From Acidobacteriota bacterium (GTDB lineage Bacteria; Actinomycetota; Acidimicrobiia; Spongiisociales; UBA5794), in contig JADFQA010000005.1 in NCBI GenBank assembly GCA_022562055.1, positions 1 to 64,000 on the forward strand: DNA of 64,000 bases. The letters run 5' to 3'. Position 1 is the stretch's first letter; each line of letters opens with the position of its first letter. Below the pieces are notes generated by a model. It saw only the letters and a list, made by a program, of their open reading frames with translations. It made no database searches and was not told where the DNA came from. A program made the position numbers and the translations under genes. This document shows positions 1 to 64,000 of this stretch, piece by piece.

Positions 1-1
1 C

Positions 2-127
2 GATGGAATTGTCTTCGACACCGTCGCACCCGTTCCCTCAACCGCAGGAGTCCACGACGTGTCGATCGGTCACGGCAACGCGGTGGTGAGCATCATTAAG
101 CAGCCCCTCTGTGTCAACCTTGTGTGA
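2..127 (+). pseudogene. 3' end of a truncated gene cut by the IS element
   Basis: The reading frame starting at base 2 is open from the window edge and reads as ordinary protein (residues such as DGIVFDTVAPVPSTAG, then HDVSIGHGNAVVSI) until it enters the left inverted repeat of the insertion sequence at base 112. It then meets a TGA at 125-127 inside that repeat. This suggests the 3' part of a gene was displaced by the insertion. I do not recognise the family. Its 5' part lies outside the window, so it cannot be proved to be translated. Confidence 0.45.
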
Positions 128-136
128 GACGGGTTG
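112..136 (+). repeat. IS left terminal inverted repeat
   Basis: Begins TGTCAACCTT and contains GAGACGG. It matches the reverse complement of 1640-1662 apart from small gaps in the middle and near its inner end. Confidence 0.75.
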
Positions 137-184
137 TGTAGGTGATTTACTGTCTTGAGAGGGCGATGTGAGGAGAATGTCTGA

Positions 185-622
185 ATGTCTATTTCTGTGG
201 AGGGTCGGTTGGGTAGTCCTGCCGGCTACGTGAGCGATCCGGATCCTGAGGTCCCGGAGCGGGCGAAGCGCCGGTCGTATTCGGCGAGGTACAAGTTGGA
301 GATCCTTGCCGAATACGACGGATTGGATCGTGAGGGCAAGGGTGCGCTGCTGCGTCGGGAGGGTTTGTATTCGTCGCTGCTCTCTGAGTGGCGCAAGCAG
401 CGCGACAAGGGTGCCCTTGATGCGTTGGCGACGAAACCGGGCCGCCGACCACTCGACCCGGTTGAGCGGGACAACGTTCGGTTGCGTCAACGTGTCGGGT
501 GGCTCGAGGACGAGTTGGGGACGGCTCGTCGGGTGATCGAGGTTCAGGGGAAACTCTCAGCGCTGTTGGAGGAACTCGCCACCGGCAGCGCCGATCCGGC
601 AACGAGGGGCGAAAAGAAGTGA
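185..622 (+). CDS. IS3-family transposase OrfA (helix-turn-helix)
   Basis: A 145-residue basic protein. Residues about 33-85 form a transposase_8-type helix-turn-helix (SARYKLEILAEYD, then LLRREGLYSSLLSEWRKQR), which binds the terminal repeats. A heptad-like segment follows (RDNVRLRQRVGWLEDEL, about 100-120) and probably acts as the leucine zipper used for multimerisation in IS3 OrfA proteins. The start is ATG 185, with AGGAG at 171-175 nine bases upstream. The stop at 620-622 overlaps the likely OrfB start by GTGA, in the -1 frame relative to OrfA. OrfB may therefore be made by coupling or by -1 frameshifting on the short A-rich run GAAAAGAAG. Confidence 0.85.
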   Translation: MSISVEGRLGSPAGYVSDPDPEVPERAKRRSYSARYKLEILAEYDGLDREGKGALLRREGLYSSLLSEWRKQRDKGALDALATKPGRRPLDPVERDNVRLRQRVGWLEDELGTARRVIEVQGKLSALLEELATGSADPATRGEKK

Positions 623-1629
623 TCGACCACGCTATTGAGGAGCTGGCTCCGATGATCGGTGTCACCGCGGCGTGTGCCGCGGTGGGTCGTCCCCGTGCCA
701 CGCATTACCGGTGGCATCGTAAGAGCCCGTTACCAGCAAGACCGAAAAGGATGCCGATACCGCAGCCTCGGGCCCTCGACGACGTTGAACGCAAAGAGGT
801 GCTGCGGGTTCTCCACGAACCCCACCATGTTGATGAGGCGCCAGCCACGGTGTACGCCAAACTGTTGGACGAAGGCGTGTATCTGGGGTCGACGTCAACA
901 ATGTACCGGATCCTGCATGGCGAGGGTGAGGTGTCTGAGCGTCGCCGCCAAGCAACCCATCCCGCCCGCGTCAGACCCGAACTTGTAGCCGCTGGTCCCA
1001 ACAATGTGTGGTCGTGGGATATCACGAAACTGTTGGGACCGGCGAAGTGGACGTACTACTACCTGTATGTGATCATCGACATCTACTCGAGGTACACACC
1101 GGGATGGATGCTTGCACACGTTGAACGGGCCCACCTTGGTGAGCGGCTCCTCGCCGACACGATCCGGACCCAAGGTGTTGAACGGGACCAGCTAACAATC
1201 CACGCCGACCGGGGGGCCGCAATGGCATCGAAACCGGTCGCTCTGCTCCTTTCGGATCTTGGTGTCACCAAAACCCATTCCCGCCCGCACGTATCGAACG
1301 ACAACCCGTATTCAGAATCGCAGTTCAAGACGTTGAAGTATCGGCCCGAGTTCCCGAACCGTTTCGGATCAATTGAGGATGCCCGCAGCTTCACGCAACG
1401 CTTCTTCACCTGGTACAACAATGAGCACCGTCATTCCGGTATCGGGTACCACACCCCCGCAGACGTGCACTACGGCCGGGCAGAAGCAATCCGAAAGCGA
1501 CGGGCAGCCGTCCTCGACGCCGCATATCAGGCTCACCCGGAACGGTTCGTCCGTAAACCACCAACACCGCCACCACTCCCACACACCGCGTGGATCAACA
1601 AACCCGAGGAGGACACCCCGACCCAATGA
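619..1629 (+). CDS. IS3-family transposase OrfB (DDE integrase core)
   Basis: Catalyses strand cleavage and joining during transposition. Taking GTG 619, which overlaps the OrfA stop by four bases, gives 336 residues. An N-terminal HTH-like region (GVTAACAAVGRPRATHYRW) precedes a linker and the rve integrase core. The catalytic triad is visible: Asp134 (WSWDIT), Asp197 (IHADRG) and Glu233 (NPYSESQFK), with 35 residues between the last two, the IS3 spacing. The C-terminal RFFTWYNNEHRHSGIGY motif is also typical. No premature stop is seen. The reading frame extends upstream to 499 inside OrfA, but that part is not needed for the domain. Confidence 0.9.
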   Translation: MIDHAIEELAPMIGVTAACAAVGRPRATHYRWHRKSPLPARPKRMPIPQPRALDDVERKEVLRVLHEPHHVDEAPATVYAKLLDEGVYLGSTSTMYRILHGEGEVSERRRQATHPARVRPELVAAGPNNVWSWDITKLLGPAKWTYYYLYVIIDIYSRYTPGWMLAHVERAHLGERLLADTIRTQGVERDQLTIHADRGAAMASKPVALLLSDLGVTKTHSRPHVSNDNPYSESQFKTLKYRPEFPNRFGSIEDARSFTQRFFTWYNNEHRHSGIGYHTPADVHYGRAEAIRKRRAAVLDAAYQAHPERFVRKPPTPPPLPHTAWINKPEEDTPTQ

Positions 1630-1639
1630 AACCATGAAC

Positions 1640-1662
1640 CAACCGTCTCAAAAAGGTTGACA
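1640..1662 (-). repeat. IS right terminal inverted repeat
   Basis: CAACCGTCTC at the inner side and GGTTGACA at the outer end. It is the inverse partner of 112-136 and marks the right boundary of the element. Confidence 0.75.
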
Positions 1663-1763
1663 GGCTCCGCCGCTGTACAGGTTTGCCCACCGCCCACATC
1701 ATATCATTTGTCTTTGATTGTGTCTCAGCGGCCATTTCGGATCTGGTCGTTGTGTCCGCGGCG

Positions 1764-3779
1764 TTACGGGTTGGCGAATGCACTTGCCCGGTGGAGGAAC
1801 GCAGCCATTTGGGCGCGTGTAACTGGGTCGTCGGGGCAGAAGTTGTCGTTGGTTGGAGGGTTACAGCCCTTGGTGATGCCTGCTTCTGCTAGCCACAAAA
1901 TGTTGGTGATAAAGCCGCTACCGGCAATGTCACCTAACACGGTGAGATCCACCTCGGCGGAGTCGGAGCCAACGTCATCTGTGACTGTGACCTTGACGAT
2001 GTGGGTACCGCCAAGTGTTGGGGTGAAGTCCATTGACGTACCCGACCCGGTGGCGACCACAGCGCCGAGACGTTCCACTGACCAGGCGTATAACACAGAG
2101 CCGGTACCACCAGAAACAGTTGCGCTAAACGACGCAGCAACGCCAGGGGCACCAAACGACGCACCATCAACCATGACACCGATCGCGATATCAGCGATTG
2201 TGATCGAGACTGTCGCGACTGCGGACAAGTTTCCAGCGGGATCCTTCGCGTTGTACGTAAACGAATCAGACATCGTTGCTAAACCGTCGTGCGTGTACGT
2301 AAACGACCCAACCGTATTAAGCGTCAGTGAGCCGTTCGACACATCGCTAACTAGCACGGCCGTCAACGCAAGCGCTTCGGGGTCTGAATCGTTGCCCAAC
2401 ACCCCGGGGACGGCAACGGTCAGCAAGGCGCCATTGGAAACAGTGTACGGACCATCGTCGACAGCGATCGGATCGTCATCAACGGGATTGATCGTCAGCG
2501 ATACGGTCGCTGCGACGGAGTCCTGTACCGCGCCCTGTGCGGTGCGGTAGGTGAACGAGTCAGTGAGCGTTTCCGAGCCGTCGTGGATGTAGGTGAACGA
2601 CCCATCAGTGTTGAGAGTCAGGGACCCATTCGTCACATTCTGCACCAACACTGCCGACATCGGTCCGAGCGCTGTTGCGGAAAACATCGCACCCGGCGTG
2701 GCGCCTACGCCGCGCACATCGTTTCGGAGGACGCCCGAGGCTGCAACGTTGATCGAAGCTCCCTCATTGACGGAGTATCCAGAATCGTCCCGCCCCTCTG
2801 GTGTTCCGATCCGCTCGACCCAAAACACTTCGTCCATGCGCACGAACCTGCGAATGAACCCGCTAATTGCTGTCTGGGTCGTATGGGACTCCACCGCCTG
2901 AGATTTGACGTTGCTCGGCAGAAATGTGAGTTGCATCGATGCTGGCACCACATAAGTCTCCCGCTGATCCCATGTGTACTCCCCGTTCGAGTCGCATTCA
3001 GGCCAGGTTGTCGTGCAGGTGGCTGGGTCGAGGTTGACCACAAACGGACCGTTTGGAATCGTCGGACCGGACCAGTTCGGCGATGTCGTGCCCAAGTCGG
3101 GCCACGCCCCGAAATTCTTGGATATCGTATGCACGATGGCGCTGTGGATGTACGGCTGATAGGTCGGGTCGCTAGTTTGAACGTCGGCGACCGCCTGCAC
3201 GAGGAACTTGTAGGTGAACCGATGGTCAGAGTGACGGTCGAAACGAGAGTGCGTGTAGATGTCATCGGGTCGGAAGGTGTCGATCAGGGCGAAGACATCC
3301 GCTTGCATGTTTTCCTGGGTGATGGCGGCATGAGTGCCTGTGCTATCAGTTCTGTAGTCATACCAGTCCGTCGACCCAAGACCACGGGAGGCGTAGGTTT
3401 CGCTCACGGGTGGCGGAGGGTTTGGGTTCTTGTTGAGGTATCCATTTGGATATCCAAGAAAGATCAGGTCGTCTTCCACCTGCCCGAGGATCAACTGGCC
3501 AGCGACCGCCTCTCCCTGGCGAGTCGTGCCGATAGACACGGTACAAGCTGCGTCATCACAACGGTCACCATTCGTCATATAGGCAATGGTGAGGTTGCCG
3601 CTCGCCTGGTTGGCGATTCCAGCGGCGATAATGATGTCGTCATCGGGATGGGCGGCAAAGATCAGAATACTGCCAGATGGCACCTCGGCTGGCAGCGCTG
3701 GCGCGGCTTGTATGACCAACAGAGCCACAAAGGCTACCGCCGCAAACAACAGCTGTGCCAGTTTCGATTTCAATGCCAT
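1764..3779 (-). CDS. Secreted PIG-L-type deacetylase with Ig-like, PKD and S-layer-like domains
   Basis: 671 residues. Residues 1-31 form a signal peptide (basic start, hydrophobic core, then APALPA). Residues about 35-260 are a GlcNAc-PI de-N-acetylase (LmbE/PIG-L) domain with the zinc motif AHPDDD at 43-48 and a downstream HSDH at 183-186. The family removes N-acetyl groups from amino-sugar substrates; the substrate here is unknown. Two cadherin/VCBS-like repeats follow (each with GSLTLN, then GSFTY and DSFTY), then a PKD-like domain and a C-terminal single S-layer-like tail (WLAEAGITKGCNPP, then FCPDDPVTRAQMAAFLHRA) that is common in Acidimicrobiia exoproteins. The protein is therefore probably exported and surface-attached. 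A GGGGGAG Shine-Dalgarno lies just upstream of ATG 3779. Confidence 0.85.
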   Translation of the reverse strand: MALKSKLAQLLFAAVAFVALLVIQAAPALPAEVPSGSILIFAAHPDDDIIIAAGIANQASGNLTIAYMTNGDRCDDAACTVSIGTTRQGEAVAGQLILGQVEDDLIFLGYPNGYLNKNPNPPPPVSETYASRGLGSTDWYDYRTDSTGTHAAITQENMQADVFALIDTFRPDDIYTHSRFDRHSDHRFTYKFLVQAVADVQTSDPTYQPYIHSAIVHTISKNFGAWPDLGTTSPNWSGPTIPNGPFVVNLDPATCTTTWPECDSNGEYTWDQRETYVVPASMQLTFLPSNVKSQAVESHTTQTAISGFIRRFVRMDEVFWVERIGTPEGRDDSGYSVNEGASINVAASGVLRNDVRGVGATPGAMFSATALGPMSAVLVQNVTNGSLTLNTDGSFTYIHDGSETLTDSFTYRTAQGAVQDSVAATVSLTINPVDDDPIAVDDGPYTVSNGALLTVAVPGVLGNDSDPEALALTAVLVSDVSNGSLTLNTVGSFTYTHDGLATMSDSFTYNAKDPAGNLSAVATVSITIADIAIGVMVDGASFGAPGVAASFSATVSGGTGSVLYAWSVERLGAVVATGSGTSMDFTPTLGGTHIVKVTVTDDVGSDSAEVDLTVLGDIAGSGFITNILWLAEAGITKGCNPPTNDNFCPDDPVTRAQMAAFLHRASAFANP

Positions 3780-4040
3780 GTCCGTCGACTCCCCCTACAA
3801 GAGCGCCCTATGAATTTCTCGCCTGGGAAAAGAAGATGTCGCATGTACCGAAGCCAAGCCCTACCTTCCTCCCCTTCACAGTACACGGGCGTCGGAACGG
3901 CAACAACAAAAACGCTGATGTATGCGGTAACCAAAAGCTGCCGCCCAAGATAGCTGGATACGTGACGTCAACGCCTGAATATCAGAACCGGGGAGATGTT
4001 TGTTGGCCCATCACTATTGATCCGTGAACGAAACGGTTTG
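3780..4040. other. Intergenic stretch with no recognised gene
   Basis: This 261-base gap lies between the start of the PIG-L gene and the tRNA-Leu 3' end and must hold the PIG-L promoter. No reading frame with plausible protein sequence, no hairpin-plus-T terminator and no RNA family was recognised. Confidence 0.4.
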
Positions 4041-4124
4041 TGCGGACGGTGGGACTCGAACCCACATGTGCGTTGCACACCAGATCCTAAGTCTGGCGCC
4101 TATACCAAATTCGGCTACGTCCGC
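4041..4124 (-). tRNA. tRNA-Leu (anticodon UAG)
   Basis: The minus strand folds into a class II cloverleaf of 84 nt. The acceptor stem is GCGGACG/CGTCCGC, the anticodon loop is CTTAGGA with anticodon TAG, there is a long variable arm, and the T-arm is GTGGGTTCGAGTCCCAC. The discriminator is A. CCA is not encoded. Confidence 0.93.
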
Positions 4125-4160
4125 CTGTTGTGCTGTCCGGACCACATCGAGAGGGATTCG

Positions 4161-4212
4161 CTCCCGTCTCAGGCGCGGTCCGAGCCATGTCGTCCAGTGG
4201 CAGAGACGGGAG
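4161..4212. repeat. 10-bp perfect inverted repeat between two tRNA genes
   Basis: CTCCCGTCTC at 4161-4170 and GAGACGGGAG at 4203-4212 are separated by 32 bases in the spacer between tRNA-Leu and tRNA-Lys. No known RNA was recognised there. It could be a processing structure or terminator in a tRNA precursor. Confidence 0.5.
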
Positions 4213-4220
4213 GCTCCGCC

Positions 4221-4296
4221 TGGTGGGTCGCCAGGGACTTGAACCCTGAACCTATCGGTTAAGAGCCGATTGCTCTTCCAGTTGAGCTAGCGACCC
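4221..4296 (-). tRNA. tRNA-Lys (anticodon CUU)
   Basis: The minus strand folds as a 73-nt cloverleaf plus encoded CCA (4221-4223). The acceptor stem is GGGTCGC/GCGACCC, the anticodon loop is CTCTTAA with anticodon CTT, and the T-arm is CAGGGTTCAAGTCCCTG. Confidence 0.94.
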
Positions 4297-4391
4297 GCGG
4301 ACGTGTGAGGATAGCAAGGGATTGCAGGTCTCGAGAATTTCCAGCGAGTTCGCACCCGCGTGGGAATCTGCAAGAATACGGGACCGATTTA

Positions 4392-4468
4392 CGGGCTGTA
4401 GCGCAGCTTGGTAGCGCACCTGGTTTGGGACCAGGGGGTCGTCGGTTCGAATCCGACCAGCCCGACCA
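4392..4468 (+). tRNA. tRNA-Pro (anticodon UGG)
   Basis: Acceptor stem CGGGCTG/CAGCCCG, anticodon loop TTTGGGA with anticodon TGG, T-arm GTCGGTTCGAATCCGAC, discriminator A, and CCA encoded at 4466-4468. It is the first of four plus-strand tRNAs that lead into tig. Confidence 0.94.
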
Positions 4469-4497
4469 ACACGTCCGCAGAGCAGGGCGTCAGCGGT

Positions 4498-4568
4498 GCG
4501 GATGTAGCTCAATGGCAGAGCCCCAGCCTTCCAAGCTGGTTACGCGGGTTCGATACCCGTCATCCGCT
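4498..4568 (+). tRNA. tRNA-Gly (anticodon UCC)
   Basis: Acceptor stem GCGGATG/CATCCGC, anticodon stem CCAGC/GCTGG with loop CTTCCAA (anticodon TCC), T-arm GCGGGTTCGATACCCGT, discriminator T. CCA is not encoded. Confidence 0.94.
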
Positions 4569-4631
4569 CAAGGAATCGAACCACGGTGCCAACTGTGCAA
4601 ACATGGACTATCGAGCGGCTTGCCGTACGAT

Positions 4632-4704
4632 GCCCCTGTAGCTCAGAGGACAGAGCAGGAGCCTTCTAAGCTCTTGGTCGGAGGTTCGAATCCTTCCAGG
4701 GGCG
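4632..4704 (+). tRNA. tRNA-Arg (anticodon UCU)
   Basis: Acceptor stem GCCCCTG/CAGGGGC, anticodon loop CTTCTAA with anticodon TCT, T-arm GGAGGTTCGAATCCTTC, discriminator G. CCA is not encoded. Confidence 0.94.
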
Positions 4705-4729
4705 CGTCGGGTAACCGCCTCGCCTACAT

Positions 4730-4808
4730 GGTGGCCGTAGCTCAGCTTGGTTAGAGCGCCTGGTTGTGGTCCAGGAGGTCGCGGGTTCAAATCCCGTCGG
4801 TCACCCCA
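4730..4808 (+). tRNA. tRNA-His (anticodon GUG)
   Basis: Acceptor stem GTGGCCG/CGGTCAC with an encoded extra G at 4730 opposite C73 (4805), the tRNA-His identity pair. The anticodon loop is TTGTGGT with anticodon GTG, and CCA is encoded at 4806-4808. The gene ends 76 bases before the tig start, so the two may be co-transcribed. Confidence 0.95.
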
Positions 4809-4884
4809 AACTAGGTCCCTGCTCCGTGGAAAATCGGTGGCGGGCAGGTCGCTTGCGACCGCATCGATATCCGAGGAGTTCATA

Positions 4885-6297
4885 GTGCAGACGCAAGTCA
4901 CCGAGGCGGGGCCGTTCGAGCGGCTTCTCAAGATCCAGCTCGGCGAAGAGGAACTCGAGGAAGCAAAGATTGTTGCTGCTCGCAAACTCTCCAAGGAACT
5001 CAAGGTCAAGGGATTCCGCCCTGGCAAGATCCCGCGCCAAATCGTCGAACGGATGGTTGGCGCCGACGCCCTACGGTCCGAAGCCATCGACGGCGTGCTT
5101 CCGGACGCAGTCGGGGATGCGCTTAGAAAGGAAGAGCTCAACCCCGTGACGCGTCCGGCGATCACTTCCATCGAAGATATCGAGGGTGGTGGTGTCGAAG
5201 TCGACGTCATGATTACGTTGTGGCCTTCAATCGAAGCCGTTCCTGATTTTGCAGGTCGAAAAGTTGAAGCAGACCTCGCCCCTGTCAGCCAGGAAGCAAT
5301 CGACGAGCAAATCGATCGTTTGCGCGGACAGTACGCCACGCTTGAGGATGTCGACCGGCCCGCGCAGAGCGGCGATTTTGTCATGATCGACTTGTCGGCG
5401 TCAATTGACGGCGAACCGGTTGAAGACGCTGGGGCGACCGACCTTCTCTACGAGGTCGGTTCGACGTCGTTCATTGATGGTCTCGACGAGCTGCTTGAAG
5501 GTGCCAGCGTAGACGAGACAAAGACCGGTACCGGGATGCTTCCAGAAGGGTTCGGAGAGCACGGCGGCGACGAGGTGGTGCTTTTGGCGTCGATCAAAGC
5601 GGTCCGGGCGAAAAATCTCCCGGATGTCACTGACGACTGGGTGCAGGACGTTTCAGAATTCGAGACCGTTGACGAACTCACCTCGATGCTCCGCCACAAT
5701 ATGAGAGAGATGGCGAAGGCGACCGCTCGTAGCGACTTTCAAGATCGCGTCATGGCCGACCTCGTAGCGGATCTGAGTCTCAAGTTGCCACAGTCGCTCA
5801 TCGACACAGAAGCCGAAGCCTCTATCCACAGTCTAGGGCACCGCCTGCATGAGCAAGGCATTGATCTGGCAAACTTTTTGCAGATCACCGGCCAGATCGA
5901 GGAAGAGTTTGTTGCAGAATCGAAGACCCAAGCGATTCGATCCTTGCTGACTCGTGTTCTGCTCGAAGGCGTCGCCAAGGTCGAGTCGTTGGAGGTCGAT
6001 GACGAAGAATTGCGCGACGCTATCGCCGGTCTCGCCTCTCAGGGCGAGGTGTCGTCCGAGGAGCTGTACGACGAATTCGCCGCAGATGGCCGTCTAGATA
6101 CGCTCAGCGGTGATATTCTTCGACGTAAGGCTCTCAGCGCCATCATGTCTGCGGTGGTTGCGGTTGACGAAGACGGCAACACCATTGACTTAGAACCGGC
6201 ACTTGCCGACAGTGACGGTGACAACGAGAGCGACTCCGAGCGGGGCACGTCGGAATCCAGCGTCGACAATGGCGTTGAAGAGTCCCCCGACGAGTAA
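4885..6297 (+). CDS. tig: Trigger factor, ribosome-associated chaperone
   Basis: 470 residues from GTG 4885, preceded by GAGGAG at 4873-4878. The frame is open further upstream through tRNA-His, but that part is not coding. The N-terminal ribosome-binding domain carries the signature GFRPGKIP at 43-50. An FKBP-type peptidyl-prolyl isomerase domain follows at roughly 150-240, and then the helical C-terminal chaperone arm. The tail after about residue 430 is acidic ([14 protein letters not shown]), as in many actinobacterial trigger factors. It binds nascent chains at the ribosome exit tunnel in the cytoplasm. It lies directly upstream of clpP and clpX, the standard arrangement that joins folding and proteolysis. 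Confidence 0.95.
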
Positions 6298-6337
6298 CCT
6301 TCCGTCAAGGCGGATTTGCACGAAAGGCCGAAACTAC

Positions 6338-6946
6338 ATGAGCTACCTAGTACCAACCGTCATTGAGCAGACGCCCCGTGGAGAACGGGTATCTGACATC
6401 TACAGTCGCCTGCTCAAGGACCGCATCATTTTCTTAGGGACGCCGATCGATGACACGATCGCAAACCTCATCATGGCCCAGTTGCTCCACCTCGAAGGTG
6501 ATGATCCTGACAAGGACATCATGCTCTATATCAACTCGCCCGGCGGTTCGACTTACGCACTGATGGCGATTTACGACACGATGCAGTTCGTGAAGCCAGA
6601 TGTTTCAACCTACTGCATGGGTCTTGCGGCATCTGCAGCGGCGGTGTTGCTCGCCGGGGGGGCGAAAGGAAAGCGATTTGCGCTGCCTCACGCCCGAATT
6701 ATGTTGCATCAGCCACATGTTCAGGGTCTTGGTGGTCAGGCCACCGATATTGAAATCCAGGCGCGCGAAATCGTCAAGACGCGTGAGGAAATCAACAGCA
6801 TCATTGTCGACCACACCAACCAACCGCTCGAGCGTGTCGAACTCGACACCGACCGCGATTATTGGCTCGGTGCCCAAGAGGCAAAAGAGTACGGCGTGAT
6901 AGACGAAGTCCTCGCCCCGCGGTCCCTTGTCACGGCGTCGAAGTAG
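6338..6946 (+). CDS. clpP: ATP-dependent Clp protease proteolytic subunit
   Basis: 202 residues from ATG 6338, with GAAAGG upstream. It is the serine peptidase that forms the tetradecameric ClpP chamber and degrades substrates fed by ClpX. The triad is Ser99 (GLAASAAA), His124 (RIMLHQP) and Asp174 (TDRDYW). The usual GQAASM around the serine is GLAASA here, a conservative variant. Only one clpP is seen, whereas many actinobacteria carry a clpP1-clpP2 pair; a second copy could lie elsewhere. The clpX start follows the stop within ten bases, so the two are almost certainly co-translated. Confidence 0.95.
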
Positions 6947-6955
6947 GAGTCGCCG

Positions 6956-8227
6956 TTGGCAAAGTACGAAGGCAGCGAGCTTCTCAAGTGCAGTTTCTGC
7001 GGAAAGTCTCAGAAGCAGGTTAAGAAGCTGATCGCCGGTCCCGGGGTTTACATCTGCGACGAGTGCATCGATCTGTGCAACGAGATTATCGAAGAGGAGC
7101 TTTCTGACAAGGAAGAGGTCGGTCTCGACGAGCTCCCAAAGCCGGTGGAGATTTTTGACTTTCTCGACGACTACGTTGTAGGTCAGGTTCAAGCGAAGAA
7201 GATTCTCGCCGTTGCCGTGTACAACCACTACAAACGGGTGCGCGTAGGGCGTCGGGCGATCGATTCTGATGTCGAATTACAGAAGTCGAACATCCTCATG
7301 GTCGGTCCGACCGGTGTTGGTAAGACACTGCTCGCCCAGACCCTCGCACGCATGCTCAACGTGCCGTTTGCCATTGCGGACGCTACGGCGTTGACCGAGG
7401 CTGGTTACGTCGGGGAGGATGTCGAAAATATTCTCCTCAAACTGATTCAGGCAGCCGACTTCGATATCAAACGTGCCGAGACGGGCATCATCTATATCGA
7501 CGAGATCGACAAGGTCGCGCGCAAGGCCGAGAACCCTTCGATCACGCGCGATGTGTCGGGCGAAGGTGTTCAGCAGGCGTTGTTGAAGATCCTCGAAGGC
7601 ACCGAGGCGAGCGTGCCGCCGCAGGGTGGGCGCAAACACCCGCATCAGGAGTTCCTCCAAATCGATACGACCAACATGTTGTTCATCTGTGGCGGGGCGT
7701 TCGCCGGCCTTGATGCCATTGTGCGGTCCCGCATCGGTAAGAACGCAATTGGATTTGGCAGCCACCTGAGTGGTGAAGCTGTCGAGGACGAAGATCTCTT
7801 GTCGCAAGTGTTGCCCGAGGACCTGATCGCATTTGGGCTCATTCCAGAGTTCATTGGTCGGCTACCGGTTTTGGCCACAGTGAACGAGCTTGACCATGAG
7901 TCTTTGATCCAAGTGCTTACAGAGCCAAAGAACGCACTCATTCGCCAGTACCAAAAGTTCTTTGAGATGGATGGCGTAGAGCTTGTTGTCGAAGATGATG
8001 CTTTGGTTGCGATTGCGGAACAAGCAATGAAGCGTTCCACCGGCGCTCGCGGGCTGCGTGCCATCATGGAAGAGGTACTTCTCGACACGATGTACGATCT
8101 GCCATCGCGCACCGATATTGCTCGTGTCGTGATCGACGGTGACGTCGTGCGCGACAAGGTCAACCCGACCCTGGTCCCAATCACGGAGATCGCAACCGAA
8201 GACATCCAAGAAGAACGCTCCGCCTAG
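6956..8227 (+). CDS. clpX: Clp protease ATP-binding subunit ClpX
   Basis: 423 residues from TTG 6956, with GGAG overlapping the clpP stop seven bases upstream. The N-terminal C4 zinc finger uses Cys12, Cys15, Cys34 and Cys37. The AAA+ domain has Walker A GPTGVGKT at 117-124 and Walker [10 protein letters not shown], and the C-terminal small domain contains the STGARGLRA sensor region. ClpX recognises tagged or specific substrates, unfolds them with ATP and passes them to ClpP. Length and motifs are complete. It is the third gene of the tig-clpP-clpX cluster. Confidence 0.96.
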
Positions 8228-8266
8228 TCAGACGTCGCGTGTTGGGATAGTGAGGAGTCTTCAACA

Positions 8267-8611
8267 GTGGGTGGAAACGGCGGGGGCAGTGTGCTTTCGG
8301 GAGAGCTGTTTGACGACCACGAGTTCGTTGGTCAAGTCTGGGAGTCAGAAATTGTAGAGGGTACGGAGTTCCGTAACTGCAGCTTCACCGATGTCAGTGT
8401 TGCCGGTTCCTCCTTAGCGTCATGCCTGTTTCACGAATGCACGTTTAGCCGCTGCGACCTCGCCGGTGCGACGGTCTGTCGGGTCGGTTACCCGACCGGC
8501 GCTTTGACGACTTTCCCGGACTTCCAAACGTGGGTGATGCGGTCTGGATCGCCCCACCCGCTCACGTCGTCGGTCGGGTCCCAGTCGAGGGCGATGAGGT
8601 CGGCGTCATAA
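8267..8611 (+). CDS. Short pentapeptide-repeat protein
   Basis: 114 residues from GTG 8267, with GAGGAG nine bases upstream. Residues about 30-72 contain pentapeptide-like units with Phe/Leu in the central position (FRNCSF, SSLASCLFHECTF, DLAGAT), the pattern of right-handed quadrilateral beta-helix proteins. After about residue 75 the repeat is lost and the sequence looks random. That section overlaps the 3' end of the convergent amidohydrolase gene by 124 bases and includes a hairpin at 8478-8496. It is probably a degenerate or truncated member of the family. No function can be assigned. Confidence 0.5.
   Translation: MGGNGGGSVLSGELFDDHEFVGQVWESEIVEGTEFRNCSFTDVSVAGSSLASCLFHECTFSRCDLAGATVCRVGYPTGALTTFPDFQTWVMRSGSPHPLTSSVGSQSRAMRSAS
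8478..8496. terminator. Hairpin at the amidohydrolase 3' end
   Basis: GTCGGGT and ACCCGAC form a 7-bp stem with a 5-base loop, sitting on the stop codon of the minus-strand amidohydrolase and inside the convergent pentapeptide gene. There is no T-run, so it is only a possible terminator. Confidence 0.35.
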
Positions 8612-9720
8612 CCGTCCCTGAGTTGTCCGCTCAAAGGAGCCTGGGCGCCCAGTGTTTCCGGCCCGACCGCAGTTGCCGCGTGGATTGCCTCGAGCGGCGT
8701 CATCCCGGCGTCAACCAGATACTTGATTTCGAGGCCGTGGGTTCCGTACAAAGGTCCGCTGAAAAATATGTCGGTCCCCATGGCAATCTTGACTCCTGCG
8801 GCTACGGCGATCTTAAGCGCGAGGGCGTGCTGGTCGCCGATCATGACGGCCTTGCGGTACGCGTACGGCGGCATTGTGGACTCCATTTCAAGGATGGCAG
8901 CGATCACGAACCGGGTCGGGACGAGAATCGCATCCGCCTCGATCATTGCCTCCGCGGCCTCCTCGTCAAGGTAGGAGCCGTGCTCGATGGTCTTAACGCC
9001 GGCTTCGAGGGCGGCCATGATCCCTGGTTTTCCGTGACAGTGTGCCCCGACGATTCGCTCGGCTCTCGCAGCTTCTTCAACGATTGCTTCGAGTTCACCT
9101 GATGAGAACTGTTGGTGGATGGGGTGGTCGATTTCACTCATGACACCACCCGACGCACAAACTTTGATGACCCTCGCACCTTTGCGGAGCTGCATGCGCA
9201 CGGCCTTAAGACATTCGGGTATGCCGTCGGCGATCGCGCCGAACGTGAGGTTGCGAACGACTAGCGATTCGACGAAATCGAGCGGGTATCCGTGGATGTC
9301 GGCGTGTCCACCCGTTATCGACAGGATCGCCCCGGCACTGTACAGCGATGGCCCGATCAGCGTGCCCTCGTCGATGGCCTGGCTTAGGTAGATGCCGTTG
9401 CCTCCCATTTCTCTCACGCTCGTGACGCCACCCATGATCGTTGCAGTGAGGTCTTGCGCGGCGCGTGCGCCGGCGAGCGACGGGTGGGCCTTGAGCGCTA
9501 GCTCGATGTTCGGGACGTTGATCCCGAAGTAGTGGCCGTGGCATTCCCAAAGCCCGGGCATCAAGGTTTCGACGTTCGTCGCCGGCTCAGGGCTGTCTGC
9601 GGGAAGCTCTGCCGTTGGTCCGATCCATGTGATCGTGGCAGCGTCGAATAGCACGGATCCATTGGCGATCGGCTCGCCGTCACCCGGAATTACTTGAGTG
9701 GCGTCAATGCGGGTGGTCAT
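8488..9720 (-). CDS. Amidohydrolase-family metal-dependent hydrolase
   Basis: 410 residues from ATG 9720. A composite beta-sandwich and TIM barrel of the amidohydrolase superfamily, closest to the imidazolonepropionase/Xaa-Pro dipeptidase-like group. The metal ligands can be followed: the HxH motif in GLWECHGHYF, the carbamylated-lysine candidate in VIKVCASGG, the histidines in VGAHCHGKPG and TIEHGSYLD, and the late Asp in AMGTDIFFS. The family hydrolyses cyclic amides or dipeptide-like bonds; the substrate cannot be read from sequence. No signal peptide is seen, so it is cytoplasmic. It stands alone on the minus strand between clpX and valS. Confidence 0.85.
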   Translation of the reverse strand: MTTRIDATQVIPGDGEPIANGSVLFDAATITWIGPTAELPADSPEPATNVETLMPGLWECHGHYFGINVPNIELALKAHPSLAGARAAQDLTATIMGGVTSVREMGGNGIYLSQAIDEGTLIGPSLYSAGAILSITGGHADIHGYPLDFVESLVVRNLTFGAIADGIPECLKAVRMQLRKGARVIKVCASGGVMSEIDHPIHQQFSSGELEAIVEEAARAERIVGAHCHGKPGIMAALEAGVKTIEHGSYLDEEAAEAMIEADAILVPTRFVIAAILEMESTMPPYAYRKAVMIGDQHALALKIAVAAGVKIAMGTDIFFSGPLYGTHGLEIKYLVDAGMTPLEAIHAATAVGPETLGAQAPLSGQLRDGYDADLIALDWDPTDDVSGWGDPDRITHVWKSGKVVKAPVG

Positions 9721-9850
9721 GGTATCCGTCCTTGTTTCGTCGGCCCCACGTTAGCGAGGCCGTCTCTCGGGCGGCCCAGGCGCCGACGGCGACCTCATGC
9801 CGAACGCGGGGTTGGGTAACTAGTCATTCGACGTTCGAGGTCTTTGTATC

Positions 9851-9877
9851 TGTACGACCACTCTCTGTGGTCGTACA
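9851..9877. repeat. 11-bp perfect inverted repeat
   Basis: TGTACGACCAC and GTGGTCGTACA, separated by TCTCT. It is long enough to be a stable RNA hairpin or a dyad operator. It lies about 130 bases from the amidohydrolase start and 270 bases from valS. Confidence 0.7.
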
Positions 9878-9970
9878 TTGCTACAGAGCACCCAGGGAAG
9901 CGATTCCGTTGTGTGTGTCGGCTTCTAAGTGGGGCGGAGTCGACGTTTCGGTTCGGGCTTTTTGGTTTGC

Positions 9971-9995
9971 CGGAGTGTTGGTTACACACACTCCG
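9971..9995. repeat. 8-bp inverted repeat
   Basis: CGGAGTGT at 9971-9978 pairs with ACACTCCG at 9988-9995 across a 9-base loop. It is the second of three hairpins in this region. Confidence 0.55.
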
Positions 9996-10065
9996 CGTGG
10001 GTAAGCCGCTTTCTGGTAGGGACCAACTGCTGTGTAGGAACAGACGTGCGCAAGCGATGGGACAT

Positions 10066-10090
10066 GGATCCGGGGTAAAGCCCCGGATCC
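10066..10090. terminator. 10-bp GC-rich hairpin before valS
   Basis: GGATCCGGGG and CCCCGGATCC form a perfect stem with loop TAAAG. It is very stable but followed by GGTGCG rather than a T-run. It could be a terminator of an upstream transcript, or a leader element if transcription starts earlier. Confidence 0.5.
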
Positions 10091-10097
10091 GGTGCGT

Positions 10098-10103
10098 TAC
10101 AAT
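10098..10103 (+). promoter_or_regulatory. Candidate -10 box for valS (TACAAT)
   Basis: TACAAT sits 43 bases before the valS start. The -35 position falls inside the preceding hairpin and is not a clear match, so this is a weak call. Confidence 0.3.
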
Positions 10104-10145
10104 CCTTTGCTCAATCTCAGTCCGTTTGTGTGGAGACGCGGTGTG

Positions 10146-12734
10146 ATGCAGCCAACCTATAACCCCAAGGCGATCGAGTCTCGCTGGTATGAGGTCTGGG
10201 AAGATGCAGGAGCCTTTCGCCCCGAGATACGCCCAGACGGCGAGCCGTTCACGATTTCCATCCCGCCGCCCAACGTCACCGGTGTCCTGCACATGGGCCA
10301 CGCCCTCAACGGGTCGATTCAGGACCTCATCATTCGCCGCAAGCGCATGCAGGGTTATGCCGCGCTGTGGGTGCCCGGTATGGACCACGCAGGCATTGCG
10401 ACACAAAACGTTGTCGAACGCGAACTGGAGGTTGAGGGGCTTTCCCGCACCTCGATTGGGAGGGCGAAGTTTGAAGAACGGGCGTGGGCCTGGAAAGAAA
10501 GCAGGGGCGGACAGATCATTCGCCAGCTCAGGACCATGGGTTTCTCTTGCGACTGGACCCGCGAAAGGTTCACGCTCGACGAAGGTCTTTCGGCCGCCGT
10601 CCGCGAAGTGTTCGTCACGCTGTACGAGCAAGGGTTGATCTATCGCGGTCTTCGGATCATCAACTGGTGCCCGTACTGCGCAACAGCCCTGTCCGACATC
10701 GAGGTCGAACACGAGGATGAGGTGGGCGTTCTTGCAGAACTCGTTTACCCGCTCGAAGACGGGTCCGGCACGATCACCGTTGCAACCACTCGGCCCGAGA
10801 CAATGTTGGGTGACACAGCAGTTGCTGTGCATCCCGACGACGAGCGGTACGCCAGGATGGTCGGCAAGATGGTTCGCCTCCCTCTCGTTGGGCGTCTGAT
10901 CCCAATCGTGGCCGACTCTGCGGTCGATCGAGAATTCGGAACAGGTGCCGTGAAGGTCACCCCGGCGCACGATCCGCTCGACTACGAGATTGGCCAACGG
11001 CATGATCTTGAGTCGATTGTCGTGATCGGAACCGACGCCAAAATTACTGACGCCGGCGGGCGGTTTGCGGGCATGGATCGTCTTGTGGCCCGGCCCGCTG
11101 TTCTCGAGGCGTTGTCGGAGATCGACGCCGTGGGAACGGTTGAAGAGCACTTGCACAGTGTTGGTCATTGTTCGCGCAGCGGTGATGTCATCGAACCGCT
11201 GCTTTCCACTCAGTGGTTTGTCAAGACGCAGCCTCTCGCCAGACCGGCGATCGACCTCGTCGAGAGCGGTGCCGCCGAATTTTCACCACGACGGTGGGAG
11301 AACAACTACTTCCGTTGGATGGAAGGCATTCGCGACTGGTGCATCAGCCGACAGCTCTGGTGGGGCCACCGCATTCCCGCGTGGTACTGCAACGACTGTG
11401 GCGACACGATCGTTTCGAGGACCGACGTCGTTGAATGCGAATGCGGCGGGTCGGTGACACCCGACGAAGACGTCCTCGATACCTGGTTCTCGTCAGCGTT
11501 GTGGCCGTTCTCGACTCTCGGCTGGCCCGAAGAGACATCCGACTTGCAGCGGTTTTACCCGACAAGTGTTCTCGTCACCGGCCCCGACATCATTTTCTTT
11601 TGGGTCGCACGGATGCTGATGATGGGGATCAAGTTCACTGGCGAAAAACCCTTCACCGACATCGTGATTCATGGGCTGGTGCGTACCGAAGACGGGGCGA
11701 AGATGTCGAAAAGTTCTGGAAACGTCATCGACCCGCTTGACTTCATCGAACGCTACGGTGCTGACGCGGTGCGTTTGTCGCTGCTGCAAGCCGCTGCGCC
11801 GGGTCACGACATACCGCTCGATGAGGCATGGGTCGAGGCAGCCCGAAAGTTTGGAAATAAACTGTGGAACGGCGTCCGGTTCGTCACGATGCAACTCGAT
11901 GGTGCGTCGGTGCCTGCCAACGGTGGGTATCCCGTAAACCCCACCGGACCCGATGCCTGGATCCTTACGAGGCTTCACGATGTAATCGCCGAGTACGACA
12001 CCCTCCTCGATCGATACCGTTTTTCGGACGCGATCGGATTGTTGTACACCTTTGTGTGGTCCGAAGTGTTCGATTGGTATCTCGAGTTGTCGAAGGCGAT
12101 GTTGCGGGACCCCGAGCGGGCCGAGACAACCAAGCAAACGCTTGGTGTCGTGATTCGAGACGTGTTGAAGGTCTTCCACCCGGTCATTCCATATGTGACG
12201 GAGGAGTTGTGGTCAGAGATCACCGGAGACGGTCTGCTGATTGTGGCCGATTGGCCAGCGCCGCCAAAGGTTGCCGATCCGGTCTCGATCACGGTCTTCC
12301 AAGATCTCGTTTCAGAGATCCGCCGGTTTAGATCCGAGCACAGCATCTCGCCCCGCAAGCCGTTCGTCGCCAACATGGTCGACGACGGCGCGGTCGCTGC
12401 TGACTGGTGGTCAGAGCAATTCAACTCACTTGTGAACACTGATGTGTCGCTCGGAGCCCCGGACACCCTGGTCGGACACGCCCACATCTCTGCAGGTGGT
12501 GTGGACCTGTACGTTGTGATGGAGGGCCTCGTCGACATCGAGGTCGAGCGTCCGAGAATCGAGAAAGCGATTCAAGACGCGCAGTCGCAGCTTCAACGTT
12601 GCACAGAGAAGCTCGACAACGCCAATTTCCGCGACTTGGCGCCCGCCGATATTGTGGCGAAGGAGCAGGCAAAACTCGTTGAGTTTGGTCAGCTCCTTGC
12701 CAAACTCGATCACCAGCTCGAGCAACTGGGATGA
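10146..12734 (+). CDS. valS: Valyl-tRNA synthetase
   Basis: 862 residues from ATG 10146, with GGAGA at 10132-10136; GTG 10143 is an equally possible start one codon earlier. It is a class I synthetase that charges tRNA-Val. The HIGH motif is HMGH at 49-52 and the KMSKS motif is at about 519-523. An editing domain (CP1) lies between them, and the C-terminal coiled-coil arm (VERPRIEKAIQDAQSQ) characteristic of ValRS is present. The stop codon overlaps the folC start as ATGA, so the two are translationally coupled. The valS-folC-ndk order is the usual actinobacterial one. Confidence 0.96.
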   Translation: MQPTYNPKAIESRWYEVWEDAGAFRPEIRPDGEPFTISIPPPNVTGVLHMGHALNGSIQDLIIRRKRMQGYAALWVPGMDHAGIATQNVVERELEVEGLSRTSIGRAKFEERAWAWKESRGGQIIRQLRTMGFSCDWTRERFTLDEGLSAAVREVFVTLYEQGLIYRGLRIINWCPYCATALSDIEVEHEDEVGVLAELVYPLEDGSGTITVATTRPETMLGDTAVAVHPDDERYARMVGKMVRLPLVGRLIPIVADSAVDREFGTGAVKVTPAHDPLDYEIGQRHDLESIVVIGTDAKITDAGGRFAGMDRLVARPAVLEALSEIDAVGTVEEHLHSVGHCSRSGDVIEPLLSTQWFVKTQPLARPAIDLVESGAAEFSPRRWENNYFRWMEGIRDWCISRQLWWGHRIPAWYCNDCGDTIVSRTDVVECECGGSVTPDEDVLDTWFSSALWPFSTLGWPEETSDLQRFYPTSVLVTGPDIIFFWVARMLMMGIKFTGEKPFTDIVIHGLVRTEDGAKMSKSSGNVIDPLDFIERYGADAVRLSLLQAAAPGHDIPLDEAWVEAARKFGNKLWNGVRFVTMQLDGASVPANGGYPVNPTGPDAWILTRLHDVIAEYDTLLDRYRFSDAIGLLYTFVWSEVFDWYLELSKAMLRDPERAETTKQTLGVVIRDVLKVFHPVIPYVTEELWSEITGDGLLIVADWPAPPKVADPVSITVFQDLVSEIRRFRSEHSISPRKPFVANMVDDGAVAADWWSEQFNSLVNTDVSLGAPDTLVGHAHISAGGVDLYVVMEGLVDIEVERPRIEKAIQDAQSQLQRCTEKLDNANFRDLAPADIVAKEQAKLVEFGQLLAKLDHQLEQLG

Positions 12735-14050
12735 CCGATTCGCCGACCATCATCGCGTCTTACGACGACGCGCTGGCATTTGTCGACGCTCGCATTGGGG
12801 CCGGCATCAAGCCAGGCATTGAGCGGATCACTCGGCTGCTCGACGTTCTTGGAGACCCTCAGCAGACAATTCCAATGATCCATGTTGCTGGAACAAACGG
12901 CAAGACAACCACTGTCTTGATGATTCGCGAGATGCTTGGTGGCCTCGGTCTCCGGGTTGGGACGTTCGTGTCGCCACACCTCCACGCCGTTGAGGGGCGC
13001 TACTCCGTCAGCGGTGTACCGATCACCAGAGACGAATTTGTGCAGGCCGTTGCCGACGTTGCTCCCTTCTGCGAGGCATACGAGGCGGCCTCGGGAGAAA
13101 CAGTCTCCTACTTCGAACTAACCGCCGCGATCGGGTTTCAGCTATTCGCATCCGAAGGGCTTGATGTCGCGGTTGTCGAAGTCGGTCTCGGGGGGCGCTG
13201 GGACGCCACCAATGTCGTCGACGCCGCAGTGTCGGTAGTGACCGGAATCTCCCTCGACCATGAGGCGATCTTGGGGAGCACAATTGCAGAAATTGCCGCC
13301 GAAAAGGTCGCAATCCTCAAAGATGCCGGTACGCTAGTGACGGGGCGGCTACCGGCTGCGGCCGACGGCGCAATGACATCGCAGGTGGCAACGACAAACG
13401 CGCGGTGGTATCGCTCCGGTGACGATTTCAATGTCGAGGGGACCGAACGCATCCCAACCGGCTGGATTGTCGACATCCAAGGGATTCACGGCTCCTACCA
13501 GGACCTCACGCTTCATCTCCACGGCCGACATCAGACAGCGCACCTCGCAACGGCCGTAGCTGCGACCGAGGCTTTCCTCGACAGGGAGCTGCCGGCCGAC
13601 CCACTTGTGTCCGCCGTTGATGCGATCCGGTCTCCGGGACGAAACGAAGTCGTCAGCCACGATCCGCTAGTTCTTATAGATGGTGCCCACAACCGTGAGG
13701 GGCTTGAAGGTCTTGCGAAAACCCTGGCCGAAGAGTTTCCCGCAGTTACGTCGTGGACCCTGGTCATCGGGGTTCGCGGTGACCGAGATCCACACGAGAT
13801 GATCACCTCCCTAGGGCCGCGAATCGGCAGCGTGGTCGCCTGTGCACCCAACGATTCCCAGGCGCTTTCGAACGAAGCCGTTGCATCCGCGGCCAGGGCG
13901 GTCGTTGGCGACGCCAATGTCTCTGTTGCTGACTCCGTGAAAGATGCAATGTCTATGGCATTGGAGGGCGTGGCGACAGGCAACGGCGTTGTTGTGGCTG
14001 GCTCGCTCTACGTCGCGGGGGAAGCCCGCAAGGCGATGGGCCTCGGGTAG
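12731..14050 (+). CDS. folC: Folylpolyglutamate/dihydrofolate synthase
   Basis: 439 residues from ATG 12731 (ATGA overlap with valS). It adds glutamate to folates and, in many bacteria, to dihydropteroate in folate synthesis. The Mur-ligase-like ATP-binding loop is HVAGTNGKTTT at 51-61. The GGRWDATN and SLDHEAILG motifs of the FolC family follow, and the C-terminal Mur ligase domain contains LIDGAHNREGLEGL. Length and motifs are complete. It is cytoplasmic. Confidence 0.94.
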   Translation: MTDSPTIIASYDDALAFVDARIGAGIKPGIERITRLLDVLGDPQQTIPMIHVAGTNGKTTTVLMIREMLGGLGLRVGTFVSPHLHAVEGRYSVSGVPITRDEFVQAVADVAPFCEAYEAASGETVSYFELTAAIGFQLFASEGLDVAVVEVGLGGRWDATNVVDAAVSVVTGISLDHEAILGSTIAEIAAEKVAILKDAGTLVTGRLPAAADGAMTSQVATTNARWYRSGDDFNVEGTERIPTGWIVDIQGIHGSYQDLTLHLHGRHQTAHLATAVAATEAFLDRELPADPLVSAVDAIRSPGRNEVVSHDPLVLIDGAHNREGLEGLAKTLAEEFPAVTSWTLVIGVRGDRDPHEMITSLGPRIGSVVACAPNDSQALSNEAVASAARAVVGDANVSVADSVKDAMSMALEGVATGNGVVVAGSLYVAGEARKAMGLG

Positions 14051-14141
14051 AGCCAACAAGAAGGACCGTACATGGCACATGATCTGGCAGCGAGGGTCGT
14101 CTTGCACAATCGGTCAATTCCTGCTCGCCAAGTCGACCCGG

Positions 14142-14147
14142 TATACT
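14142..14147 (+). promoter_or_regulatory. Candidate -10 box for ndk (TATACT)
   Basis: TATACT lies 48 bases before ndk in the 144-base gap after folC. A TTCCTG at 14118-14123 is a poor -35. The call rests on the -10 alone. Confidence 0.35.
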
Positions 14148-14194
14148 CCAGCGTGCGGATTTCTCCGCTTCCCCATCCATAGGAAGTCTTTGCT

Positions 14195-14599
14195 GTGTCT
14201 GTTGAGAGCACCTTTGTCATGATTAAGCCCGACGGCGTTGCGCGTGGGTTGATCGGCGAGGTTATCGGGCGCTTCGAGGCGAAGAACCTCACACTTACCC
14301 GAATGCGCATGTTGACGATCGACAATCAGCTTGCCGAAACGCACTACGCCGAGCATGTCGATCTGCCATTTTTTCCCGAACTTCTGTCTTTCATCACCAG
14401 CGGACCCGTTGTTGCAATGGAGTGGACCGGTGACGATGCTGTGGCAGTTGCGAGAAATCTGATGGGGTTGACCAATCCTGTCGAAGCGGCTCCTGGCACG
14501 ATCCGCGGTGATCTTGCACTCTTGATAGGTGAGAACATCGTCCACGGGTCTGACAGCTCCGGCAGTGCATCCCGCGAGCTTGACATTTTCTTCGGATAA
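14195..14599 (+). CDS. ndk: Nucleoside diphosphate kinase
   Basis: 134 residues from GTG 14195, with AGGAAG upstream. It transfers the gamma phosphate from ATP to NDPs through a phosphohistidine; the active-site His117 is in the NIVHGSD motif. The N-terminal [16 protein letters not shown] is the family signature. Length matches bacterial Ndk (about 130-150). It is a stand-alone cytoplasmic enzyme placed between folC and the cell-shape operon. Confidence 0.96.
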
Positions 14600-14643
14600 G
14601 CCACCGTGAACCGCCGCGTCCCCCTTATCCACCGCTATCGGGT

Positions 14644-14649
14644 TACACT
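14644..14649 (+). promoter_or_regulatory. Candidate -10 box for the mre operon (TACACT)
   Basis: TACACT lies 33 bases before mreB in the 82-base gap after ndk. No good -35 is seen. Confidence 0.3.
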
Positions 14650-14681
14650 GTTAGCAGTCCGCCTGGAAGGCTCTTTCCGCA

Positions 14682-15713
14682 ATGAGTAGATGGTTCCCAG
14701 GTGCCGGCCGGGACATGGCAATCGACCTTGGCACCGCAAATACGCTTGTGTTCGTGCGCGGCCAGGGCATTGTCCTCAATGAGCCCTCGGTGGTGGCGAT
14801 CAACACACGCGACAACAAACCTCTCGAAGTCGGGATGGAGGCTAAGCGGATGATCGGACGTACGCCGTCCTATATCCAAGCCATTCGGCCACTCCGGCAA
14901 GGTGTCATTGCTGATTTCGATATCACCGAGAAAATGTTGCGGTATTTCATCGATAAAGTGCAAGACCGCCGTTTCGGTGCCCGCCCGAGAATCGTGATCT
15001 GTGTGCCGTCAGGCATCACCGCTGTCGAGCGCCGCGCGGTAGAAGAGGCTGCGTACCACGCAGGCGCCAGGCGTGCCTACACGATCGAGGAGCCGATGGC
15101 AGCCGCGATCGGCGTCGGGCTTCCCGTACATGAGCCCACCGGGTCGATGGTTGTCGACATGGGCGGCGGCACCACCGAAGTGGCGGTCATCTCACTTGGT
15201 GGGATTGTCGTGTCGAAATCCTCCCGCATCGGCGGCGACGACCTCGATGAGGCGATCATCAACTGGGTGAAGAAGGAGTACAACCTCATGCTCGGCGAAC
15301 GCACAGCCGAGCAGCTCAAGATGGCGATCGGATCAGCGTGGCCGTACGCCGACGAGCCTTCGGCCGAGGTACGCGGTCGCGATCTCATCTCGGGTCTGCC
15401 CAAGACGGTGCTACTTTCGACGCCTGAGGTCCGTGAAGCGATCGAAGAGCCCATCCAGGCTGTCGTTGACACGATCAAACTTACGCTCGACAAAACACCT
15501 CCCGAACTCTCCGCCGACGTCATGGAGCGCGGCATCGTGCTTACCGGAGGCGGGGCGTTGTTACGAGGTCTGGATCTGCGTTTGGCCAGCGAAACCGGTA
15601 TGCCCATCATCACCGTTGACAAACCTCTCCAATCCGTCGTGCTTGGCTCGGGAGCCTGTCTTGAGGAGTTCGACATTCTTCACGTCGTCCTCCAGTCCTC
15701 TGGCCGGGCGTAG
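14682..15713 (+). CDS. mreB: Rod-shape actin homologue MreB
   Basis: 343 residues from ATG 14682, with TGGAAGG upstream. It is a bacterial actin that polymerises under the membrane and guides side-wall peptidoglycan synthesis. The ATPase fold motifs are present: phosphate 1 [11 protein letters not shown], phosphate 2 [18 protein letters not shown], and the adenosine motif [15 protein letters not shown]. It heads a five-gene elongasome cluster (mreB, mreC, mreD, mrdA, rodA). The presence of the whole set implies a rod-shaped or elongating cell with dispersed wall growth, unlike the polar growth of mycolata and Streptomyces. Confidence 0.96.
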
Positions 15714-15748
15714 GACACCGACCAGAACTCGCCGCATGGGTTCTCCAG

Positions 15749-15790
15749 CATGCTGCGCTAGTTCCGCATCATGCTGCGCTAGTTCCGCAT
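15749..15790 (+). repeat. Two 21-bp tandem repeats with ATG-CTG-CGC-TAG mini-ORFs before mreC
   Basis: CATGCTGCGCTAGTTCCGCAT occurs twice head to tail (15749-15769 and 15770-15790), and CATG of a third unit is the mreC start. Each unit contains an in-frame ATG-CTG-CGC-TAG. No clear Shine-Dalgarno precedes mreC. Confidence 0.8.
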
Positions 15791-15791
15791 C

Positions 15792-16685
15792 ATGAGGAGG
15801 TTCGATCGCTCAACGTCGCTGTTCATGATCTTGGTGTTTCTGTCTTTCGTCCTTGCAACCGTCGATGTTAGGTCTGCTGAGTCTGGCGCCGGCGACAGCC
15901 TGAGGTCGTTTGCGCAAGCGGCCTTCACACCTTTGCAACGAGCTACCGACGCTGTCACCAGACCCATTGTGGGATTCGTCGACGGCATAGCCAATCTCGC
16001 TTCGCTCAACGATGAGAACGAACGTTTGCGCGCCGACTTGCGCGAGGCCGAGCGGCGCATCCAAGACACCGCCGCTCTGGAAGCGAGAATCCAAGAGCTT
16101 GAGGCGACGTTGAACCTCGAAGTGCCGGGGGACTTTGCCACGGTAGCTGCCGAGATGTTTGCGCAGGGTCCCACCGGATTCGACCATGTTCGACTTCTTA
16201 ACAAGGGCAGCGCCGACGGGGTGGTTGTCGGGCAGGCGGTTGTTGACGAGAACGGGCTTATCGGGCGCATCGACCTTGTCAACGAGAAGACTTCTCGCGT
16301 AAGGCTGATCACCGACCCCTCGGTTGCCGTTGGTGTGAAAGTCGTGACGACAAGCGAATCGGGGTGGACCACGGGACAGGGAACCGGGTCGCTGACCCTG
16401 ACGATGTACCGTGCGACTCGCCCTGTCAACGAAGGTGACGGGCTGGTTACCCACGGTGGGCGGTTCCCGCCGAATCTTCCGGTCGGAACCGTTCGTGATA
16501 CCGCAACCCTTGCGGCCGGCTTTCAGCTCGTCACTGAGATCAACCCGGCTGTCGACTTTGGAAGACTCGGGCTTGTCAGAATTATCGTCGGGTTTTCCCC
16601 CCTCGATGCGCCGGAAGAACCTTTTGGCCCGCAGGCCCCGCCGATCACGGTGCCGACCGATGATCCAACCGATTTAGTGCAATGA
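15792..16685 (+). CDS. mreC: Rod-shape-determining protein MreC
   Basis: 297 residues from ATG 15792. A short basic N-terminus (MRRFDRSTS) precedes one membrane segment at about 10-26, then a coiled coil at about 70-105 (LNDENERLRADLREAERRIQ), then the extracytoplasmic double beta-barrel. It scaffolds PBP2 and RodA outside the membrane. A short Pro-rich acidic tail follows the barrel (EEPFGPQAPP). The start lacks an obvious upstream Shine-Dalgarno; an AGGAGG is present but lies within codons 2-3, and the start is preceded by duplicated mini-ORFs. The stop overlaps mreD as ATGA. Confidence 0.93.
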   Translation: MRRFDRSTSLFMILVFLSFVLATVDVRSAESGAGDSLRSFAQAAFTPLQRATDAVTRPIVGFVDGIANLASLNDENERLRADLREAERRIQDTAALEARIQELEATLNLEVPGDFATVAAEMFAQGPTGFDHVRLLNKGSADGVVVGQAVVDENGLIGRIDLVNEKTSRVRLITDPSVAVGVKVVTTSESGWTTGQGTGSLTLTMYRATRPVNEGDGLVTHGGRFPPNLPVGTVRDTATLAAGFQLVTEINPAVDFGRLGLVRIIVGFSPLDAPEEPFGPQAPPITVPTDDPTDLVQ

Positions 16686-17194
16686 ATCAGCGACGTGTCG
16701 GACTTGCTCTCGTGTTTGTTACAGCAGCGGTGGTGCTGCAAACAACCGTCTTCGTTTCCGGGCGAATCTATCCCTTTGGTTACGCGCCGATTCCTGTGAT
16801 CGTTGTTGTGCTTGCTTCGAGCCGCTACCTCGAACCCGAGACTTCGGTCGCTCTCGGGTTCACCGGGGGACTGCTGATGGACCTGCTTGGAGGCGAATGG
16901 CTTGGTCTTTGGGCTGGAGCGCTCACCACGGTTGCCTTTCTGGGGCTGCGCCTTGTCGACTCCGCCGACGATGGCAATCTCTCATTGGCCCTCGGTGTCG
17001 GTGCGCTTTCCGTACTCGGCATCGGGTTATTCGTGCTTACCGGTACTCTGTTTGGTCTACAGCTTCTCTCGCGCAGCAACGTGGCGCTTCTCATCGTTGT
17101 TCCGTCGCTGTACAACGTGATGATTGCGCTGCCGATTCTCGCTATGACAAAAAGATTGATGAAAGGTCGCCAGACCCCCTGGAGCTCCATATGA
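16682..17194 (+). CDS. mreD: Rod-shape-determining membrane protein MreD
   Basis: 170 residues from ATG 16682, overlapping mreC by four bases. It is almost wholly hydrophobic with about five membrane segments, including LALVFVTAAVVLQTTVF at the N-terminus and GFTGGLLMDLLGGEWLGLWA in the middle. MreD is a small integral partner of MreC in the elongasome and is identified by position as much as by sequence. The stop overlaps the mrdA start as ATGA. Confidence 0.88.
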   Translation: MNQRRVGLALVFVTAAVVLQTTVFVSGRIYPFGYAPIPVIVVVLASSRYLEPETSVALGFTGGLLMDLLGGEWLGLWAGALTTVAFLGLRLVDSADDGNLSLALGVGALSVLGIGLFVLTGTLFGLQLLSRSNVALLIVVPSLYNVMIALPILAMTKRLMKGRQTPWSSI

Positions 17195-19134
17195 AACCTC
17201 TTGTACGCCTTGCGGGTCTCGGAATGTTCTTCACTGCGTTGTTTGCGATCCTCCTGATAAGGCTCTGGACAATCCAAGTAACCCTGGCAGATGAATATGT
17301 TGCCGAGGCCCAGAGCCTGCAGGTACGTTTGGTGAGCACACCGGCTCCGCGGGGCGAAATTCGTGACATCAACGGCAAACTCCTTGCCGGGTCGCGCTCG
17401 GCGCTTGCCCTGGTAATAGACGGAGCCTTGATCGACCCGGAGACCGAAGCGGATCTCGTTCAGAGACTTGCGGCGCTTTCGGATTTCTCGGCGTCCGAGG
17501 TGCAAGCGCGGATCGACCAGGCCAAGCGACTCGCCGATCGGGTGACGCTCGTCGATGATATTTCGGACGCTACGGCGCTTTTCGTAGCCGAACACTCGGA
17601 CGAGTTTGGAGGTATTTTTGTCGAACCCCAGCCGGTGAGGGAGTATCCGCTTGGAGAGCTTGTGTCTTCGGTAGTCGGATATATTGGCAAACCAAACGCT
17701 GACGACCTCGAAGACTCCGCTTTGCGCTCCACGGACGTACTCGGCAAGGCGGGAACCGAACGCTTCTACGACGACGACCTGCGCGGCACGCCCGGATTCA
17801 TCAAATATCGGGTCGATGCCCAACGTAACGTGCTCGAGATCCTCGGAGAGCAAACTCCGCAGCCGGGGGATACGATGATTCTCAACATTGAGACTGAGCT
17901 GCAGCAAGTCGTGTTTGACTCGCTTGAGCAAGGCCTCGACTTGAGTAGACAGCTCTCTTCCGCAGGCGCGAATTGTGTGCCGTCCGACACCAATACGCGG
18001 TGCCCGGTTCGGGCGACTGCTGTGGTTCTGGACGTGCGAACGGGTGCAGTTAAGGCGATGGTGTCGGTACCGACGTTCGATTCCACAATATTCATTGAAG
18101 GTGTCTCACAACAGGAATGGGACCGCCTCACAAGTCTGCGTGCCTTTTCGAACTACGCCATCCAGGGCGTGTATGCACCCGCGTCGACGTTCAAGACGGT
18201 GGCGTACGTAACCGCGTTAGAGGGCGGCTTCTATCCGACAAACAACACCGCTACTTCCCATTACAACTGCACGGGCCTACTGACGTTTCAGTTTAACGAC
18301 GGTTCGCCGCAGGTGTTTAACGATTGGAAGCCGGCCGGCCACGGACCGCTTGACCTCTCGGGCGCCCTCCAGCAGTCGTGTGATGTCTACTTTTGGGAGG
18401 TGGCTCTTACCCTGTGGCGCGACGGCGGTGAAGAAGTCGACGCAAGAAACGAACTCCAGCGGTGGGCACGAGAGTTTGGCTACGACGAACGAAGCGGCAT
18501 TGACCTGCCCTTTGAGGCAAAAGGGTTGATTCCCGATGAGGCGTGGTTTAAGAAAGCTCAGGAGGAAACCCCCGGGCGTGTGCGTGAAGGTCCTTGGACC
18601 GGTGGCGACTTGATGAACACGGTGATTGGTCAGGGGTCGACGCTGGCGACTCCCTTGCAGATTGCGAACGCCTATGCCGCCATGGTCAACGGTGGGACGC
18701 TCTGGCAACCGCAGGTACTCAATCACATGGTGGATTCGTCGGGGGTCACGGTGCTCGAAAACCCGCGGACGATTATCCGAAGAATAGACATGGCGGAGTC
18801 CACCACTAAGGCACTCCTTGACGACATGCGTCTGGTCGTAAACGGCAACCGCGGCACTGCGCGTGGCGCGTTCGCCAACTTCGGTCCCAACAAAAACGAG
18901 GTCGGGGGCAAAACCGGTACTGCGGAGGTCATCAAGGGTGAGGACGATGTCGATACGGCACTGTTCGTTGGTGTTACACCTGTGTCGAACCCGGAATACG
19001 TCGTCGTTGTGGTGATCGAACGAGGGGGCTCCGGTGGCCGGATCGCGGCACCAACCGGGCGCAGAATTCTCCAGTACCTGGTGAATGGCATTGATGCTGT
19101 CACCCCGGTCCGCGAGGGGGACGATCTCGACTGA
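17191..19134 (+). CDS. mrdA: Penicillin-binding protein 2, elongation transpeptidase
   Basis: 647 residues from ATG 17191 (ATGA overlap with mreD; the frame is open upstream but that part is mreD out of frame). One N-terminal membrane anchor at about 8-25, a pedestal/dimerisation domain, and a C-terminal transpeptidase. The catalytic motifs are Ser332-T-F-Lys335, S396-C-D398 (the SxD form seen in PBP2 proteins) and K574-T-G-T577. It cross-links side-wall peptidoglycan together with RodA. The stop and the rodA start share one base (TGATG). The protein is the target class of mecillinam-type beta-lactams. Confidence 0.94.
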   Translation: MKPLVRLAGLGMFFTALFAILLIRLWTIQVTLADEYVAEAQSLQVRLVSTPAPRGEIRDINGKLLAGSRSALALVIDGALIDPETEADLVQRLAALSDFSASEVQARIDQAKRLADRVTLVDDISDATALFVAEHSDEFGGIFVEPQPVREYPLGELVSSVVGYIGKPNADDLEDSALRSTDVLGKAGTERFYDDDLRGTPGFIKYRVDAQRNVLEILGEQTPQPGDTMILNIETELQQVVFDSLEQGLDLSRQLSSAGANCVPSDTNTRCPVRATAVVLDVRTGAVKAMVSVPTFDSTIFIEGVSQQEWDRLTSLRAFSNYAIQGVYAPASTFKTVAYVTALEGGFYPTNNTATSHYNCTGLLTFQFNDGSPQVFNDWKPAGHGPLDLSGALQQSCDVYFWEVALTLWRDGGEEVDARNELQRWAREFGYDERSGIDLPFEAKGLIPDEAWFKKAQEETPGRVREGPWTGGDLMNTVIGQGSTLATPLQIANAYAAMVNGGTLWQPQVLNHMVDSSGVTVLENPRTIIRRIDMAESTTKALLDDMRLVVNGNRGTARGAFANFGPNKNEVGGKTGTAEVIKGEDDVDTALFVGVTPVSNPEYVVVVVIERGGSGGRIAAPTGRRILQYLVNGIDAVTPVREGDDLD

Positions 19135-20294
19135 TGGCTTTCGCTTCTCACCGCGAGCGCGAATTCTTCCAACGCGAACGCACTCTGCAGCCGGACTTAA
19201 TTCTGGTCGTTGTCTTTCTTTTGCTATCGGGATTGAGCGTCGTCATGGTGTACACCGCGTCGGCGCCGCGAGCCAGACTCTTGGGCAATTCCGAGACGCT
19301 CGAGGCGACAAAACAGGCGATTTTCGTCGGTGTCGGGATCATCGCATTCATCGTCGCGTCAGTGATCGACACACACACAATCCGAGCCAGCGCCCCGCTC
19401 GTGTACGCCGGCTCTCTCATTGCACTCGTGGTAGTTCTATTCACCAGAGCCCATGAGGGTGCGCAACGTTGGATATCGTTCGGTCCGGTACAGTTTCAGC
19501 CATCGGAGCTGGCGAAAATAGCGGTCATTCTTGCGCTTGCAGCGTTGCTTTCTGGTGGGTTGGATGGGTTGCTCACCCCGCTTCGGATCGCGCAAGCCCT
19601 CATTCTCGTTGCGGTGCCATCGATTCTCATTTTCAAGCAGCCGGATCTGGGAACCATGCTGGTATTTGTGTTCATCACGGTCGTCATGCTGTTCGTTGCC
19701 GGCACGACTGGTCGGCAGCTTGGATTCTTGGTTTTCGCCGCGGTTGGCGGTGCGGTGGTTATGTTCCAAGTCAACGTCCTCAAGGGGTATCAGCTGCGCC
19801 GTCTCACGGCGTTTCTCGACCAGGCGGGTTCTTCGTTCAACGAGTCGTACAGCCAGCAGCAGTCGGAGATCGCAATAGGAGCGGGCGGGATGTTCGGGAC
19901 CGGGTTGCTTAACGGCGCACAAACAAATCTGAACTTCGTCCCCGTCCAGTCTTCTGACTTCATATTTACCGCCATTGGCGAACAGTTGGGTTTCGTTGGG
20001 GGAGCAATCGTTCTCGGTTTGTACGCTGTCATGATTTATCGGCTGTTGCTGATTGCCGGTGTCGCGCGGAATCAGTTCTCGCAACTCGTCGCGGCGGGTT
20101 TTGCCGCGATGCTGATGTTCCACGTCTTCGTAAATGTCGGTATGACAATCCGAGTTATGCCCGTCACTGGGCTTCCGCTGCCGTGGATGTCAGCGGGCGG
20201 GTCGGCGTTTGTCGCAATGAGTTTTGCTCTCGGTATCGTGCATGGGATGTGGATGCGACGCGCCCCCATACCCGGTGAGCGGCCCTTTTCGTGA
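19134..20294 (+). CDS. rodA: Peptidoglycan glycosyltransferase RodA
   Basis: 386 residues from ATG 19134. SEDS-family polytopic protein with about ten membrane helices. Conserved segments include HEGAQRWISFGPVQFQPSE near residue 105, FKQPDLGTMLVF and the C-terminal GLPLPWMSAGGSA loop. It polymerises lipid II glycan strands in partnership with PBP2, encoded immediately upstream. The position after mrdA at the end of the mre cluster favours RodA over its paralogue FtsW. Confidence 0.93.
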   Translation: MAFASHREREFFQRERTLQPDLILVVVFLLLSGLSVVMVYTASAPRARLLGNSETLEATKQAIFVGVGIIAFIVASVIDTHTIRASAPLVYAGSLIALVVVLFTRAHEGAQRWISFGPVQFQPSELAKIAVILALAALLSGGLDGLLTPLRIAQALILVAVPSILIFKQPDLGTMLVFVFITVVMLFVAGTTGRQLGFLVFAAVGGAVVMFQVNVLKGYQLRRLTAFLDQAGSSFNESYSQQQSEIAIGAGGMFGTGLLNGAQTNLNFVPVQSSDFIFTAIGEQLGFVGGAIVLGLYAVMIYRLLLIAGVARNQFSQLVAAGFAAMLMFHVFVNVGMTIRVMPVTGLPLPWMSAGGSAFVAMSFALGIVHGMWMRRAPIPGERPFS

Positions 20295-20379
20295 GTCATG
20301 GCTGGCGAGGATTTAACCGCGGGTGCCGCGCGTAGGGTCATTGGTCGACCTCGCTCGTGTTGCGCTAGGGTGAGCACCT

Positions 20380-20970
20380 ATGCATAGACGGGCAGATCAG
20401 GGTTGGGTCGAGGTCATTTGCGGGCCGATGTTTTCGGGCAAGAGTGAAGCTCTTATCGGCAGGGTCACCCGCTACATGCTTGCAAGAGTCCCAACGCAGA
20501 CCTTCAAGCCCGCCATCGATGTTCGGTACGCGGTCACCGAAATTGTGTCGCATTCTCGTCTCACCGTCGCTGCAGAGCCAGTGCAGGACTCCGCGACGCT
20601 ACTCAAAGCTGTAAAGGACAACACCGTTGTGGTTGGGATCGATGAGGCCCAATTCTTTGACAGCGGATTGGTGGATGTCGTCTCGATGCTTGCTGCTGCC
20701 GGCAAACGGGTCATCGTTGCAGGTCTCGACATGGATTACCTCGCTCGCCCGTTTGAGCCGATTCCGACGTTGATGCTGACCGCTGAGTACATCACTAGGA
20801 CCCTTGCGGTGTGTCATCGTTGCGGTGGACCCGGGCTGTACACACAACGCGTCGTTAGTTCAGATGAACTTGTAGTGCTCGGCGCCACCGATGTGTACGA
20901 GGCGCGCTGCCGACGATGTTTCGATCCGACCGAGGCCCGGCAGGATCGACTGGACTTTGAGGTTAGTTGA
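20380..20970 (+). CDS. tdk: Thymidine kinase
   Basis: 196 residues from ATG 20380. Type II thymidine kinase of the pyrimidine salvage pathway. The P-loop is GPMFSGKSEALIG near residue 15. The Walker B-like segment is VVVGIDEAQFF, containing the catalytic Glu. A lasso-type zinc site is visible as CHRCGGPG and CRRC. Length fits the family (about 190-200). It is cytoplasmic and separated from rodA by 85 bases, with a possible weak promoter (TAGGGT at 20366-20371). Confidence 0.94.
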   Translation: MHRRADQGWVEVICGPMFSGKSEALIGRVTRYMLARVPTQTFKPAIDVRYAVTEIVSHSRLTVAAEPVQDSATLLKAVKDNTVVVGIDEAQFFDSGLVDVVSMLAAAGKRVIVAGLDMDYLARPFEPIPTLMLTAEYITRTLAVCHRCGGPGLYTQRVVSSDELVVLGATDVYEARCRRCFDPTEARQDRLDFEVS

Positions 20971-21284
20971 GGGTTGTCAGCGTTGAGGTCAGTCTTAGTG
21001 CGCGAAACGCGTGCTACTGTTGCCACAACCGGGCCGCCCACAAGGACGGCTTCTGTCATGGCCAAGGAAACACATGCCGAGCGTCTCAATTATTTTCTTG
21101 ACGGTCTCAGCGTGCCGGTTCTATCGAACCCCGTACACCGTTTCCGTGAGTCGACCGCACATCCGCACCGCCACGGCGGAGCTTTGTCGTGTGCCAATAC
21201 GATCGACTGTGACCAGAAGCTCCTCGTGCGGCGCCCCAGAGAGTTACATGTCGTCCCCGTGTTGGGACGCAAAGGAGATTTGTC
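20971..21284. other. Long leader before RNase E/G, no gene recognised
   Basis: This 314-base gap between tdk and the RNase E/G gene has one open frame across it, but its translation resembles no known family. A TTGACG at 21098-21103 with TATCGA 18 bases on could be a promoter. A long untranslated leader would fit the leader-dependent autoregulation known for rne in other bacteria, but no structure was identified. Confidence 0.35.
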
Positions 21285-22892
21285 ATGGCATTGTTCCGCA
21301 AAATCGCACCGCGAGTGGTGCGGCGGAGTACCGCAGAAGAAGTCGATCGGAAAGTCATTGGATCCGGCAAAAACGCACCAGTAATACGGCGATTTAAGGA
21401 GAGCCAGCCTCGGCAGACGAAGCCGACGCAGCGGGGAAGAAATGGTGGTAAGACGGCAAGAAAATCTGCCGACGGTGACCGGTCTCGGAGCGGCGCCGGG
21501 CGAACCCGTGAAAGCCGTGGAAGGACTCAGCAGGGAGATTCAAGAAGCGATCGGCCAGGCCACCGCCGTCGCCAACGACGGAGTCGTCCGCATCTCGAAA
21601 TAGTCCAACCACCGCCCGACACCCCGCGCAAGCAAATGCTCGTGCGCCATAGTGATCATCAGACGCAAATTGTCGTCCTTGAGGGTCCCGTCCTGGTCGA
21701 GCACTACGTTACGCGTTCCGACAGGGCGTCGCTTGTTGGCAACGTGTACAACGGCAAGGTTCGCAATGTACTGCCTGGTATGGAAGCAGCCTTCGTCGAC
21801 TTTGGCGAGGGTAAAAATGGTGTGCTTTACGCAGGCGATATCACCCATCCAGAAGGCCGCCAGGCGCGTATCGAAGCGATCCTCAAGCCGGGAGACTCTA
21901 TCCAGGTGCAGGTCGTTAAAGACGCAATGGGGCATAAGGGTGCTCGGCTCACAAATCAGGTCTCCCTTGCCGGCCGCTACCTGGTGCTTGGTGCGGGACC
22001 CGAACTTCGGGGGATTTCTCGCCGGCTCGAAGAGGATGAGAGGCGGCGGCTGCGCGAGATTGTCGCCGAACTCCGGCCCAAGGGGATGGGGGTCATCGTT
22101 CGTACCGCGGCCGAGGGTGCATCTCGAGAAGACATCAAGGCGGACATGGATCGTCTTCTGGTGAAATGGGAAGAGATTGACAAGCTGAAGGACGCCCAGG
22201 CGCCTTCATTGATATACCGGGAACCGCCGTTGGTGCTTCGCGTTATCCGCGAAAACTTCACGCGTGACTTTCGGCGTCTCATGGTGGACGACGAGAAAGT
22301 CCATGCCGAAATCCTCGAATACCTCAAAGGCACCGAGCCGGACCTCGTAGACAAGGTCAGGTACTACGCGGATGAGATGTCGATCTTCGAACGATTCCAT
22401 GTCGAGGATCAGTTGCGAAAGGCGTTGGACCGCAAGGTCTGGTTGCCGTCAGGTGGCCATATCGTCATCGACCGAACCGAGGCGCTCACCGTTGTCGATG
22501 TCAACACCGGCCGCTTCGTGGGGACATCGAACCTTGAGGAGACCGTGCTCCAGAACAACCTGGAATCGGCTGAGGAGATCGCACGTCAGCTGCGCTTGCG
22601 TGACATAGGCGGGATCATTGTTATCGACTTCATCGACATGGAGACCGAAAAGAACCAGGAAGCTGTCTTGCTCCGATTCCGGCAGCATCTCGCCAAAGAT
22701 AAGATGCGAACTCAGGTGTTTGAAGTGTCATACCTTGGCCTTGTGGAAATGACCCGCAAGAATGTTGCGGCGGGTCTACTTGAGTCGTTCTCAGAAATCT
22801 GCGACAAATGCAACGGGCGTGGTGTTCTGTTGCACGAAGACGCCGCAACCGTGGGGACCCCGCTGCCGACTAACGAAGAGACCGCTGAGTAG
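21285..22892 (+). CDS. rne: Ribonuclease E/G family endoribonuclease
   Basis: 535 residues from ATG 21285 with AAGGAGA six bases upstream. A basic, low-complexity N-terminal extension (about 1-115, rich in Arg, Gly, Ser) precedes the S1-like RNA-binding domain (SLVGNVYNGKVRNVLPGMEAAFVDFG). The catalytic DNase I-like domain follows, with the two metal-binding aspartates in VVDVNTGRFVG and GIIVIDFIDM, and the Zn-link motif CDKCNGRG near the C-terminus. The enzyme starts mRNA decay and processes rRNA and tRNA. The N-terminal rather than C-terminal disordered arm is typical of actinobacterial RNase E. The placement just before rplU-rpmA-obg is conserved in the phylum. Confidence 0.93.
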   Translation: MALFRKIAPRVVRRSTAEEVDRKVIGSGKNAPVIRRFKESQPRQTKPTQRGRNGGKTARKSADGDRSRSGAGRTRESRGRTQQGDSRSDRPGHRRRQRRSRPHLEIVQPPPDTPRKQMLVRHSDHQTQIVVLEGPVLVEHYVTRSDRASLVGNVYNGKVRNVLPGMEAAFVDFGEGKNGVLYAGDITHPEGRQARIEAILKPGDSIQVQVVKDAMGHKGARLTNQVSLAGRYLVLGAGPELRGISRRLEEDERRRLREIVAELRPKGMGVIVRTAAEGASREDIKADMDRLLVKWEEIDKLKDAQAPSLIYREPPLVLRVIRENFTRDFRRLMVDDEKVHAEILEYLKGTEPDLVDKVRYYADEMSIFERFHVEDQLRKALDRKVWLPSGGHIVIDRTEALTVVDVNTGRFVGTSNLEETVLQNNLESAEEIARQLRLRDIGGIIVIDFIDMETEKNQEAVLLRFRQHLAKDKMRTQVFEVSYLGLVEMTRKNVAAGLLESFSEICDKCNGRGVLLHEDAATVGTPLPTNEETAE

Positions 22893-22925
22893 CAATTTCG
22901 GTTTCTCGCGGCGAGTTTGCGGGGC

Positions 22926-22931
22926 TATGAT
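22926..22931 (+). promoter_or_regulatory. Candidate -10 box for rplU-rpmA (TATGAT)
   Basis: TATGAT lies 74 bases before rplU in the 113-base gap. No convincing -35 was found. Confidence 0.35.
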
Positions 22932-23005
22932 GCTCCCGCACCTCAGGGTTCCGTCCCGACAAACGCCACGCGATCGCGAGCCCGCCACTTCCGGAGGACA
23001 GAAGA

Positions 23006-23356
23006 ATGTATGCCATCATCGCCGCCGGCGGTAAGCAACAAAAAGTATCAGAAGGTGATGTCATCGATGTCGAACGCATCAAGGCGACCGGTGAGGTCAC
23101 GTTCACGCCGCTTTTGATCGTCAAAGACGACGGCACTGTCGTTTCTGACAGGAAGGCTCTTGCGAAGGCAAAAGTGACCGCAGAGATCCTTGGTGAGCAC
23201 CGGGGCACGAAGATCGATATTTTCACCTACAAGAACAAAACGGGAAACCGTCGGCGGATGGGTCATCGTCAGACGTACACGACCATCAAGGTCACCAAGA
23301 TAACCGCCGCGGCTGCCAGCAAAGCCACCACGGCGAAATCGGCCGAGGAGGCTTAA
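23006..23356 (+). CDS. rplU: 50S ribosomal protein L21
   Basis: 116 residues from ATG 23006 with GGAGG eight bases upstream. It begins [14 protein letters not shown] and carries the family signature around [16 protein letters not shown]. It binds 23S rRNA near L20. A short Ala/Lys-rich tail ([16 protein letters not shown]) extends past the conserved core. It is followed after two bases by rpmA, the universal L21-L27 pair. Confidence 0.97.
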
Positions 23357-23358
23357 CA

Positions 23359-23610
23359 ATGTCGAAGACCAAAGCTGGCGGTTCAACAAGAAACGGCCGC
23401 GATTCAAAGGCCAAGCGTCTCGGACCGAAGGTGTTTGACGGGCAGACAGTGACCGCAGGATCGATCCTTGTGCGCCAACGCGGTACCCGTATCTACCCGG
23501 GCCTGAACGTTGGCCTCGGCAGCGACGACACCCTCTTTGCAACGTCGGACGGCGTCGTGAAGTACGGTCAGAGCAAGGGTAGGCGCCACGTCAGCATTCT
23601 CGCTGACTGA
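23359..23610 (+). CDS. rpmA: 50S ribosomal protein L27
   Basis: 83 residues from ATG 23359, with GAGGAGG inside the end of rplU as the Shine-Dalgarno. The N-terminal [18 protein letters not shown] reaches towards the peptidyl-transferase centre. No Firmicute-type cleavable leader is present. The central [10 protein letters not shown] and [10 protein letters not shown] are family hallmarks. Complete. Confidence 0.97.
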
Positions 23611-23689
23611 CGTTCCGACTCTCGAACCTTTGCATCGGCCCGGATCCGACGTGAAGCCGTTGCTGGGCTGAGATATTTCGGAGATGACG

Positions 23690-24979
23690 ATGTTCGTTGA
23701 CCACGTTCGCATCCACATTCAAGGCGGCGCCGGCGGCGCAGGTGTTGCTTCGTATCACCGCGAGCATGGCAGGCCGAGGGGCAAGCCGGATGGGGGCGCC
23801 GGCGGCGCAGGGGGCGATGTCATCATCCGGGCGGACCACGGTAGTTCGTCCTTGATATCGTTTGCTCAGCACCCGCATTGGAAGGGAGGCAGCGGGGTTC
23901 ACGGTGAGGGTGACCTGCGCAACGGCGCTCGCGGCGACCACGAAATCCTCCGCGTACCGCTAGGCACCCGAGTCATTCTCGACGATGGCACCGTTGTAGC
24001 CGACTTGGTGAAACATGGGTCAGAAATCGTCGCTGCTCGTGGCGGTCGCGGGGGCCGCGGCAACTATGCCTTTATTACAACCCGGCGAAGAGCTCCGGCT
24101 TTCTGCGAACAAGGCGAGTACGGCGACGAGCTTTGGGTAACACTTGAGCTTCGACTACTCGCGGACGCGGCGCTTGTAGGGTTTCCGAACGCTGGCAAGA
24201 GCACCTTGATTGCTAGGGTGTCGGCCGCAAAGCCAAAGATTGCTGACTATCCGTTCACCACTTTGACCCCACATTTGGGAGTGGTGAGCGTGGGTGAGCG
24301 CGAGTTTCTCCTCGCAGACATTCCCGGCATAATCGAGGGTGCAGCCGACGGTAAGGGCCTTGGCCATGAGTTTCTCCGCCACGTCGAGCGCGCTCGCGTT
24401 CTCGTCGTGCTCCTTGATCCGACCTCTCTTCAGCAGTTGTCGGTTGGAGAGCAATACGACATTCTGCTCCAAGAGCTAGCAGCGCACGACCCCGGCCTCG
24501 CCCGCCGCCCGCAGATCGTCGTGGTCAACAAAATCGATGCTGTCGCGGAACGCTCTGACATCGAAGCATGGGCAACTGACAGGGGGCTCGAGGTTCATTT
24601 CATCTCTGCGGTCACCGGTGCGGGCCTCATAGGACTGATACATACGATTGCTGACCGTGTAGACGAACGTGTCCGCGAGGCTCCCGAACGTGAGGGTTTT
24701 GTGTTGCATCGCCCATTGGAAAGCGGGTTCACTGTTGCCCGTGAGAACGAAACCTGGGTAGTGATCGGTCGTGCCGCGGAGCGCGCTGTGAACCTGTCGG
24801 ACCTGACGGTGCCAGAGGCGGCGGATTTTGCCGCAAAGCGCCTGAAGTATGCGGGCATCGAAGACGCTCTGGCCGCAGCGGGCGCCGTCGCGGGTGACGA
24901 CGTACAGATCGGCGACATTGTTTTCACGTTCTCTACTGACACCGAAGACTTCGAAGAAGACCCAGAGATGTTGCAATGA
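23690..24979 (+). CDS. obg: Obg-family ribosome assembly GTPase
   Basis: 429 residues from ATG 23690; ATG 23684 is in frame but touches the GGAG at 23680-23683, so the second ATG is preferred. The Gly-rich Obg fold (about 1-157) is followed by the GTPase domain with G1 GFPNAGKST, G3 DIPG and G4 NKID, then the C-terminal OCT domain (about 330-410) found in Gram-positive Obg proteins. It acts in late 50S assembly and growth control. The stop overlaps the proB start as ATGA, a junction conserved in actinobacteria. Confidence 0.95.
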   Translation: MFVDHVRIHIQGGAGGAGVASYHREHGRPRGKPDGGAGGAGGDVIIRADHGSSSLISFAQHPHWKGGSGVHGEGDLRNGARGDHEILRVPLGTRVILDDGTVVADLVKHGSEIVAARGGRGGRGNYAFITTRRRAPAFCEQGEYGDELWVTLELRLLADAALVGFPNAGKSTLIARVSAAKPKIADYPFTTLTPHLGVVSVGEREFLLADIPGIIEGAADGKGLGHEFLRHVERARVLVVLLDPTSLQQLSVGEQYDILLQELAAHDPGLARRPQIVVVNKIDAVAERSDIEAWATDRGLEVHFISAVTGAGLIGLIHTIADRVDERVREAPEREGFVLHRPLESGFTVARENETWVVIGRAAERAVNLSDLTVPEAADFAAKRLKYAGIEDALAAAGAVAGDDVQIGDIVFTFSTDTEDFEEDPEMLQ

Positions 24980-26076
24980 GGACCAAACTCGATGCGTCGG
25001 CGTCCATTGTTATCAAGATTGGGAGTTCGTCGATCACCCACCCAAACGGCGGTGTCGATACAGACGCGCTGCGGCGAATAGTCGATCAAGTGGTGACATT
25101 GAATCGCCGTGGACACCGTGTCGTCCTCGTGTCATCGGGGGCAGTGGCCGCCGGGCTACCGGCGCTAGGAAAGACCGAGAGACCGAGCGATATCGCTGGG
25201 CTGCAAGCCGCAGCAGCGGTTGGGCAGGGTCGGCTCATGGAGGTCTACTCAGCAGCGTTTGGGAGCGCTGGTGTGGTGGTCGGTCAGGTGCTCCTAACCA
25301 AGGACATACTTAGAAACCGCCAGCAGTACGTCAACGCAAAACAGACGCTCGAACGTCTCGGCGACCTCGGCGCAGTCCCGATTGTCAACGAGAATGACAC
25401 TGTGGTGGTCGACGAACTCCGCATCGGTGACAACGACAGGCTCGCGGCAATCGTGTCACACATGATCGATGCCGGTCTTCTTCTGATTCTCACCGACACT
25501 CCCGGTGTCTACGGAACCGATCCAAGAATCGATCCCGAAGCTAAGTTGCTCGATGCGGTGCGTCACACCGATGAAGTGCTCGAAACGATCCGCGACGCCA
25601 CGACGGCGGGCCATTTTGGCACGGGGGGCGTGGCCACCAAGATCGCCGCCGCGCAGATCGCTGCATGGTCGGGCATACCGACAGTTATTGCTGGCGCCGG
25701 TATCGAGCGGGTAGCCCTTCGTTGCGTGGACGGAGAGTCGATCGGGACGTGGATTGCGCCCCGTGATCATGGGCTCAACGCCCGGAAGTTGTGGATCGCG
25801 TTTGGCTCACCATCCGAGGGCAGCGTGTCAATCGACGACGGAGCGTTCGGAGCGCTCGCGTCCGGTGGTGGTTCGCTGTTGTCGGTCGGTGTTTTGTCGG
25901 TTGTGGGCTCGTTCGCGGCTCGGGCACCGGTCGAGATTGTTGATGCGCGAGGTTCGCTCGTCGGCAAAGGCATCGTGATGGAGGCCGCTCAAGCGATCCG
26001 CGACATGGCTGGGAAGCCGACGGCGGATGGTGGCGGGCCCGTGATCCACCGCGACGACCTTGTGGTGCTGGGATGA
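24976..26076 (+). CDS. proB: Glutamate 5-kinase
   Basis: 366 residues from ATG 24976. First enzyme of proline synthesis: phosphorylates glutamate with ATP. The amino-acid-kinase domain (about 1-255) shows VIKIGSSSI, VSSGAVAAG and NENDTVV. A C-terminal PUA domain (about 275-360) follows, as in most bacterial ProB. It is coupled to obg by a four-base overlap and followed after 48 bases by proA. Confidence 0.95.
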   Translation: MRTKLDASASIVIKIGSSSITHPNGGVDTDALRRIVDQVVTLNRRGHRVVLVSSGAVAAGLPALGKTERPSDIAGLQAAAAVGQGRLMEVYSAAFGSAGVVVGQVLLTKDILRNRQQYVNAKQTLERLGDLGAVPIVNENDTVVVDELRIGDNDRLAAIVSHMIDAGLLLILTDTPGVYGTDPRIDPEAKLLDAVRHTDEVLETIRDATTAGHFGTGGVATKIAAAQIAAWSGIPTVIAGAGIERVALRCVDGESIGTWIAPRDHGLNARKLWIAFGSPSEGSVSIDDGAFGALASGGGSLLSVGVLSVVGSFAARAPVEIVDARGSLVGKGIVMEAAQAIRDMAGKPTADGGGPVIHRDDLVVLG

Positions 26077-26124
26077 CTGAGTCCCCGGTTTTGCAGATCG
26101 CGGTGCGCTAGATACGGTTCAGAC

Positions 26125-27630
26125 ATGGATTCAGACGCGACGCTTGACAATCTCGTGGCCGGGATGACCATCGTGTACGGCGGCAACAGAGTCACTCACA
26201 TCCCGCAAGACCTCGCTGAGGCGTTTCGGGCGGGGGACCGTCTCGTCGTGGTACACGACACCGGTGCGTTGCTCCATATCCCGAAGTCAGAACATGACAC
26301 GGTATATCAGGCTGTTGGGGCGGCGGTCGAATCGTTCAGTGCTCTCGGCGCGGTATCGGATGCCGCAATCACCGACTTCTACGATGTCTGTGCGGACAAC
26401 CTCGCTGACGACGAGATCTTTTCACTCATCACCGTAGAAAACAAGGCGGATGTTGCGGATGCAAAAGCGCGGGGGCGGTCGACAAGCCGGCTCATCCTGA
26501 GTGAAAAGATGAGATCAGATATGATCGACGGTCTGCGTACCTGGCGGGACGCGCCCTCGCAACGCAACGTCGTCACAGAGACAATTCACCACGATGGTTG
26601 GCAGGTCGATCAGATTCGCTGCGGCCTTGGAGTTGTCGGGTTCGTTTTCGAGGGTCGCCCAAACGTGTTTGCGGACGCTACAGGTGTCTTGCGATCAGGC
26701 AACACTGTTGTGTTCCGCATCGGATCGGACGCCCTGCGTACCGCGCGGGCGATTATGCGCCATGCTCTAACGCCGGCGCTCGAAGCTTCCGGCCTGCCTA
26801 GCAGTTCGGTCGTTCTGGTCGATGTAGCGTCACACGCCGGGGCTTGGGCTTTGTTTTCGGACAGCCGACTGGCGTTTGCCGTGGCCCGCGGTTCCGGGGG
26901 TGCGGTGTCTCAACTCGGTGCTGTTGCTCGCCAGGCCGGCATTGCTGTGAGCCTCCACGGTGCTGGCGGCGCATGGATCGTTGCGGCCGACGACGCCGAG
27001 CAGACGGCGTTCACCGAAGCGGTGTATAACTCGCTTGACCGCAAGGTCTGTAACACCCTGAACACGGTTGCCGTCGTTCGGTCAAGGGCGCACGAACTTG
27101 TCCCGCAGTTTCTCGACGCATTCGAGCACGCCGCGCAACGTATTGGCGTGTCCCCAAAACTGCATGTGCGTGGCCGCGACCAAGAGTACGTCCCGCTGTC
27201 GTGGTGGGAGGACACCACCGTGACCCGACCTGATGGTGAACATACGGAATCCAAGACTTCGGTGTTGGATGACGCCAGTATCGGCGAGGAGTGGGAATGG
27301 GACGGCAGCCCTGAAGTCACGCTGATCGTTGTCGACACGGTCGCAGAGGCCGTCAGCCTCTTCAACGAGTACAGTCCCCGGTTTGTAGCGAGCCTGATTT
27401 CGGCCGACCCTGGGGCGCACCAGATGTTTTTTGATCAAATTGACGCCCCGTTTGTTGGCAACGGGTTTACGCGATGGGTTGATGGGCAGTACGCGCTTCT
27501 GGCACCGGAACTTGGCCTATCGAACTGGCAGTCTGGTCGTCTCTTCGGGCGTGGAGCGATCCTTTCCGGAGATTCCGTGTTCACCGTGCGCTCACGGGTG
27601 ACTCAGTCGGACCCCTCGATCGGCCGTTGA
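26125..27630 (+). CDS. proA: Gamma-glutamyl phosphate reductase, long form
   Basis: 501 residues from ATG 26125, against about 415-430 for usual ProA. The aldehyde-dehydrogenase-like core carries VVGFVFEGRPNVFADATG and the catalytic Cys309 in DRKVCNTLNTV. It reduces glutamyl phosphate to glutamate semialdehyde with NADPH. About 60 extra residues at the N-terminus (AEAFRAGDRLVVVHDTGALLH region) and an acidic insertion near residue 375-400 (WWEDTTVTRPDGEH and WEWDG) explain the length. There is no second initiation site with a good Shine-Dalgarno that would restore the normal length. Function is inferred from the proB neighbour and the active-site motif. Confidence 0.85.
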   Translation: MDSDATLDNLVAGMTIVYGGNRVTHIPQDLAEAFRAGDRLVVVHDTGALLHIPKSEHDTVYQAVGAAVESFSALGAVSDAAITDFYDVCADNLADDEIFSLITVENKADVADAKARGRSTSRLILSEKMRSDMIDGLRTWRDAPSQRNVVTETIHHDGWQVDQIRCGLGVVGFVFEGRPNVFADATGVLRSGNTVVFRIGSDALRTARAIMRHALTPALEASGLPSSSVVLVDVASHAGAWALFSDSRLAFAVARGSGGAVSQLGAVARQAGIAVSLHGAGGAWIVAADDAEQTAFTEAVYNSLDRKVCNTLNTVAVVRSRAHELVPQFLDAFEHAAQRIGVSPKLHVRGRDQEYVPLSWWEDTTVTRPDGEHTESKTSVLDDASIGEEWEWDGSPEVTLIVVDTVAEAVSLFNEYSPRFVASLISADPGAHQMFFDQIDAPFVGNGFTRWVDGQYALLAPELGLSNWQSGRLFGRGAILSGDSVFTVRSRVTQSDPSIGR

Positions 27631-27690
27631 TCCGACGCGTACTCGGGTACAATTGTCACACCCGAGACCGATCCACCGAGAGCAGAGTTC

Positions 27691-28557
27691 ATGACGAGTC
27701 GACATTTGTGGGACGGCGTACCGGACGTGTTGAGCGCACTGGCGGACGCTGGCTACCTTGCCGACATCCCCATTGCTCAAACAGTGTTTCTTGCGGACCG
27801 ACTTCAGAAACCGATCCTCTGTGAAGGTCCCGCCGGCGTCGGGAAGACGGCGCTCGCGCTCGCGCTCGCGAAAATCAGCGGGCGCCGGCTCGTCAGATTG
27901 CAATGTTACGAAGGCCTCGACGAGGCGAGGGCGTTGTACGAATGGGACTACCACAAACAGCTACTCCGACTCCAGTTCGATGAGGGGAAGAGCTGGGGAG
28001 AAGTCGAGGGCGACATATTCGGTGAGGACTTTTTGATGACTCGGCCGCTTCTTGAGTCGATCACGAGCGAGGAACCGGTCGTCCTACTCGTCGACGAAGT
28101 CGACCGGATCGAGATGGAGACCGAAGCCCTGCTGCTCGAGGTGTTGGACAGTTTTCAAGTGACCATTCCAGAACTCGGCACGATCACGGCAAAGACTCGC
28201 CCACTCGTCGTACTCACCTCAAACAACACACGCGAGTTATCGGAGGCCCTCAAGCGGCGGTGTCTCTATCTCCACATCGGGTACCCGACAGTTCAGCGAG
28301 AACAGGAGATACTTGCTGCGCGCGTTCCCGGACTGTCCCAAAAGCTAGTCGAGAGCATCGCCGCCACGGTTGCCTCGATCAGGGAGCTTCCGCTGCGAAA
28401 ACCTCCTTCTGTAAGCGAGTCGATCGACTGGGCTCGGGCGCTTATCGCTCTTGGGATCGACGATCTCATGGGAGAAGATCCGGCAGGTCTGATGAACGTC
28501 CTGTTGAAGCACCGCGAGGATCTGGACACCGTCCATAGAGAGTTGAAACTCCAGTAG
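27691..28557 (+). CDS. MoxR-type AAA+ ATPase (CoxD-like)
   Basis: 288 residues from ATG 27691. An AAA+ ATPase with Walker A GPAGVGKT at 46-53, Walker B VVLLVDEVDR and the sensor region TSNNTRELSEALKRR. It belongs to the MoxR group closest in layout to CoxD, which acts as a chaperone with a VWA partner, for example in maturing the Mo/Cu site of CO dehydrogenase. No coxLMS or other client enzyme is present in the window. A TACAAT at 27648-27653 may be its -10. The stop shares one base with the GTG start of the VWA gene. Confidence 0.85.
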   Translation: MTSRHLWDGVPDVLSALADAGYLADIPIAQTVFLADRLQKPILCEGPAGVGKTALALALAKISGRRLVRLQCYEGLDEARALYEWDYHKQLLRLQFDEGKSWGEVEGDIFGEDFLMTRPLLESITSEEPVVLLVDEVDRIEMETEALLLEVLDSFQVTIPELGTITAKTRPLVVLTSNNTRELSEALKRRCLYLHIGYPTVQREQEILAARVPGLSQKLVESIAATVASIRELPLRKPPSVSESIDWARALIALGIDDLMGEDPAGLMNVLLKHREDLDTVHRELKLQ

Positions 28558-30035
28558 TGCACCGGTCGCTGGCTGCGTTTTCTGAGGAGCTGCGGGCGGT
28601 GGGGGTGCCGGTGTCGATGGTCGAGACTACGGATGCCGCACAAGCCCTCTGTCACACCGATCTTGGCAACGAGCAACTCGTTCGCGAAACCCTTGCAGCG
28701 ACGTTGGTGAAGCGATCGACACATCGCACCGCCTTCGATATCGCCTTCGATGTCTTTTTCGTAGGCCGCGCATTCGGACCGGACATGACATTGGATCCCA
28801 CCGACGATTCTTTGGCCACATCAGAAAGCGAGGGCACCAACGGCAACGGCGGCTCGCAAGGTGGTGGGACCGGTGGTGGGGCTTCGGGCGGTGCGGCAGA
28901 TGAAGTGGTTCTCGATCTCCTATTTGATGCCCTGAGAGACGGCGACGATGGTCTGCTGTCTCGCAGTGTGCGCAGCGCCGTGAAGCGCTTTGGAGGGGTA
29001 CAACCCGGCCGACCCGTCGGTGGCCGCTACTACTTCTACCGAGTAATGCGGCGCATCGAGGGCACTGGATTCACCGGCCGATTGCGTGCCGCAATGGAAG
29101 GAGACGAGCAACGGTCGGCACTAGCCGACAGGCTTCTGGACGAGGCAGTTGCACGGCGGATGGAATTGCTTGTCACCGAGGTGAGACGGGAGATTATCAG
29201 ACAGCTAGTGGCCGATCGAGGTGTCGCCGCGGTAGCGAGGACGCTGCGCGTCACTCTTGTGGAAGACCTTGATCTGACGAACGCAACCTCGGCGGAGCTT
29301 GCCGAGATCGAAAGGGCGGTTCGTCCGCTGGCCCGCAAAATCGCTAGCAAAGTGGCCGCTAAACGTAAACAGGATGATCGCGGAAGACTCGACGTCCGAC
29401 GTACGGTCCGACGTTCCCTCGCCCATGGCGGTGTATTTTTGCACCCCGTGTTCAGACCGAGGACGAGATCCAAACCCGATGTGCTCGTTCTCGCTGATGT
29501 GTCTGGCTCCATGGCGACATTCGCTCGATTTACCCTGCAACTCACCCATGCCCTGGCGTCACAGTTTTCCGGCGTGAAGACTTTTGCATTCATTGACGAC
29601 ATCGATGACGTGTCGGCGTACTTTCGCCCGGGCGTCGCCTTCGGCGAGGCGTTGCGACGCATGACCGCCGAGGCCGCAATCGTGGGCCTCGATGGGCACT
29701 CAGACTACGGGGCGGTGTTTCGAGGGTTCCGAGACCGGTACCTTGACATGGTCCACGACAGGTCTGTGGTGCTCATCGCGGGCGACGCACGGAGTAACTT
29801 CCGCGATCCTGAAGCGGGTGCGCTTGCGTCGATAGCCGACCGTGCTCGCTCGGTGCATTGGCTCAACCCTGAGCCGAAGCGCTACTGGGACACTGGGGAC
29901 TCGATCATGTCAATGTACGCGGGTCTTGTCGACGAGGTCGTCGAAGTCAGAACTCTGCGACATCTCGAACTCTTTGTTGAGCAGCTCGTGTTCGATCCGC
30001 GCCCCAAAGTGCGTTCCCGCGCCTCAATGTCCTAA
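28557..30035 (+). CDS. VWA-domain protein (CoxE-like)
   Basis: 492 residues from GTG 28557 (TAGTG junction with the MoxR gene). It contains a Gly/Ser/Asn-rich linker at about 95-115, a helical middle, and a C-terminal von Willebrand factor A domain. The metal-ion-dependent adhesion site is Asp314-x-Ser316-x-Ser318 (LADVSGSMA). MoxR-VWA pairs work together to remodel or insert metals into client proteins in the cytoplasm. No signal peptide or membrane anchor is seen. The client is unknown. Confidence 0.85.
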   Translation: MHRSLAAFSEELRAVGVPVSMVETTDAAQALCHTDLGNEQLVRETLAATLVKRSTHRTAFDIAFDVFFVGRAFGPDMTLDPTDDSLATSESEGTNGNGGSQGGGTGGGASGGAADEVVLDLLFDALRDGDDGLLSRSVRSAVKRFGGVQPGRPVGGRYYFYRVMRRIEGTGFTGRLRAAMEGDEQRSALADRLLDEAVARRMELLVTEVRREIIRQLVADRGVAAVARTLRVTLVEDLDLTNATSAELAEIERAVRPLARKIASKVAAKRKQDDRGRLDVRRTVRRSLAHGGVFLHPVFRPRTRSKPDVLVLADVSGSMATFARFTLQLTHALASQFSGVKTFAFIDDIDDVSAYFRPGVAFGEALRRMTAEAAIVGLDGHSDYGAVFRGFRDRYLDMVHDRSVVLIAGDARSNFRDPEAGALASIADRARSVHWLNPEPKRYWDTGDSIMSMYAGLVDEVVEVRTLRHLELFVEQLVFDPRPKVRSRASMS

Positions 30036-30123
30036 CAAGGCTGCGCTAACCGGTTCACAGGTTGTCGATATCGATCCCAGGGGAGTAGTCGCGTTGCAGT
30101 CATTGCACTCTCAAGTTCGACAG

Positions 30124-30146
30124 ACCTGTGCCGATAGATCACAGGT
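30124..30146. promoter_or_regulatory. 7-bp palindrome in the leader of the receiver gene
   Basis: ACCTGTG and CACAGGT, separated by nine bases, lie 65 bases before the receiver start. It could be an operator or a small hairpin. Confidence 0.4.
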
Positions 30147-30210
30147 GTGGCCAAGCCGACGCTTTGCCGATGGAGTGTGCAAACACGCAATGTGCGAGGA
30201 GAGTGCACGC

Positions 30211-30597
30211 GTGCAGAAACTAGTTCTGGTTGTTGAGGATTCGCAAGTTATTCAGCGGCTTATCGAAGTGTGCCTGCGGCCGGCGGGATTTGACGTCGAG
30301 ATGCGTGACGACGGTCCGACCGGTCTCGAAGCAGCCCTCGAAATGAAACCCGATCTGGTGATTCTCGATGTTGGTCTTCCTGGCATGGACGGGTGGGAAG
30401 TGCTTGCCGAGATTCGCTCAAGCGAAGACGCCGCTGATCTCAAGGTGATGGTCCTCACTGCGCACGCCCAAGAAGAGGTCCGCCAGAGGGCTGATGAGGT
30501 CGGTGCAGACGCATTCTTGACAAAGCCGTTCCGACCCAACGAACTCCGCGAGATGGCAATTAGTCTCGTCGGTCTAAACATTCTTAGCCGCGGCTAG
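30211..30597 (+). CDS. Single-domain response regulator (CheY-like receiver)
   Basis: 128 residues from GTG 30211 with GAGGAG nine bases upstream (the in-frame ATG 30190 precedes that ribosome site). Only a receiver domain is present. The acidic pocket is Glu9/Asp10, the phosphorylation site is Asp53 (ILDVGLPGMDG), and the switch residues are Thr83 and Lys105 (FLTKPF). No output domain and no adjacent histidine kinase exist in the window, so the partner is unknown. A 175-base leader with a palindrome separates it from the VWA gene. Confidence 0.9.
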   Translation: MQKLVLVVEDSQVIQRLIEVCLRPAGFDVEMRDDGPTGLEAALEMKPDLVILDVGLPGMDGWEVLAEIRSSEDAADLKVMVLTAHAQEEVRQRADEVGADAFLTKPFRPNELREMAISLVGLNILSRG

Positions 30598-30609
30598 CCA
30601 CGACAGACA

Positions 30610-30624
30610 TCCCGATCGTCGGGA
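30610..30624. terminator. Short hairpin between convergent genes
   Basis: TCCCGA and TCGGGA with a TCG loop, in the 86-base gap between the convergent receiver and crotonase genes. No T-run, so termination is only suggested by position. Confidence 0.3.
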
Positions 30625-30683
30625 AGTAGAGTCGGCTACCGCATGTTCTCCGCACCAGCAGGGCGTAAGGCTGCACGCGCGGC

Positions 30684-31439
30684 CTATGTCTCCCCTCCGG
30701 GAACACCGGCACCCTCGCGTCCACGACCGGATTCGAACCGTTTTGCCCCTGAACGAGCGACGTCCATGACTTGGCGTCCGAGATGTGTTTCTCGTTCGAG
30801 TCCGTCGGCGAGGGTCAATCCGATACCATCGAGCATGGCCCGGCGGTCGCTGCGAACGGTGTCCTGTGGGTAGGCCGCGATTAGGCTTGCGAGGGCTGTA
30901 GCGTTTTCCAAGGCCTCCCCGACGGGGGTAACTCTGTTGATGAGACCGATGGCAAGAGCTTCGTCGGCCAAGACCGTGCGCCCCGTCAGCAAAATGTCGA
31001 GTGCGCGGCCAAGGCCGACTATCCGCGACAGTCGTTGTGTACCGCCGTCGATGAGGGGCACTTCCCAACGACGTTCGTAACATCCGAACTTTGCGGTGTC
31101 AGCGGCGACACGTAGGTCGCACCACAGGGCGAGTTCGAGTCCGCCGGCGACACAGTATCCCTCGATCGCTGCGATCGTCGGTTTTGGGGAGTCGAGACGG
31201 GTGAACCCGAGCCAGCCGTCTTCGTGATCTGTGAGATCGAACGATTTTAGGTCGGCGCCGGCGCAGAAAGTTCCACCCGCCCCGGCAAGGATCGCGACTG
31301 CCACGGTGTCGTCATCAAAGAATCGGCGCCATGCGTCCCGTAGCTCGCGAGCGGTCTCGTAGTCAATGGCGTTGCGTCGCTGCGGGCGATCAATCGTGAT
31401 GATTGCGACTTTGTCTTCGCGTTCGTATCGAACTGTCAT
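30684..31439 (-). CDS. Enoyl-CoA hydratase/isomerase family protein (crotonase fold)
   Basis: 251 residues from ATG 31439. The crotonase signature is clear: the first oxyanion-hole segment AGGTFCAGADLKSF and the second GYCVAGGLELALWCDLRVA, with the Glu of GLEL in a catalytic position. Family members hydrate or isomerise acyl-CoA thioesters in fatty-acid or amino-acid breakdown. The substrate cannot be told. It is the only gene of lipid metabolism nearby and is on the minus strand with no partner. Confidence 0.88.
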   Translation of the reverse strand: MTVRYEREDKVAIITIDRPQRRNAIDYETARELRDAWRRFFDDDTVAVAILAGAGGTFCAGADLKSFDLTDHEDGWLGFTRLDSPKPTIAAIEGYCVAGGLELALWCDLRVAADTAKFGCYERRWEVPLIDGGTQRLSRIVGLGRALDILLTGRTVLADEALAIGLINRVTPVGEALENATALASLIAAYPQDTVRSDRRAMLDGIGLTLADGLERETHLGRQVMDVARSGAKRFESGRGREGAGVPGGET

Positions 31440-31563
31440 CCGATCTCCTGCTCGACGAACCGATGCGTCACTCTACCGCGGTCCCATGTGCGCGTCTTGG
31501 TGACAGGGGTTCCTGCGCCCACTCGTTTTCGATACGGTGGCAACGGAGGGATTGGAACAGCTC

Positions 31564-32031
31564 GTGCGGGTAACAGTCATTTTGTTGGTATTTTCCATCG
31601 GTATCGGGGGGCCGCCGACCTGTGGGCAACAGATGCCCGTACCCGGTGGCAGCATTTTGCGATCTTTCGAACCGTTGGGCAGGTTTGGTGGCCATTGGGG
31701 TGTCGACATCGCCGCCCCTGTTGGCAGCACCGTGCAGGCGATCTTGCCTGGCACTGTGTCGTTCTCGGGGACTGTCGCCGGCGTGATGTCCGTTACGATC
31801 GCCCATGGTCGCGGGCTGAAAACTTCATACTCGTACCTGAATGGGAAGTCAGTGTCGGTTGGCGAGCGGATACCGGCGGGCGCAGCGATCGGCGTCTCCG
31901 GCGTTGACCATGGAGTGGGTGCACTTCATCTGTCGCTTCGACGGTTCGGACAATATGTCGACCCGATGTTCGCTTTGTCATGCGGAACACGCTCGGCCGT
32001 ACACCCGTTTCTGGCTCCCGAGCAACCGTGA
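31564..32031 (+). CDS. M23/LytM-fold peptidase-like exported protein
   Basis: About 155 residues from GTG 31564 (GGAGGG lies 13 bases upstream; GTG 31537 and TTG 31552 are in-frame alternatives). A signal peptide is visible (RVTVILLVFSIGIGG). The LytM domain has the first zinc pair in GGHWGVD (His44, Asp48) and the third ligand in ALHLSLR (His122). The usual HxH is reduced to AxH, which removes the catalytic histidine. It may be a non-catalytic LytM protein that activates other hydrolases or binds peptidoglycan, or a weak enzyme. Confidence 0.75.
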   Translation: MRVTVILLVFSIGIGGPPTCGQQMPVPGGSILRSFEPLGRFGGHWGVDIAAPVGSTVQAILPGTVSFSGTVAGVMSVTIAHGRGLKTSYSYLNGKSVSVGERIPAGAAIGVSGVDHGVGALHLSLRRFGQYVDPMFALSCGTRSAVHPFLAPEQP

Positions 32032-32092
32032 CAGGGTGCCTCCCGTCCGCTCGCAGTCGGCAGGTAGTGCGCGAAGGGGTATCCTGCGCGAC

Positions 32093-32674
32093 GTGCAACG
32101 CGGAATCCTTGGGGGAACATTCGACCCACCGCATCTCGTCCACATGTTTGCGGGCGAAGCGGCGTATCGCGACCTTGGTCTCGATTTCGTCACGTATGTC
32201 CCCAACGGCTCACCGTGGCAAAAGGCAGGGCGCTCCGTGTCCCCTTCGCAACACAGGTGGCAGATGACAAAGCTCGCCGTGGCTGGTGTTCCATATTTCG
32301 AGGCGTCCGATGTCGAGATAAACCGTCCGGGATGGACCTACACGATTGACACCCTCGAAGAGTTCGGCGAAGGCGACGACGTGACATTGATTTTGGGTGC
32401 TGACGCAGCTCGGAGCCTGCCGTCTTGGAACCGCGCCGACGACGTTCGTGCTCGTGTGCGCATCGCGATCGTGCCCCGGCCAAGCGATGACCGCCGCGAC
32501 GTCGATGCTGCACTAGACGGTTGGGATTGTGTGTGGCTTGACACGCCCGCGGTGTATCTATCAGGGACGATGTTGCGCAAGCGTGGTCGCGAGGGCAGAA
32601 GTCTACGATTCCTGGTTCGCGAAGCCGTCTGGGAATATATCCAAGAACACCAGGTCTACAACGATGGTGCGTAG
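32093..32674 (+). CDS. nadD: Nicotinate-nucleotide adenylyltransferase
   Basis: 193 residues from GTG 32093, with GAAGGGG upstream. It converts nicotinate mononucleotide to its adenine dinucleotide in NAD synthesis. The nucleotidyltransferase motif is GGTFDPPHLVH (usual GTFDPxHxGH, with Val in place of Gly). The second ATP motif is YLSGTMLRKR (usual SSTxxR). The C-terminal region IQEHQVY matches the YI..H.LY ending of the family. It overlaps the next gene by eleven bases. The nadD-(LytR_C)-rsfS order is actinobacterial. Confidence 0.92.
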   Translation: MQRGILGGTFDPPHLVHMFAGEAAYRDLGLDFVTYVPNGSPWQKAGRSVSPSQHRWQMTKLAVAGVPYFEASDVEINRPGWTYTIDTLEEFGEGDDVTLILGADAARSLPSWNRADDVRARVRIAIVPRPSDDRRDVDAALDGWDCVWLDTPAVYLSGTMLRKRGREGRSLRFLVREAVWEYIQEHQVYNDGA

Positions 32675-33806
32675 TCGGGGCGCCGCTCGGGGTGTTGGCT
32701 GGACTCTTGTGCTGATTGTTGCGTTTGTCGCGGCTGCGTTTCCTTGGTTGCAAGACCGGTGGGACCAGTGGTCGACGACCCTTCAGGACGAAGCCACGCA
32801 GGTGTCACCCTTTTCTGGCGTTGCGGCGCCGGACGGTAAGTCTGAGTCGATTCTCATCATCGTCGAAGATCAGCAGGGTGCGGTGGCTTCGATGGTCTTG
32901 GGGTCGCTGTCCGAGAGTGGCACGCCCGTGTTTGCGATTATCCCGAACTCAATCTTCACTCTGTTGCCCGGATACGGCGAGTTCAAAATACTTGAGACGA
33001 CGTTGTTCGAGGACGAGCAGTTGGCGCGGGTGACAGTCGAAAACATGCTCGGAGCCCGTATCGACCGGGTACTTGCCCTCGGGCCGGGTGACATTTCGGC
33101 TGCGTTGCACACCGATATTGATGTTGAGCTTTCGACAGAGTTGGCCGTGCGCGATGAGTCTGGCGCAGTGCGTGTGGTGTTCGATTCAGGACGCCAGATA
33201 CTTGACGGAGATCAGGTCGAAACGCTCATGTTCGTCCGCGGTGAGAGCGATCTTCTCGACTGGACCGAACGCCAGAGCAGCGCCTGGACAGCGATCCTTA
33301 CCGCGATCCAACAGCGTCCCAACATTGCTGACCTGCTCGCGCCGACGAGTCCCAGCGCAGACTTGCTCAAGGCGATCGCTAAGGGTCCGAGAGTGGTTCT
33401 TGTCCCTGCACAACCGGTGTCGCCCGGGTCCGAAGGTGAAGGATTCGTGCTGAGTGGCTCCGCCGCTGAAGATTTTGTCGTGTCGAGAATCCCGTCATTG
33501 AAACTGTTCGACGGCAGTCGGCCTCGTGTTGAGCTCCTCAACGGCAACGGTGGCATCCAGTCGACTAGATCGATTGCAGAGGCGCTGATCCGTGCTGGTT
33601 TCAGAATCGTGCGGACAGACAACGCTACCAATTTCGACTTTGAACACACGCTCGTTGTAGCACAGGGGCGGGGGGCAAAGCAGGTCGCCGAGGTGGCCGC
33701 ACGCGTGATTTCGGTCGACGAGGTCCTCATCGAACTCGACACTCCGTCCGGTGTCATCGACATCAGTATTATTGTGGGTAAGGACATCAATTCTGGAGAG
33801 GTTTAA
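32664..33806 (+). CDS. Membrane-anchored LCP-like/LytR_C protein
   Basis: 380 residues from ATG 32664, overlapping nadD. An N-terminal membrane helix (about 12-27, WTLVLIVAFVAAAFPWL) leads outside the cell. Residues about 60-255 resemble a LytR-CpsA-Psr domain (ENMLGARIDRVLALGPGD, then ILDGDQVETLMFVRGES, then ERQSSAWTAIL), but the arginine-rich phosphate-binding signature is largely missing. Residues about 295-380 are a LytR_C domain (PRVELLNGNGGIQSTRSIAEAL). Active LCP enzymes attach polymers to peptidoglycan; this one may be a non-catalytic wall-binding relative. Confidence 0.75.
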   Translation: MVRSRGAARGVGWTLVLIVAFVAAAFPWLQDRWDQWSTTLQDEATQVSPFSGVAAPDGKSESILIIVEDQQGAVASMVLGSLSESGTPVFAIIPNSIFTLLPGYGEFKILETTLFEDEQLARVTVENMLGARIDRVLALGPGDISAALHTDIDVELSTELAVRDESGAVRVVFDSGRQILDGDQVETLMFVRGESDLLDWTERQSSAWTAILTAIQQRPNIADLLAPTSPSADLLKAIAKGPRVVLVPAQPVSPGSEGEGFVLSGSAAEDFVVSRIPSLKLFDGSRPRVELLNGNGGIQSTRSIAEALIRAGFRIVRTDNATNFDFEHTLVVAQGRGAKQVAEVAARVISVDEVLIELDTPSGVIDISIIVGKDINSGEV

Positions 33807-33811
33807 GAGTC

Positions 33812-34186
33812 ATTAGCGCACATCGAGAATCCGTCCGGGCCGCGCAAATCGCTGCAGCAGCGGTACTGGACAAGAAAGGTCTCAACCCCGCCATGTTGGA
33901 CATGTCCGAGCTGATGCCCGTCATCGATATTTTTTTGGTGGCCACGGGGACATCGACGCGGCACGTCAAGACGCTGGCGCAAGAGATTGAGTATCAACTC
34001 AGGGAGCAGATGGACTATCGGCCGGTCCGCAGGGAGGGCCTCGACGCTGCACGATGGGTGTTGCTCGACTACGGCGATATCGTCATCCACGTATTTGATG
34101 AGGAGACGAGGGCGTACTACAACCTGGAGCGCCTCTGGGCCGACGCGCCGCTCATTGAGGTTGGACAGATCGCCCAGGAAGCCTGA
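33812..34186 (+). CDS. rsfS: Ribosomal silencing factor RsfS, likely ATT start
   Basis: 124 residues if read from ATT 33812. RsfS binds L14 and blocks subunit joining when nutrients are scarce. The core LDMSELMPVIDIFLVATGTSTRHVKTL and RREGLDAARWVLLDYGDIVIHVF is diagnostic. The first ATG in frame (33893) would remove about 27 conserved N-terminal residues (ESVRAAQIAAAAVLDKKGLN). Upstream no ATG, GTG or TTG exists in this frame. A strong GGAGAGG at 33795-33801 lies ten bases before ATT 33812, so a non-canonical start is the best reading. Confidence 0.85.
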   Translation: MSAHRESVRAAQIAAAAVLDKKGLNPAMLDMSELMPVIDIFLVATGTSTRHVKTLAQEIEYQLREQMDYRPVRREGLDAARWVLLDYGDIVIHVFDEETRAYYNLERLWADAPLIEVGQIAQEA

Positions 34187-34192
34187 TACAAT
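34187..34192 (+). promoter_or_regulatory. Candidate -10 box for tRNA-Ala (TACAAT)
   Basis: TACAAT overlaps the rsfS 3' end, 35 bases before the tRNA. TTGGAC at 34161-34166 is a possible -35, with a long 20-base spacer. A second TACAAT abuts the tRNA itself at 34221-34226 and is too close to act as its -10. Confidence 0.35.
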
Positions 34193-34226
34193 CCGCCGTC
34201 GGCGTTAGCCAACCAAACCCTACAAT

Positions 34227-34303
<77 letters not shown>

Positions 34304-34440
34304 GAAATATTCTGTCTGCCCGAGGCTTTCGAGTCCCTGCCGGGCCTGCAAAGTCTCTACCCGTCTCTTGCCTTTTTGGAGTTCGCGCCTTCGGCGACGG
34401 TTCCGGTTGGGCTTTCGGTGGTGGCGGGATTGAGTTTCTA
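34304..34440. other. Non-coding spacer between the two tRNA 3' end copies
   Basis: This 137-base spacer has no gene. It contains CCCGAGGCTTTCGAGTC and a T-rich CTTTTTGG. No integrase, phage or plasmid gene remains, which suggests the scar of an excised or decayed element. The remaining bases up to the MDR gene (34466-34602) also show nothing recognisable. Confidence 0.4.
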
Positions 34441-34465
34441 GGGTTCGAATCCCCTCAGCTCCACC
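34441..34465 (+). repeat. Attachment-site-like repeat, copy 2
   Basis: A 25-base perfect copy of the tRNA-Ala 3' end, 163 bases downstream of the original. The sequence before it does not continue the tRNA, so it is not a second gene. Confidence 0.75.
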
Positions 34466-34602
34466 GCACGAAATCACCCGGTCTCGCGGTGATTCCGCTG
34501 TGCCAAGGCTGGTCTGGCTGTTGCGAGATCTGCCGAGAGTCCACTCGCGGCAGAACTGTCAGACTACGAAATCTCCAGGCAGACTCGTGCTTCGGGTTCT
34601 CC

Positions 34603-35595
34603 CTAGACGGTGATTACCACGTTGCCGATCTTCTGGCCCGACTCCACATAGTGATACGCCTCAACGATCTGATCCAACGGATACCGCCTGTCAATCACCG
34701 GCTTGAACTCTCCCGATTCGATGAGCCGTTTGAGATATTCGACGGCCTCGGGGTCACGACGGGGTATCGGGAACACAAGTTTTCTCCCCCGAAACAGCGG
34801 CGTAAGGAGCGCCAGGATCGGTCCGTGCCAGAGGATGCCGACATCCGATGAGATGTATATTCCGCGAGGCTTCAGCAGCCGGCGGCAGCGTCGGAAGGAG
34901 CTCTTCCCGACCGCATCGAGAACCAGGTCGTACTTCTGGTCATCCTGGGTGAAATCCGTGGTCTGGTAGTCGACGACCCTGTCTGCCCCCAACCTTCCGA
35001 CGAGGTCTACGTGGGCGGTGCCGCAGACCGCAGTCACGTCGGCTCCGAGGCTTTTGGCGATCTGGACCGCCGCCGAGCCGATCGCTCCGGTTGCGCCATA
35101 AATCAGCACGGCCTGCCCCTTCCGAACCTTTGCGCTCCTCAGCATGTTCAACGCGTAGTGGGAGCCTTCGGTGCTCGGAGCGGCCTTCTCGAACGTCGAG
35201 GTTGTGGGGATGCGTGCGATCAGCCGCCCGGCCCGGACCGTCATGTATTCAGCATGAGCCCCGAATGTCCCCTCGCAGTAGCCACACACTCTGTCAGCCA
35301 AGCTAAAAGCCGTTACGTCAGTGCCGACCGCCACAACTTCTCCAGCAAATTCGTTCCCTAGGACGGTGGCCTTCGGTCGACGGAATCCGCTGAAAAACCT
35401 GATGAGGAAAGGCGTGCCGCCGCGGTAACCGCAGTCGGTTCGATTGACCGTAATTGCATGAACCTTGATCAGGAGTTCGTCATCTCCGGGTGACGGTTTA
35501 TCGAGTTCCTCGACCCGCACGATTTCCGGTGGGCCGTATCTGGTGCGAACTGCTGCCTTCATCTCAGCGTCAAGATTAGTGGGCGTCTCCACCAT
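34603..35595 (-). CDS. Medium-chain NAD(P)H oxidoreductase (quinone-reductase-like)
   Basis: 330 residues from ATG 35595, with GGGAGGG five bases upstream on the minus strand. The N-terminal GroES-like domain shows [11 protein letters not shown] and [14 protein letters not shown]. The Rossmann domain has the nucleotide loop [19 protein letters not shown]. The cysteine ligands of zinc alcohol dehydrogenases are absent, so it belongs to the zinc-independent quinone oxidoreductase-like group. The substrate is unknown. It follows the tRNA-Ala repeat scar and may be accessory, but its sequence does not look obviously foreign. Confidence 0.88.
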
Positions 35596-35929
35596 GGACG
35601 CCCTCCCTGGTCATCGCATGTGGGCGTTTCAAGAACTTGATCGCGGTGCGCCGGTTTCGAGGATCGCTGAATCGGAGCCGGTAAATGGCGATAAACGCGG
35701 CCCTACGCGATCCTGTATGTGGTGGCCTTGGTCTTGCGGGCGTCAGGAGTGGGGACGCAGGCGAGCGTCGGATCCCGCGCTAGTCTGGTGGCTGGATCGC
35801 TCGACAGGTCCGGCAAGGACGAATTCCGTTACGGTGGCCGCTGAATGTATCGTGGGACGTGCGTTCTCGGCAAATGGCCGTATCCGTACGCTGGACCGCT
35901 GTCCCTCACAAACACCTCGCAGGAGCACC
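35596..35929. other. Divergent intergenic region, no gene recognised
   Basis: This 334-base gap between the MDR gene (minus) and metK (plus) must hold two promoters. I looked for a SAM riboswitch before metK and did not find the conserved elements. No coding frame or clear terminator was recognised. Confidence 0.4.
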
Positions 35930-37117
35930 ATGCGCACCACTACCTTCACCTCAGAATCGGTGACGGAGGGGCATCCCGATAAAGTCGCCGATCAGATTTC
36001 CGATGCGGTCCTCGACGCTGCGTTGGAGCAGGATCCGTTGTCACGGGTGGCGTGCGAGACCTTGGTGGCACCGGGGTGGGTGGTCTTGGCCGGTGAGATG
36101 ACAACCACTGCGAACCTCGACATCGATCGTATCGTTCGCGAGAAGATCATTTCGATTGGATACGACAGAAGCGAGCTTGGCTTCGATGGTTCGACGGTGG
36201 AGATTCGCAACCTCATGGGCCAACAGTCGGAGGACATTTCTCGCGGTGTCGACGGCTCGGAAGAGTCTCGTTCTGAGGGAGCTGATGAGTTCGACCAGCT
36301 CGGGGCCGGCGACCAGGGCATGATGTTCGGGTATGCGTGCGACGACACCGACACCCTCATGCCATTGCCGATCTATCTGGCACATCGGCTCAGCGAACAG
36401 CTTGCCAAAGTGCGAAGAAACGGGGCACTGCCGTGGTTGCGCCCTGACGGAAAGACCCAAGTGAGCGTCGCATACGAGGGCGGGTCCCCAGTCGGCGTCG
36501 ACACGGTACTCGTGTCCACCCAGCACGACCCCGATGTCTCGCTCGACGCTGTCATCCGTCCAGCCATCATTCAGGATGTCATCACTCCGATCCTCTCCGA
36601 TCGGTTCATGTCGGACGACCTGATCGTCCACGTCAACCCGACGGGGCGGTTTGTGATTGGGGGACCTGCGGGCGATGCCGGCATAACGGGGCGCAAGATC
36701 ATTGTCGACACGTACGGGGGCATGGGTCGTCACGGTGGTGGGGCGTTCTCGGGGAAAGACGCTACCAAGGTCGATCGATCCGCGGCCTATGCGGCTCGGT
36801 GGGTCGCCAAACACGTTGTCGCCAGCGGCGCTGCGCGGCGCTGTGAACTCCAGGTTGCGTATGCCATTGGGATTGCCAACCCGGTCTCCGTGCTGGTCGA
36901 GACCTTCGGCACCGAAACAGTGGACCCGCGACAGATCGAAGCCGCGATCTCGAAGGTGTTCGACTTACGACCCGCCGCAATAATCGACGCCCTCGATCTA
37001 CGGCACCCACGGTTTTCGGCCGCCAGCACCTACGGTCATTTCGGGCGCCGAGGACCGATGTTCACGTGGGAAGAGACGTCGCGCCTCGACGTGTTCGCAT
37101 CGGTAGTTGGTCTGTAG
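35930..37117 (+). CDS. metK: S-adenosylmethionine synthetase
   Basis: 395 residues from ATG 35930, with AGGAG four bases upstream; the longer frame upstream is not needed. It makes SAM from methionine and ATP. The N-terminal [25 protein letters not shown], the central [12 protein letters not shown] and the C-terminal [19 protein letters not shown] loop are all intact. It is cytoplasmic and tetrameric in the family. An adenosine-kinase-like gene follows after 74 bases and fits the SAM cycle. Confidence 0.96.
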
Positions 37118-37191
37118 CTAGACATGGGCTCATCCAGGCTCCAACTTCGGTACGTGTGGTTTGCTCGCTATCCTGCATCTGGAGGATTTGC

Positions 37192-38181
37192 ATGACCAGC
37201 CACCCGCAAGTCGTCGGTATCGGCGCCGCCCTTGTAGATGTTCTCGCCTCGGTGCGAGACAGTTTCGTCGAACAACACCCGCTCCTTGAAAAGGGTGCGA
37301 TGACCCTCGTTGACGCTGACCAGGCCTCGCAGATCTACTCGTCCATGCCTCCGGGTATTGAGTCGTCGGGTGGGTGCGCAGCAAACACCATTGCCGGCAT
37401 AGCGTGGCTCGGTGGTCGCGGCGGATTTATCGGCAAGGTAAAACGGGACCAGCTCGGTGAAGTGTTCGAGCACGACCTGCTGGCCACGGGCGTCACATAC
37501 ACAACCGAAATGGCCACGGACGGGCCACCCACCGGTCGCTGTTTGATCCAGATCACGCCGGACGCCGAGCGGACGATGAACACCTACGTCGGCATGGCTC
37601 ACATGCTGGAACCGTCGGATATCGACGACGCGATGATCGCAAACGCCGACATTCTGTGCTGTGAGGGCTTCATGTGGGATTCGCCGTTGCCTCAAGCATC
37701 AGTGTTGCGCGCCATCGACGTTGCCAGGAAGAATGGCACCAAGGTGGCGCTGTGTCTCAACGATCAATACTGCGTCGAGCGGCATCTCGACGAATGGCGC
37801 CAGCTCATTGCGGACGGCATTGACATCATCATTGGCAATGATGAAGAAGCCATGGCCCTGTATCAGACAGATGATTTCGACGAGGCGTGCCGCCTTGCAC
37901 AAAGAGACGTTGACTACGTAGCGTTCACTCGCGGAGCCGATGGGTCAACCGTGTTGAGCCGGACTGAAAGAGTTGACGTCGACGCCATTACGTTCGGCGA
38001 GGTTGTCGACACTACCGGGGCCGGCGACCTCTACGCCTCGGGTTTCTTATTCGGTCTCTCCAATGGCTTAGACATCGCCACCTCAGGCAAGCTTGGCAGC
38101 ATGACCGCAGGCGAGGTGCTTGGACATCCTGGCGCCCGCCCTGCGCGGCCTCTGTGGCAGGTTGCGGTTGCGTCGCAGTAA
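37192..38181 (+). CDS. PfkB-family kinase, adenosine-kinase-like
   Basis: 329 residues from ATG 37192, with GGAGG six bases upstream. A ribokinase/PfkB fold. The substrate-side motif is SSGGCAANTIAG near residue 62. The anion hole with the catalytic Asp is DTTGAGDLYASGFLFG near residue 275. The N-terminal GIGAALVDVLA and the GG-AANT form are those of the adenosine kinase-like branch. Adenosine kinase would recycle adenosine released from S-adenosylhomocysteine, which agrees with metK upstream. Substrate is inferred, since PfkB kinases are versatile. Confidence 0.82.
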   Translation: MTSHPQVVGIGAALVDVLASVRDSFVEQHPLLEKGAMTLVDADQASQIYSSMPPGIESSGGCAANTIAGIAWLGGRGGFIGKVKRDQLGEVFEHDLLATGVTYTTEMATDGPPTGRCLIQITPDAERTMNTYVGMAHMLEPSDIDDAMIANADILCCEGFMWDSPLPQASVLRAIDVARKNGTKVALCLNDQYCVERHLDEWRQLIADGIDIIIGNDEEAMALYQTDDFDEACRLAQRDVDYVAFTRGADGSTVLSRTERVDVDAITFGEVVDTTGAGDLYASGFLFGLSNGLDIATSGKLGSMTAGEVLGHPGARPARPLWQVAVASQ

Positions 38182-38223
38182 CCGCCGACAGGTCATACCT
38201 CGAGTCTCAGCTCTGCAAGGCAA

Positions 38224-39675
38224 ATGAGCAGACGTTTCGGCGAATTCGTCGTCTTTCTCTCTTCCGCAAGCGTCCTCGTGATCGAAATCGTGGCTGGACG
38301 GATGCTCGCTCCTTACGTTGGGGTCACACTCGAAACGTTTACAGGAATCATCGGCGTGATACTTGCGGGTATTGCGTGGGGAGCGTGGCTTGGCGGTAGG
38401 CTGGCGGACTCTCGTGACCCGACCGGAGTAATTGGTCCCGCACTTGCGGTTGGCGGCGTCGCAGCGGCGCTGTCACCGTCCATCATCGATATCGTCGGCA
38501 GGTCGGTGGGCACCGATCCCATCTCGATTGTGTTTGCTGCCGGCACCGCGTTTCTCGTACCTGCGATCGCGCTTTCCACGGTCGGGCCGTTGGTTGTAAA
38601 AGCCTCGCTGACATCGTTGGACGAAACCGGAGCCACTGTCGGCCGCTTCTCAGCAATCGGCACCGTCGGCGCAATCGCGGGCACATTTCTCGCCGGATTT
38701 GTTCTGCTTCGCATCTTCGGGACGCGTCAGATCGCGTTCGGTGTCGGCGTCCTTCTCGTTGCGGTGGGTGTGGCCGTTATGGTGCGAGCGTCCGGGTGGA
38801 GGTCCGGAATCGGGCCGACCGCGGCGCTTCTTGCGGTGACCGGGCTTGCTGGGGTTGTCACGAGTCCTTGCGAATTCGAGACCGAGTACGTGTGTCTGGC
38901 GGTCATTGTTGACGACGAACGTCCTACGGGACGCGAGATCTGGAGTGACATTTACAGAATCTCGTACGTCGACGTCGAGGACGGCTCACACTTGGAGGCG
39001 CGCTACGCCCGCGCTATGGCACAGGTCGTCGACGGGACTTTCGCAGGTACCGTGCCACTGAGTGCGTTGTACGTCGGTGGGGGAGGGTTCACAATTCCGC
39101 AATGGTTGCTGGTTACTCGCCCCGGTTCGACGAACACCGTTCTTGAGATCGACCAAATCATGGTTGATGTCCTCGAGGACGAACTCGCATTTGATGCGAA
39201 CCGGAATGGCAACACAACCCGCATCGGAGATGCCCGTCTGCTGATTGCCGACGAGGCTGCCGACAGCTACGACATCGTGGTCGGTGACGCGTTCTCGGGC
39301 GCGACGGTGCCGTGGCACCTGACCACGGTCGAGTTTCTTGACGAGGTGCGCCGAGTGCTTCGCCCCGACGGTGTGTACGTCATAAACGTGATCGACTACC
39401 CGCCTCTGAGTTTTGTCCGAGCCGAGGTTGCCAGCTTCTCAATGGTGTTTCCGTACGTCGGTGCACTTGCCCCGTTGCGATATCTCGATGGTGAGGCCGG
39501 CGGAAACTTCGTCCTCGTCGCCTCAGATGCGCCGATCGCTGCGGCGTCAATCACCGTCTTGGTCGAGGACGGGAGTGGCCTGATCGTCGGGGGTGATGTG
39601 CTTGTATTCACAGACGGTGCCGCCCCGCTCACCGACAACTTTGCCCCCGCGGATCAGCTCATCAGCCGACGCTAG
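38224..39675 (+). CDS. Membrane-bound spermidine-synthase-like protein
   Basis: 483 residues from ATG 38224. The first about 220 residues hold about six or seven membrane segments (VVFLSSASVLVIEIVAGRMLAP, then GIIGVILAGIAWGAWLGGRL). The C-terminal half is a spermidine-synthase-like Rossmann methyltransferase fold (LYVGGGGFTIPQ, TVLEIDQIMVDV, IVVGDAF). The GGGDG loop is GGGGF, so the usual Asp is missing. This fused-MFS/spermidine synthase layout is widespread and poorly characterised. The acceptor is unknown. It lies 42 bases after the PfkB gene. Confidence 0.78.
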   Translation: MSRRFGEFVVFLSSASVLVIEIVAGRMLAPYVGVTLETFTGIIGVILAGIAWGAWLGGRLADSRDPTGVIGPALAVGGVAAALSPSIIDIVGRSVGTDPISIVFAAGTAFLVPAIALSTVGPLVVKASLTSLDETGATVGRFSAIGTVGAIAGTFLAGFVLLRIFGTRQIAFGVGVLLVAVGVAVMVRASGWRSGIGPTAALLAVTGLAGVVTSPCEFETEYVCLAVIVDDERPTGREIWSDIYRISYVDVEDGSHLEARYARAMAQVVDGTFAGTVPLSALYVGGGGFTIPQWLLVTRPGSTNTVLEIDQIMVDVLEDELAFDANRNGNTTRIGDARLLIADEAADSYDIVVGDAFSGATVPWHLTTVEFLDEVRRVLRPDGVYVINVIDYPPLSFVRAEVASFSMVFPYVGALAPLRYLDGEAGGNFVLVASDAPIAAASITVLVEDGSGLIVGGDVLVFTDGAAPLTDNFAPADQLISRR

Positions 39676-39699
39676 ACACTCGACGCCCCGGGGCAGGCT

Positions 39700-40026
39700 T
39701 CAATCGGTCTCAAACTCGGGTTGCTCAAGGCTGGTGTCTTGCCCGTAGGTCATGTACATCGTGATTGCGAACTCGACGTCGTCCGAATACGAGACACGGT
39801 GTTTCACGTTGGGGAGGATCACCATCTCACCGCCGGCCGAGACCACCAGGTTGCGCGGATTTTCGGCATCCTTCTCGACGAAATGTACGGTGCCTGCAGC
39901 CACCCGCAATTTGGCCCAGCACGTCGTTGCATGATCCGTCAGGAGGCGAGTGGGGACGGTGTCGGATGTGAACCACGGCGTCGTGCGACCCTCGACAAGA
40001 CCGTCCGGCAAGGTGACGCTGTTCAT
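39700..40026 (-). CDS. DUF1971 small cupin protein
   Basis: 108 residues from ATG 40026, with GAGGAAGGAC just upstream on the minus strand; the open frame extends upstream to 40176 but that has no better ribosome site. The short cupin-like fold has WAKLRVAAGTVHFVE, GGEMVILPNVKHRV and FAITMYM. It resembles the DUF1971 domain found alone and at the N-terminus of some TehB tellurite-resistance proteins. The ligand is unknown. The gene is divergent from leuS, with a 133-base gap. Confidence 0.78.
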   Translation of the reverse strand: MNSVTLPDGLVEGRTTPWFTSDTVPTRLLTDHATTCWAKLRVAAGTVHFVEKDAENPRNLVVSAGGEMVILPNVKHRVSYSDDVEFAITMYMTYGQDTSLEQPEFETD

Positions 40027-40159
40027 ACTGGTCCTTCCTCTATTGCCAGTATGGCCCACAACGCCAGTGAGAACCAATGGTTTTCTTCGCGCGCCGATGC
40101 GGGGTTCACGATTCGTCGGACGGTTGGTACCCTTGCAGCTTCGCAAAGACGGACGGACC

Positions 40160-42598
40160 ATGGCGTCATACGACATTTCAGCGATCGAGAAGAAGTGGCA
40201 GGACCGCTGGGAAATCGCGGGAACTTCGCGTGTATCGAAAGATTCGGACCGGCCGAAATTCTACAACCTTCAGATGTACCCGTACCCGTCGGGCGAGCTG
40301 CACATGGGTCACTTGCGCAACTACACCTACACTGACCTGTTGAGCCGCTATAAGACAATGCGCGGTTACAACGTGCTCGCTCCGATGGGGTGGGACTCCT
40401 TTGGCCTGCCAGCCGAGAACGCCGCAATCAAAACCGGGATTCACCCACGGGACTTCACTGAAACGCAGATCGTGAAGATGAAACAACAGCTGCGTCGTCT
40501 CGGGAACGTGTACGACTGGGACCGTGAGGTGGCGACTCACCGTCCGGGCTACTACCGCTGGACACAATGGATCTTTCTCCAGCTTTTTAACAAGGGATTG
40601 GCATACAAGAGCGATGCTCCGGTCAACTGGTGTCCGCAGGACCAGACGGTGCTCGCAAACGAGCAGGTCGTCAACGGCGAATGTGAACGGTGTGGGACCG
40701 TTGTTGTCAAGAGAGTCTTGTCGCAGTGGTTCTTCAAGATCACCGAGTATGCCCAACGGTTGCTCGACGACCTGGACACACTTCAAGACTGGCCTGACCG
40801 TGTTCGCACGATGCAACGAAACTGGATCGGGCGATCAGAAGGTGCCCAGTTTTCAATGGACATCGCTGAACACCCTGAAGCGTCTGTCGAGGTGTACACC
40901 ACCCGCCCGGACACAACGTTTGGCATGACGTTCGTCGTTCTTGCCCCCGAACATCCGCTTGTCGAGCAGCTCACCGTGGGGACCGACTTCGAAGCCCCAA
41001 CCCGTGCCTTTGTGGCAGAGGTTTCGAAGGCTTCCGAGATCGATCGGATGTCCGCGGGTGCCGACAAACGTGGGATGTTCATCGGCGTCCATTGCACCAA
41101 CCCAGTCAACGGTCGCCAGATCCCGGTATACATTGCGGACTACGTGCTCATGGGGTATGGGACCGGTGCAATCATGGCCGTCCCCGGCCAGGACCAAAGA
41201 GACTGGGACTTCGCTACGAAGTTCGGCATCGAGATCATCCGCACAGTGCAGCCGCCTGGTGATTTTGACGGTGAGGCATATACGGGCGACGGCCTTGTGA
41301 TCAACTCAGAGTTCCTCGACGGTCTCGACATGAAAGCCGCCAAAGCCAAGATCATCGACTGGTTTGAGGAGCGGGGGAGCGGGGAGCGCACTGTCAATTT
41401 CAGGCTACGAGACTGGCTGATCTCTCGCCAACGGTACTGGGGTTGCCCGATACCGATCGTGCACTGCAAGACCTGCGGCGCGGTCCCGGTCCCCGAGGAC
41501 CAGCTTCCGGTGCTGCTGCCAGACGTTGAAGACTACAAACCGAAAGGCAAGTCGCCGCTTGCCGCGGTAGAGTCTTTTGTGCACACGTCTTGTCCGCAAT
41601 GCGATGGACCCGCTCTGCGCGAGACAGACACGATGGACACATTCGTCGATTCGTCGTGGTACTTCCTGCGGTACACCGACGCCCTCAACGAGGCAGCCCC
41701 ATTTGATCGCGACGATGCCGACTACTGGATGGGAGTCGACCAATACATCGGCGGTGTCGAACACGCAATATTGCACCTGCTCTACGCGCGGTTTTTCACG
41801 AAGGTGTTCAACGACCTTGAAATGGTGTCGGTGACTGAGCCGTTCAAGGCTCTGTTCACCCAAGGGATGATCATCAAGGACGGCGCGAAGATGTCGAAGT
41901 CGAAGGGTAACGTCATCTCGCCCGACCGCTACTACGAGCGCTACGGCGCGGACTCCATCAGGTTGTACGAGCTGTTTATCGGTCCCGCGACCGACGACGC
42001 CGTGTGGAACGACAATGGTGTCGAAGGTACCTCAAGGTTTCTCGATCGTATCTGGCGGATGGGCACTGGCGCACTCGGCACCTTGGTCGAACGAGAGACC
42101 AATCAGACGGATGCCGAGATCATCAAAGTCGTGCACCGCACCGTGAAGAAAGTGACGCGCGATATCGACCGGTTTGCATTCAACACTGCGGTTTCTGCGT
42201 TGATGGAATGTTCGAATGCCTTGGCCTCTTGGATGCGGTCCGACGATGGTGGCAACAGGTCCGTGTTCGATTCTGTCTTCCCGATGATCGTCAAGGTTCT
42301 CGCCCCCATGGCTCCACACGTGACGCACGAGTTGTGGGAGCGTGCAGGGAACGAGACCATGCTTGCGACCGAACCCTGGCCAGAATGGGATGAAGCGCTG
42401 GTCGCGGTCGACACCGTAACTCTTGTGATCCAGGTCAACGGCAAGCTGCGAGACCGTATCGACGTGCCAGTCGAAATCACTAAGGACGAGGTGACGGATT
42501 TGGCGCTGAAATCTGCAAAGGTCCAGGCGATCCTTGACGGCGCGGAGCCGCGCATGGTAATCGCTAAGCCTCCTAAGATCGTAAACGTCGTCATCTGA
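40160..42598 (+). CDS. leuS: Leucyl-tRNA synthetase
   Basis: 812 residues from ATG 40160. Class I synthetase charging tRNA-Leu. The HIGH motif is HMGH at 48-51, preceded by YPYPSGEL. The KMSKS motif is at about 577-581 (AKMSKSKGN). The editing domain (CP1) contains TTRPDTTFGMTF and the zinc segment CKTCGAVPVPEDQLPVLLP. Complete. The stop shares a base with the start of the metallopeptidase-like gene (TGATG). Confidence 0.96.
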   Translation: MASYDISAIEKKWQDRWEIAGTSRVSKDSDRPKFYNLQMYPYPSGELHMGHLRNYTYTDLLSRYKTMRGYNVLAPMGWDSFGLPAENAAIKTGIHPRDFTETQIVKMKQQLRRLGNVYDWDREVATHRPGYYRWTQWIFLQLFNKGLAYKSDAPVNWCPQDQTVLANEQVVNGECERCGTVVVKRVLSQWFFKITEYAQRLLDDLDTLQDWPDRVRTMQRNWIGRSEGAQFSMDIAEHPEASVEVYTTRPDTTFGMTFVVLAPEHPLVEQLTVGTDFEAPTRAFVAEVSKASEIDRMSAGADKRGMFIGVHCTNPVNGRQIPVYIADYVLMGYGTGAIMAVPGQDQRDWDFATKFGIEIIRTVQPPGDFDGEAYTGDGLVINSEFLDGLDMKAAKAKIIDWFEERGSGERTVNFRLRDWLISRQRYWGCPIPIVHCKTCGAVPVPEDQLPVLLPDVEDYKPKGKSPLAAVESFVHTSCPQCDGPALRETDTMDTFVDSSWYFLRYTDALNEAAPFDRDDADYWMGVDQYIGGVEHAILHLLYARFFTKVFNDLEMVSVTEPFKALFTQGMIIKDGAKMSKSKGNVISPDRYYERYGADSIRLYELFIGPATDDAVWNDNGVEGTSRFLDRIWRMGTGALGTLVERETNQTDAEIIKVVHRTVKKVTRDIDRFAFNTAVSALMECSNALASWMRSDDGGNRSVFDSVFPMIVKVLAPMAPHVTHELWERAGNETMLATEPWPEWDEALVAVDTVTLVIQVNGKLRDRIDVPVEITKDEVTDLALKSAKVQAILDGAEPRMVIAKPPKIVNVVI

Positions 42599-43032
42599 TG
42601 GTCAGTCGGCCGTCGTTCTCTGCCAACGAGCCGATTCTCCGCGCCGGAGTGTCGTTGGAAGCCGTCCGAGCTGCGCTGCCGCTAGTCGACCCCGAAGCCG
42701 TTCTGATTCGCCAGGCCGGCTTGCTGATGCGGCGCACATGGGCGCCCGGCATATTTGCCGTCACGCTGCCGTGGGGGGTGTACGCCCATCCCAGGGTGAT
42801 GTGGTGGTGGACCAGCGCGACACACGACGACGACCTCGTCGAACTGATCATTCATGAGCTCGTACACATTCAGCAACTGCGTTCGAACGGGACCGCAACA
42901 CACGCGTTCAGATACGCCCGCGACTACCTGTCCGGCCGCAGCAAAGGCAAGACGCACCAAGAGGCATACGTCGGGATCCCTGCCGAAGTTGAAGCACGTG
43001 CGCTGGCGCACGAAATCGTCACACGTGGCTGA
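42598..43032 (+). CDS. Putative small metallopeptidase with HExxH motif
   Basis: 144 residues from ATG 42598. The visible motif is IIHELVHIQQ (HELVH at 86-90), with a Glu-rich segment downstream (IPAEVEARALAHEI) that could supply the third metal ligand, as in gluzincins. No signal peptide or membrane segment. It is translationally coupled to leuS by one base and overlapped by the CPBP gene start. The family was not recognised further, and peptidase activity is inferred from the motif only. Confidence 0.6.
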   Translation: MVSRPSFSANEPILRAGVSLEAVRAALPLVDPEAVLIRQAGLLMRRTWAPGIFAVTLPWGVYAHPRVMWWWTSATHDDDLVELIIHELVHIQQLRSNGTATHAFRYARDYLSGRSKGKTHQEAYVGIPAEVEARALAHEIVTRG

Positions 43033-43753
43033 GCACGCTGGCGACGAACTCGCTACGGACCACCGGTTCCTTTCGGGGACCATGTGGTCGCTTTCGGCGG
43101 TGTTCGGGGCCGTCATCGGAGGTTTCTTCGGGGCCGTTGTCGTCTTCGCCGCTGTTGGTAGGTTGGCCGACGAGACCGTCGGCGTCGCGATTACAGCGGG
43201 AATGCAGCTCGTTACGTCGGCGGGCATCCTCTACGTACTGTCGCGCGGATGGCGTACCGACGATTTTCCGCGCTCCGTCGGCCTCGTTGTGAAGCTCCAT
43301 GACTGGTGGGCTTTCTTCGCGGGTTTTGCGCTCCAGATAGCCATCGTCCTGGCTGTTGTTGCTCCCACCCTCGCGCTGCTGGGGATCGAGCAGCCGGAGC
43401 AACAACAGATAGCCCAAATCATCGAGTCCTCGGCGAGCAAGTCAGGATTGATAGGACTGCTGTTCGTGACCGTTGTACTTGCGCCAGTCGTCGAAGAGGT
43501 TCTTTACCGGGGCGTGCTGCTGCGTGCAATCCTTCGCCTTGGATTGCGAGATCGGGCCGCAATCGTGATCTCGGCAGCGGTATTTGCCAGCATTCACCTT
43601 GTTGATCCGCAGGCCGCGATTGTGGTGCCTGGCTTGTTTGTCCTCGGTCTCGTGCTCGCGCGCGTGACGCTGAAGACTGGCGATCTGTCGCGCGCAATCC
43701 TGTTGCACGCGGGGGTGAATTCGTTGGCGGCGATCGCGCTAATTCTTTCGTAG
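43025..43753 (+). CDS. CPBP-family membrane metalloprotease
   Basis: 242 residues from GTG 43025, which overlaps the previous stop; ATG 43082 is an alternative. About seven membrane helices. The CPBP (CAAX/Abi) motifs are EEVLYRG with Glu157 and Glu158, FASIH and the final HAGVN. Such proteins cleave near membrane or prenylated C-termini in eukaryotes, while bacterial members process peptides or regulators. The target is unknown. Confidence 0.82.
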   Translation: MAEHAGDELATDHRFLSGTMWSLSAVFGAVIGGFFGAVVVFAAVGRLADETVGVAITAGMQLVTSAGILYVLSRGWRTDDFPRSVGLVVKLHDWWAFFAGFALQIAIVLAVVAPTLALLGIEQPEQQQIAQIIESSASKSGLIGLLFVTVVLAPVVEEVLYRGVLLRAILRLGLRDRAAIVISAAVFASIHLVDPQAAIVVPGLFVLGLVLARVTLKTGDLSRAILLHAGVNSLAAIALILS

Positions 43754-43821
43754 CGAAGCTTAGGAGCGCACCGCTCTGGAAGCGATCGTTCGAGTCTGGT
43801 AGGTGTAGGGGTGCGGGTCTC

Positions 43822-44415
43822 GTGTGGTGGGTACGGAGAACTTCCATAGACTCCTCCTCTTTGCGAAACGGTATCGGAGCTGCCGCCCTGGTGGCCGCCG
43901 CCCTATTGGGTGGAGTTTGGTATGGGCTGCCGCAATCAGCACCAATACGTGCGCCGGTTACAACTTCGGGTGAAAGTGGCGCCGTCGTACGATCCGTCGT
44001 CACGGTGCATGTGTCTGGGCAGGTGGTTTCTCCCGGTTTGGTCTTGCTTCCGGGTGATGCACGGGTGGCGGACGCGGTCGCCGCCGCAGGAGGCGCGACA
44101 CGGTGGGCGGCACTAGATCAGCTCAACCTTGCGCAACCGATTCGCGACGGCGAACGTCTTGTGGTGCCCGATGCTCGGCGCCTCCTTGAAGGAGCAGATC
44201 ACGGCACGCCCTCTGGTTCTTCGGCCGTGGACCTAAACGCCGCGACCGCAGTTGAACTGCAAACTCTCACAGGCGTCGGCCCGGTGTTGGCCGAGAGGAT
44301 CGTTGCCTATCGAGAAGCGACCGACGGATTCGACACCGTAGAGGGCCTGCTCGACGTGCCGGGTATCGGCGAGGCGAAGCTCGCCGCGATGCGTGACGAC
44401 ATCATTGTCCGGTAG
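43822..44415 (+). CDS. comEA: Competence protein ComEA (SLBB and helix-hairpin-helix)
   Basis: 197 residues from GTG 43822. A short cytoplasmic start, one membrane segment (GIGAALVAAALLGGVWYGL), an SLBB domain (VTVHVSGQVVSPGLVLLPGD), and a C-terminal double helix-hairpin-helix (VDLNAATAVELQTLTGVGPV and LDVPGIGEAKLAAM) that binds DNA. It serves as the external DNA receptor for uptake through ComEC. It overlaps comEC by 23 bases. The Shine-Dalgarno is not clear, so the start is uncertain. Confidence 0.9.
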   Translation: MWWVRRTSIDSSSLRNGIGAAALVAAALLGGVWYGLPQSAPIRAPVTTSGESGAVVRSVVTVHVSGQVVSPGLVLLPGDARVADAVAAAGGATRWAALDQLNLAQPIRDGERLVVPDARRLLEGADHGTPSGSSAVDLNAATAVELQTLTGVGPVLAERIVAYREATDGFDTVEGLLDVPGIGEAKLAAMRDDIIVR

Positions 44416-46558
44416 CTTGTACCGTGAGCGCAACCGAATTCGCACACCGGGCGAACGACAGCAGCGTCAGTTCGTCGTAGCTGTCCTGGTTGTCTGGCTG
44501 GCGTCCGCGGCAGGGCAGACCGGGACTCAGTTCTATATCGGGGCTGTGTCCGTGGTCATCGGCGCGCTTGCAATCCTGGGGCGGAGACTTCTCGCCGTTC
44601 TGTGTCTGGTCGGTGTTCTCACAGGCATGGCCGCCGGACAACGGGCCCTGGTCGCGGCGGCTGCTGAGTGGGATGGAGTCGGGGTCGTGACCGGCACCGT
44701 CGTACTGACAACCACATCGCCCGAGATCGGTTTTCTGCTTCGGCCGACGATGCTCGATCGTGACGACGTTGTCACACGGTGGAGCGGCCAGGTGATGTTC
44801 GTTGTCGCTGACACGGTGCCGGCCGTCGACGCGATAGTGGCTGTTCGCGGTGCATCCACGAACAGGCCCCGATGGGTCGGGGGTCGCACCATCACAACGA
44901 CGGTGCGATCGCGGCATGTCGAGATTGTCGCGCCACCACGGCCATGGTTTGTGGTCGGGAACAACATCCGGTCCAGAGTGGGTGAGGTTGTGACAGCCTC
45001 GCAACGACCCGGTGCGGGGCTGCTGCTCGGATTCCTCACTGGGGACACCTCACACATCTCGAAGCGAACCCTCGACGACATGAAACGTAGCGGGCTCACC
45101 CACGTCGTCGCGGTATCGGGGAGCAATGTTGCGCTGTTCCTCACCGGGATTTGGTTGGTCGCCAGCGCGTTGCGATTGTCAGCCACCCTACGACATGTGT
45201 TGAGCGTTGTCGGAGTCTGGGCCTTCGTCATAGCAACGCGCTGGGAGCCATCGGTAATTCGTGCATCAGTGATGGTCAGCCTGGTGCTGCTCGCTCGACT
45301 CGTGGGTGTGCCGCTTGATGGCGTCCGAGCGTTGTCCCTCGCCGTCATAGCCTCATTACTTGTCGCGCCAGAGCTTGCCGGCAACGTCGGTTTCCAGCTT
45401 TCGGTTGCTGCGACCGCCGGGATCATGTTGTCGGGCGTACTTTGGCGGGGGCGCACGCCGTCATGGTTGTGGCGACCTCTAGCCGTAGCTGTTGCGGCAC
45501 AGGGCGCGGTCATGCCGATCCTCCTATGGCAGTTTGGTGCGGTGCCCCTGATAAGTCCGCTGGTGAACGTGGTCGCTGGTCCCGTGGTCGCAGTTTCCAC
45601 GGCCGCCGGTGCGCTCGGTGCCGTTGCTGGGAATGCCATTCTCGTCGACGTCGGATCTCGGGGTGCAGAAATCGTGATCTGGTTCGCAGCGTTCGCTGCT
45701 CGATGGCCGCAGCTTTCCGTGGCCGGTGTTGGTGCTGTGGCCAGTGTCGTGTTCCTATTGCGGTGGCGGCGGTTCGCGTGGGTGACCGCAATCGCGGTGC
45801 TTGTCGCTGTTGCTGTCCTCACGCGTCCGGTCGGTCCACCGAGCGAGCCAACGGCAACATTCTTGAACGTCGGTCAGGGAGACGCGACGCTGCTCCGCTC
45901 ACCCGACGGGGCCGTAGTGCTCATCGACGGCGGGGCGGACCCTTCGGTGTTGCTCACAGCGCTACGCAAGCGCGGGGTCGATCGTCTTGACCTTGTCATC
46001 GGCACCCATGCCGACTCTGACCATATTGGTGCGCTCGTCGATGTCATAGCGACGTTGCAAGTGAAGCGAATGTGGGTTCCCGCAATGCAGCCGTCCGCAC
46101 CGCTTATGAGCGAGCTCATTGCTACCGCGCGGCGGCGAGGAGTGTACATCGAAGAGGTCCAAGTGGGGGATCTCATCACAGTGGGGGAATTTTCGTTGCG
46201 GGTACTCGGCCCTTCGCGGCGTTTCAAAGCCGAAAATGACGGCTCGGTAGTCACGTGGGTAACGGCAGATGGAGTGTCGCTCCTGCTCGCGGGGGATATC
46301 GGAGGGTTCGGTCAAGCGGAGCTTCCACCGCTACATCCTGATCTGTTGCTCGTGCCGCACCACGGGTCGAACACCACCGATCTTGCGTGGCTTGAGCAGA
46401 CGGCAACTGGTGTACCCGTCGTGATAAGCGTCGGCGACAACGACTACGGGCACCCAACATCGGATGTGCTCGAAGCACTCTCTCGGGCAGGCGCCGTCGT
46501 CTACCGAACCGACATCGAGGGTGATATCGTCATGGCGTTCTCATCCGGCGAGGAGTAA
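44393..46558 (+). CDS. comEC: Competence channel ComEC/Rec2
   Basis: 721 residues from GTG 44393; a TTG at 44408 or 44420 is also possible. It contains an N-terminal DUF4131-like and OB-fold section, the ComEC membrane domain (HVVAVSGSNVALFLTGIW, then IATRWEPSVIRASVM), and a C-terminal metallo-beta-lactamase-like nuclease (LNVGQGDATLLRSP, then GTHADSDHIGAL, then LLVPHHGSNT). It forms the channel for single-stranded DNA import. Together with comEA the core inner-membrane uptake pair is present; pilus genes are not in this window. Confidence 0.92.
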   Translation: MTTSLSGSLYRERNRIRTPGERQQRQFVVAVLVVWLASAAGQTGTQFYIGAVSVVIGALAILGRRLLAVLCLVGVLTGMAAGQRALVAAAAEWDGVGVVTGTVVLTTTSPEIGFLLRPTMLDRDDVVTRWSGQVMFVVADTVPAVDAIVAVRGASTNRPRWVGGRTITTTVRSRHVEIVAPPRPWFVVGNNIRSRVGEVVTASQRPGAGLLLGFLTGDTSHISKRTLDDMKRSGLTHVVAVSGSNVALFLTGIWLVASALRLSATLRHVLSVVGVWAFVIATRWEPSVIRASVMVSLVLLARLVGVPLDGVRALSLAVIASLLVAPELAGNVGFQLSVAATAGIMLSGVLWRGRTPSWLWRPLAVAVAAQGAVMPILLWQFGAVPLISPLVNVVAGPVVAVSTAAGALGAVAGNAILVDVGSRGAEIVIWFAAFAARWPQLSVAGVGAVASVVFLLRWRRFAWVTAIAVLVAVAVLTRPVGPPSEPTATFLNVGQGDATLLRSPDGAVVLIDGGADPSVLLTALRKRGVDRLDLVIGTHADSDHIGALVDVIATLQVKRMWVPAMQPSAPLMSELIATARRRGVYIEEVQVGDLITVGEFSLRVLGPSRRFKAENDGSVVTWVTADGVSLLLAGDIGGFGQAELPPLHPDLLLVPHHGSNTTDLAWLEQTATGVPVVISVGDNDYGHPTSDVLEALSRAGAVVYRTDIEGDIVMAFSSGEE

Positions 46559-46568
46559 GCCGTCCACC

Positions 46569-47585
46569 ATGCCCGAATCCGTAACACCGGACGTCCCGAT
46601 TCTGACAATTCTTGGTCCGCGTGACGCAGGCCCAGGTGAACGAAGCCAGATGCTGGAGAAAGCCCGCGAAGTGCTCAAGAGTTACGGAGCGGATGAGATC
46701 ACCCGAGTCGATGTGCCCGCCAAGGGCGCCGGGGAGGAGTCGGAGACGAGCACTTTACGGGTCCCCATCCAGAACGCAGTCCCCGCGTTCCAGAGTGGGT
46801 CATTGTTCGGCGAGCGAACGGGTGTCCTCGTGATGGATGCCCAACAACTCTTGAAAGCTGAGGCCATAGTCCTCGCCGATCTCTGTACGGTTCTCGACGG
46901 TGATGCGGTGGTCGTGGTGTTTGTGTCTGCCGGGGCGATACCTGCGCCGCTCGGCGGCAAGCTCAAAAAGATTGCCCAATCAATCACGATCAAGAAGATG
47001 CGCGAACGCGACGCTTCTGACTGGTTGCACCAGGCCGCGCGGGACCGAGGTGTTCGGGTCACCAAGGGTGCGACTGCTGCTTTTGTCCAGAGGTTCGGCT
47101 CCAATATCGCTGCCATGGGTCAGGCGCTTGATCAGCTCGCCATCGATCACGACGAGATCACCGAGGACGTAGTTCTCGATCGTTTCCGTGAACGCCCCGA
47201 TGAGCCGATGTGGTACTACGCCGACGCATTGGCCGCCGGTGACCACGGCGTGGCACTGCGTCGTCTGTCCGATTTTCTCATCCACGGCCACCCCCTCCAG
47301 CTACTGGCATTTATTGAAAACGACCTCAAGCGCCGTTCGCTGGCCGCAGCGGCACCTGACCAAACAACGTTTGCTCAGTGGGTCGGACAGAGCGCCGAGT
47401 CCTACCCGGTGAAGAAAGCCTGGCAACGTCGGTCGCATGTGGGTTCATCCAATCTTGCGCTCGCACTCAGTGCAGTAGCGCGCGCCGACCTGACCCTTAA
47501 AACAGCGCCGGAAGTGACCCACCGAGTGACGATGGAACGTCTCACAGTTGCCTTGTCAAGATGGTACGGCCGCCCGAACAGATAG
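46569..47585 (+). CDS. holA: DNA polymerase III delta subunit
   Basis: 338 residues from ATG 46569, ten bases after the comEC stop. A clamp-loader subunit that opens the beta clamp. The N-terminal AAA-like domain includes NAVPAFQSGSLFGERTGVLV and KKIAQSITIKKMRERD, and the rest is helical (AAMGQALDQLAIDHDEITEDVV). No P-loop, as expected for delta. The comEC-holA-rpsT order is common in bacteria, with rpsT here inverted. The stop is 15 bases from the convergent greA stop. Confidence 0.88.
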   Translation: MPESVTPDVPILTILGPRDAGPGERSQMLEKAREVLKSYGADEITRVDVPAKGAGEESETSTLRVPIQNAVPAFQSGSLFGERTGVLVMDAQQLLKAEAIVLADLCTVLDGDAVVVVFVSAGAIPAPLGGKLKKIAQSITIKKMRERDASDWLHQAARDRGVRVTKGATAAFVQRFGSNIAAMGQALDQLAIDHDEITEDVVLDRFRERPDEPMWYYADALAAGDHGVALRRLSDFLIHGHPLQLLAFIENDLKRRSLAAAAPDQTTFAQWVGQSAESYPVKKAWQRRSHVGSSNLALALSAVARADLTLKTAPEVTHRVTMERLTVALSRWYGRPNR

Positions 47586-47600
47586 CCCATCCAACGCGTT

Positions 47601-48080
47601 TTACCCCTCGTAGACGCGGACTGACTTCACTTCATACGAGAACGTTCCGCCTGGGGCCTCGTACGTGACGGTGTCGCCAGGGCGGGCGCCGAGCAGCGCG
47701 GCGCCGAGAGGGGAATCAGGGGAAGCGAGGATGAAGCCTTTGACCTTGTTTTCGGCTGGGGCGACAAAGAACTCCATCTCATCTCCGTCTTCGTCAACGA
47801 CTGTTGCCACGGTGCCGATCTCGACGGCACCTGAGTCGAGAGGCTCGTGTACTTCAGCGGTGTTGAGAATGTGATCAACAAGACGGATGCGGGCCTCCAT
47901 GAGACCCTGATCGTTCTTTGCAGTGTCGTATTCGGCGTTTTCGCGTAAGTCGCCGTGGGCGCGCGCCTCCGCGATGCGCTTTTCTATCGCTCTTCGGCCA
48001 TCGGTGGTTAGGTGTGCGAACTCTTCCTGCAGGTTCTTGTGTGCCGCAGGCGTGAGCCAGGTGGTTTTCTCATCGAACAT
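47601..48080 (-). CDS. greA: Transcription elongation factor GreA
   Basis: 159 residues from ATG 48080, placed five bases after a GGAGG; an upstream TTG would add four residues. The N-terminal coiled coil (RRAIEKRIAEARAHGDLRENAEYDTAKNDQ) has the two acidic tip residues, which reach the polymerase active site to stimulate cleavage of backtracked RNA. The C-terminal FKBP-like domain ends in PGGTFSYEVKSVRVYE. It lies next to rpsT on the minus strand. Confidence 0.94.
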   Translation of the reverse strand: MFDEKTTWLTPAAHKNLQEEFAHLTTDGRRAIEKRIAEARAHGDLRENAEYDTAKNDQGLMEARIRLVDHILNTAEVHEPLDSGAVEIGTVATVVDEDGDEMEFFVAPAENKVKGFILASPDSPLGAALLGARPGDTVTYEAPGGTFSYEVKSVRVYEG

Positions 48081-48109
48081 GAGAACCTCCAAAGTGAAGT
48101 TGAGCGGCT

Positions 48110-48376
48110 CTAGCCGAGGCGGCTGCGAACCTGTGCCGTCAGACGCGATTTGCGTCGGGCGGCCGTGGTGCGGTGCAGCAATCCCTTGGACACTGCTGAG
48201 TCGATGCGCTTTTGAGCAAGTCGAAGTGCTTCCTCAGCGGCCGCAGCGTCACCGCTGTCGGCAGCAAGAAGGGCGCTATTTGCCCGTGTCTTAAGCTCCG
48301 AGCGGAGTGCGCGATTGCGATCAGTGCGGCCGACCGTCTGACGGTTGCGCTTCTTCTGTGACTTGATGTTGGCCAT
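48110..48376 (-). CDS. rpsT: 30S ribosomal protein S20
   Basis: 88 residues from ATG 48376, with GAGGGA eight bases upstream; the open frame runs on to 48421. It begins MANIKSQKKRNRQ and ends with the helical AARRKSRLTAQV. S20 binds 16S rRNA. The gene is divergent from lepA with a 90-base gap and followed by greA on the same strand after 29 bases. Confidence 0.95.
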   Translation of the reverse strand: MANIKSQKKRNRQTVGRTDRNRALRSELKTRANSALLAADSGDAAAAEEALRLAQKRIDSAVSKGLLHRTTAARRKSRLTAQVRSRLG

Positions 48377-48411
48377 AGGAAATTCCCTCAAAGCGTGGTG
48401 GAACGTCCAGA

Positions 48412-48442
48412 ACAATAGCATCTCTAGACCCGACGGTACAAT
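48412..48442. promoter_or_regulatory. Overlapping divergent promoter candidates for rpsT and lepA
   Basis: On the plus strand TACAAT at 48437-48442 may be the lepA -10. On the minus strand TATTGT (48417-48412) may be the rpsT -10 with TTGTAC (48441-48436) as its -35, spacer 18. The lepA -10 and rpsT -35 share bases. Confidence 0.35.
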
Positions 48443-48466
48443 GCTGCGTCCCCGATCCCGGTTCTC

Positions 48467-50269
48467 ATGACTGATCCATCGCGTATTCGCAACTTCTCAA
48501 TCATTGCGCACATCGATCACGGCAAGTCGACGCTTGCCGATCGGTTGCTGGAGCGAACCGGTGCCATCACCGAGCGCGAAATGCGCGACCAGGTCCTCGA
48601 CACGATGGACATCGAGCGGGAGAGGGGTATCACTATCAAGGCGAACGCCGTGCGAATACGTTTCACTGCAGCCGACGGCGAGACGTACGATCTCAACCTG
48701 ATCGACACCCCGGGCCATGTTGACTTTTCTTACGAGGTCTCTCGGTCGCTCGAAGCGTGCGAGGGTGCGTTGCTACTTGTCGATGCGTCCCAGGGCATCG
48801 AGGCGCAGACTCTGGCGAACGCTTACCTCGCAATCGAGGGTGGGCTCGAAATCATCCCCGTCCTTAACAAAATCGACCTCGCTTCCGCTGAACCAGACCG
48901 CGTTGTCGAACAGATGGTTGGCGTCCTTGGCGGTTCTGAAGAAGATGTACTCCACATATCCGCAAAGACCGGCGACGGCATCGACGAGTTACTGCAGGCG
49001 GTCGTCGACCGACTCCCGATGCCCCAAGGCGACCCGGCCGCGCCCTTTCGAGCAATGGTGTTCGACTCGTACTACGACACGTATCGAGGAGTCGTGTCGT
49101 ACATCCGAGTCATTGATGGGCAGCTCAACTCACGAGAACCGATCGAGTTCATGCGCACCGGACACCAGGCCGAAGCGGACGACATCGGAGTGATGACTCC
49201 CCAGCAGAAGTCCCAAACACGACTTTCGGCGGGCGACGTTGGGTACCTCGTCACCGGCACCAAGGAGATCGACCAGATCCGTGTCGGCGACACCGTCACT
49301 ACGATCAACAATCCGGCAGCGGCGCCGCTTCCCGGTTACGCCGAACCGAAGCCGATGGTGTTTTCGGGTCTGTTCCCCGCCGATGGTGAGGATTTCGAAA
49401 AGCTTCGCGAGGCCCTCGACAAACTCAGCCTCAACGACTCGTCCCTCGTATACACCGCAGAGACATCACGGGCGTTGGGTTTCGGCTTCCGGGTCGGGTT
49501 TCTCGGGCTGCTCCATATGGAGATCGTCCGTGAACGTCTTGAGCGCGAATACGACCTCGACCTGGTCGCGACCGCGCCGTCCGTAGAGTACCGGGCCAGC
49601 CTCACCGATGGCACCGTTCTCGATGTTCGCAACCCCCAGGACCTACCGCCGACCGGCAACCTTGAATTCATCGAGGAACCCTACGTCAAGGTGATGATCA
49701 TCACGCCGAAAGAGTTCTTAGGCGTCGTGATGGACCTCGTGCAACAACGTCGAGGTGAAATGGGCGAGATGACGTACCTGTCTGAAGATCGGGTCGAGAT
49801 CCACTACACGGTCCCGCTTTCGGAAATCGTTTTTGACTTCTTTGACCAACTGAAGTCTGGTACACGAGGTTATGCGTCGCTCGACTACGAGCCGGACGAG
49901 TACCGAAGGTCCGACCTTGTCCGGGTAGACATTTTGCTAAACGGCACGTCCGTTGACGCGTTCTCGACGATCGTGCACCGCGACCGGGCATTTCGCTACG
50001 GCAAGGAGATGTCTGAACGCCTTCGCAAACTGATTCCTCGTCAGCTGTTTGACGTCCCGATTCAGGCCGCCATCGGGTCCCGCATCATCGCTCGCGAGAC
50101 CATCAAGGCGAGACGCAAGGACGTCACCGCAAAATGCTACGGCGGAGACATCACCCGAAAAAAGAAACTGCTGGCCAAGCAGAAGGCCGGCAAAAAGCGC
50201 ATGAAGATGGTCGGCTCAGTAGAAGTACCACCCGAAGCTTTTGTCGCTGCCCTACGCATCGACGATTGA
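48467..50269 (+). CDS. lepA: Elongation factor 4 (LepA)
   Basis: 600 residues from ATG 48467. A translational GTPase that can back-translocate ribosomes. G1 is [10 protein letters not shown]3 [12 protein letters not shown]4 NKID. The LepA-specific C-terminal domain includes [23 protein letters not shown]. Length is standard (about 600). The stop is followed within five bases by hemW, a common lepA-hemW arrangement. Confidence 0.96.
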
Positions 50270-50274
50270 CTGTG

Positions 50275-51444
50275 ATGATCCCAGTGCGCCGCCCTGACGA
50301 CCCGAGACTAGCGGATGAGATGGGTGGCGTTGCCTCGATCTATGTCCACATCCCCTTCTGCGCAAAGCGGTGTCCGTACTGTGACTTTGCGGTTGTCGCT
50401 GACGGAGAATCGAACGTCTCGCACCGTCAGTATGTGGATGCGGTCCTCGCCGACATGGGCCGGGAGACACCGTGGCGGCCGATCGGTGCGATCAACTTCG
50501 GCGGAGGGACGCCGTCGGCGATCGAGCCATCTCTGATCGGCGAGCTCATCGTTAGATGTCGGACGATCGCCGATGTCGACAGCACGGCCGAGGTCTCGCT
50601 CGAAGCAAACCCCGAAGACTGGTCCGTGGCGTTTGGTGAGACTCTCCGTTCGTTTGGCGTGAATCGCATTACATTTGGCGTGCAGTCCCTCGACGGATCG
50701 ATACTGGGGGTTCTAGGTCGTACGCACAGCGCGGCCGTCGCAACGAGGGCGATTGGCGAGGCGAAGACCCTTGGCTTCTCTGTCGGCGCCGACTTGATCT
50801 TTGGAACGCCATCGGAATCGTTACAGAGCTGGCGGACGACGGTCCAGCAAACGATCGACGCCGGCATTGATCACCTCTCAGCGTACGGACTCACCGTCGA
50901 GCACGGTACCGAGCTTTTTAGGGCCGTGGCTGCGGGGAGTCCGGCTCCTGATGGTGACGACCAAGCAGACAAGTACGAGCTAACACAGCAACTCGCGTGC
51001 GAACCTGGTCTGGTGCAATACGAAGTCTCAAACTACGCACGCCCGGGACATCACTGCGTGTATAACCTCTCAACTTGGGCACAGGGCGAATATCTCGGTT
51101 TTGGAATCGGCGCCCACGGACACCGCGACAACGTGCGGTACCGCAACCTTCGCAGGATCGACCGATACATTGAGGCCGTTGCTGAGGATGTACGACCGTG
51201 GGCCGGTTCGGAAATGATCAGCGCCGCCGAGCGCTGCGTCGAGCGGCTCTTTCTCGGGCTCCGTCGCACCGCCGGCGTCTCGGTAGATTCCGTCGTCGTC
51301 GAGTACGTCGAGTCACCGGACGGTCAGCGGATGCTTGGAGCCGGACTCATTGAACTTGTTGACGACCGTCTGCGAATCACCAAGCCGTTGCTGACCGATA
51401 CCGTCGTGCGCGACGTCTTATCACTCGTACCGTCCGACTGCTAA
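50275..51444 (+). CDS. hemW: HemW-type radical SAM protein
   Basis: 389 residues from ATG 50275 (GTG 50272 is one codon earlier; ATG 50317 is a later option). The radical-SAM cluster is in HIPFCAKRCPYCDF (Cys29, Cys33, Cys36), with the fourth conserved position Phe38. The NFGGGTPSAIEPSL and FGVQSLDGSILGVLGR motifs follow, and a C-terminal HemN_C domain. HemW is now thought to be a heme chaperone rather than a coproporphyrinogen oxidase. The stop codon lies inside the CIRCE operator of hrcA. Confidence 0.9.
   Translation: MIPVRRPDDPRLADEMGGVASIYVHIPFCAKRCPYCDFAVVADGESNVSHRQYVDAVLADMGRETPWRPIGAINFGGGTPSAIEPSLIGELIVRCRTIADVDSTAEVSLEANPEDWSVAFGETLRSFGVNRITFGVQSLDGSILGVLGRTHSAAVATRAIGEAKTLGFSVGADLIFGTPSESLQSWRTTVQQTIDAGIDHLSAYGLTVEHGTELFRAVAAGSPAPDGDDQADKYELTQQLACEPGLVQYEVSNYARPGHHCVYNLSTWAQGEYLGFGIGAHGHRDNVRYRNLRRIDRYIEAVAEDVRPWAGSEMISAAERCVERLFLGLRRTAGVSVDSVVVEYVESPDGQRMLGAGLIELVDDRLRITKPLLTDTVVRDVLSLVPSDC
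51418..51444 (+). promoter_or_regulatory. CIRCE heat-shock operator before hrcA
   Basis: TTATCACTC, nine bases, then GACTGCTAA. It matches the CIRCE consensus TTAGCACTC-N9-GAGTGCTAA at 16 of 18 positions with the exact 9-base spacer. It ends nine bases before the hrcA start and contains the hemW stop codon (TAA 51442-51444). A TAAAAT at 51442-51447 may be the -10 that HrcA would block. Confidence 0.75.
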
Positions 51445-51453
51445 AATCTTCGT

Positions 51454-52449
51454 ATGCTCGATGCTCGACGCGCCCAGGTTCTTGAAGCCCTCATTGAGGA
51501 GTACATCCGCACGGGTGGACCCGTGTCGTCTGCCGCGATTCTTGCGCACAGCAAGCTCGAAGTGTCGTCGGCAACGATCCGTAACGACCTTGCCCGCCTT
51601 GAGTCGTACGGCTTTGTCATGCAACCGCATACGTCCGCGGGTCGAGTGCCGACTGAACAGGGATACCGCTACTACGTCGACCACCGTTCGCCGGCCAAAC
51701 TCAGAGCCTCGACACGGAGTCGTATCGACCGGTTCTTTTCCGAAGTCAATCTCGAACTCAGCAATTTGCTCAAAGAGACGTCCGGTCTTCTCGCGGACAT
51801 CACGCGTCTCCCGGCGGTCGTTATCGGACCGGGTTTCGCCTCCGAAGAAGTAGTTGGCTCTCACGTTGTTCCGCTGTCCTCGGGTGCGTGCATGCTGGTT
51901 CTCGTTGCACGCACCGGGCGCGTGATTCAGGAGATCATCAGGACTCCGATCGATATGACTCCCGGCGAGTTCAGAGAGCTCGACACCGCAATCGAAGAGG
52001 TATTTGTAGGTGCCACGATTCGCGACGGCGCCCGCATGTGCGCTACGGCTGACGGTGGGGCGAGCGAACGTGTTTTGGAGTGTGTCGGGGTTATCGGTGA
52101 GGCGCTGAAGACCGCTGCCGGCGGCACGCCGCAGGTGCATGTCGGCGGCGCCAGCCAGTTGGCGGCTCTGTGGGAGGATCTTGCACATGTGCACAGGGTT
52201 CTGCGTCTCCTCGAACATGAGTCGGGTGTATACGACGTCTTTGGGGACGAGGTGGGCATCTCGGTGCGCTTTGGTACCGAGGTCGACGCTGACGCCCAGG
52301 GTGTTGCGGTGATCTCGACAAGTTACTCCGCCGCGGGGGAGTCGGTTGGTCACATCGGTGTTATCGGACCCACGCGTATGAACTACCGCACGACCATCAG
52401 AATTGTTGAGGAAATCGGAGAAGGGCTGGCCGAACAGCTCGGCTCGTAG
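51454..52449 (+). CDS. hrcA: Heat-shock repressor HrcA
   Basis: 331 residues from ATG 51454. The N-terminal winged helix contains LEVSSATIRNDLARLESYGFV, and the SAGRVPTEQGYRYYVD segment is diagnostic. The C-terminal GAF-like and dimerisation regions end in IGPTRMNYRTTIRIVEEI. HrcA represses chaperone genes by binding CIRCE; a CIRCE-like operator precedes this gene, so it probably controls itself and dnaJ downstream. There are six bases between the hrcA stop and dnaJ. Confidence 0.95.
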   Translation: MLDARRAQVLEALIEEYIRTGGPVSSAAILAHSKLEVSSATIRNDLARLESYGFVMQPHTSAGRVPTEQGYRYYVDHRSPAKLRASTRSRIDRFFSEVNLELSNLLKETSGLLADITRLPAVVIGPGFASEEVVGSHVVPLSSGACMLVLVARTGRVIQEIIRTPIDMTPGEFRELDTAIEEVFVGATIRDGARMCATADGGASERVLECVGVIGEALKTAAGGTPQVHVGGASQLAALWEDLAHVHRVLRLLEHESGVYDVFGDEVGISVRFGTEVDADAQGVAVISTSYSAAGESVGHIGVIGPTRMNYRTTIRIVEEIGEGLAEQLGS

Positions 52450-52455
52450 AACTGT

Positions 52456-53541
52456 ATGAAGGATTACTACGACATTCTCGGCGTCGCGCGCGACGCTTCG
52501 CCCGACGACATCAAGAGGGCCTTCCGGACGCTGGCACGCGAGTCGCACCCTGACGCCAATCCAGACGATCCGACAGCGGAGGAGAGATTCCGCAAGGTCG
52601 CCGAGGCGTACGAAGTTCTGTCGGATCCGGAGAAGCGTGCTCGTTTTGACCGAGGCGAGGTTATGGGCGCCGCCGATCTGTTCTCGAACTTTGGTGGCCT
52701 CGACGAGATCTTATCCCAGTTCTTTGGGGGACAAGGCTTCGGTGGGATTGGCGGGATCGGTCGACGTACTGAGCGCGGCTCCGACGTTGGTGTGCTGGTT
52801 GATCTCACCTTGGCCGAGTCGTTGCACGGCGTGTCGCGCGACGTGGCGTACGCCGCCCCAACGACATGTGACGTGTGCGAAGGTAGTGGCGCGGCCGAGG
52901 GATCGAGTCTGGTGACATGTGCAACGTGCGCGGGGCGGGGACAGGTGCAGGTGCAACGCGCAACACTGCTCGGCGCAATGCTGACCACTGCTCGGTGTAC
53001 GACCTGCAACGGAAGGGGGAGCACGGTCGAACGACCATGCGACGCGTGTCGAGGGCATGGGCGGACCGACCGGGAACGCACCGTCACCGTTGACGTGCCC
53101 GCGGGCGTCGACAACGGCACCCGTCTCAGGCTGACTAGGCGCGGCGGGGCTGGCGACATCGGGCATCCGCCTGGTGACCTGTACGTTGAGGTGCGTATAG
53201 CCCCCGACGATAGATTCGAACGCAATGGTGCTGATCTCCACCACGAGACCTCACTCAGCTACTCGCAGGCGGTGCTTGGGGCGACAATCACGGTTCCGCT
53301 CGTAGACGGTGAGACCGAGTTGGACATCCCGGGAGGGACCGCGTCGGGGACGGTTTTCCGCATGCAACGCCACGGCATGCCCCGTCTGCGTCGGCGTGGG
53401 CTTGGCGATCTATTCGTGACCGTAACTGTCGACGTCCCCACGGAAGTGTCTGATGACGAGAGGGGCTTGTTGGAGGCCCTTGCGGAACTGCGTGGCGAGA
53501 GCTTGCAGCGTCCCAAGCGACGAAAGCGGCGCTGGTCTTAA
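52456..53541 (+). CDS. dnaJ: Co-chaperone DnaJ
   Basis: 361 residues from ATG 52456. The J-domain has HPD at 31-33. A Gly-rich linker (GGQGFGGIGGIGRR) follows, then four CxxCxGxG zinc motifs (CDVCEGSG, CATCAGRG, CTTCNGRG, CDACRGHG) and the two C-terminal substrate-binding barrels. It stimulates DnaK ATPase and delivers unfolded proteins. It lies directly behind hrcA under probable CIRCE control. This is the DnaJ2 type found with hrcA in actinobacteria, with a first DnaJ usually beside dnaK. Confidence 0.94.
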   Translation: MKDYYDILGVARDASPDDIKRAFRTLARESHPDANPDDPTAEERFRKVAEAYEVLSDPEKRARFDRGEVMGAADLFSNFGGLDEILSQFFGGQGFGGIGGIGRRTERGSDVGVLVDLTLAESLHGVSRDVAYAAPTTCDVCEGSGAAEGSSLVTCATCAGRGQVQVQRATLLGAMLTTARCTTCNGRGSTVERPCDACRGHGRTDRERTVTVDVPAGVDNGTRLRLTRRGGAGDIGHPPGDLYVEVRIAPDDRFERNGADLHHETSLSYSQAVLGATITVPLVDGETELDIPGGTASGTVFRMQRHGMPRLRRRGLGDLFVTVTVDVPTEVSDDERGLLEALAELRGESLQRPKRRKRRWS

Positions 53542-53665
53542 CATCGAGGAACTAGAGCAGTCAGCGTGCTGACCAGTCGGCGAGAATCCCCAGCATGCGA
53601 GCATTTGCGCGCCTATATCCGGGAAATCCCAGAGTCTTGGGGGTTGGCGGCTATTATGGCTGCTA

Positions 53666-53684
53666 CACAGAGCGTTTGTCTGTG
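53666..53684. promoter_or_regulatory. 6-bp palindrome before the bldD homologue
   Basis: CACAGA and TCTGTG with a seven-base spacer, 27 bases before the start, flanked by GCTAC on both sides. It is a candidate operator, possibly for autoregulation. Confidence 0.4.
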
Positions 53685-53711
53685 CTACTCTGCGTACTCT
53701 GAGGAGTGAAA

Positions 53712-54185
53712 GTGTTGACATACAACGAACAGGTGGGTGCTCGATTGCGATCCATTCGCAAGCAGCGTGGCCTGTCCCTGCAAGATGTCCAGCGGGTCTC
53801 TGAACAGGAATTCAAGGCCGCTGTGCTTGGTGCTTACGAACGCGGCGAGCGCAGCTTGTCTTTGCCTCGTCTGCGTCGGCTCGCAGCGTTCTACAACGTA
53901 CCGATGGTGCAGTTTCTGCCGACCGAGGATGGCATCGACCATACTGCCATCCGCGCCGCCGTCACGGGTGTCACGATCGACCTCAACAAACTGGATGATC
54001 TGAATGGCGAGGACTCCGTCGTGGTTGAGCGATTCTTGAGAGGTATCCAATCTCTTCGCCAGGACTACAACGGCAAAGTGCTCACGATTCGCGCTGACGA
54101 CATTCGAACGCTGGCTCTCATGATGAACAAATCGCCGGCTGATTTTTCGGACCATCTCGCCGAGCTTGGCGTGATGGCGACCTAA
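53712..54185 (+). CDS. bldD: BldD-like developmental regulator with c-di-GMP signature
   Basis: 157 residues from GTG 53712, five bases after GAGGAG (GTG 53706 overlaps that site; TTG 53715 is possible). An N-terminal HTH_3 domain (LRSIRKQRGLSLQDVQ, then YERGERSLSLPRLRRLA) is followed by a C-terminal domain containing RQDYNGKVLTIRADDIRTL. This keeps the RxD-X8-RxxD signature (Arg116, Asp118, Arg127, Asp130) that binds tetrameric c-di-GMP in Streptomyces BldD. BldD there holds sporulation genes off. The role in this organism is inferred. A palindrome lies upstream. Confidence 0.87.
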   Translation: MLTYNEQVGARLRSIRKQRGLSLQDVQRVSEQEFKAAVLGAYERGERSLSLPRLRRLAAFYNVPMVQFLPTEDGIDHTAIRAAVTGVTIDLNKLDDLNGEDSVVVERFLRGIQSLRQDYNGKVLTIRADDIRTLALMMNKSPADFSDHLAELGVMAT

Positions 54186-54246
54186 CGTCGCCGCGAAAAG
54201 CAAGGTCCACGTCGGAATCGGAATACCGGCGGATTCGTGGGCAGGG

Positions 54247-54252
54247 TATACT
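54247..54252 (+). promoter_or_regulatory. Candidate -10 box for phoH (TATACT)
   Basis: TATACT lies 33 bases before the phoH start in the 99-base gap after the bldD gene. The -35 is not clear. Confidence 0.4.
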
Positions 54253-54284
54253 CTTAATCTGCCTTCGCGGCGGGCCGGTGGCCT

Positions 54285-55322
54285 GTGGCGAAGCGCTTTT
54301 CTATCCGCAACTCGGAGTTCAAACGTTCGGTGGCATCGTCCGTAGATAGTCGGTCTACATTGCTTGTAACGAGCAATCAGCTCATGGTGGACCTGCTCGG
54401 CGAGCATGATGCGTGGCTTCGTGTTGTCGAGAAGGCGTTTCCACTCGTGACCGTTGTGGCGCGGGGTAACCAGATCACGATGACCGGGCCTGGGCGCGAT
54501 GTCGATCGGTCACGAACCGCGCTTGACGAGTTGTTGATCTTGGTCCAGGAGGGGCAGGGACTTTCCGCCGATCGCGTAGAACGACTCGTGGACCTTGTCC
54601 TTCGTGACGTGCCGTCGCCGTCGGGCATTTTTACCGAAACGATCCGGGTCGGGCGCGGCAAGACAGTCAGGCCGAAAACTCTGGGCCAAAAGAAATACGT
54701 CGATGCGGTGCGCAGCAATACGATGGTTTTCTGCATCGGACCGGCTGGTTCGGGAAAGACGTACCTTGCCATGGCATGTGCCATCGAGGCATTCCTGACC
54801 GGTACCGTTCGTCGATTGATTCTGGCGAGACCCGCGGTCGAGGCTGGCGAGCGGCTCGGGTTCCTTCCCGGCGATCTCGCTGCGAAAATCGATCCGTACA
54901 TGCGTCCGCTGTACGACGCAATGTTTGAGATGCTCGGTCCGGACGAGACACACGACTTGATGGAGAGGGGGACGATCGAGGTTGCGCCGCTGGCGTATAT
55001 GCGGGGCCGGACACTCAACGATGCCTTTGTTGTGCTCGACGAAGCGCAAAATACGACACCTGAGCAGATGAAGATGTTTCTCACCAGGCTGGGATTCAAC
55101 TCCAAGATGGTGATCACCGGGGACGTGACTCAGACCGACCTCACGCACAACCGACCGTCGGGTTTGCGGATCGTTGAACAGATTCTCACCGACGTTGAGG
55201 GTGTGCATTTCGCCCACCTAACTGCCAAGGACGTCGTCCGCAACCGAATCGTCGCGGAGATCGTCGATGCATACGAGCAGCATGAGGAGAAGAGATTCTC
55301 GCGTCGGGACAAGTCGCGATGA
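54285..55322 (+). CDS. phoH: PhoH-like ATPase
   Basis: 345 residues from GTG 54285. An N-terminal KH-like region (LVTSNQLMVDLLGEHDA and VARGNQITMTG) precedes the PhoH P-loop ATPase with Walker A GPAGSGKT at 152-159 and Walker B VVLDEAQN. The family is linked with ribosome and RNA maintenance, as its usual neighbour is ybeY. The stop overlaps pgpH as ATGA. Confidence 0.93.
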   Translation: MAKRFSIRNSEFKRSVASSVDSRSTLLVTSNQLMVDLLGEHDAWLRVVEKAFPLVTVVARGNQITMTGPGRDVDRSRTALDELLILVQEGQGLSADRVERLVDLVLRDVPSPSGIFTETIRVGRGKTVRPKTLGQKKYVDAVRSNTMVFCIGPAGSGKTYLAMACAIEAFLTGTVRRLILARPAVEAGERLGFLPGDLAAKIDPYMRPLYDAMFEMLGPDETHDLMERGTIEVAPLAYMRGRTLNDAFVVLDEAQNTTPEQMKMFLTRLGFNSKMVITGDVTQTDLTHNRPSGLRIVEQILTDVEGVHFAHLTAKDVVRNRIVAEIVDAYEQHEEKRFSRRDKSR

Positions 55323-57598
55323 ACCGTATCGCGACTCGACCCGTGCTTTTGAACTTGTTGACAGTTGCGGTGACGGTCGTCGTGGTGTCTCTTGTGCTGG
55401 TGGCAGGTCGCGGCGGTGTCGAGCCAATCGTCGAATTGGTTGTTGGCCAGCCTTCTCCGCAGGAGTTTGTTGCAACAAGTTTTGTCGAAATCACAGACAA
55501 GGCGGAGACCGATGCGCAACGGGTGCTCGCCAGGATCAATACAAAGAGCGTGTTTGCACGCAGCGCCATCGTTGAAAGCGCACAGCAGGTGAGTGTCGAT
55601 GCGCTCTTTGACGAAATCGAAACGGTTGCACCGGACATCGTCTTTCCACCCGACGTGACGACTACCACAACAGAGCCGCCCGCCGAAGAAGCGACCACGA
55701 CCGCCACGACTGTTGTCGAAGAAGGCTCGACCACGTCGACCTCGATAACGACAACCACGACAATCGCTCCGACGACGACCACTACTACTGAGCCTCCTCC
55801 CGATGTGGTTGAGCAAACCGAAGTAGTGGCCGCAAAGTTCCGCACGTTTGAGGACGCGATCACAATCTTGGTTCGGCTCCACAACGCCGATATCGAACGA
55901 ACCATCGTCGGGGAGAGCCAGGGATTTCTCATCCGTGTAAAGGGAGCCGTCGATAGATCTCTCGATCAAGCCTTTCAGGCGGAGATTAGATCGCAGTTGG
56001 ATCTGACAGATGCCCGGAACGAGATTCTTGAGGATCCGCCCGTACTTTTCATTACCGGGCAGACAGACGAGGAGCGCAGAGACACCTCGTTTGCGATTGC
56101 TCGCATTGTCGAAGGGTCGCTCGTTGTCAACTTCTTTGTCGATGACGACGCGACGGCTGCGGCCGAGCAAGAGGCGATCGACGCAGTCGAAGAGACAGTG
56201 ATTCAGTTCTTTCCTGGCGTCCCGATCGTCGGGCTCAGCGAACCGATAACCGAGGTCCAACTCGAGGCTATCAACATGCTGCGGCTGAACGTCGTCGAGG
56301 TCGGCGCAGATCGGGTGGCGGTTGCGCTCCTTGGTGCGATTGCGGTCGTCCTTGCAGCGTTCTTCCTGTGGCGACTTGCGCCGACGCAGTGGTCGAAGCC
56401 GAAGCACTTTGCGCTTCTTGGAATTCTCCTGGTGTTGGCAGCGGCCGCGTCACGCGTGCCGGGCGTGGTGACCGGTGACGAAATCGCTTTGGGATTCCTC
56501 CTGCCGGCGATGATGTTTGGGTACATGGCTGCCATCCTGTATGACCCGAGAACGGCTGTGTTGATGGCCCTTCCAATGGCGACGTTTACCGCGGTCAGCA
56601 CGGGAGACGTTGCGTTGACGCTCTACGCTGCCGTTGCGACTGTGGTGCCGGTTGCGTTTGTCTCCGCAGCTTCATCCCGTCGCGATCTCCGGTTGGCGAT
56701 TGCGTTGGCAACCGTGGTTCTCTCCCCAATCGGATTTGCCACTTCCTGGCTGTTCTACGGCATTGAACACCGATGGCAAGGCGCCCTGTTTGCGTTCCTC
56801 GGGGGTGTCGGCGCGGGCCTCGTTGCTCAAGGTCTCGTATCTTTCTTCGAAACCTTGTTCCGTGTCACGACGACCCTCACGCTGCTTGACCTCACGGATC
56901 GAAACCATCCTGCGCTGCGGCTCATCGAAGAGAAGGCTCCGGGGACGTTCAACCACTCGATTCTGGTGGGGACGCTCGCCGGCAGGGCGGCTCGCGAGAT
57001 TGGCGCCAACGCTCTCCTCGCGCAAGCCGCCGCGTATTACCACGACCTCGGGAAGACAGAAAACCCGCGCTTCTTCATTGAGAACCAATTCGGTGTTTCC
57101 AACCCGCACGATCGGCTTGATCCGGTCGCTTCGGCAGCGATCATCCGCCGTCACGTGTCTGATGGTCTGAGACTTGCACGCGAGTACCGGTTACCCGACG
57201 AGATTGTGGACGCGATCCGGATGCATCACGGCTCGGGTCTTATGCGTTACTTCTACCACGAGGCCATTGCAGCCGATGAAAACGTCGATCCGGCGCTGTT
57301 TCGGCATGAGGGTGTTAAGCCGCGGCGGAAGGAATTGGCGATTCTGATGATATGTGACGCAATCGAGGGAGCTTCTCGCGCTGCCGCAACGCAGCAAGAC
57401 CCGACGGAGGATTCGCTCACAGCCCTCGTTGACACGATCGTCGGGGAGAAGCTCGACGACGGCCAACTCGAAGAGTCAGATCTGACGTTCGGTGAACTCA
57501 CCCGTGTGAAGCGTGCCATTGTCGAGGCACTCGTCGGTTATTACCACACGCGGGTGCCATACCCGGGCTTCCCCGGCAACCCGGCGGAGTCCACGTGA
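55319..57598 (+). CDS. pgpH: 7TM-HD phosphodiesterase, PgpH type
   Basis: 759 residues from ATG 55319. An N-terminal membrane helix (LNLLTVAVTVVVVSLVLV) precedes an extracellular 7TMR-HDED-like domain interrupted by a Thr/Glu/Pro-rich stretch at about 113-160. Seven membrane helices follow (about 335-515), then a cytoplasmic HD domain with FNHSILVGTLAGRAARE and YYHDLGK (His575-Asp576). In Listeria PgpH hydrolyses the second messenger c-di-AMP. It is encoded in the conserved phoH-pgpH-ybeY order. Substrate here is inferred from the family. Confidence 0.88.
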   Translation: MNRIATRPVLLNLLTVAVTVVVVSLVLVAGRGGVEPIVELVVGQPSPQEFVATSFVEITDKAETDAQRVLARINTKSVFARSAIVESAQQVSVDALFDEIETVAPDIVFPPDVTTTTTEPPAEEATTTATTVVEEGSTTSTSITTTTTIAPTTTTTTEPPPDVVEQTEVVAAKFRTFEDAITILVRLHNADIERTIVGESQGFLIRVKGAVDRSLDQAFQAEIRSQLDLTDARNEILEDPPVLFITGQTDEERRDTSFAIARIVEGSLVVNFFVDDDATAAAEQEAIDAVEETVIQFFPGVPIVGLSEPITEVQLEAINMLRLNVVEVGADRVAVALLGAIAVVLAAFFLWRLAPTQWSKPKHFALLGILLVLAAAASRVPGVVTGDEIALGFLLPAMMFGYMAAILYDPRTAVLMALPMATFTAVSTGDVALTLYAAVATVVPVAFVSAASSRRDLRLAIALATVVLSPIGFATSWLFYGIEHRWQGALFAFLGGVGAGLVAQGLVSFFETLFRVTTTLTLLDLTDRNHPALRLIEEKAPGTFNHSILVGTLAGRAAREIGANALLAQAAAYYHDLGKTENPRFFIENQFGVSNPHDRLDPVASAAIIRRHVSDGLRLAREYRLPDEIVDAIRMHHGSGLMRYFYHEAIAADENVDPALFRHEGVKPRRKELAILMICDAIEGASRAAATQQDPTEDSLTALVDTIVGEKLDDGQLEESDLTFGELTRVKRAIVEALVGYYHTRVPYPGFPGNPAEST

Positions 57599-58059
57599 CG
57601 GTCATGGTATCCGACGAGCAAGACGACCCCATACCCATACAGCCTCTGAGCGATCTCGTCGGGATCGTAATGGAGGCTGAAGGGCTGGAAAGGGACACAG
57701 TTGTCGATCTGATGTTCGTGGGTGAGGCCGCAATGACCCAACTCAATCAAACGCACATGAATAAGACGGGTTCCACAGACGTCCTGTCATTCCCAATCGA
57801 GGACGCACAGCCGGGGATTCCGCCCCGACGCGACCCCGCGGGTCCTCCGGTACACCTAGGCGATGTCTTCGTGTGTCCACGGGTTGTGGCCGCCAATGCT
57901 ACGAAGACTGACGTCTCATTCTCCGATGAGTTGGCGCTCGTCGTCGTCCACGGCGTGTTGCATCTGCTTGGATATGACCATGTCGATGACGACGACGCTG
58001 AATTGATGGAGGGTCGTGAACGGTCGATACTGCAACAGGTGGGGCGGGTGAGGCCATGA
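57595..58059 (+). CDS. ybeY: Endoribonuclease YbeY
   Basis: 154 residues from GTG 57595 (GTGA overlap with pgpH). The zinc site is HGVLHLLGYDH (His119, His123, His129). The TDVLSFPIED segment is also a hallmark. YbeY acts in 16S rRNA 3' end maturation and ribosome quality control, and partners with Era, which is two genes downstream. The stop overlaps the corC start as ATGA. Confidence 0.94.
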   Translation: MTVMVSDEQDDPIPIQPLSDLVGIVMEAEGLERDTVVDLMFVGEAAMTQLNQTHMNKTGSTDVLSFPIEDAQPGIPPRRDPAGPPVHLGDVFVCPRVVAANATKTDVSFSDELALVVVHGVLHLLGYDHVDDDDAELMEGRERSILQQVGRVRP

Positions 58060-59228
58060 CGGTTCTGGCACTTGCGGTCTCGGCGTTACTCGTCGTGGTG
58101 ACCGCGCTCGTTCGGGCCGCCGGTGCGTCTTTGGTGCGAACCCCGCGTGCCGATGCACTGCACAACGCCAGCGACGGCGACAGCCGTGCGGAAATCGTCG
58201 CCGAGCTGCTCAACGATCGGGCGAAGATCCAGCCAGCACTCGGTATGACCCACACTCTTTTACTCGTTGCCGCGACGGTGCCTGCGGTGTGGGCTCTTAC
58301 GACGCTCTACTCATCGACGGCGCTGATGGTCTCGTTGGTTGCGCTTGCTCTGTTTCTCGTATTCTTCGGCGACGTCGTTCCGCGCACGATTGGTCGGCGT
58401 CGACCACCGCGCCTTGCATACCGATTCGCGTGGCTTCTCAAGCCGGCAATCGGACTCGGTGATGCGGCATCCGACCTCGTTCCCGACCCCGACGAGGACA
58501 TGTCCGTTTCGCAGTCCGACGAAGAAGAGGCCGATCGTGAGGAGAAGGAACTCATCTCGTCTGTTCTCGAGTTCACCGACACCCTGGTTCGCGAAGTGAT
58601 GACCCCTCGTCCGGACATGATCTCAATCGACGGAACCCAGTCAACCGATGCGGCCCTCGATCTGGTCCTCGAGGCGGGACGATCGCGAATCCCGGTCCTT
58701 GGGGACGACATAGACAACGTCCAGGGTGTGCTGTACGCCCGAGATCTTCTGAAGTTGATGGATGCCGACGCAGAGGCGGTTCCTTGTGCTGACTTTATGC
58801 GGCCCGCATACTTTGTGCCAGAAACGAAGAGGGTGTCCGAACTGTTGCGTGACATGCAGAGCAATCAGGCGCACCTGGCAATAGTTGTCGACGAATTTGG
58901 CGGCACCGCCGGGCTTGTCACTATCGAGGACCTGCTTGAAGAGTTGGTCGGAGAAATCGTCGACGAGTACGACGACGAAGAGCCGATGGTCGAGGTCGTC
59001 TCTGAGAACGAGCTGCTGGTCGATGCTCGCCTGGACGTTGACGCCCTAGGCGAGTTGACGGGGGTAGATTTGTCCGCCGAGGATTTCGACACTGTTGGTG
59101 GGCTGGTTCTTGATCTCGCCGGTCGAGTGCCGCACGAGGGGGAATCCTTCGACTTCAAGGGGCTCATGCTGGTCGCCGACCAAGTGCAAGGGCGCCGCGT
59201 TTCGCGTGTGAGGGTAACCAAAACGTGA
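58056..59228 (+). CDS. CNNM/CorC-type membrane protein with CBS pair
   Basis: 390 residues from ATG 58056. Three or four membrane segments in the first about 130 residues form the CNNM domain. Two CBS domains (about 185-310, starting VREVMTPRPDMISIDG) bind nucleotides. A C-terminal CorC_HlyC domain (about 315-385) closes the protein. Family members are implicated in Mg2+ or Co2+ efflux. The position between ybeY and era is conserved across many bacteria. The stop overlaps era as GTGA. Confidence 0.9.
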   Translation: MTVLALAVSALLVVVTALVRAAGASLVRTPRADALHNASDGDSRAEIVAELLNDRAKIQPALGMTHTLLLVAATVPAVWALTTLYSSTALMVSLVALALFLVFFGDVVPRTIGRRRPPRLAYRFAWLLKPAIGLGDAASDLVPDPDEDMSVSQSDEEEADREEKELISSVLEFTDTLVREVMTPRPDMISIDGTQSTDAALDLVLEAGRSRIPVLGDDIDNVQGVLYARDLLKLMDADAEAVPCADFMRPAYFVPETKRVSELLRDMQSNQAHLAIVVDEFGGTAGLVTIEDLLEELVGEIVDEYDDEEPMVEVVSENELLVDARLDVDALGELTGVDLSAEDFDTVGGLVLDLAGRVPHEGESFDFKGLMLVADQVQGRRVSRVRVTKT

Positions 59229-60133
59229 CGGGCCAAGGTAGTGGAGCGATGAGCGCTTTGTCAGGTTTTTTCGCCGTCGTCGGACGCCCCAACGTCGGTA
59301 AATCCACCTTGGTCAATGCCCTTGTTGGTACCAAGGTCGCAATCACCTCGTCGCGACCGCAGACGACGAGAAACACAATTCGTGGTGTGCTGACGCTGTC
59401 TGAACCGCAGCGCCAGTTCATTTTTGTCGACACCCCCGGTCTTCACAAGCCCAAAAACAGTCTTGGCGAGCGTCTCAACAGGCTGGTGTATGGTTCGCTC
59501 GCAGAGGTAGATGGGGCGTTGTTTTTGGTCGATGCCACTAAGAAGATCGGTCCTGGGGACCGGCTCATTGCGAAGCGTCTTGCACAGAGCGACCTCCCCG
59601 TCGTCCTTGTGGTGAATAAGACCGACATTGCAAAACCGGACCAAGTCATCTCTCAGCTTCAGGTCGCCGGCGAATGGGACTTCCACGCATATGTCCCCGT
59701 CTCCGCCCTGAAGGAGAGCGGGATGACTCCGATCATCGAAGAACTCACACCCTTGCTCACAGACGGGCCACTGTTTTTCCCGGTGGACATGGTGACTGAT
59801 CAGCCAGACTTTCTGTGGGCGGGTGAGCTAGTCCGCGAAAAATTTCTGCGCCGGCTGCATGAAGAATTACCGCACTCGCTTGCGGTGTTAGTCGAAGAGA
59901 TCGAGACCAGGCCGAACGGGTTGGTCGCTGTATCAGCGACCGTGTTCGTCGAGCGCAAGTCGCAAAAGGGGATCGTCATCGGCAAAGGAGGTGCGCTGCT
60001 ACGTGACGTTGGTCGCGAGGCGAGAGCAGACTTGGAGCGCATGTTCGGTGCAAAGGTGTTTCTCGATCTTCGCGTCAAGGTCGAACCAGACTGGCAGCGT
60101 AAAGATGCCAGCCTCGACCGTTTGGGCTTCTGA
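59225..60133 (+). CDS. era: GTPase Era
   Basis: 302 residues from GTG 59225 (overlap with the corC gene); ATG 59249 is an in-frame alternative that starts MSALSGFFAVV. G1 is GRPNVGKST, G3 DTPG, G4 NKTD. The C-terminal KH domain contains VERKSQKGIVIGKGGALLRDVGREARADLE. Era binds the 3' end of 16S rRNA and couples small-subunit assembly to growth. Complete. Confidence 0.95.
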   Translation: MTGQGSGAMSALSGFFAVVGRPNVGKSTLVNALVGTKVAITSSRPQTTRNTIRGVLTLSEPQRQFIFVDTPGLHKPKNSLGERLNRLVYGSLAEVDGALFLVDATKKIGPGDRLIAKRLAQSDLPVVLVVNKTDIAKPDQVISQLQVAGEWDFHAYVPVSALKESGMTPIIEELTPLLTDGPLFFPVDMVTDQPDFLWAGELVREKFLRRLHEELPHSLAVLVEEIETRPNGLVAVSATVFVERKSQKGIVIGKGGALLRDVGREARADLERMFGAKVFLDLRVKVEPDWQRKDASLDRLGF

Positions 60134-60248
60134 AACCCGACCCGCTGTCTGGAAAGTTCCCGGTTTTGCTGTAAGGCATCTCAGTCTTGTGTGTCTTCGG
60201 TATGTGAGCAGCGCAGCAATGCGGGGCTTGGTGGGGACAAGGTAGGGC

Positions 60249-60277
60249 ATCGGGATGCCGGGGCTGGGTCCCGATGG
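60249..60277. terminator. Hairpin 1 between era and the pterin dehydratase
   Basis: CATCGGGA and TCCCGATG form an 8-bp stem with a 13-base loop in the 204-base gap between convergent genes. There is no T-run. Confidence 0.4.
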
Positions 60278-60287
60278 AGACGGTGAG

Positions 60288-60319
60288 GCGAGGTCGGAGG
60301 CAGGGGTCCGGCCTCGCCG
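60288..60319. terminator. Hairpin 2 between era and the pterin dehydratase
   Basis: GGCGAGGTCGGA and TCCGGCCTCGCC form a 12-bp stem (one T-G pair) with an 8-base loop. It is very stable, may serve both convergent genes, and lacks a T-run on either side. Confidence 0.45.
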
Positions 60320-60337
60320 CTGTCGTCTCAGCAGTGT

Positions 60338-60616
60338 CTACGGCAGGCCGTCGATTGCGTCAGCGAGATCGAGATCCTTCTGGGTGAGAAACCCGGCGTC
60401 GTGTGTCGTGAGTGTCAGCATCACATTTCGGTACCGGATGTCGATGTCCGGGTGATGATCGGCGACATCTGCAAGCACGCCGACGCTAGCGACGAACCCG
60501 ACTGCTGCTGCGAACGAGTCGCACCGTCGCGTCCTTGAAATGTTCTCGCCGTCTCGTTGCCATTCCGGATGGTCGGCCGACCAGGCATCGAACGATTCTT
60601 GTGTAACTCCGTCCAT
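60338..60616 (-). CDS. Pterin-4a-carbinolamine dehydratase family protein
   Basis: 92 residues from ATG 60616, four bases after GAGGAG on the minus strand; the frame is open to 60655. The conserved DHHPDIDIRYRNVMLTLTTHDAGFLTQKDLDLA is diagnostic, with the paired histidines of the active site and the second half-motif. In animals and some bacteria it recycles the cofactor of aromatic amino-acid hydroxylases. Bacteria without such hydroxylases also carry it, with unclear role. It is inserted between era and recO on the opposite strand. Confidence 0.9.
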   Translation of the reverse strand: MDGVTQESFDAWSADHPEWQRDGENISRTRRCDSFAAAVGFVASVGVLADVADHHPDIDIRYRNVMLTLTTHDAGFLTQKDLDLADAIDGLP

Positions 60617-60681
60617 GTGCTCCTCACAGATCGCCTCGGTACAGGGTACCCTCATAGCTTCGGCGTTCCGAACGGAATCAC

Positions 60682-61401
60682 ATGGGAATACGAAACGACC
60701 AGGGAATTGTGTTGCGCAGCTACCCCTTCGGGGAGGCTGATCGTATCATCGTGTTGTTGTCTCCCAACAATGGCAAGATCCGCACCGTTGCGAAGGGTGT
60801 CCGCAAGACGAAGAGTCGCTTCGGTGGCCGGCTTGAGACGTTTTCGCACGTTGACCTTCAGCTCTACGAGGGTCGTAACCTCGATACGATCACGTCGGCT
60901 TCCCTGATCGACAGCCACCATCACATCCGCGACGATCTCGACTCGGTGAGTGCCGCCGGCACGATGGTTGAGGTTGTCGACGCTGTTTCGCAGGAGGGAG
61001 AATCGTCGGTGCGGATGTTCCTACTGTTGCAACGTGGACTGAAAACTCTCGACCTTGGTGGGTTTCACGATGATATCGTTACGGCGTTTCTGATCAAGGC
61101 CGCGACCGTCATCGGGTTGGCGCCGGCGTTCGACGAGTGCGCGTCGTGTGGGTCGGAGCACGACCTCAGGAGGTTCTCGTTTTCCGACGGGGGAGTGGTT
61201 TGCGAATCGTGTCGTATGCCCGGGGCGTACGCCCTCCGCCCGGGGGTTGTCAGCTATTTGTCAGCGGTTGCGGCGGCCGAACTCCACGAACTACCACCGG
61301 TCGATACGGCGTTTTCGGGGGAAGCGCTTGGCGTTACTCGGAGATTTGTGGAGTTCCATCTTGACCGACGCCTACGCACCTTGGTCGCCCGGGATGGTTG
61401 A
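60682..61401 (+). CDS. recO: DNA repair protein RecO
   Basis: 239 residues from ATG 60682. The N-terminal OB-fold (RNDQGIVLRSYPFGEADRIIVLL and GKIRTVAKGVRK) is followed by a helical domain and a four-cysteine zinc site (CASCGS and CESC). RecO loads RecA with RecR on gapped DNA. The promoter must lie in the 65-base divergent gap after the pterin dehydratase. Its 3' end overlaps the longer open frame of uppS. Confidence 0.92.
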   Translation: MGIRNDQGIVLRSYPFGEADRIIVLLSPNNGKIRTVAKGVRKTKSRFGGRLETFSHVDLQLYEGRNLDTITSASLIDSHHHIRDDLDSVSAAGTMVEVVDAVSQEGESSVRMFLLLQRGLKTLDLGGFHDDIVTAFLIKAATVIGLAPAFDECASCGSEHDLRRFSFSDGGVVCESCRMPGAYALRPGVVSYLSAVAAAELHELPPVDTAFSGEALGVTRRFVEFHLDRRLRTLVARDG

Positions 61402-61426
61402 GCAAGGGCGCCTAGAGGATGTCGAC

Positions 61427-62185
61427 ATGGATCGAGTTCCGAGACATATCGGAATCATCATGGACGGCAACGGTCGATGGGCGAACGCCCAGAACCTCCC
61501 TCGCATCGCTGGGCACGCTCGCGGTGAGGTTGCGTTGTTCGACGCCATCCAAGGAGCACTCGATCTGGGTGTTGAGTGGTTGACTGTGTACGCATTCAGC
61601 ACCGAGAATTGGTCGCGTGATGCGGACGAAGTCTCGTTCCTTATGCACTTCAACGCTGACATTCTTGAGCGTCGCCGCGACGAGCTACACGGTCAGGGTG
61701 TTGCGATCCATTTCATGGGCGATATGGCCGATCCCCGTATTCCGCAAGATCTCAAGGACCGCATCCGGATCAGCGAGGAGCTCACCGCCACGAACACCAC
61801 AATGCACCTGGTGTTTGCGTTCAACTACGGTGGCAGACTCGAAGTCTCACAAGCCGCTAGACAACTTGCTACCCGTGTGCAAGCCGGGGAGTTGTCTGTC
61901 TCTGACATTGACGAAGCAGCGGTTGCGGAAGCGATGTACTTACCCGAAATGCCAGACCCAGAGTTGATTATTCGCTCCAGCGGGGAGCAGCGGACGTCAA
62001 ACTTTTTGATGTGGCAGGCGGCGTACTCCGAGTTTGTGTTCACGCCGGTGCTGTGGCCAGACTTTGACCGCTACACGCTGTTCGACTGTGTTGTGGAGTA
62101 CCAGGCGCGCGAGCGCCGGTTGGGGGGCGCTCAAGACGCCGCGGTTGTGCGGGAAGGATCGATGGCAATCGACGACCAGATCTGA
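61427..62185 (+). CDS. uppS: Undecaprenyl-diphosphate (cis-prenyl) synthase
   Basis: 252 residues from ATG 61427, with AGAGGA eight bases upstream; ATG 61394, overlapping recO, is an alternative. It makes the lipid carrier for cell-wall precursors or a shorter cis-prenyl diphosphate. The catalytic Asp13 is in IIMDGNGRWA. The FSTENWSR and ELIIRSSGEQRTSNFL motifs define the family. The recO-uppS pairing is usual in actinobacteria. The last 55 bases overlap the convergent tetR gene. Confidence 0.94.
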   Translation: MDRVPRHIGIIMDGNGRWANAQNLPRIAGHARGEVALFDAIQGALDLGVEWLTVYAFSTENWSRDADEVSFLMHFNADILERRRDELHGQGVAIHFMGDMADPRIPQDLKDRIRISEELTATNTTMHLVFAFNYGGRLEVSQAARQLATRVQAGELSVSDIDEAAVAEAMYLPEMPDPELIIRSSGEQRTSNFLMWQAAYSEFVFTPVLWPDFDRYTLFDCVVEYQARERRLGGAQDAAVVREGSMAIDDQI

Positions 62186-62751
62186 TTCGCCAAAAGCTTC
62201 GCATAAGCAGCATCGGGGTACCCGGACACCATTGTTCGTGCGATTAACGCACCGACCGCCATGTCGCGAACTACTCCGGCGTCGACGTCCACACGCACGA
62301 TTCCAGCGCGTTTTGCCGCATCGACGAATCCAACGAATCTTTTCCCGCGCTGGGCGAGCCATTTTTCGCGGAACGTCTCCATGAGAAGGGGCGTCCGTTC
62401 CATCTCAACGAGAATCGCCGAGATCGTGCGAATCCCGTGGTTGTCGACCATGTTGTCTCTGATTCGGGAGATCAGAGTGGCTAGGTCGGCCTTGAAGTCG
62501 CCGGTCAATTCCATGTCGGCGCCATGGAGCCTGCAGCCCAACGCCGCAACGACAAGGTCTTCCTTGGTCTTGTGGCGGCGATAGATCGTGGTCTTTGCAA
62601 CACCGGCAGCCGCGGCGATCGCCTCGATCGAGACACCGCCGTAGCCCATTTCGTTGAGGATGTCCACGGTCGCGTCATAGATGGCTTCGTCGGCCTCGAG
62701 GCTTCTCGGGCGACCGGCAGCGGTCGGTGCAGCTGAGGTGTCTGTAGTCAT
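62131..62751 (-). CDS. TetR-family transcriptional regulator
   Basis: 206 residues from ATG 62751. The N-terminal HTH is typical (AIYDATVDILNEMGYGGVSIEAIAAAAGVAKTTIYRRHKTK). The C-terminal ligand domain includes LVEMERTPLLMETFREKW. It lies 64 bases downstream of the MFS exporter on the same strand and probably represses it, as TetR-MFS pairs often work. The 3' end overlaps uppS. The ligand is unknown. Confidence 0.88.
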   Translation of the reverse strand: MTTDTSAAPTAAGRPRSLEADEAIYDATVDILNEMGYGGVSIEAIAAAAGVAKTTIYRRHKTKEDLVVAALGCRLHGADMELTGDFKADLATLISRIRDNMVDNHGIRTISAILVEMERTPLLMETFREKWLAQRGKRFVGFVDAAKRAGIVRVDVDAGVVRDMAVGALIARTMVSGYPDAAYAKLLANQIWSSIAIDPSRTTAAS

Positions 62752-62815
62752 GGCATCTACAACGCTAGTCGCGCAATGTTCGAACTGACGTCACGACGTC
62801 TCGTTGGACGCATCA

Positions 62816-64000
62816 TCATGTGCTTGTGCGCCTTTCGCCGTGGTTGGCGGTTCGGCCTCTGGCCTCCGTTGCTGGAAGGAGTTTTGCGACGACCGCTGCA
62901 CCGACGACGAGGATTCCCGCAGTCAGTACAACGGCGGCACTAATGCCGTCGAGGAACGCATCGCTGGCTGCACTCGCAAGCGCGAGCCCGCCAGCGTCGG
63001 GAAGTTGCCCTGCGATTGTCATCGCCGCTCCGACCGAGTTGGACGCGGCGTCTGCAATGCCCGCCGGCAGACCGGCAACGGCATCTGCCATGCCGCTCGC
63101 GAACCGAGCGTTCGCCGCCGATCCGATGATGGCGATCCCGAGAGCTCCACCCATCTGGCGAGTCACGTCGTTGGTTGCCGATCCGATCCCGGCTTTCGCT
63201 ACGGGCACCGCACCCATCACTGCTTCCGTGGCTGGGGCCATAACGAACCCGATCGATGCCGACAGACCGATGATGCCGATGATGAGATATCCGTATGAGG
63301 TGGTCGCCGTCCAGAACGCCGCGGACACGATGACCGCCGCGAGGGCGAGCAATGCGGTCGTGACAACCTTGGTCGTACCAAACTTGGTCACGGCGATGTG
63401 GCTGCGAGTTGCCCCGAACGCCATGCCCAGGGCGATCGGAGCGATCCGGACACCGGCTTCGAAGGGTGTGTACTGCTTGACGAACTGCATGTACTGGGTG
63501 AACAAGAAAATGAACCCGAACAGCGCGAAGAAAGCGACCGTTATTGCGAGGACACCACCCGAAAACCGTCGGTTCTGAAAGAACTTGAGATCGAACAGTG
63601 GATCGTCGACCCGATTTTCCCACCAAGCGAATATGGCGCCTGTAACGACGCCGACTCCAAGCAGGGAGAGGACCCGTGTGCTCGTCCAGCCGAGCGACGG
63701 CGCCTCGATGATCGCGTACACAATCGACGTGACCGTTGCCATCGACAGACCTGCGCCGACAAGGTCGATCCGCCGTGTTTCGGGGTCTTTGCTGTCTGGT
63801 ACATAAATCCTGCCGAGGATGAGGGCGGCAATCACAATCGGAATGTTCACGAGGAACACCGACCCCCACCAGAAGTTCTCAAGCAGCACGCCACCAAGCA
63901 GCGGTCCGATGCCGATGCCGAGTCCGGCAACCGCGGCCCAGATCGCAATTGCCTTCGCCCGTTCATCGGCAGGGAATACGTCGACGATTATTGACAGCGT
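62816..64000 (-). CDS. MFS drug exporter, DHA2 type (N-terminus beyond window)
   Basis: The last 394 residues of a major facilitator that continues past base 64000 upstream. The visible part starts inside helix 4-5 (SIIVDVFPADERAKAIAIWA, then GLGIGIGPLLGGVL, the motif C of antiporters) and shows about ten further helices (FVLNIPIVIAALILGRIYV-like start of the next, and GMAFGATRSHIAV). It resembles EmrB/QacA 14-helix proton antiporters. The substrate is not predictable. The start codon lies outside the window. Confidence 0.85.
   Translation of the reverse strand, partial: TLSIIVDVFPADERAKAIAIWAAVAGLGIGIGPLLGGVLLENFWWGSVFLVNIPIVIAALILGRIYVPDSKDPETRRIDLVGAGLSMATVTSIVYAIIEAPSLGWTSTRVLSLLGVGVVTGAIFAWWENRVDDPLFDLKFFQNRRFSGGVLAITVAFFALFGFIFLFTQYMQFVKQYTPFEAGVRIAPIALGMAFGATRSHIAVTKFGTTKVVTTALLALAAVIVSAAFWTATTSYGYLIIGIIGLSASIGFVMAPATEAVMGAVPVAKAGIGSATNDVTRQMGGALGIAIIGSAANARFASGMADAVAGLPAGIADAASNSVGAAMTIAGQLPDAGGLALASAASDAFLDGISAAVVLTAGILVVGAAVVAKLLPATEARGRTANHGERRTST

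Follow-up and report, generated by a model that had tools for sequence, protein, structure and literature searches.

BldD is the repressor by which Streptomyces senses the messenger c-di-GMP, and a gene for a BldD-like protein in a bacterium without known sporulation raises the question of what such a protein reads and controls there. The window analysed here, a stretch of 64,000 nucleotides, contains such a gene, for which the first-pass annotation had claimed homology to BldD and an intact c-di-GMP signature and had proposed an older role for c-di-GMP/BldD control. We consider it likely that the gene encodes an XRE repressor of the BldD family that depends on c-di-GMP, regulates its own expression and belongs to a lineage linked to dnaJ and phoH.

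The reading frame, on the + strand, is open from two alternative GTG start codons, 53706 and 53712, to 54185. We prefer GTG 53712 because the sequence GAGGAG lies at normal Shine-Dalgarno spacing from it, because the start codons of relatives match and because GTG 53706 overlaps the Shine-Dalgarno sequence. The gene has the following features:

53701..53706, + strand, Shine-Dalgarno GAGGAG, from direct reading
53712..54185, + strand, bldD-like gene of 157 aa with a GTG start, from the ORF reading, the Shine-Dalgarno spacing and the starts of relatives
53745..53909, + strand, XRE/HTH_3 DNA-binding domain, residues 12-66, Pfam HTH_3 2.7e-9, aligned to 2ewt
53970..54176, + strand, BldD-like C-terminal domain PF21179, Pfam 78 bits against a cut-off of 27

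The occurrence of an XRE HTH and PF21179 in one short protein places the product in the BldD-like family. The claimed HTH match to BldD is borne out by a Pfam HTH_3 score of 37 bits and by phmmer comparison with PDB sequences, which aligned the protein to the BldD DNA-binding domain 2ewt at 2e-16; the same comparison matched the BldD C-terminal domains 2mc4, 4oaz and 5khd at about 1e-11. Judged by these matches to solved domains, the fold is settled and the gene is a genuine BldD relative, with an XRE-HTH and a BldD-like C-terminal domain. The protein scored 150 bits with the NCBIfam equivalog model for BldD, NF050110, under the cut-off of 250.

Alignment with characterised BldD proteins, which the first-pass annotation had proposed as a check, also located the c-di-GMP signature. 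The segment RQDYNGKVLTIRADD of the window protein aligns without gaps under RGDYNGKVLSIRQDD of the solved BldD domains, with RQD-YNGKVLTI-RADD under RGD-YNGKVLSI-RQDD, so that RxD-X8-RxxD is intact and in register. With the start at GTG 53712, the residue numbers given previously are exact, and the codons are R116 at 54057-59, D118 at 54063-65, R127 at 54090-92 and D130 at 54099-101. The positions relevant to ligand binding are:

54057..54065, + strand, motif 1, Arg116-Gln-Asp118, equivalent to R114-x-D116 of Streptomyces BldD
54090..54101, + strand, motif 2, Arg127-Ala-Asp-Asp130, equivalent to R125-x-x-D128 of Streptomyces BldD
53967..53969, + strand, Gly where Streptomyces BldD has the phosphate contact Lys84, from the alignment, with the contact taken from PMC4151990

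In Streptomyces BldD, guanine is read by R114, D116, R125 and D128, the phosphates are contacted by K84 and R130, and further contacts to c-di-GMP are made by I110, N118 and S123 (PMC4151990, Cell 2014). Seven of these nine named contacts are identical in the window protein, including all four guanine-reading residues together with N118, I110 and R130; S123T is a conservative change, and K84 is lost to Gly. Across 94 sequences, R114 and R125 are conserved in 100%, D128 in 99%, D116, I110 and the S123 to Thr change each in 95%, and N118 in 91%. Position 84 is Lys or Arg in all homologues aligned in the 2014 paper (PMC4151990); K84 is missing in most class sequences, as in the window protein, and its loss is the sole real chemical reservation about c-di-GMP binding.

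The motif table comprised 96 loci, among them six named relatives, one duplicating G083, and in addition the S. coelicolor reference. Leaving out that duplicate and the reference, all four motif residues are present in 88 of 95 sequences (class loci and named relatives), which argues that the match is not due to chance, and the sequences without the full motif are mostly second or divergent copies. In the phylum draw, the motif is present in most of 40 sequences; among these are some of Streptomyces type with a C-terminal domain almost the same as in the solved protein. From these residues, we predict that the C-terminal domain of the window protein binds c-di-GMP.

We then compared the protein with its relatives by phylogeny and gene order, for which the neighbours of the gene are:

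52456..53541, + strand, dnaJ, upstream neighbour in the conserved order dnaJ-(rsmE)-bldD-phoH, from Pfam and synteny
54285..55322, + strand, phoH, downstream neighbour, from Pfam and synteny

A careful, unrooted tree of 70 rows contained 50 dnaJ-linked BldDs, from the window, the class and, in eight cases, other classes, and a branch supported at 100/99 separates all of them from the rest. Beyond that branch lie the BldDs of Streptomyces type, along with second copies found in three class genomes, and a wider quick tree gives the same split. The order dnaJ-(rsmE)-bldD-phoH, whole or partial, occurs at most class loci and at some loci of other classes; dnaJ, rsmE and phoH were absent from the flank of about 1 kb examined at the Streptomyces-type genes L204 and L206-L208. 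By phylogeny and synteny, the window protein is thus a BldD-family member of a dnaJ/phoH-linked sister lineage; to call it the Streptomyces BldD orthologue would be unwarranted. The original designation as a BldD homologue holds for the BldD-like family and fails for the Streptomyces BldD clade. The first-pass annotation had stated that a tree placing the protein outside the BldD clade would count against it, and the tree found here goes half that way, with the protein inside the BldD-like family, yet split from Streptomyces BldD at 100/99.

Strict orthology to Streptomyces BldD, together with a developmental regulon of that kind, would explain the two shared domains, the shared motif and the largely conserved HTH residues. 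We nevertheless regard this reading as very improbable, given the 100/99 split that sets the dnaJ-linked lineage apart from Streptomyces BldD and the second class copies, a dnaJ-(rsmE)-bldD-phoH locus whose neighbours were not found within about 1 kb of Streptomyces-type genes, the equivalog score under its cut-off, Gly instead of Lys/Arg at position 84 and Thr at position 123, and a search for a regulon that gave no clear excess over the control (see below).

The second BldD copies of some class genomes, L097 (G110), L098 (G114) and L066 (G006), which fall on the Streptomyces side of the split, carry RGD in place of RQD, which suggests that an old duplication, or a transfer, took place. Two genes downstream of bldD, in the order phoH - 7TM-HD - ybeY, the window encodes a PgpH-like 7TM-HD protein (55319-57598, + strand), probably a c-di-AMP phosphodiesterase.

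A search of the host genome assembly (2.93 Mb, 83 contigs) for diguanylate cyclases, as had been suggested, gave four GGDEF matches: two canonical proteins, one degenerate protein and one response regulator with GGDDF. The canonical cyclases, identified by sequence, are a GGDEF-EAL protein (RESDSVARLGGDEF) and a GGDEF-HD protein (RSMDVACRTGGDEF), each with RxxD plus GGDEF. In the GGDEF-HD protein (L003 856-2547, - strand), the GGDEF and the I-site are intact and the HD metal-binding pair reads AD. The degenerate, half-length GGDEF (GHxGGDDF) response regulator (L005 1024-2037) is of a type that recurs across the order (homologues L108-L110, L113-L116, L119 and L120) and is the only GGDEF-like protein detected in some genomes (G013, G070). 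The host showed no SsgA-type sporulation protein, a weak result since the control genomes gave no match either.

We examined how often the two domains occur together. Among 198 class genomes, drawn evenly, the BldD domain was present in 112, all of which also had a GGDEF match; 22 of the remainder had GGDEF only and 64 had neither domain. In a phylum draw of 396 genomes, 115 contained the BldD domain, and GGDEF was found in 115/115 of those versus 357/396 overall. The hypergeometric probabilities of this co-occurrence are 2e-33 (class draw) and 7e-7 (phylum draw), values that apply to related genomes, which are not independent samples; because of this relatedness, and because many genomes with neither domain are streamlined, we take the co-occurrence only as consistent with dependence of BldD on c-di-GMP. 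The window gene is therefore ordinary within its class, probably the Acidimicrobiia; the family is widespread, and a member in this genome is to be expected. The nearest named relatives are MAGs classified under Actinomycetota or Acidimicrobiaceae.

These distributions bear on the possibility that the protein is an XRE repressor no longer responsive to c-di-GMP, with motif residues that persist for folding or dimerisation. Such a loss of response would agree with the absence of K84 from most class sequences and with G070, a genome 96% complete with an intact BldD motif, yet with only the degenerate GGDDF protein detected. We find it improbable, however, as the guanine-reading residues and N118, I110 and R130 are all present in the window protein and neither draw contained a BldD-bearing genome without a GGDEF match. 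The motif residues can moreover be lost, because degenerate copies without D116 or N118 exist. A protein that still responds to c-di-GMP remains the reading we prefer.

Some genomes of family f3, in the order of the host, contain a degenerate BldD (L050, L052, L061), in which GSS replaces the F/Y-N-G loop and, in L061, D116 is lost. BldD was undetected in other f3 genomes and in the drawn f7 genomes; for GGDEF, several f3 genomes gave weak matches only and f7 gave none. This pattern is an apparent decay of the BldD/c-di-GMP pathway within the order.

The published BldD box is TNAC-N5-GTNA, and in the crystallised complex the DNA of this box has CTGC in its centre (PMC4151990). Upstream of the window gene, we identified the following elements:

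53652..53657, + strand, candidate -10 TATTAT of the bldD promoter, inferred, with TAnnAT in 13/16 aligned family promoters
53665..53677, no strand assigned, putative operator box A, ACACAGAGCGTTT, which contains the BldD-box core AC-N5-GT, its position conserved in the family
53685..53697, no strand assigned, putative operator box B, CTACTCTGCGTAC, with core AC-N5-GT and, as in the crystallised complex, CTGC at its centre, supported by family conservation

Each of the two host boxes matches only 4/6 fixed BldD-box positions. Within 100 bp before bldD, the full box occurs 13 times in 93 loci, versus 0-3 per 100-bp bin elsewhere, and the tight core AC-N-SWS-N-GT 38 times in 93 loci, versus typically 0-8. 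The density of the tight core is 0.41 per locus nearest bldD, 0.26 in the next 100 bp and about 0.04 in most other bins. BldD-box-like sites thus cluster at bldD promoters throughout the class, a new observation. An operator model built from 14 promoters, the host's among them, had its best match in the host genome at 53663-53698, the bldD promoter.

Promoters of family f1, to which the host belongs, and of the named relatives share one arrangement: a TAnnAT -10, then box A, 11-12 bp and an inverted box B; in f1, box A lies about at the expected transcription start. Because this inverted pair sits immediately after the -10, we predict autorepression. Several other families have a single palindrome that fits the published box (TCAC-N5-GTGA) and that in some of them apparently lies upstream of the -10, the positions of which are inferred.

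The inverted pair could instead form a 5' mRNA hairpin, or be the operator of another factor, with no binding of BldD. In favour of this, the arms covary in family f1, with 17 both-side-change cells versus 8.8 in shuffles and a covariation score of 0.389 versus 0.228 (0/500 shuffles as high), and the spacer between them is conserved also at a CAP-domain gene in three congeners. We think this explanation unlikely, since the single palindrome of other families fits the published box and in some apparently lies outside the transcript, which favours a DNA operator; in addition, the host bldD leader is predicted to fold without pairing the two arms with each other, and no Rfam family matched the leaders up to E=1.

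Mapping of the box beyond the bldD promoter, also suggested with the first annotation, gave a different outcome from the class-wide enrichment before bldD. Tight boxes numbered 42 across the host genome versus 37 for a reversed-pattern control, with no clear excess, and paired boxes 17 versus 26, with no consistent excess in a search of 13 genomes. No large BldD-box regulon was thus detectable by tight-box or paired-box patterns, and the regulon is either small or made up of boxes too degenerate for the patterns used. For the two host cyclases, box-like sites were limited to an isolated 5-of-6 site about 55 bp ahead of the apparent GGDEF-HD operon (L003) and a full box at some distance upstream of the GGDEF-EAL gene (L002). 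Conserved boxes ahead of cyclase genes, which Streptomyces has, were looked for and not found: the two host sites are not conserved in homologues and were treated as chance.

With the operator profile, the promoter of a secreted CAP-domain gene was the second match in the host and in the congener G217 and the best in the congener G216. The promoter is orthologous in all three species, but the E-values are weak (0.02-0.13), and we therefore treat it only as a lead. The CAP operator windows are 80-83% identical across the three species, whereas identity over most of the flanking intergenic sequence is 13-53%. The site, an inverted operator resembling that of bldD, reads ACnGAGAGT-N13-ACTYTCGGT (G000 contig C2 24387-24417, L192; congeners L193 and L189), and the spacer between its arms is the one conserved in the three congeners.

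In the mechanism we favour, c-di-GMP would be made by the two canonical GGDEF enzymes of the host and bound, as a bridging oligomer, by RQD-X8-RADD on two C-terminal domains. The bridged BldD dimer would occupy the AC-N5-GT boxes and, at its own promoter, cover the transcription start and switch bldD off, in negative autoregulation. The lineage may thereby retain BldD as a general c-di-GMP readout in bacteria without known sporulation. What the sequence itself establishes is the family, the motif, the cyclases and the conserved operator-like sites, and from these we predict ligand binding and its stoichiometry, box occupancy and the direction of control.

A broader proposal, which we hold only tentatively and believe more apt to fail than to stand, is that an ancient dnaJ/phoH-linked BldD predating Streptomyces development is a small-regulon, c-di-GMP-dependent autorepressor in non-sporulating Acidimicrobiia, also controlling at least one envelope gene, that of the secreted CAP-domain protein, via the same inverted operator, and that the huge Streptomyces regulon was a later expansion.

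Compared with Streptomyces BldD (4oaz, 5khd, 2ewt; PMC4151990), the window protein shares the XRE-HTH plus PF21179 architecture, RxD-X8-RxxD with equal spacing, I110, N118 and R130, GGDEF enzymes in the genome and, ahead of its own gene, a core resembling the BldD box; in S. coelicolor, bldD itself is a BldD target according to the passages of a 2013 review drawn on here (PMC4255298). Unlike it, the window protein lies on a separate, fully supported branch and in a dnaJ-phoH locus, has RQD instead of RGD, Gly for K84 and Thr for S123, scores under the NCBIfam equivalog cut-off and has no detectable large regulon.

In open full-text literature, which mostly does not include subscription papers, BldD in Acidimicrobi- was found only in PMC4255298 and PMC8325347. 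The former (FEMS Microbiol Rev, 2013), in the same passages, names a convincing bldD orthologue in Acidimicrobium (A. ferrooxidans), of the same probable class as the window gene, infers that very early actinobacteria already possessed bldD and that it was repeatedly lost, and suggests non-developmental roles in simpler actinomycetes; there, no signal for BldD was then known and c-di-GMP residues are not discussed. Conservation of these residues together with GGDEF enzymes in sporulating actinomycetes was reported in 2014 (PMC4151990). The proposed older role for c-di-GMP/BldD control accordingly stands in part: the motif is present on both sides of the split and is therefore older than the Streptomyces branch, but the idea is not new, an early origin having been stated in those 2013 passages. 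What this analysis usefully adds is the placement in a sister lineage, the absence of the K84 contact and the prediction of an autoregulatory operator.

A parallel in argument is RsiG-WhiG, for which the evolutionary case was made and tested in 2021 (PMC8325347): a c-di-GMP switch of Streptomyces sporulation is older and controls type IV pili in unicellular actinobacteria. That idea has experimental support, and the protein and motif are unrelated to BldD. Should c-di-GMP binding and self-repression hold for the dnaJ/phoH-linked lineage, the BldD/c-di-GMP switch would likewise predate actinobacterial sporulation, and the small-genome Acidimicrobiia would offer a simple system for finding its first target, comparable to RsiG-WhiG in Rubrobacter.
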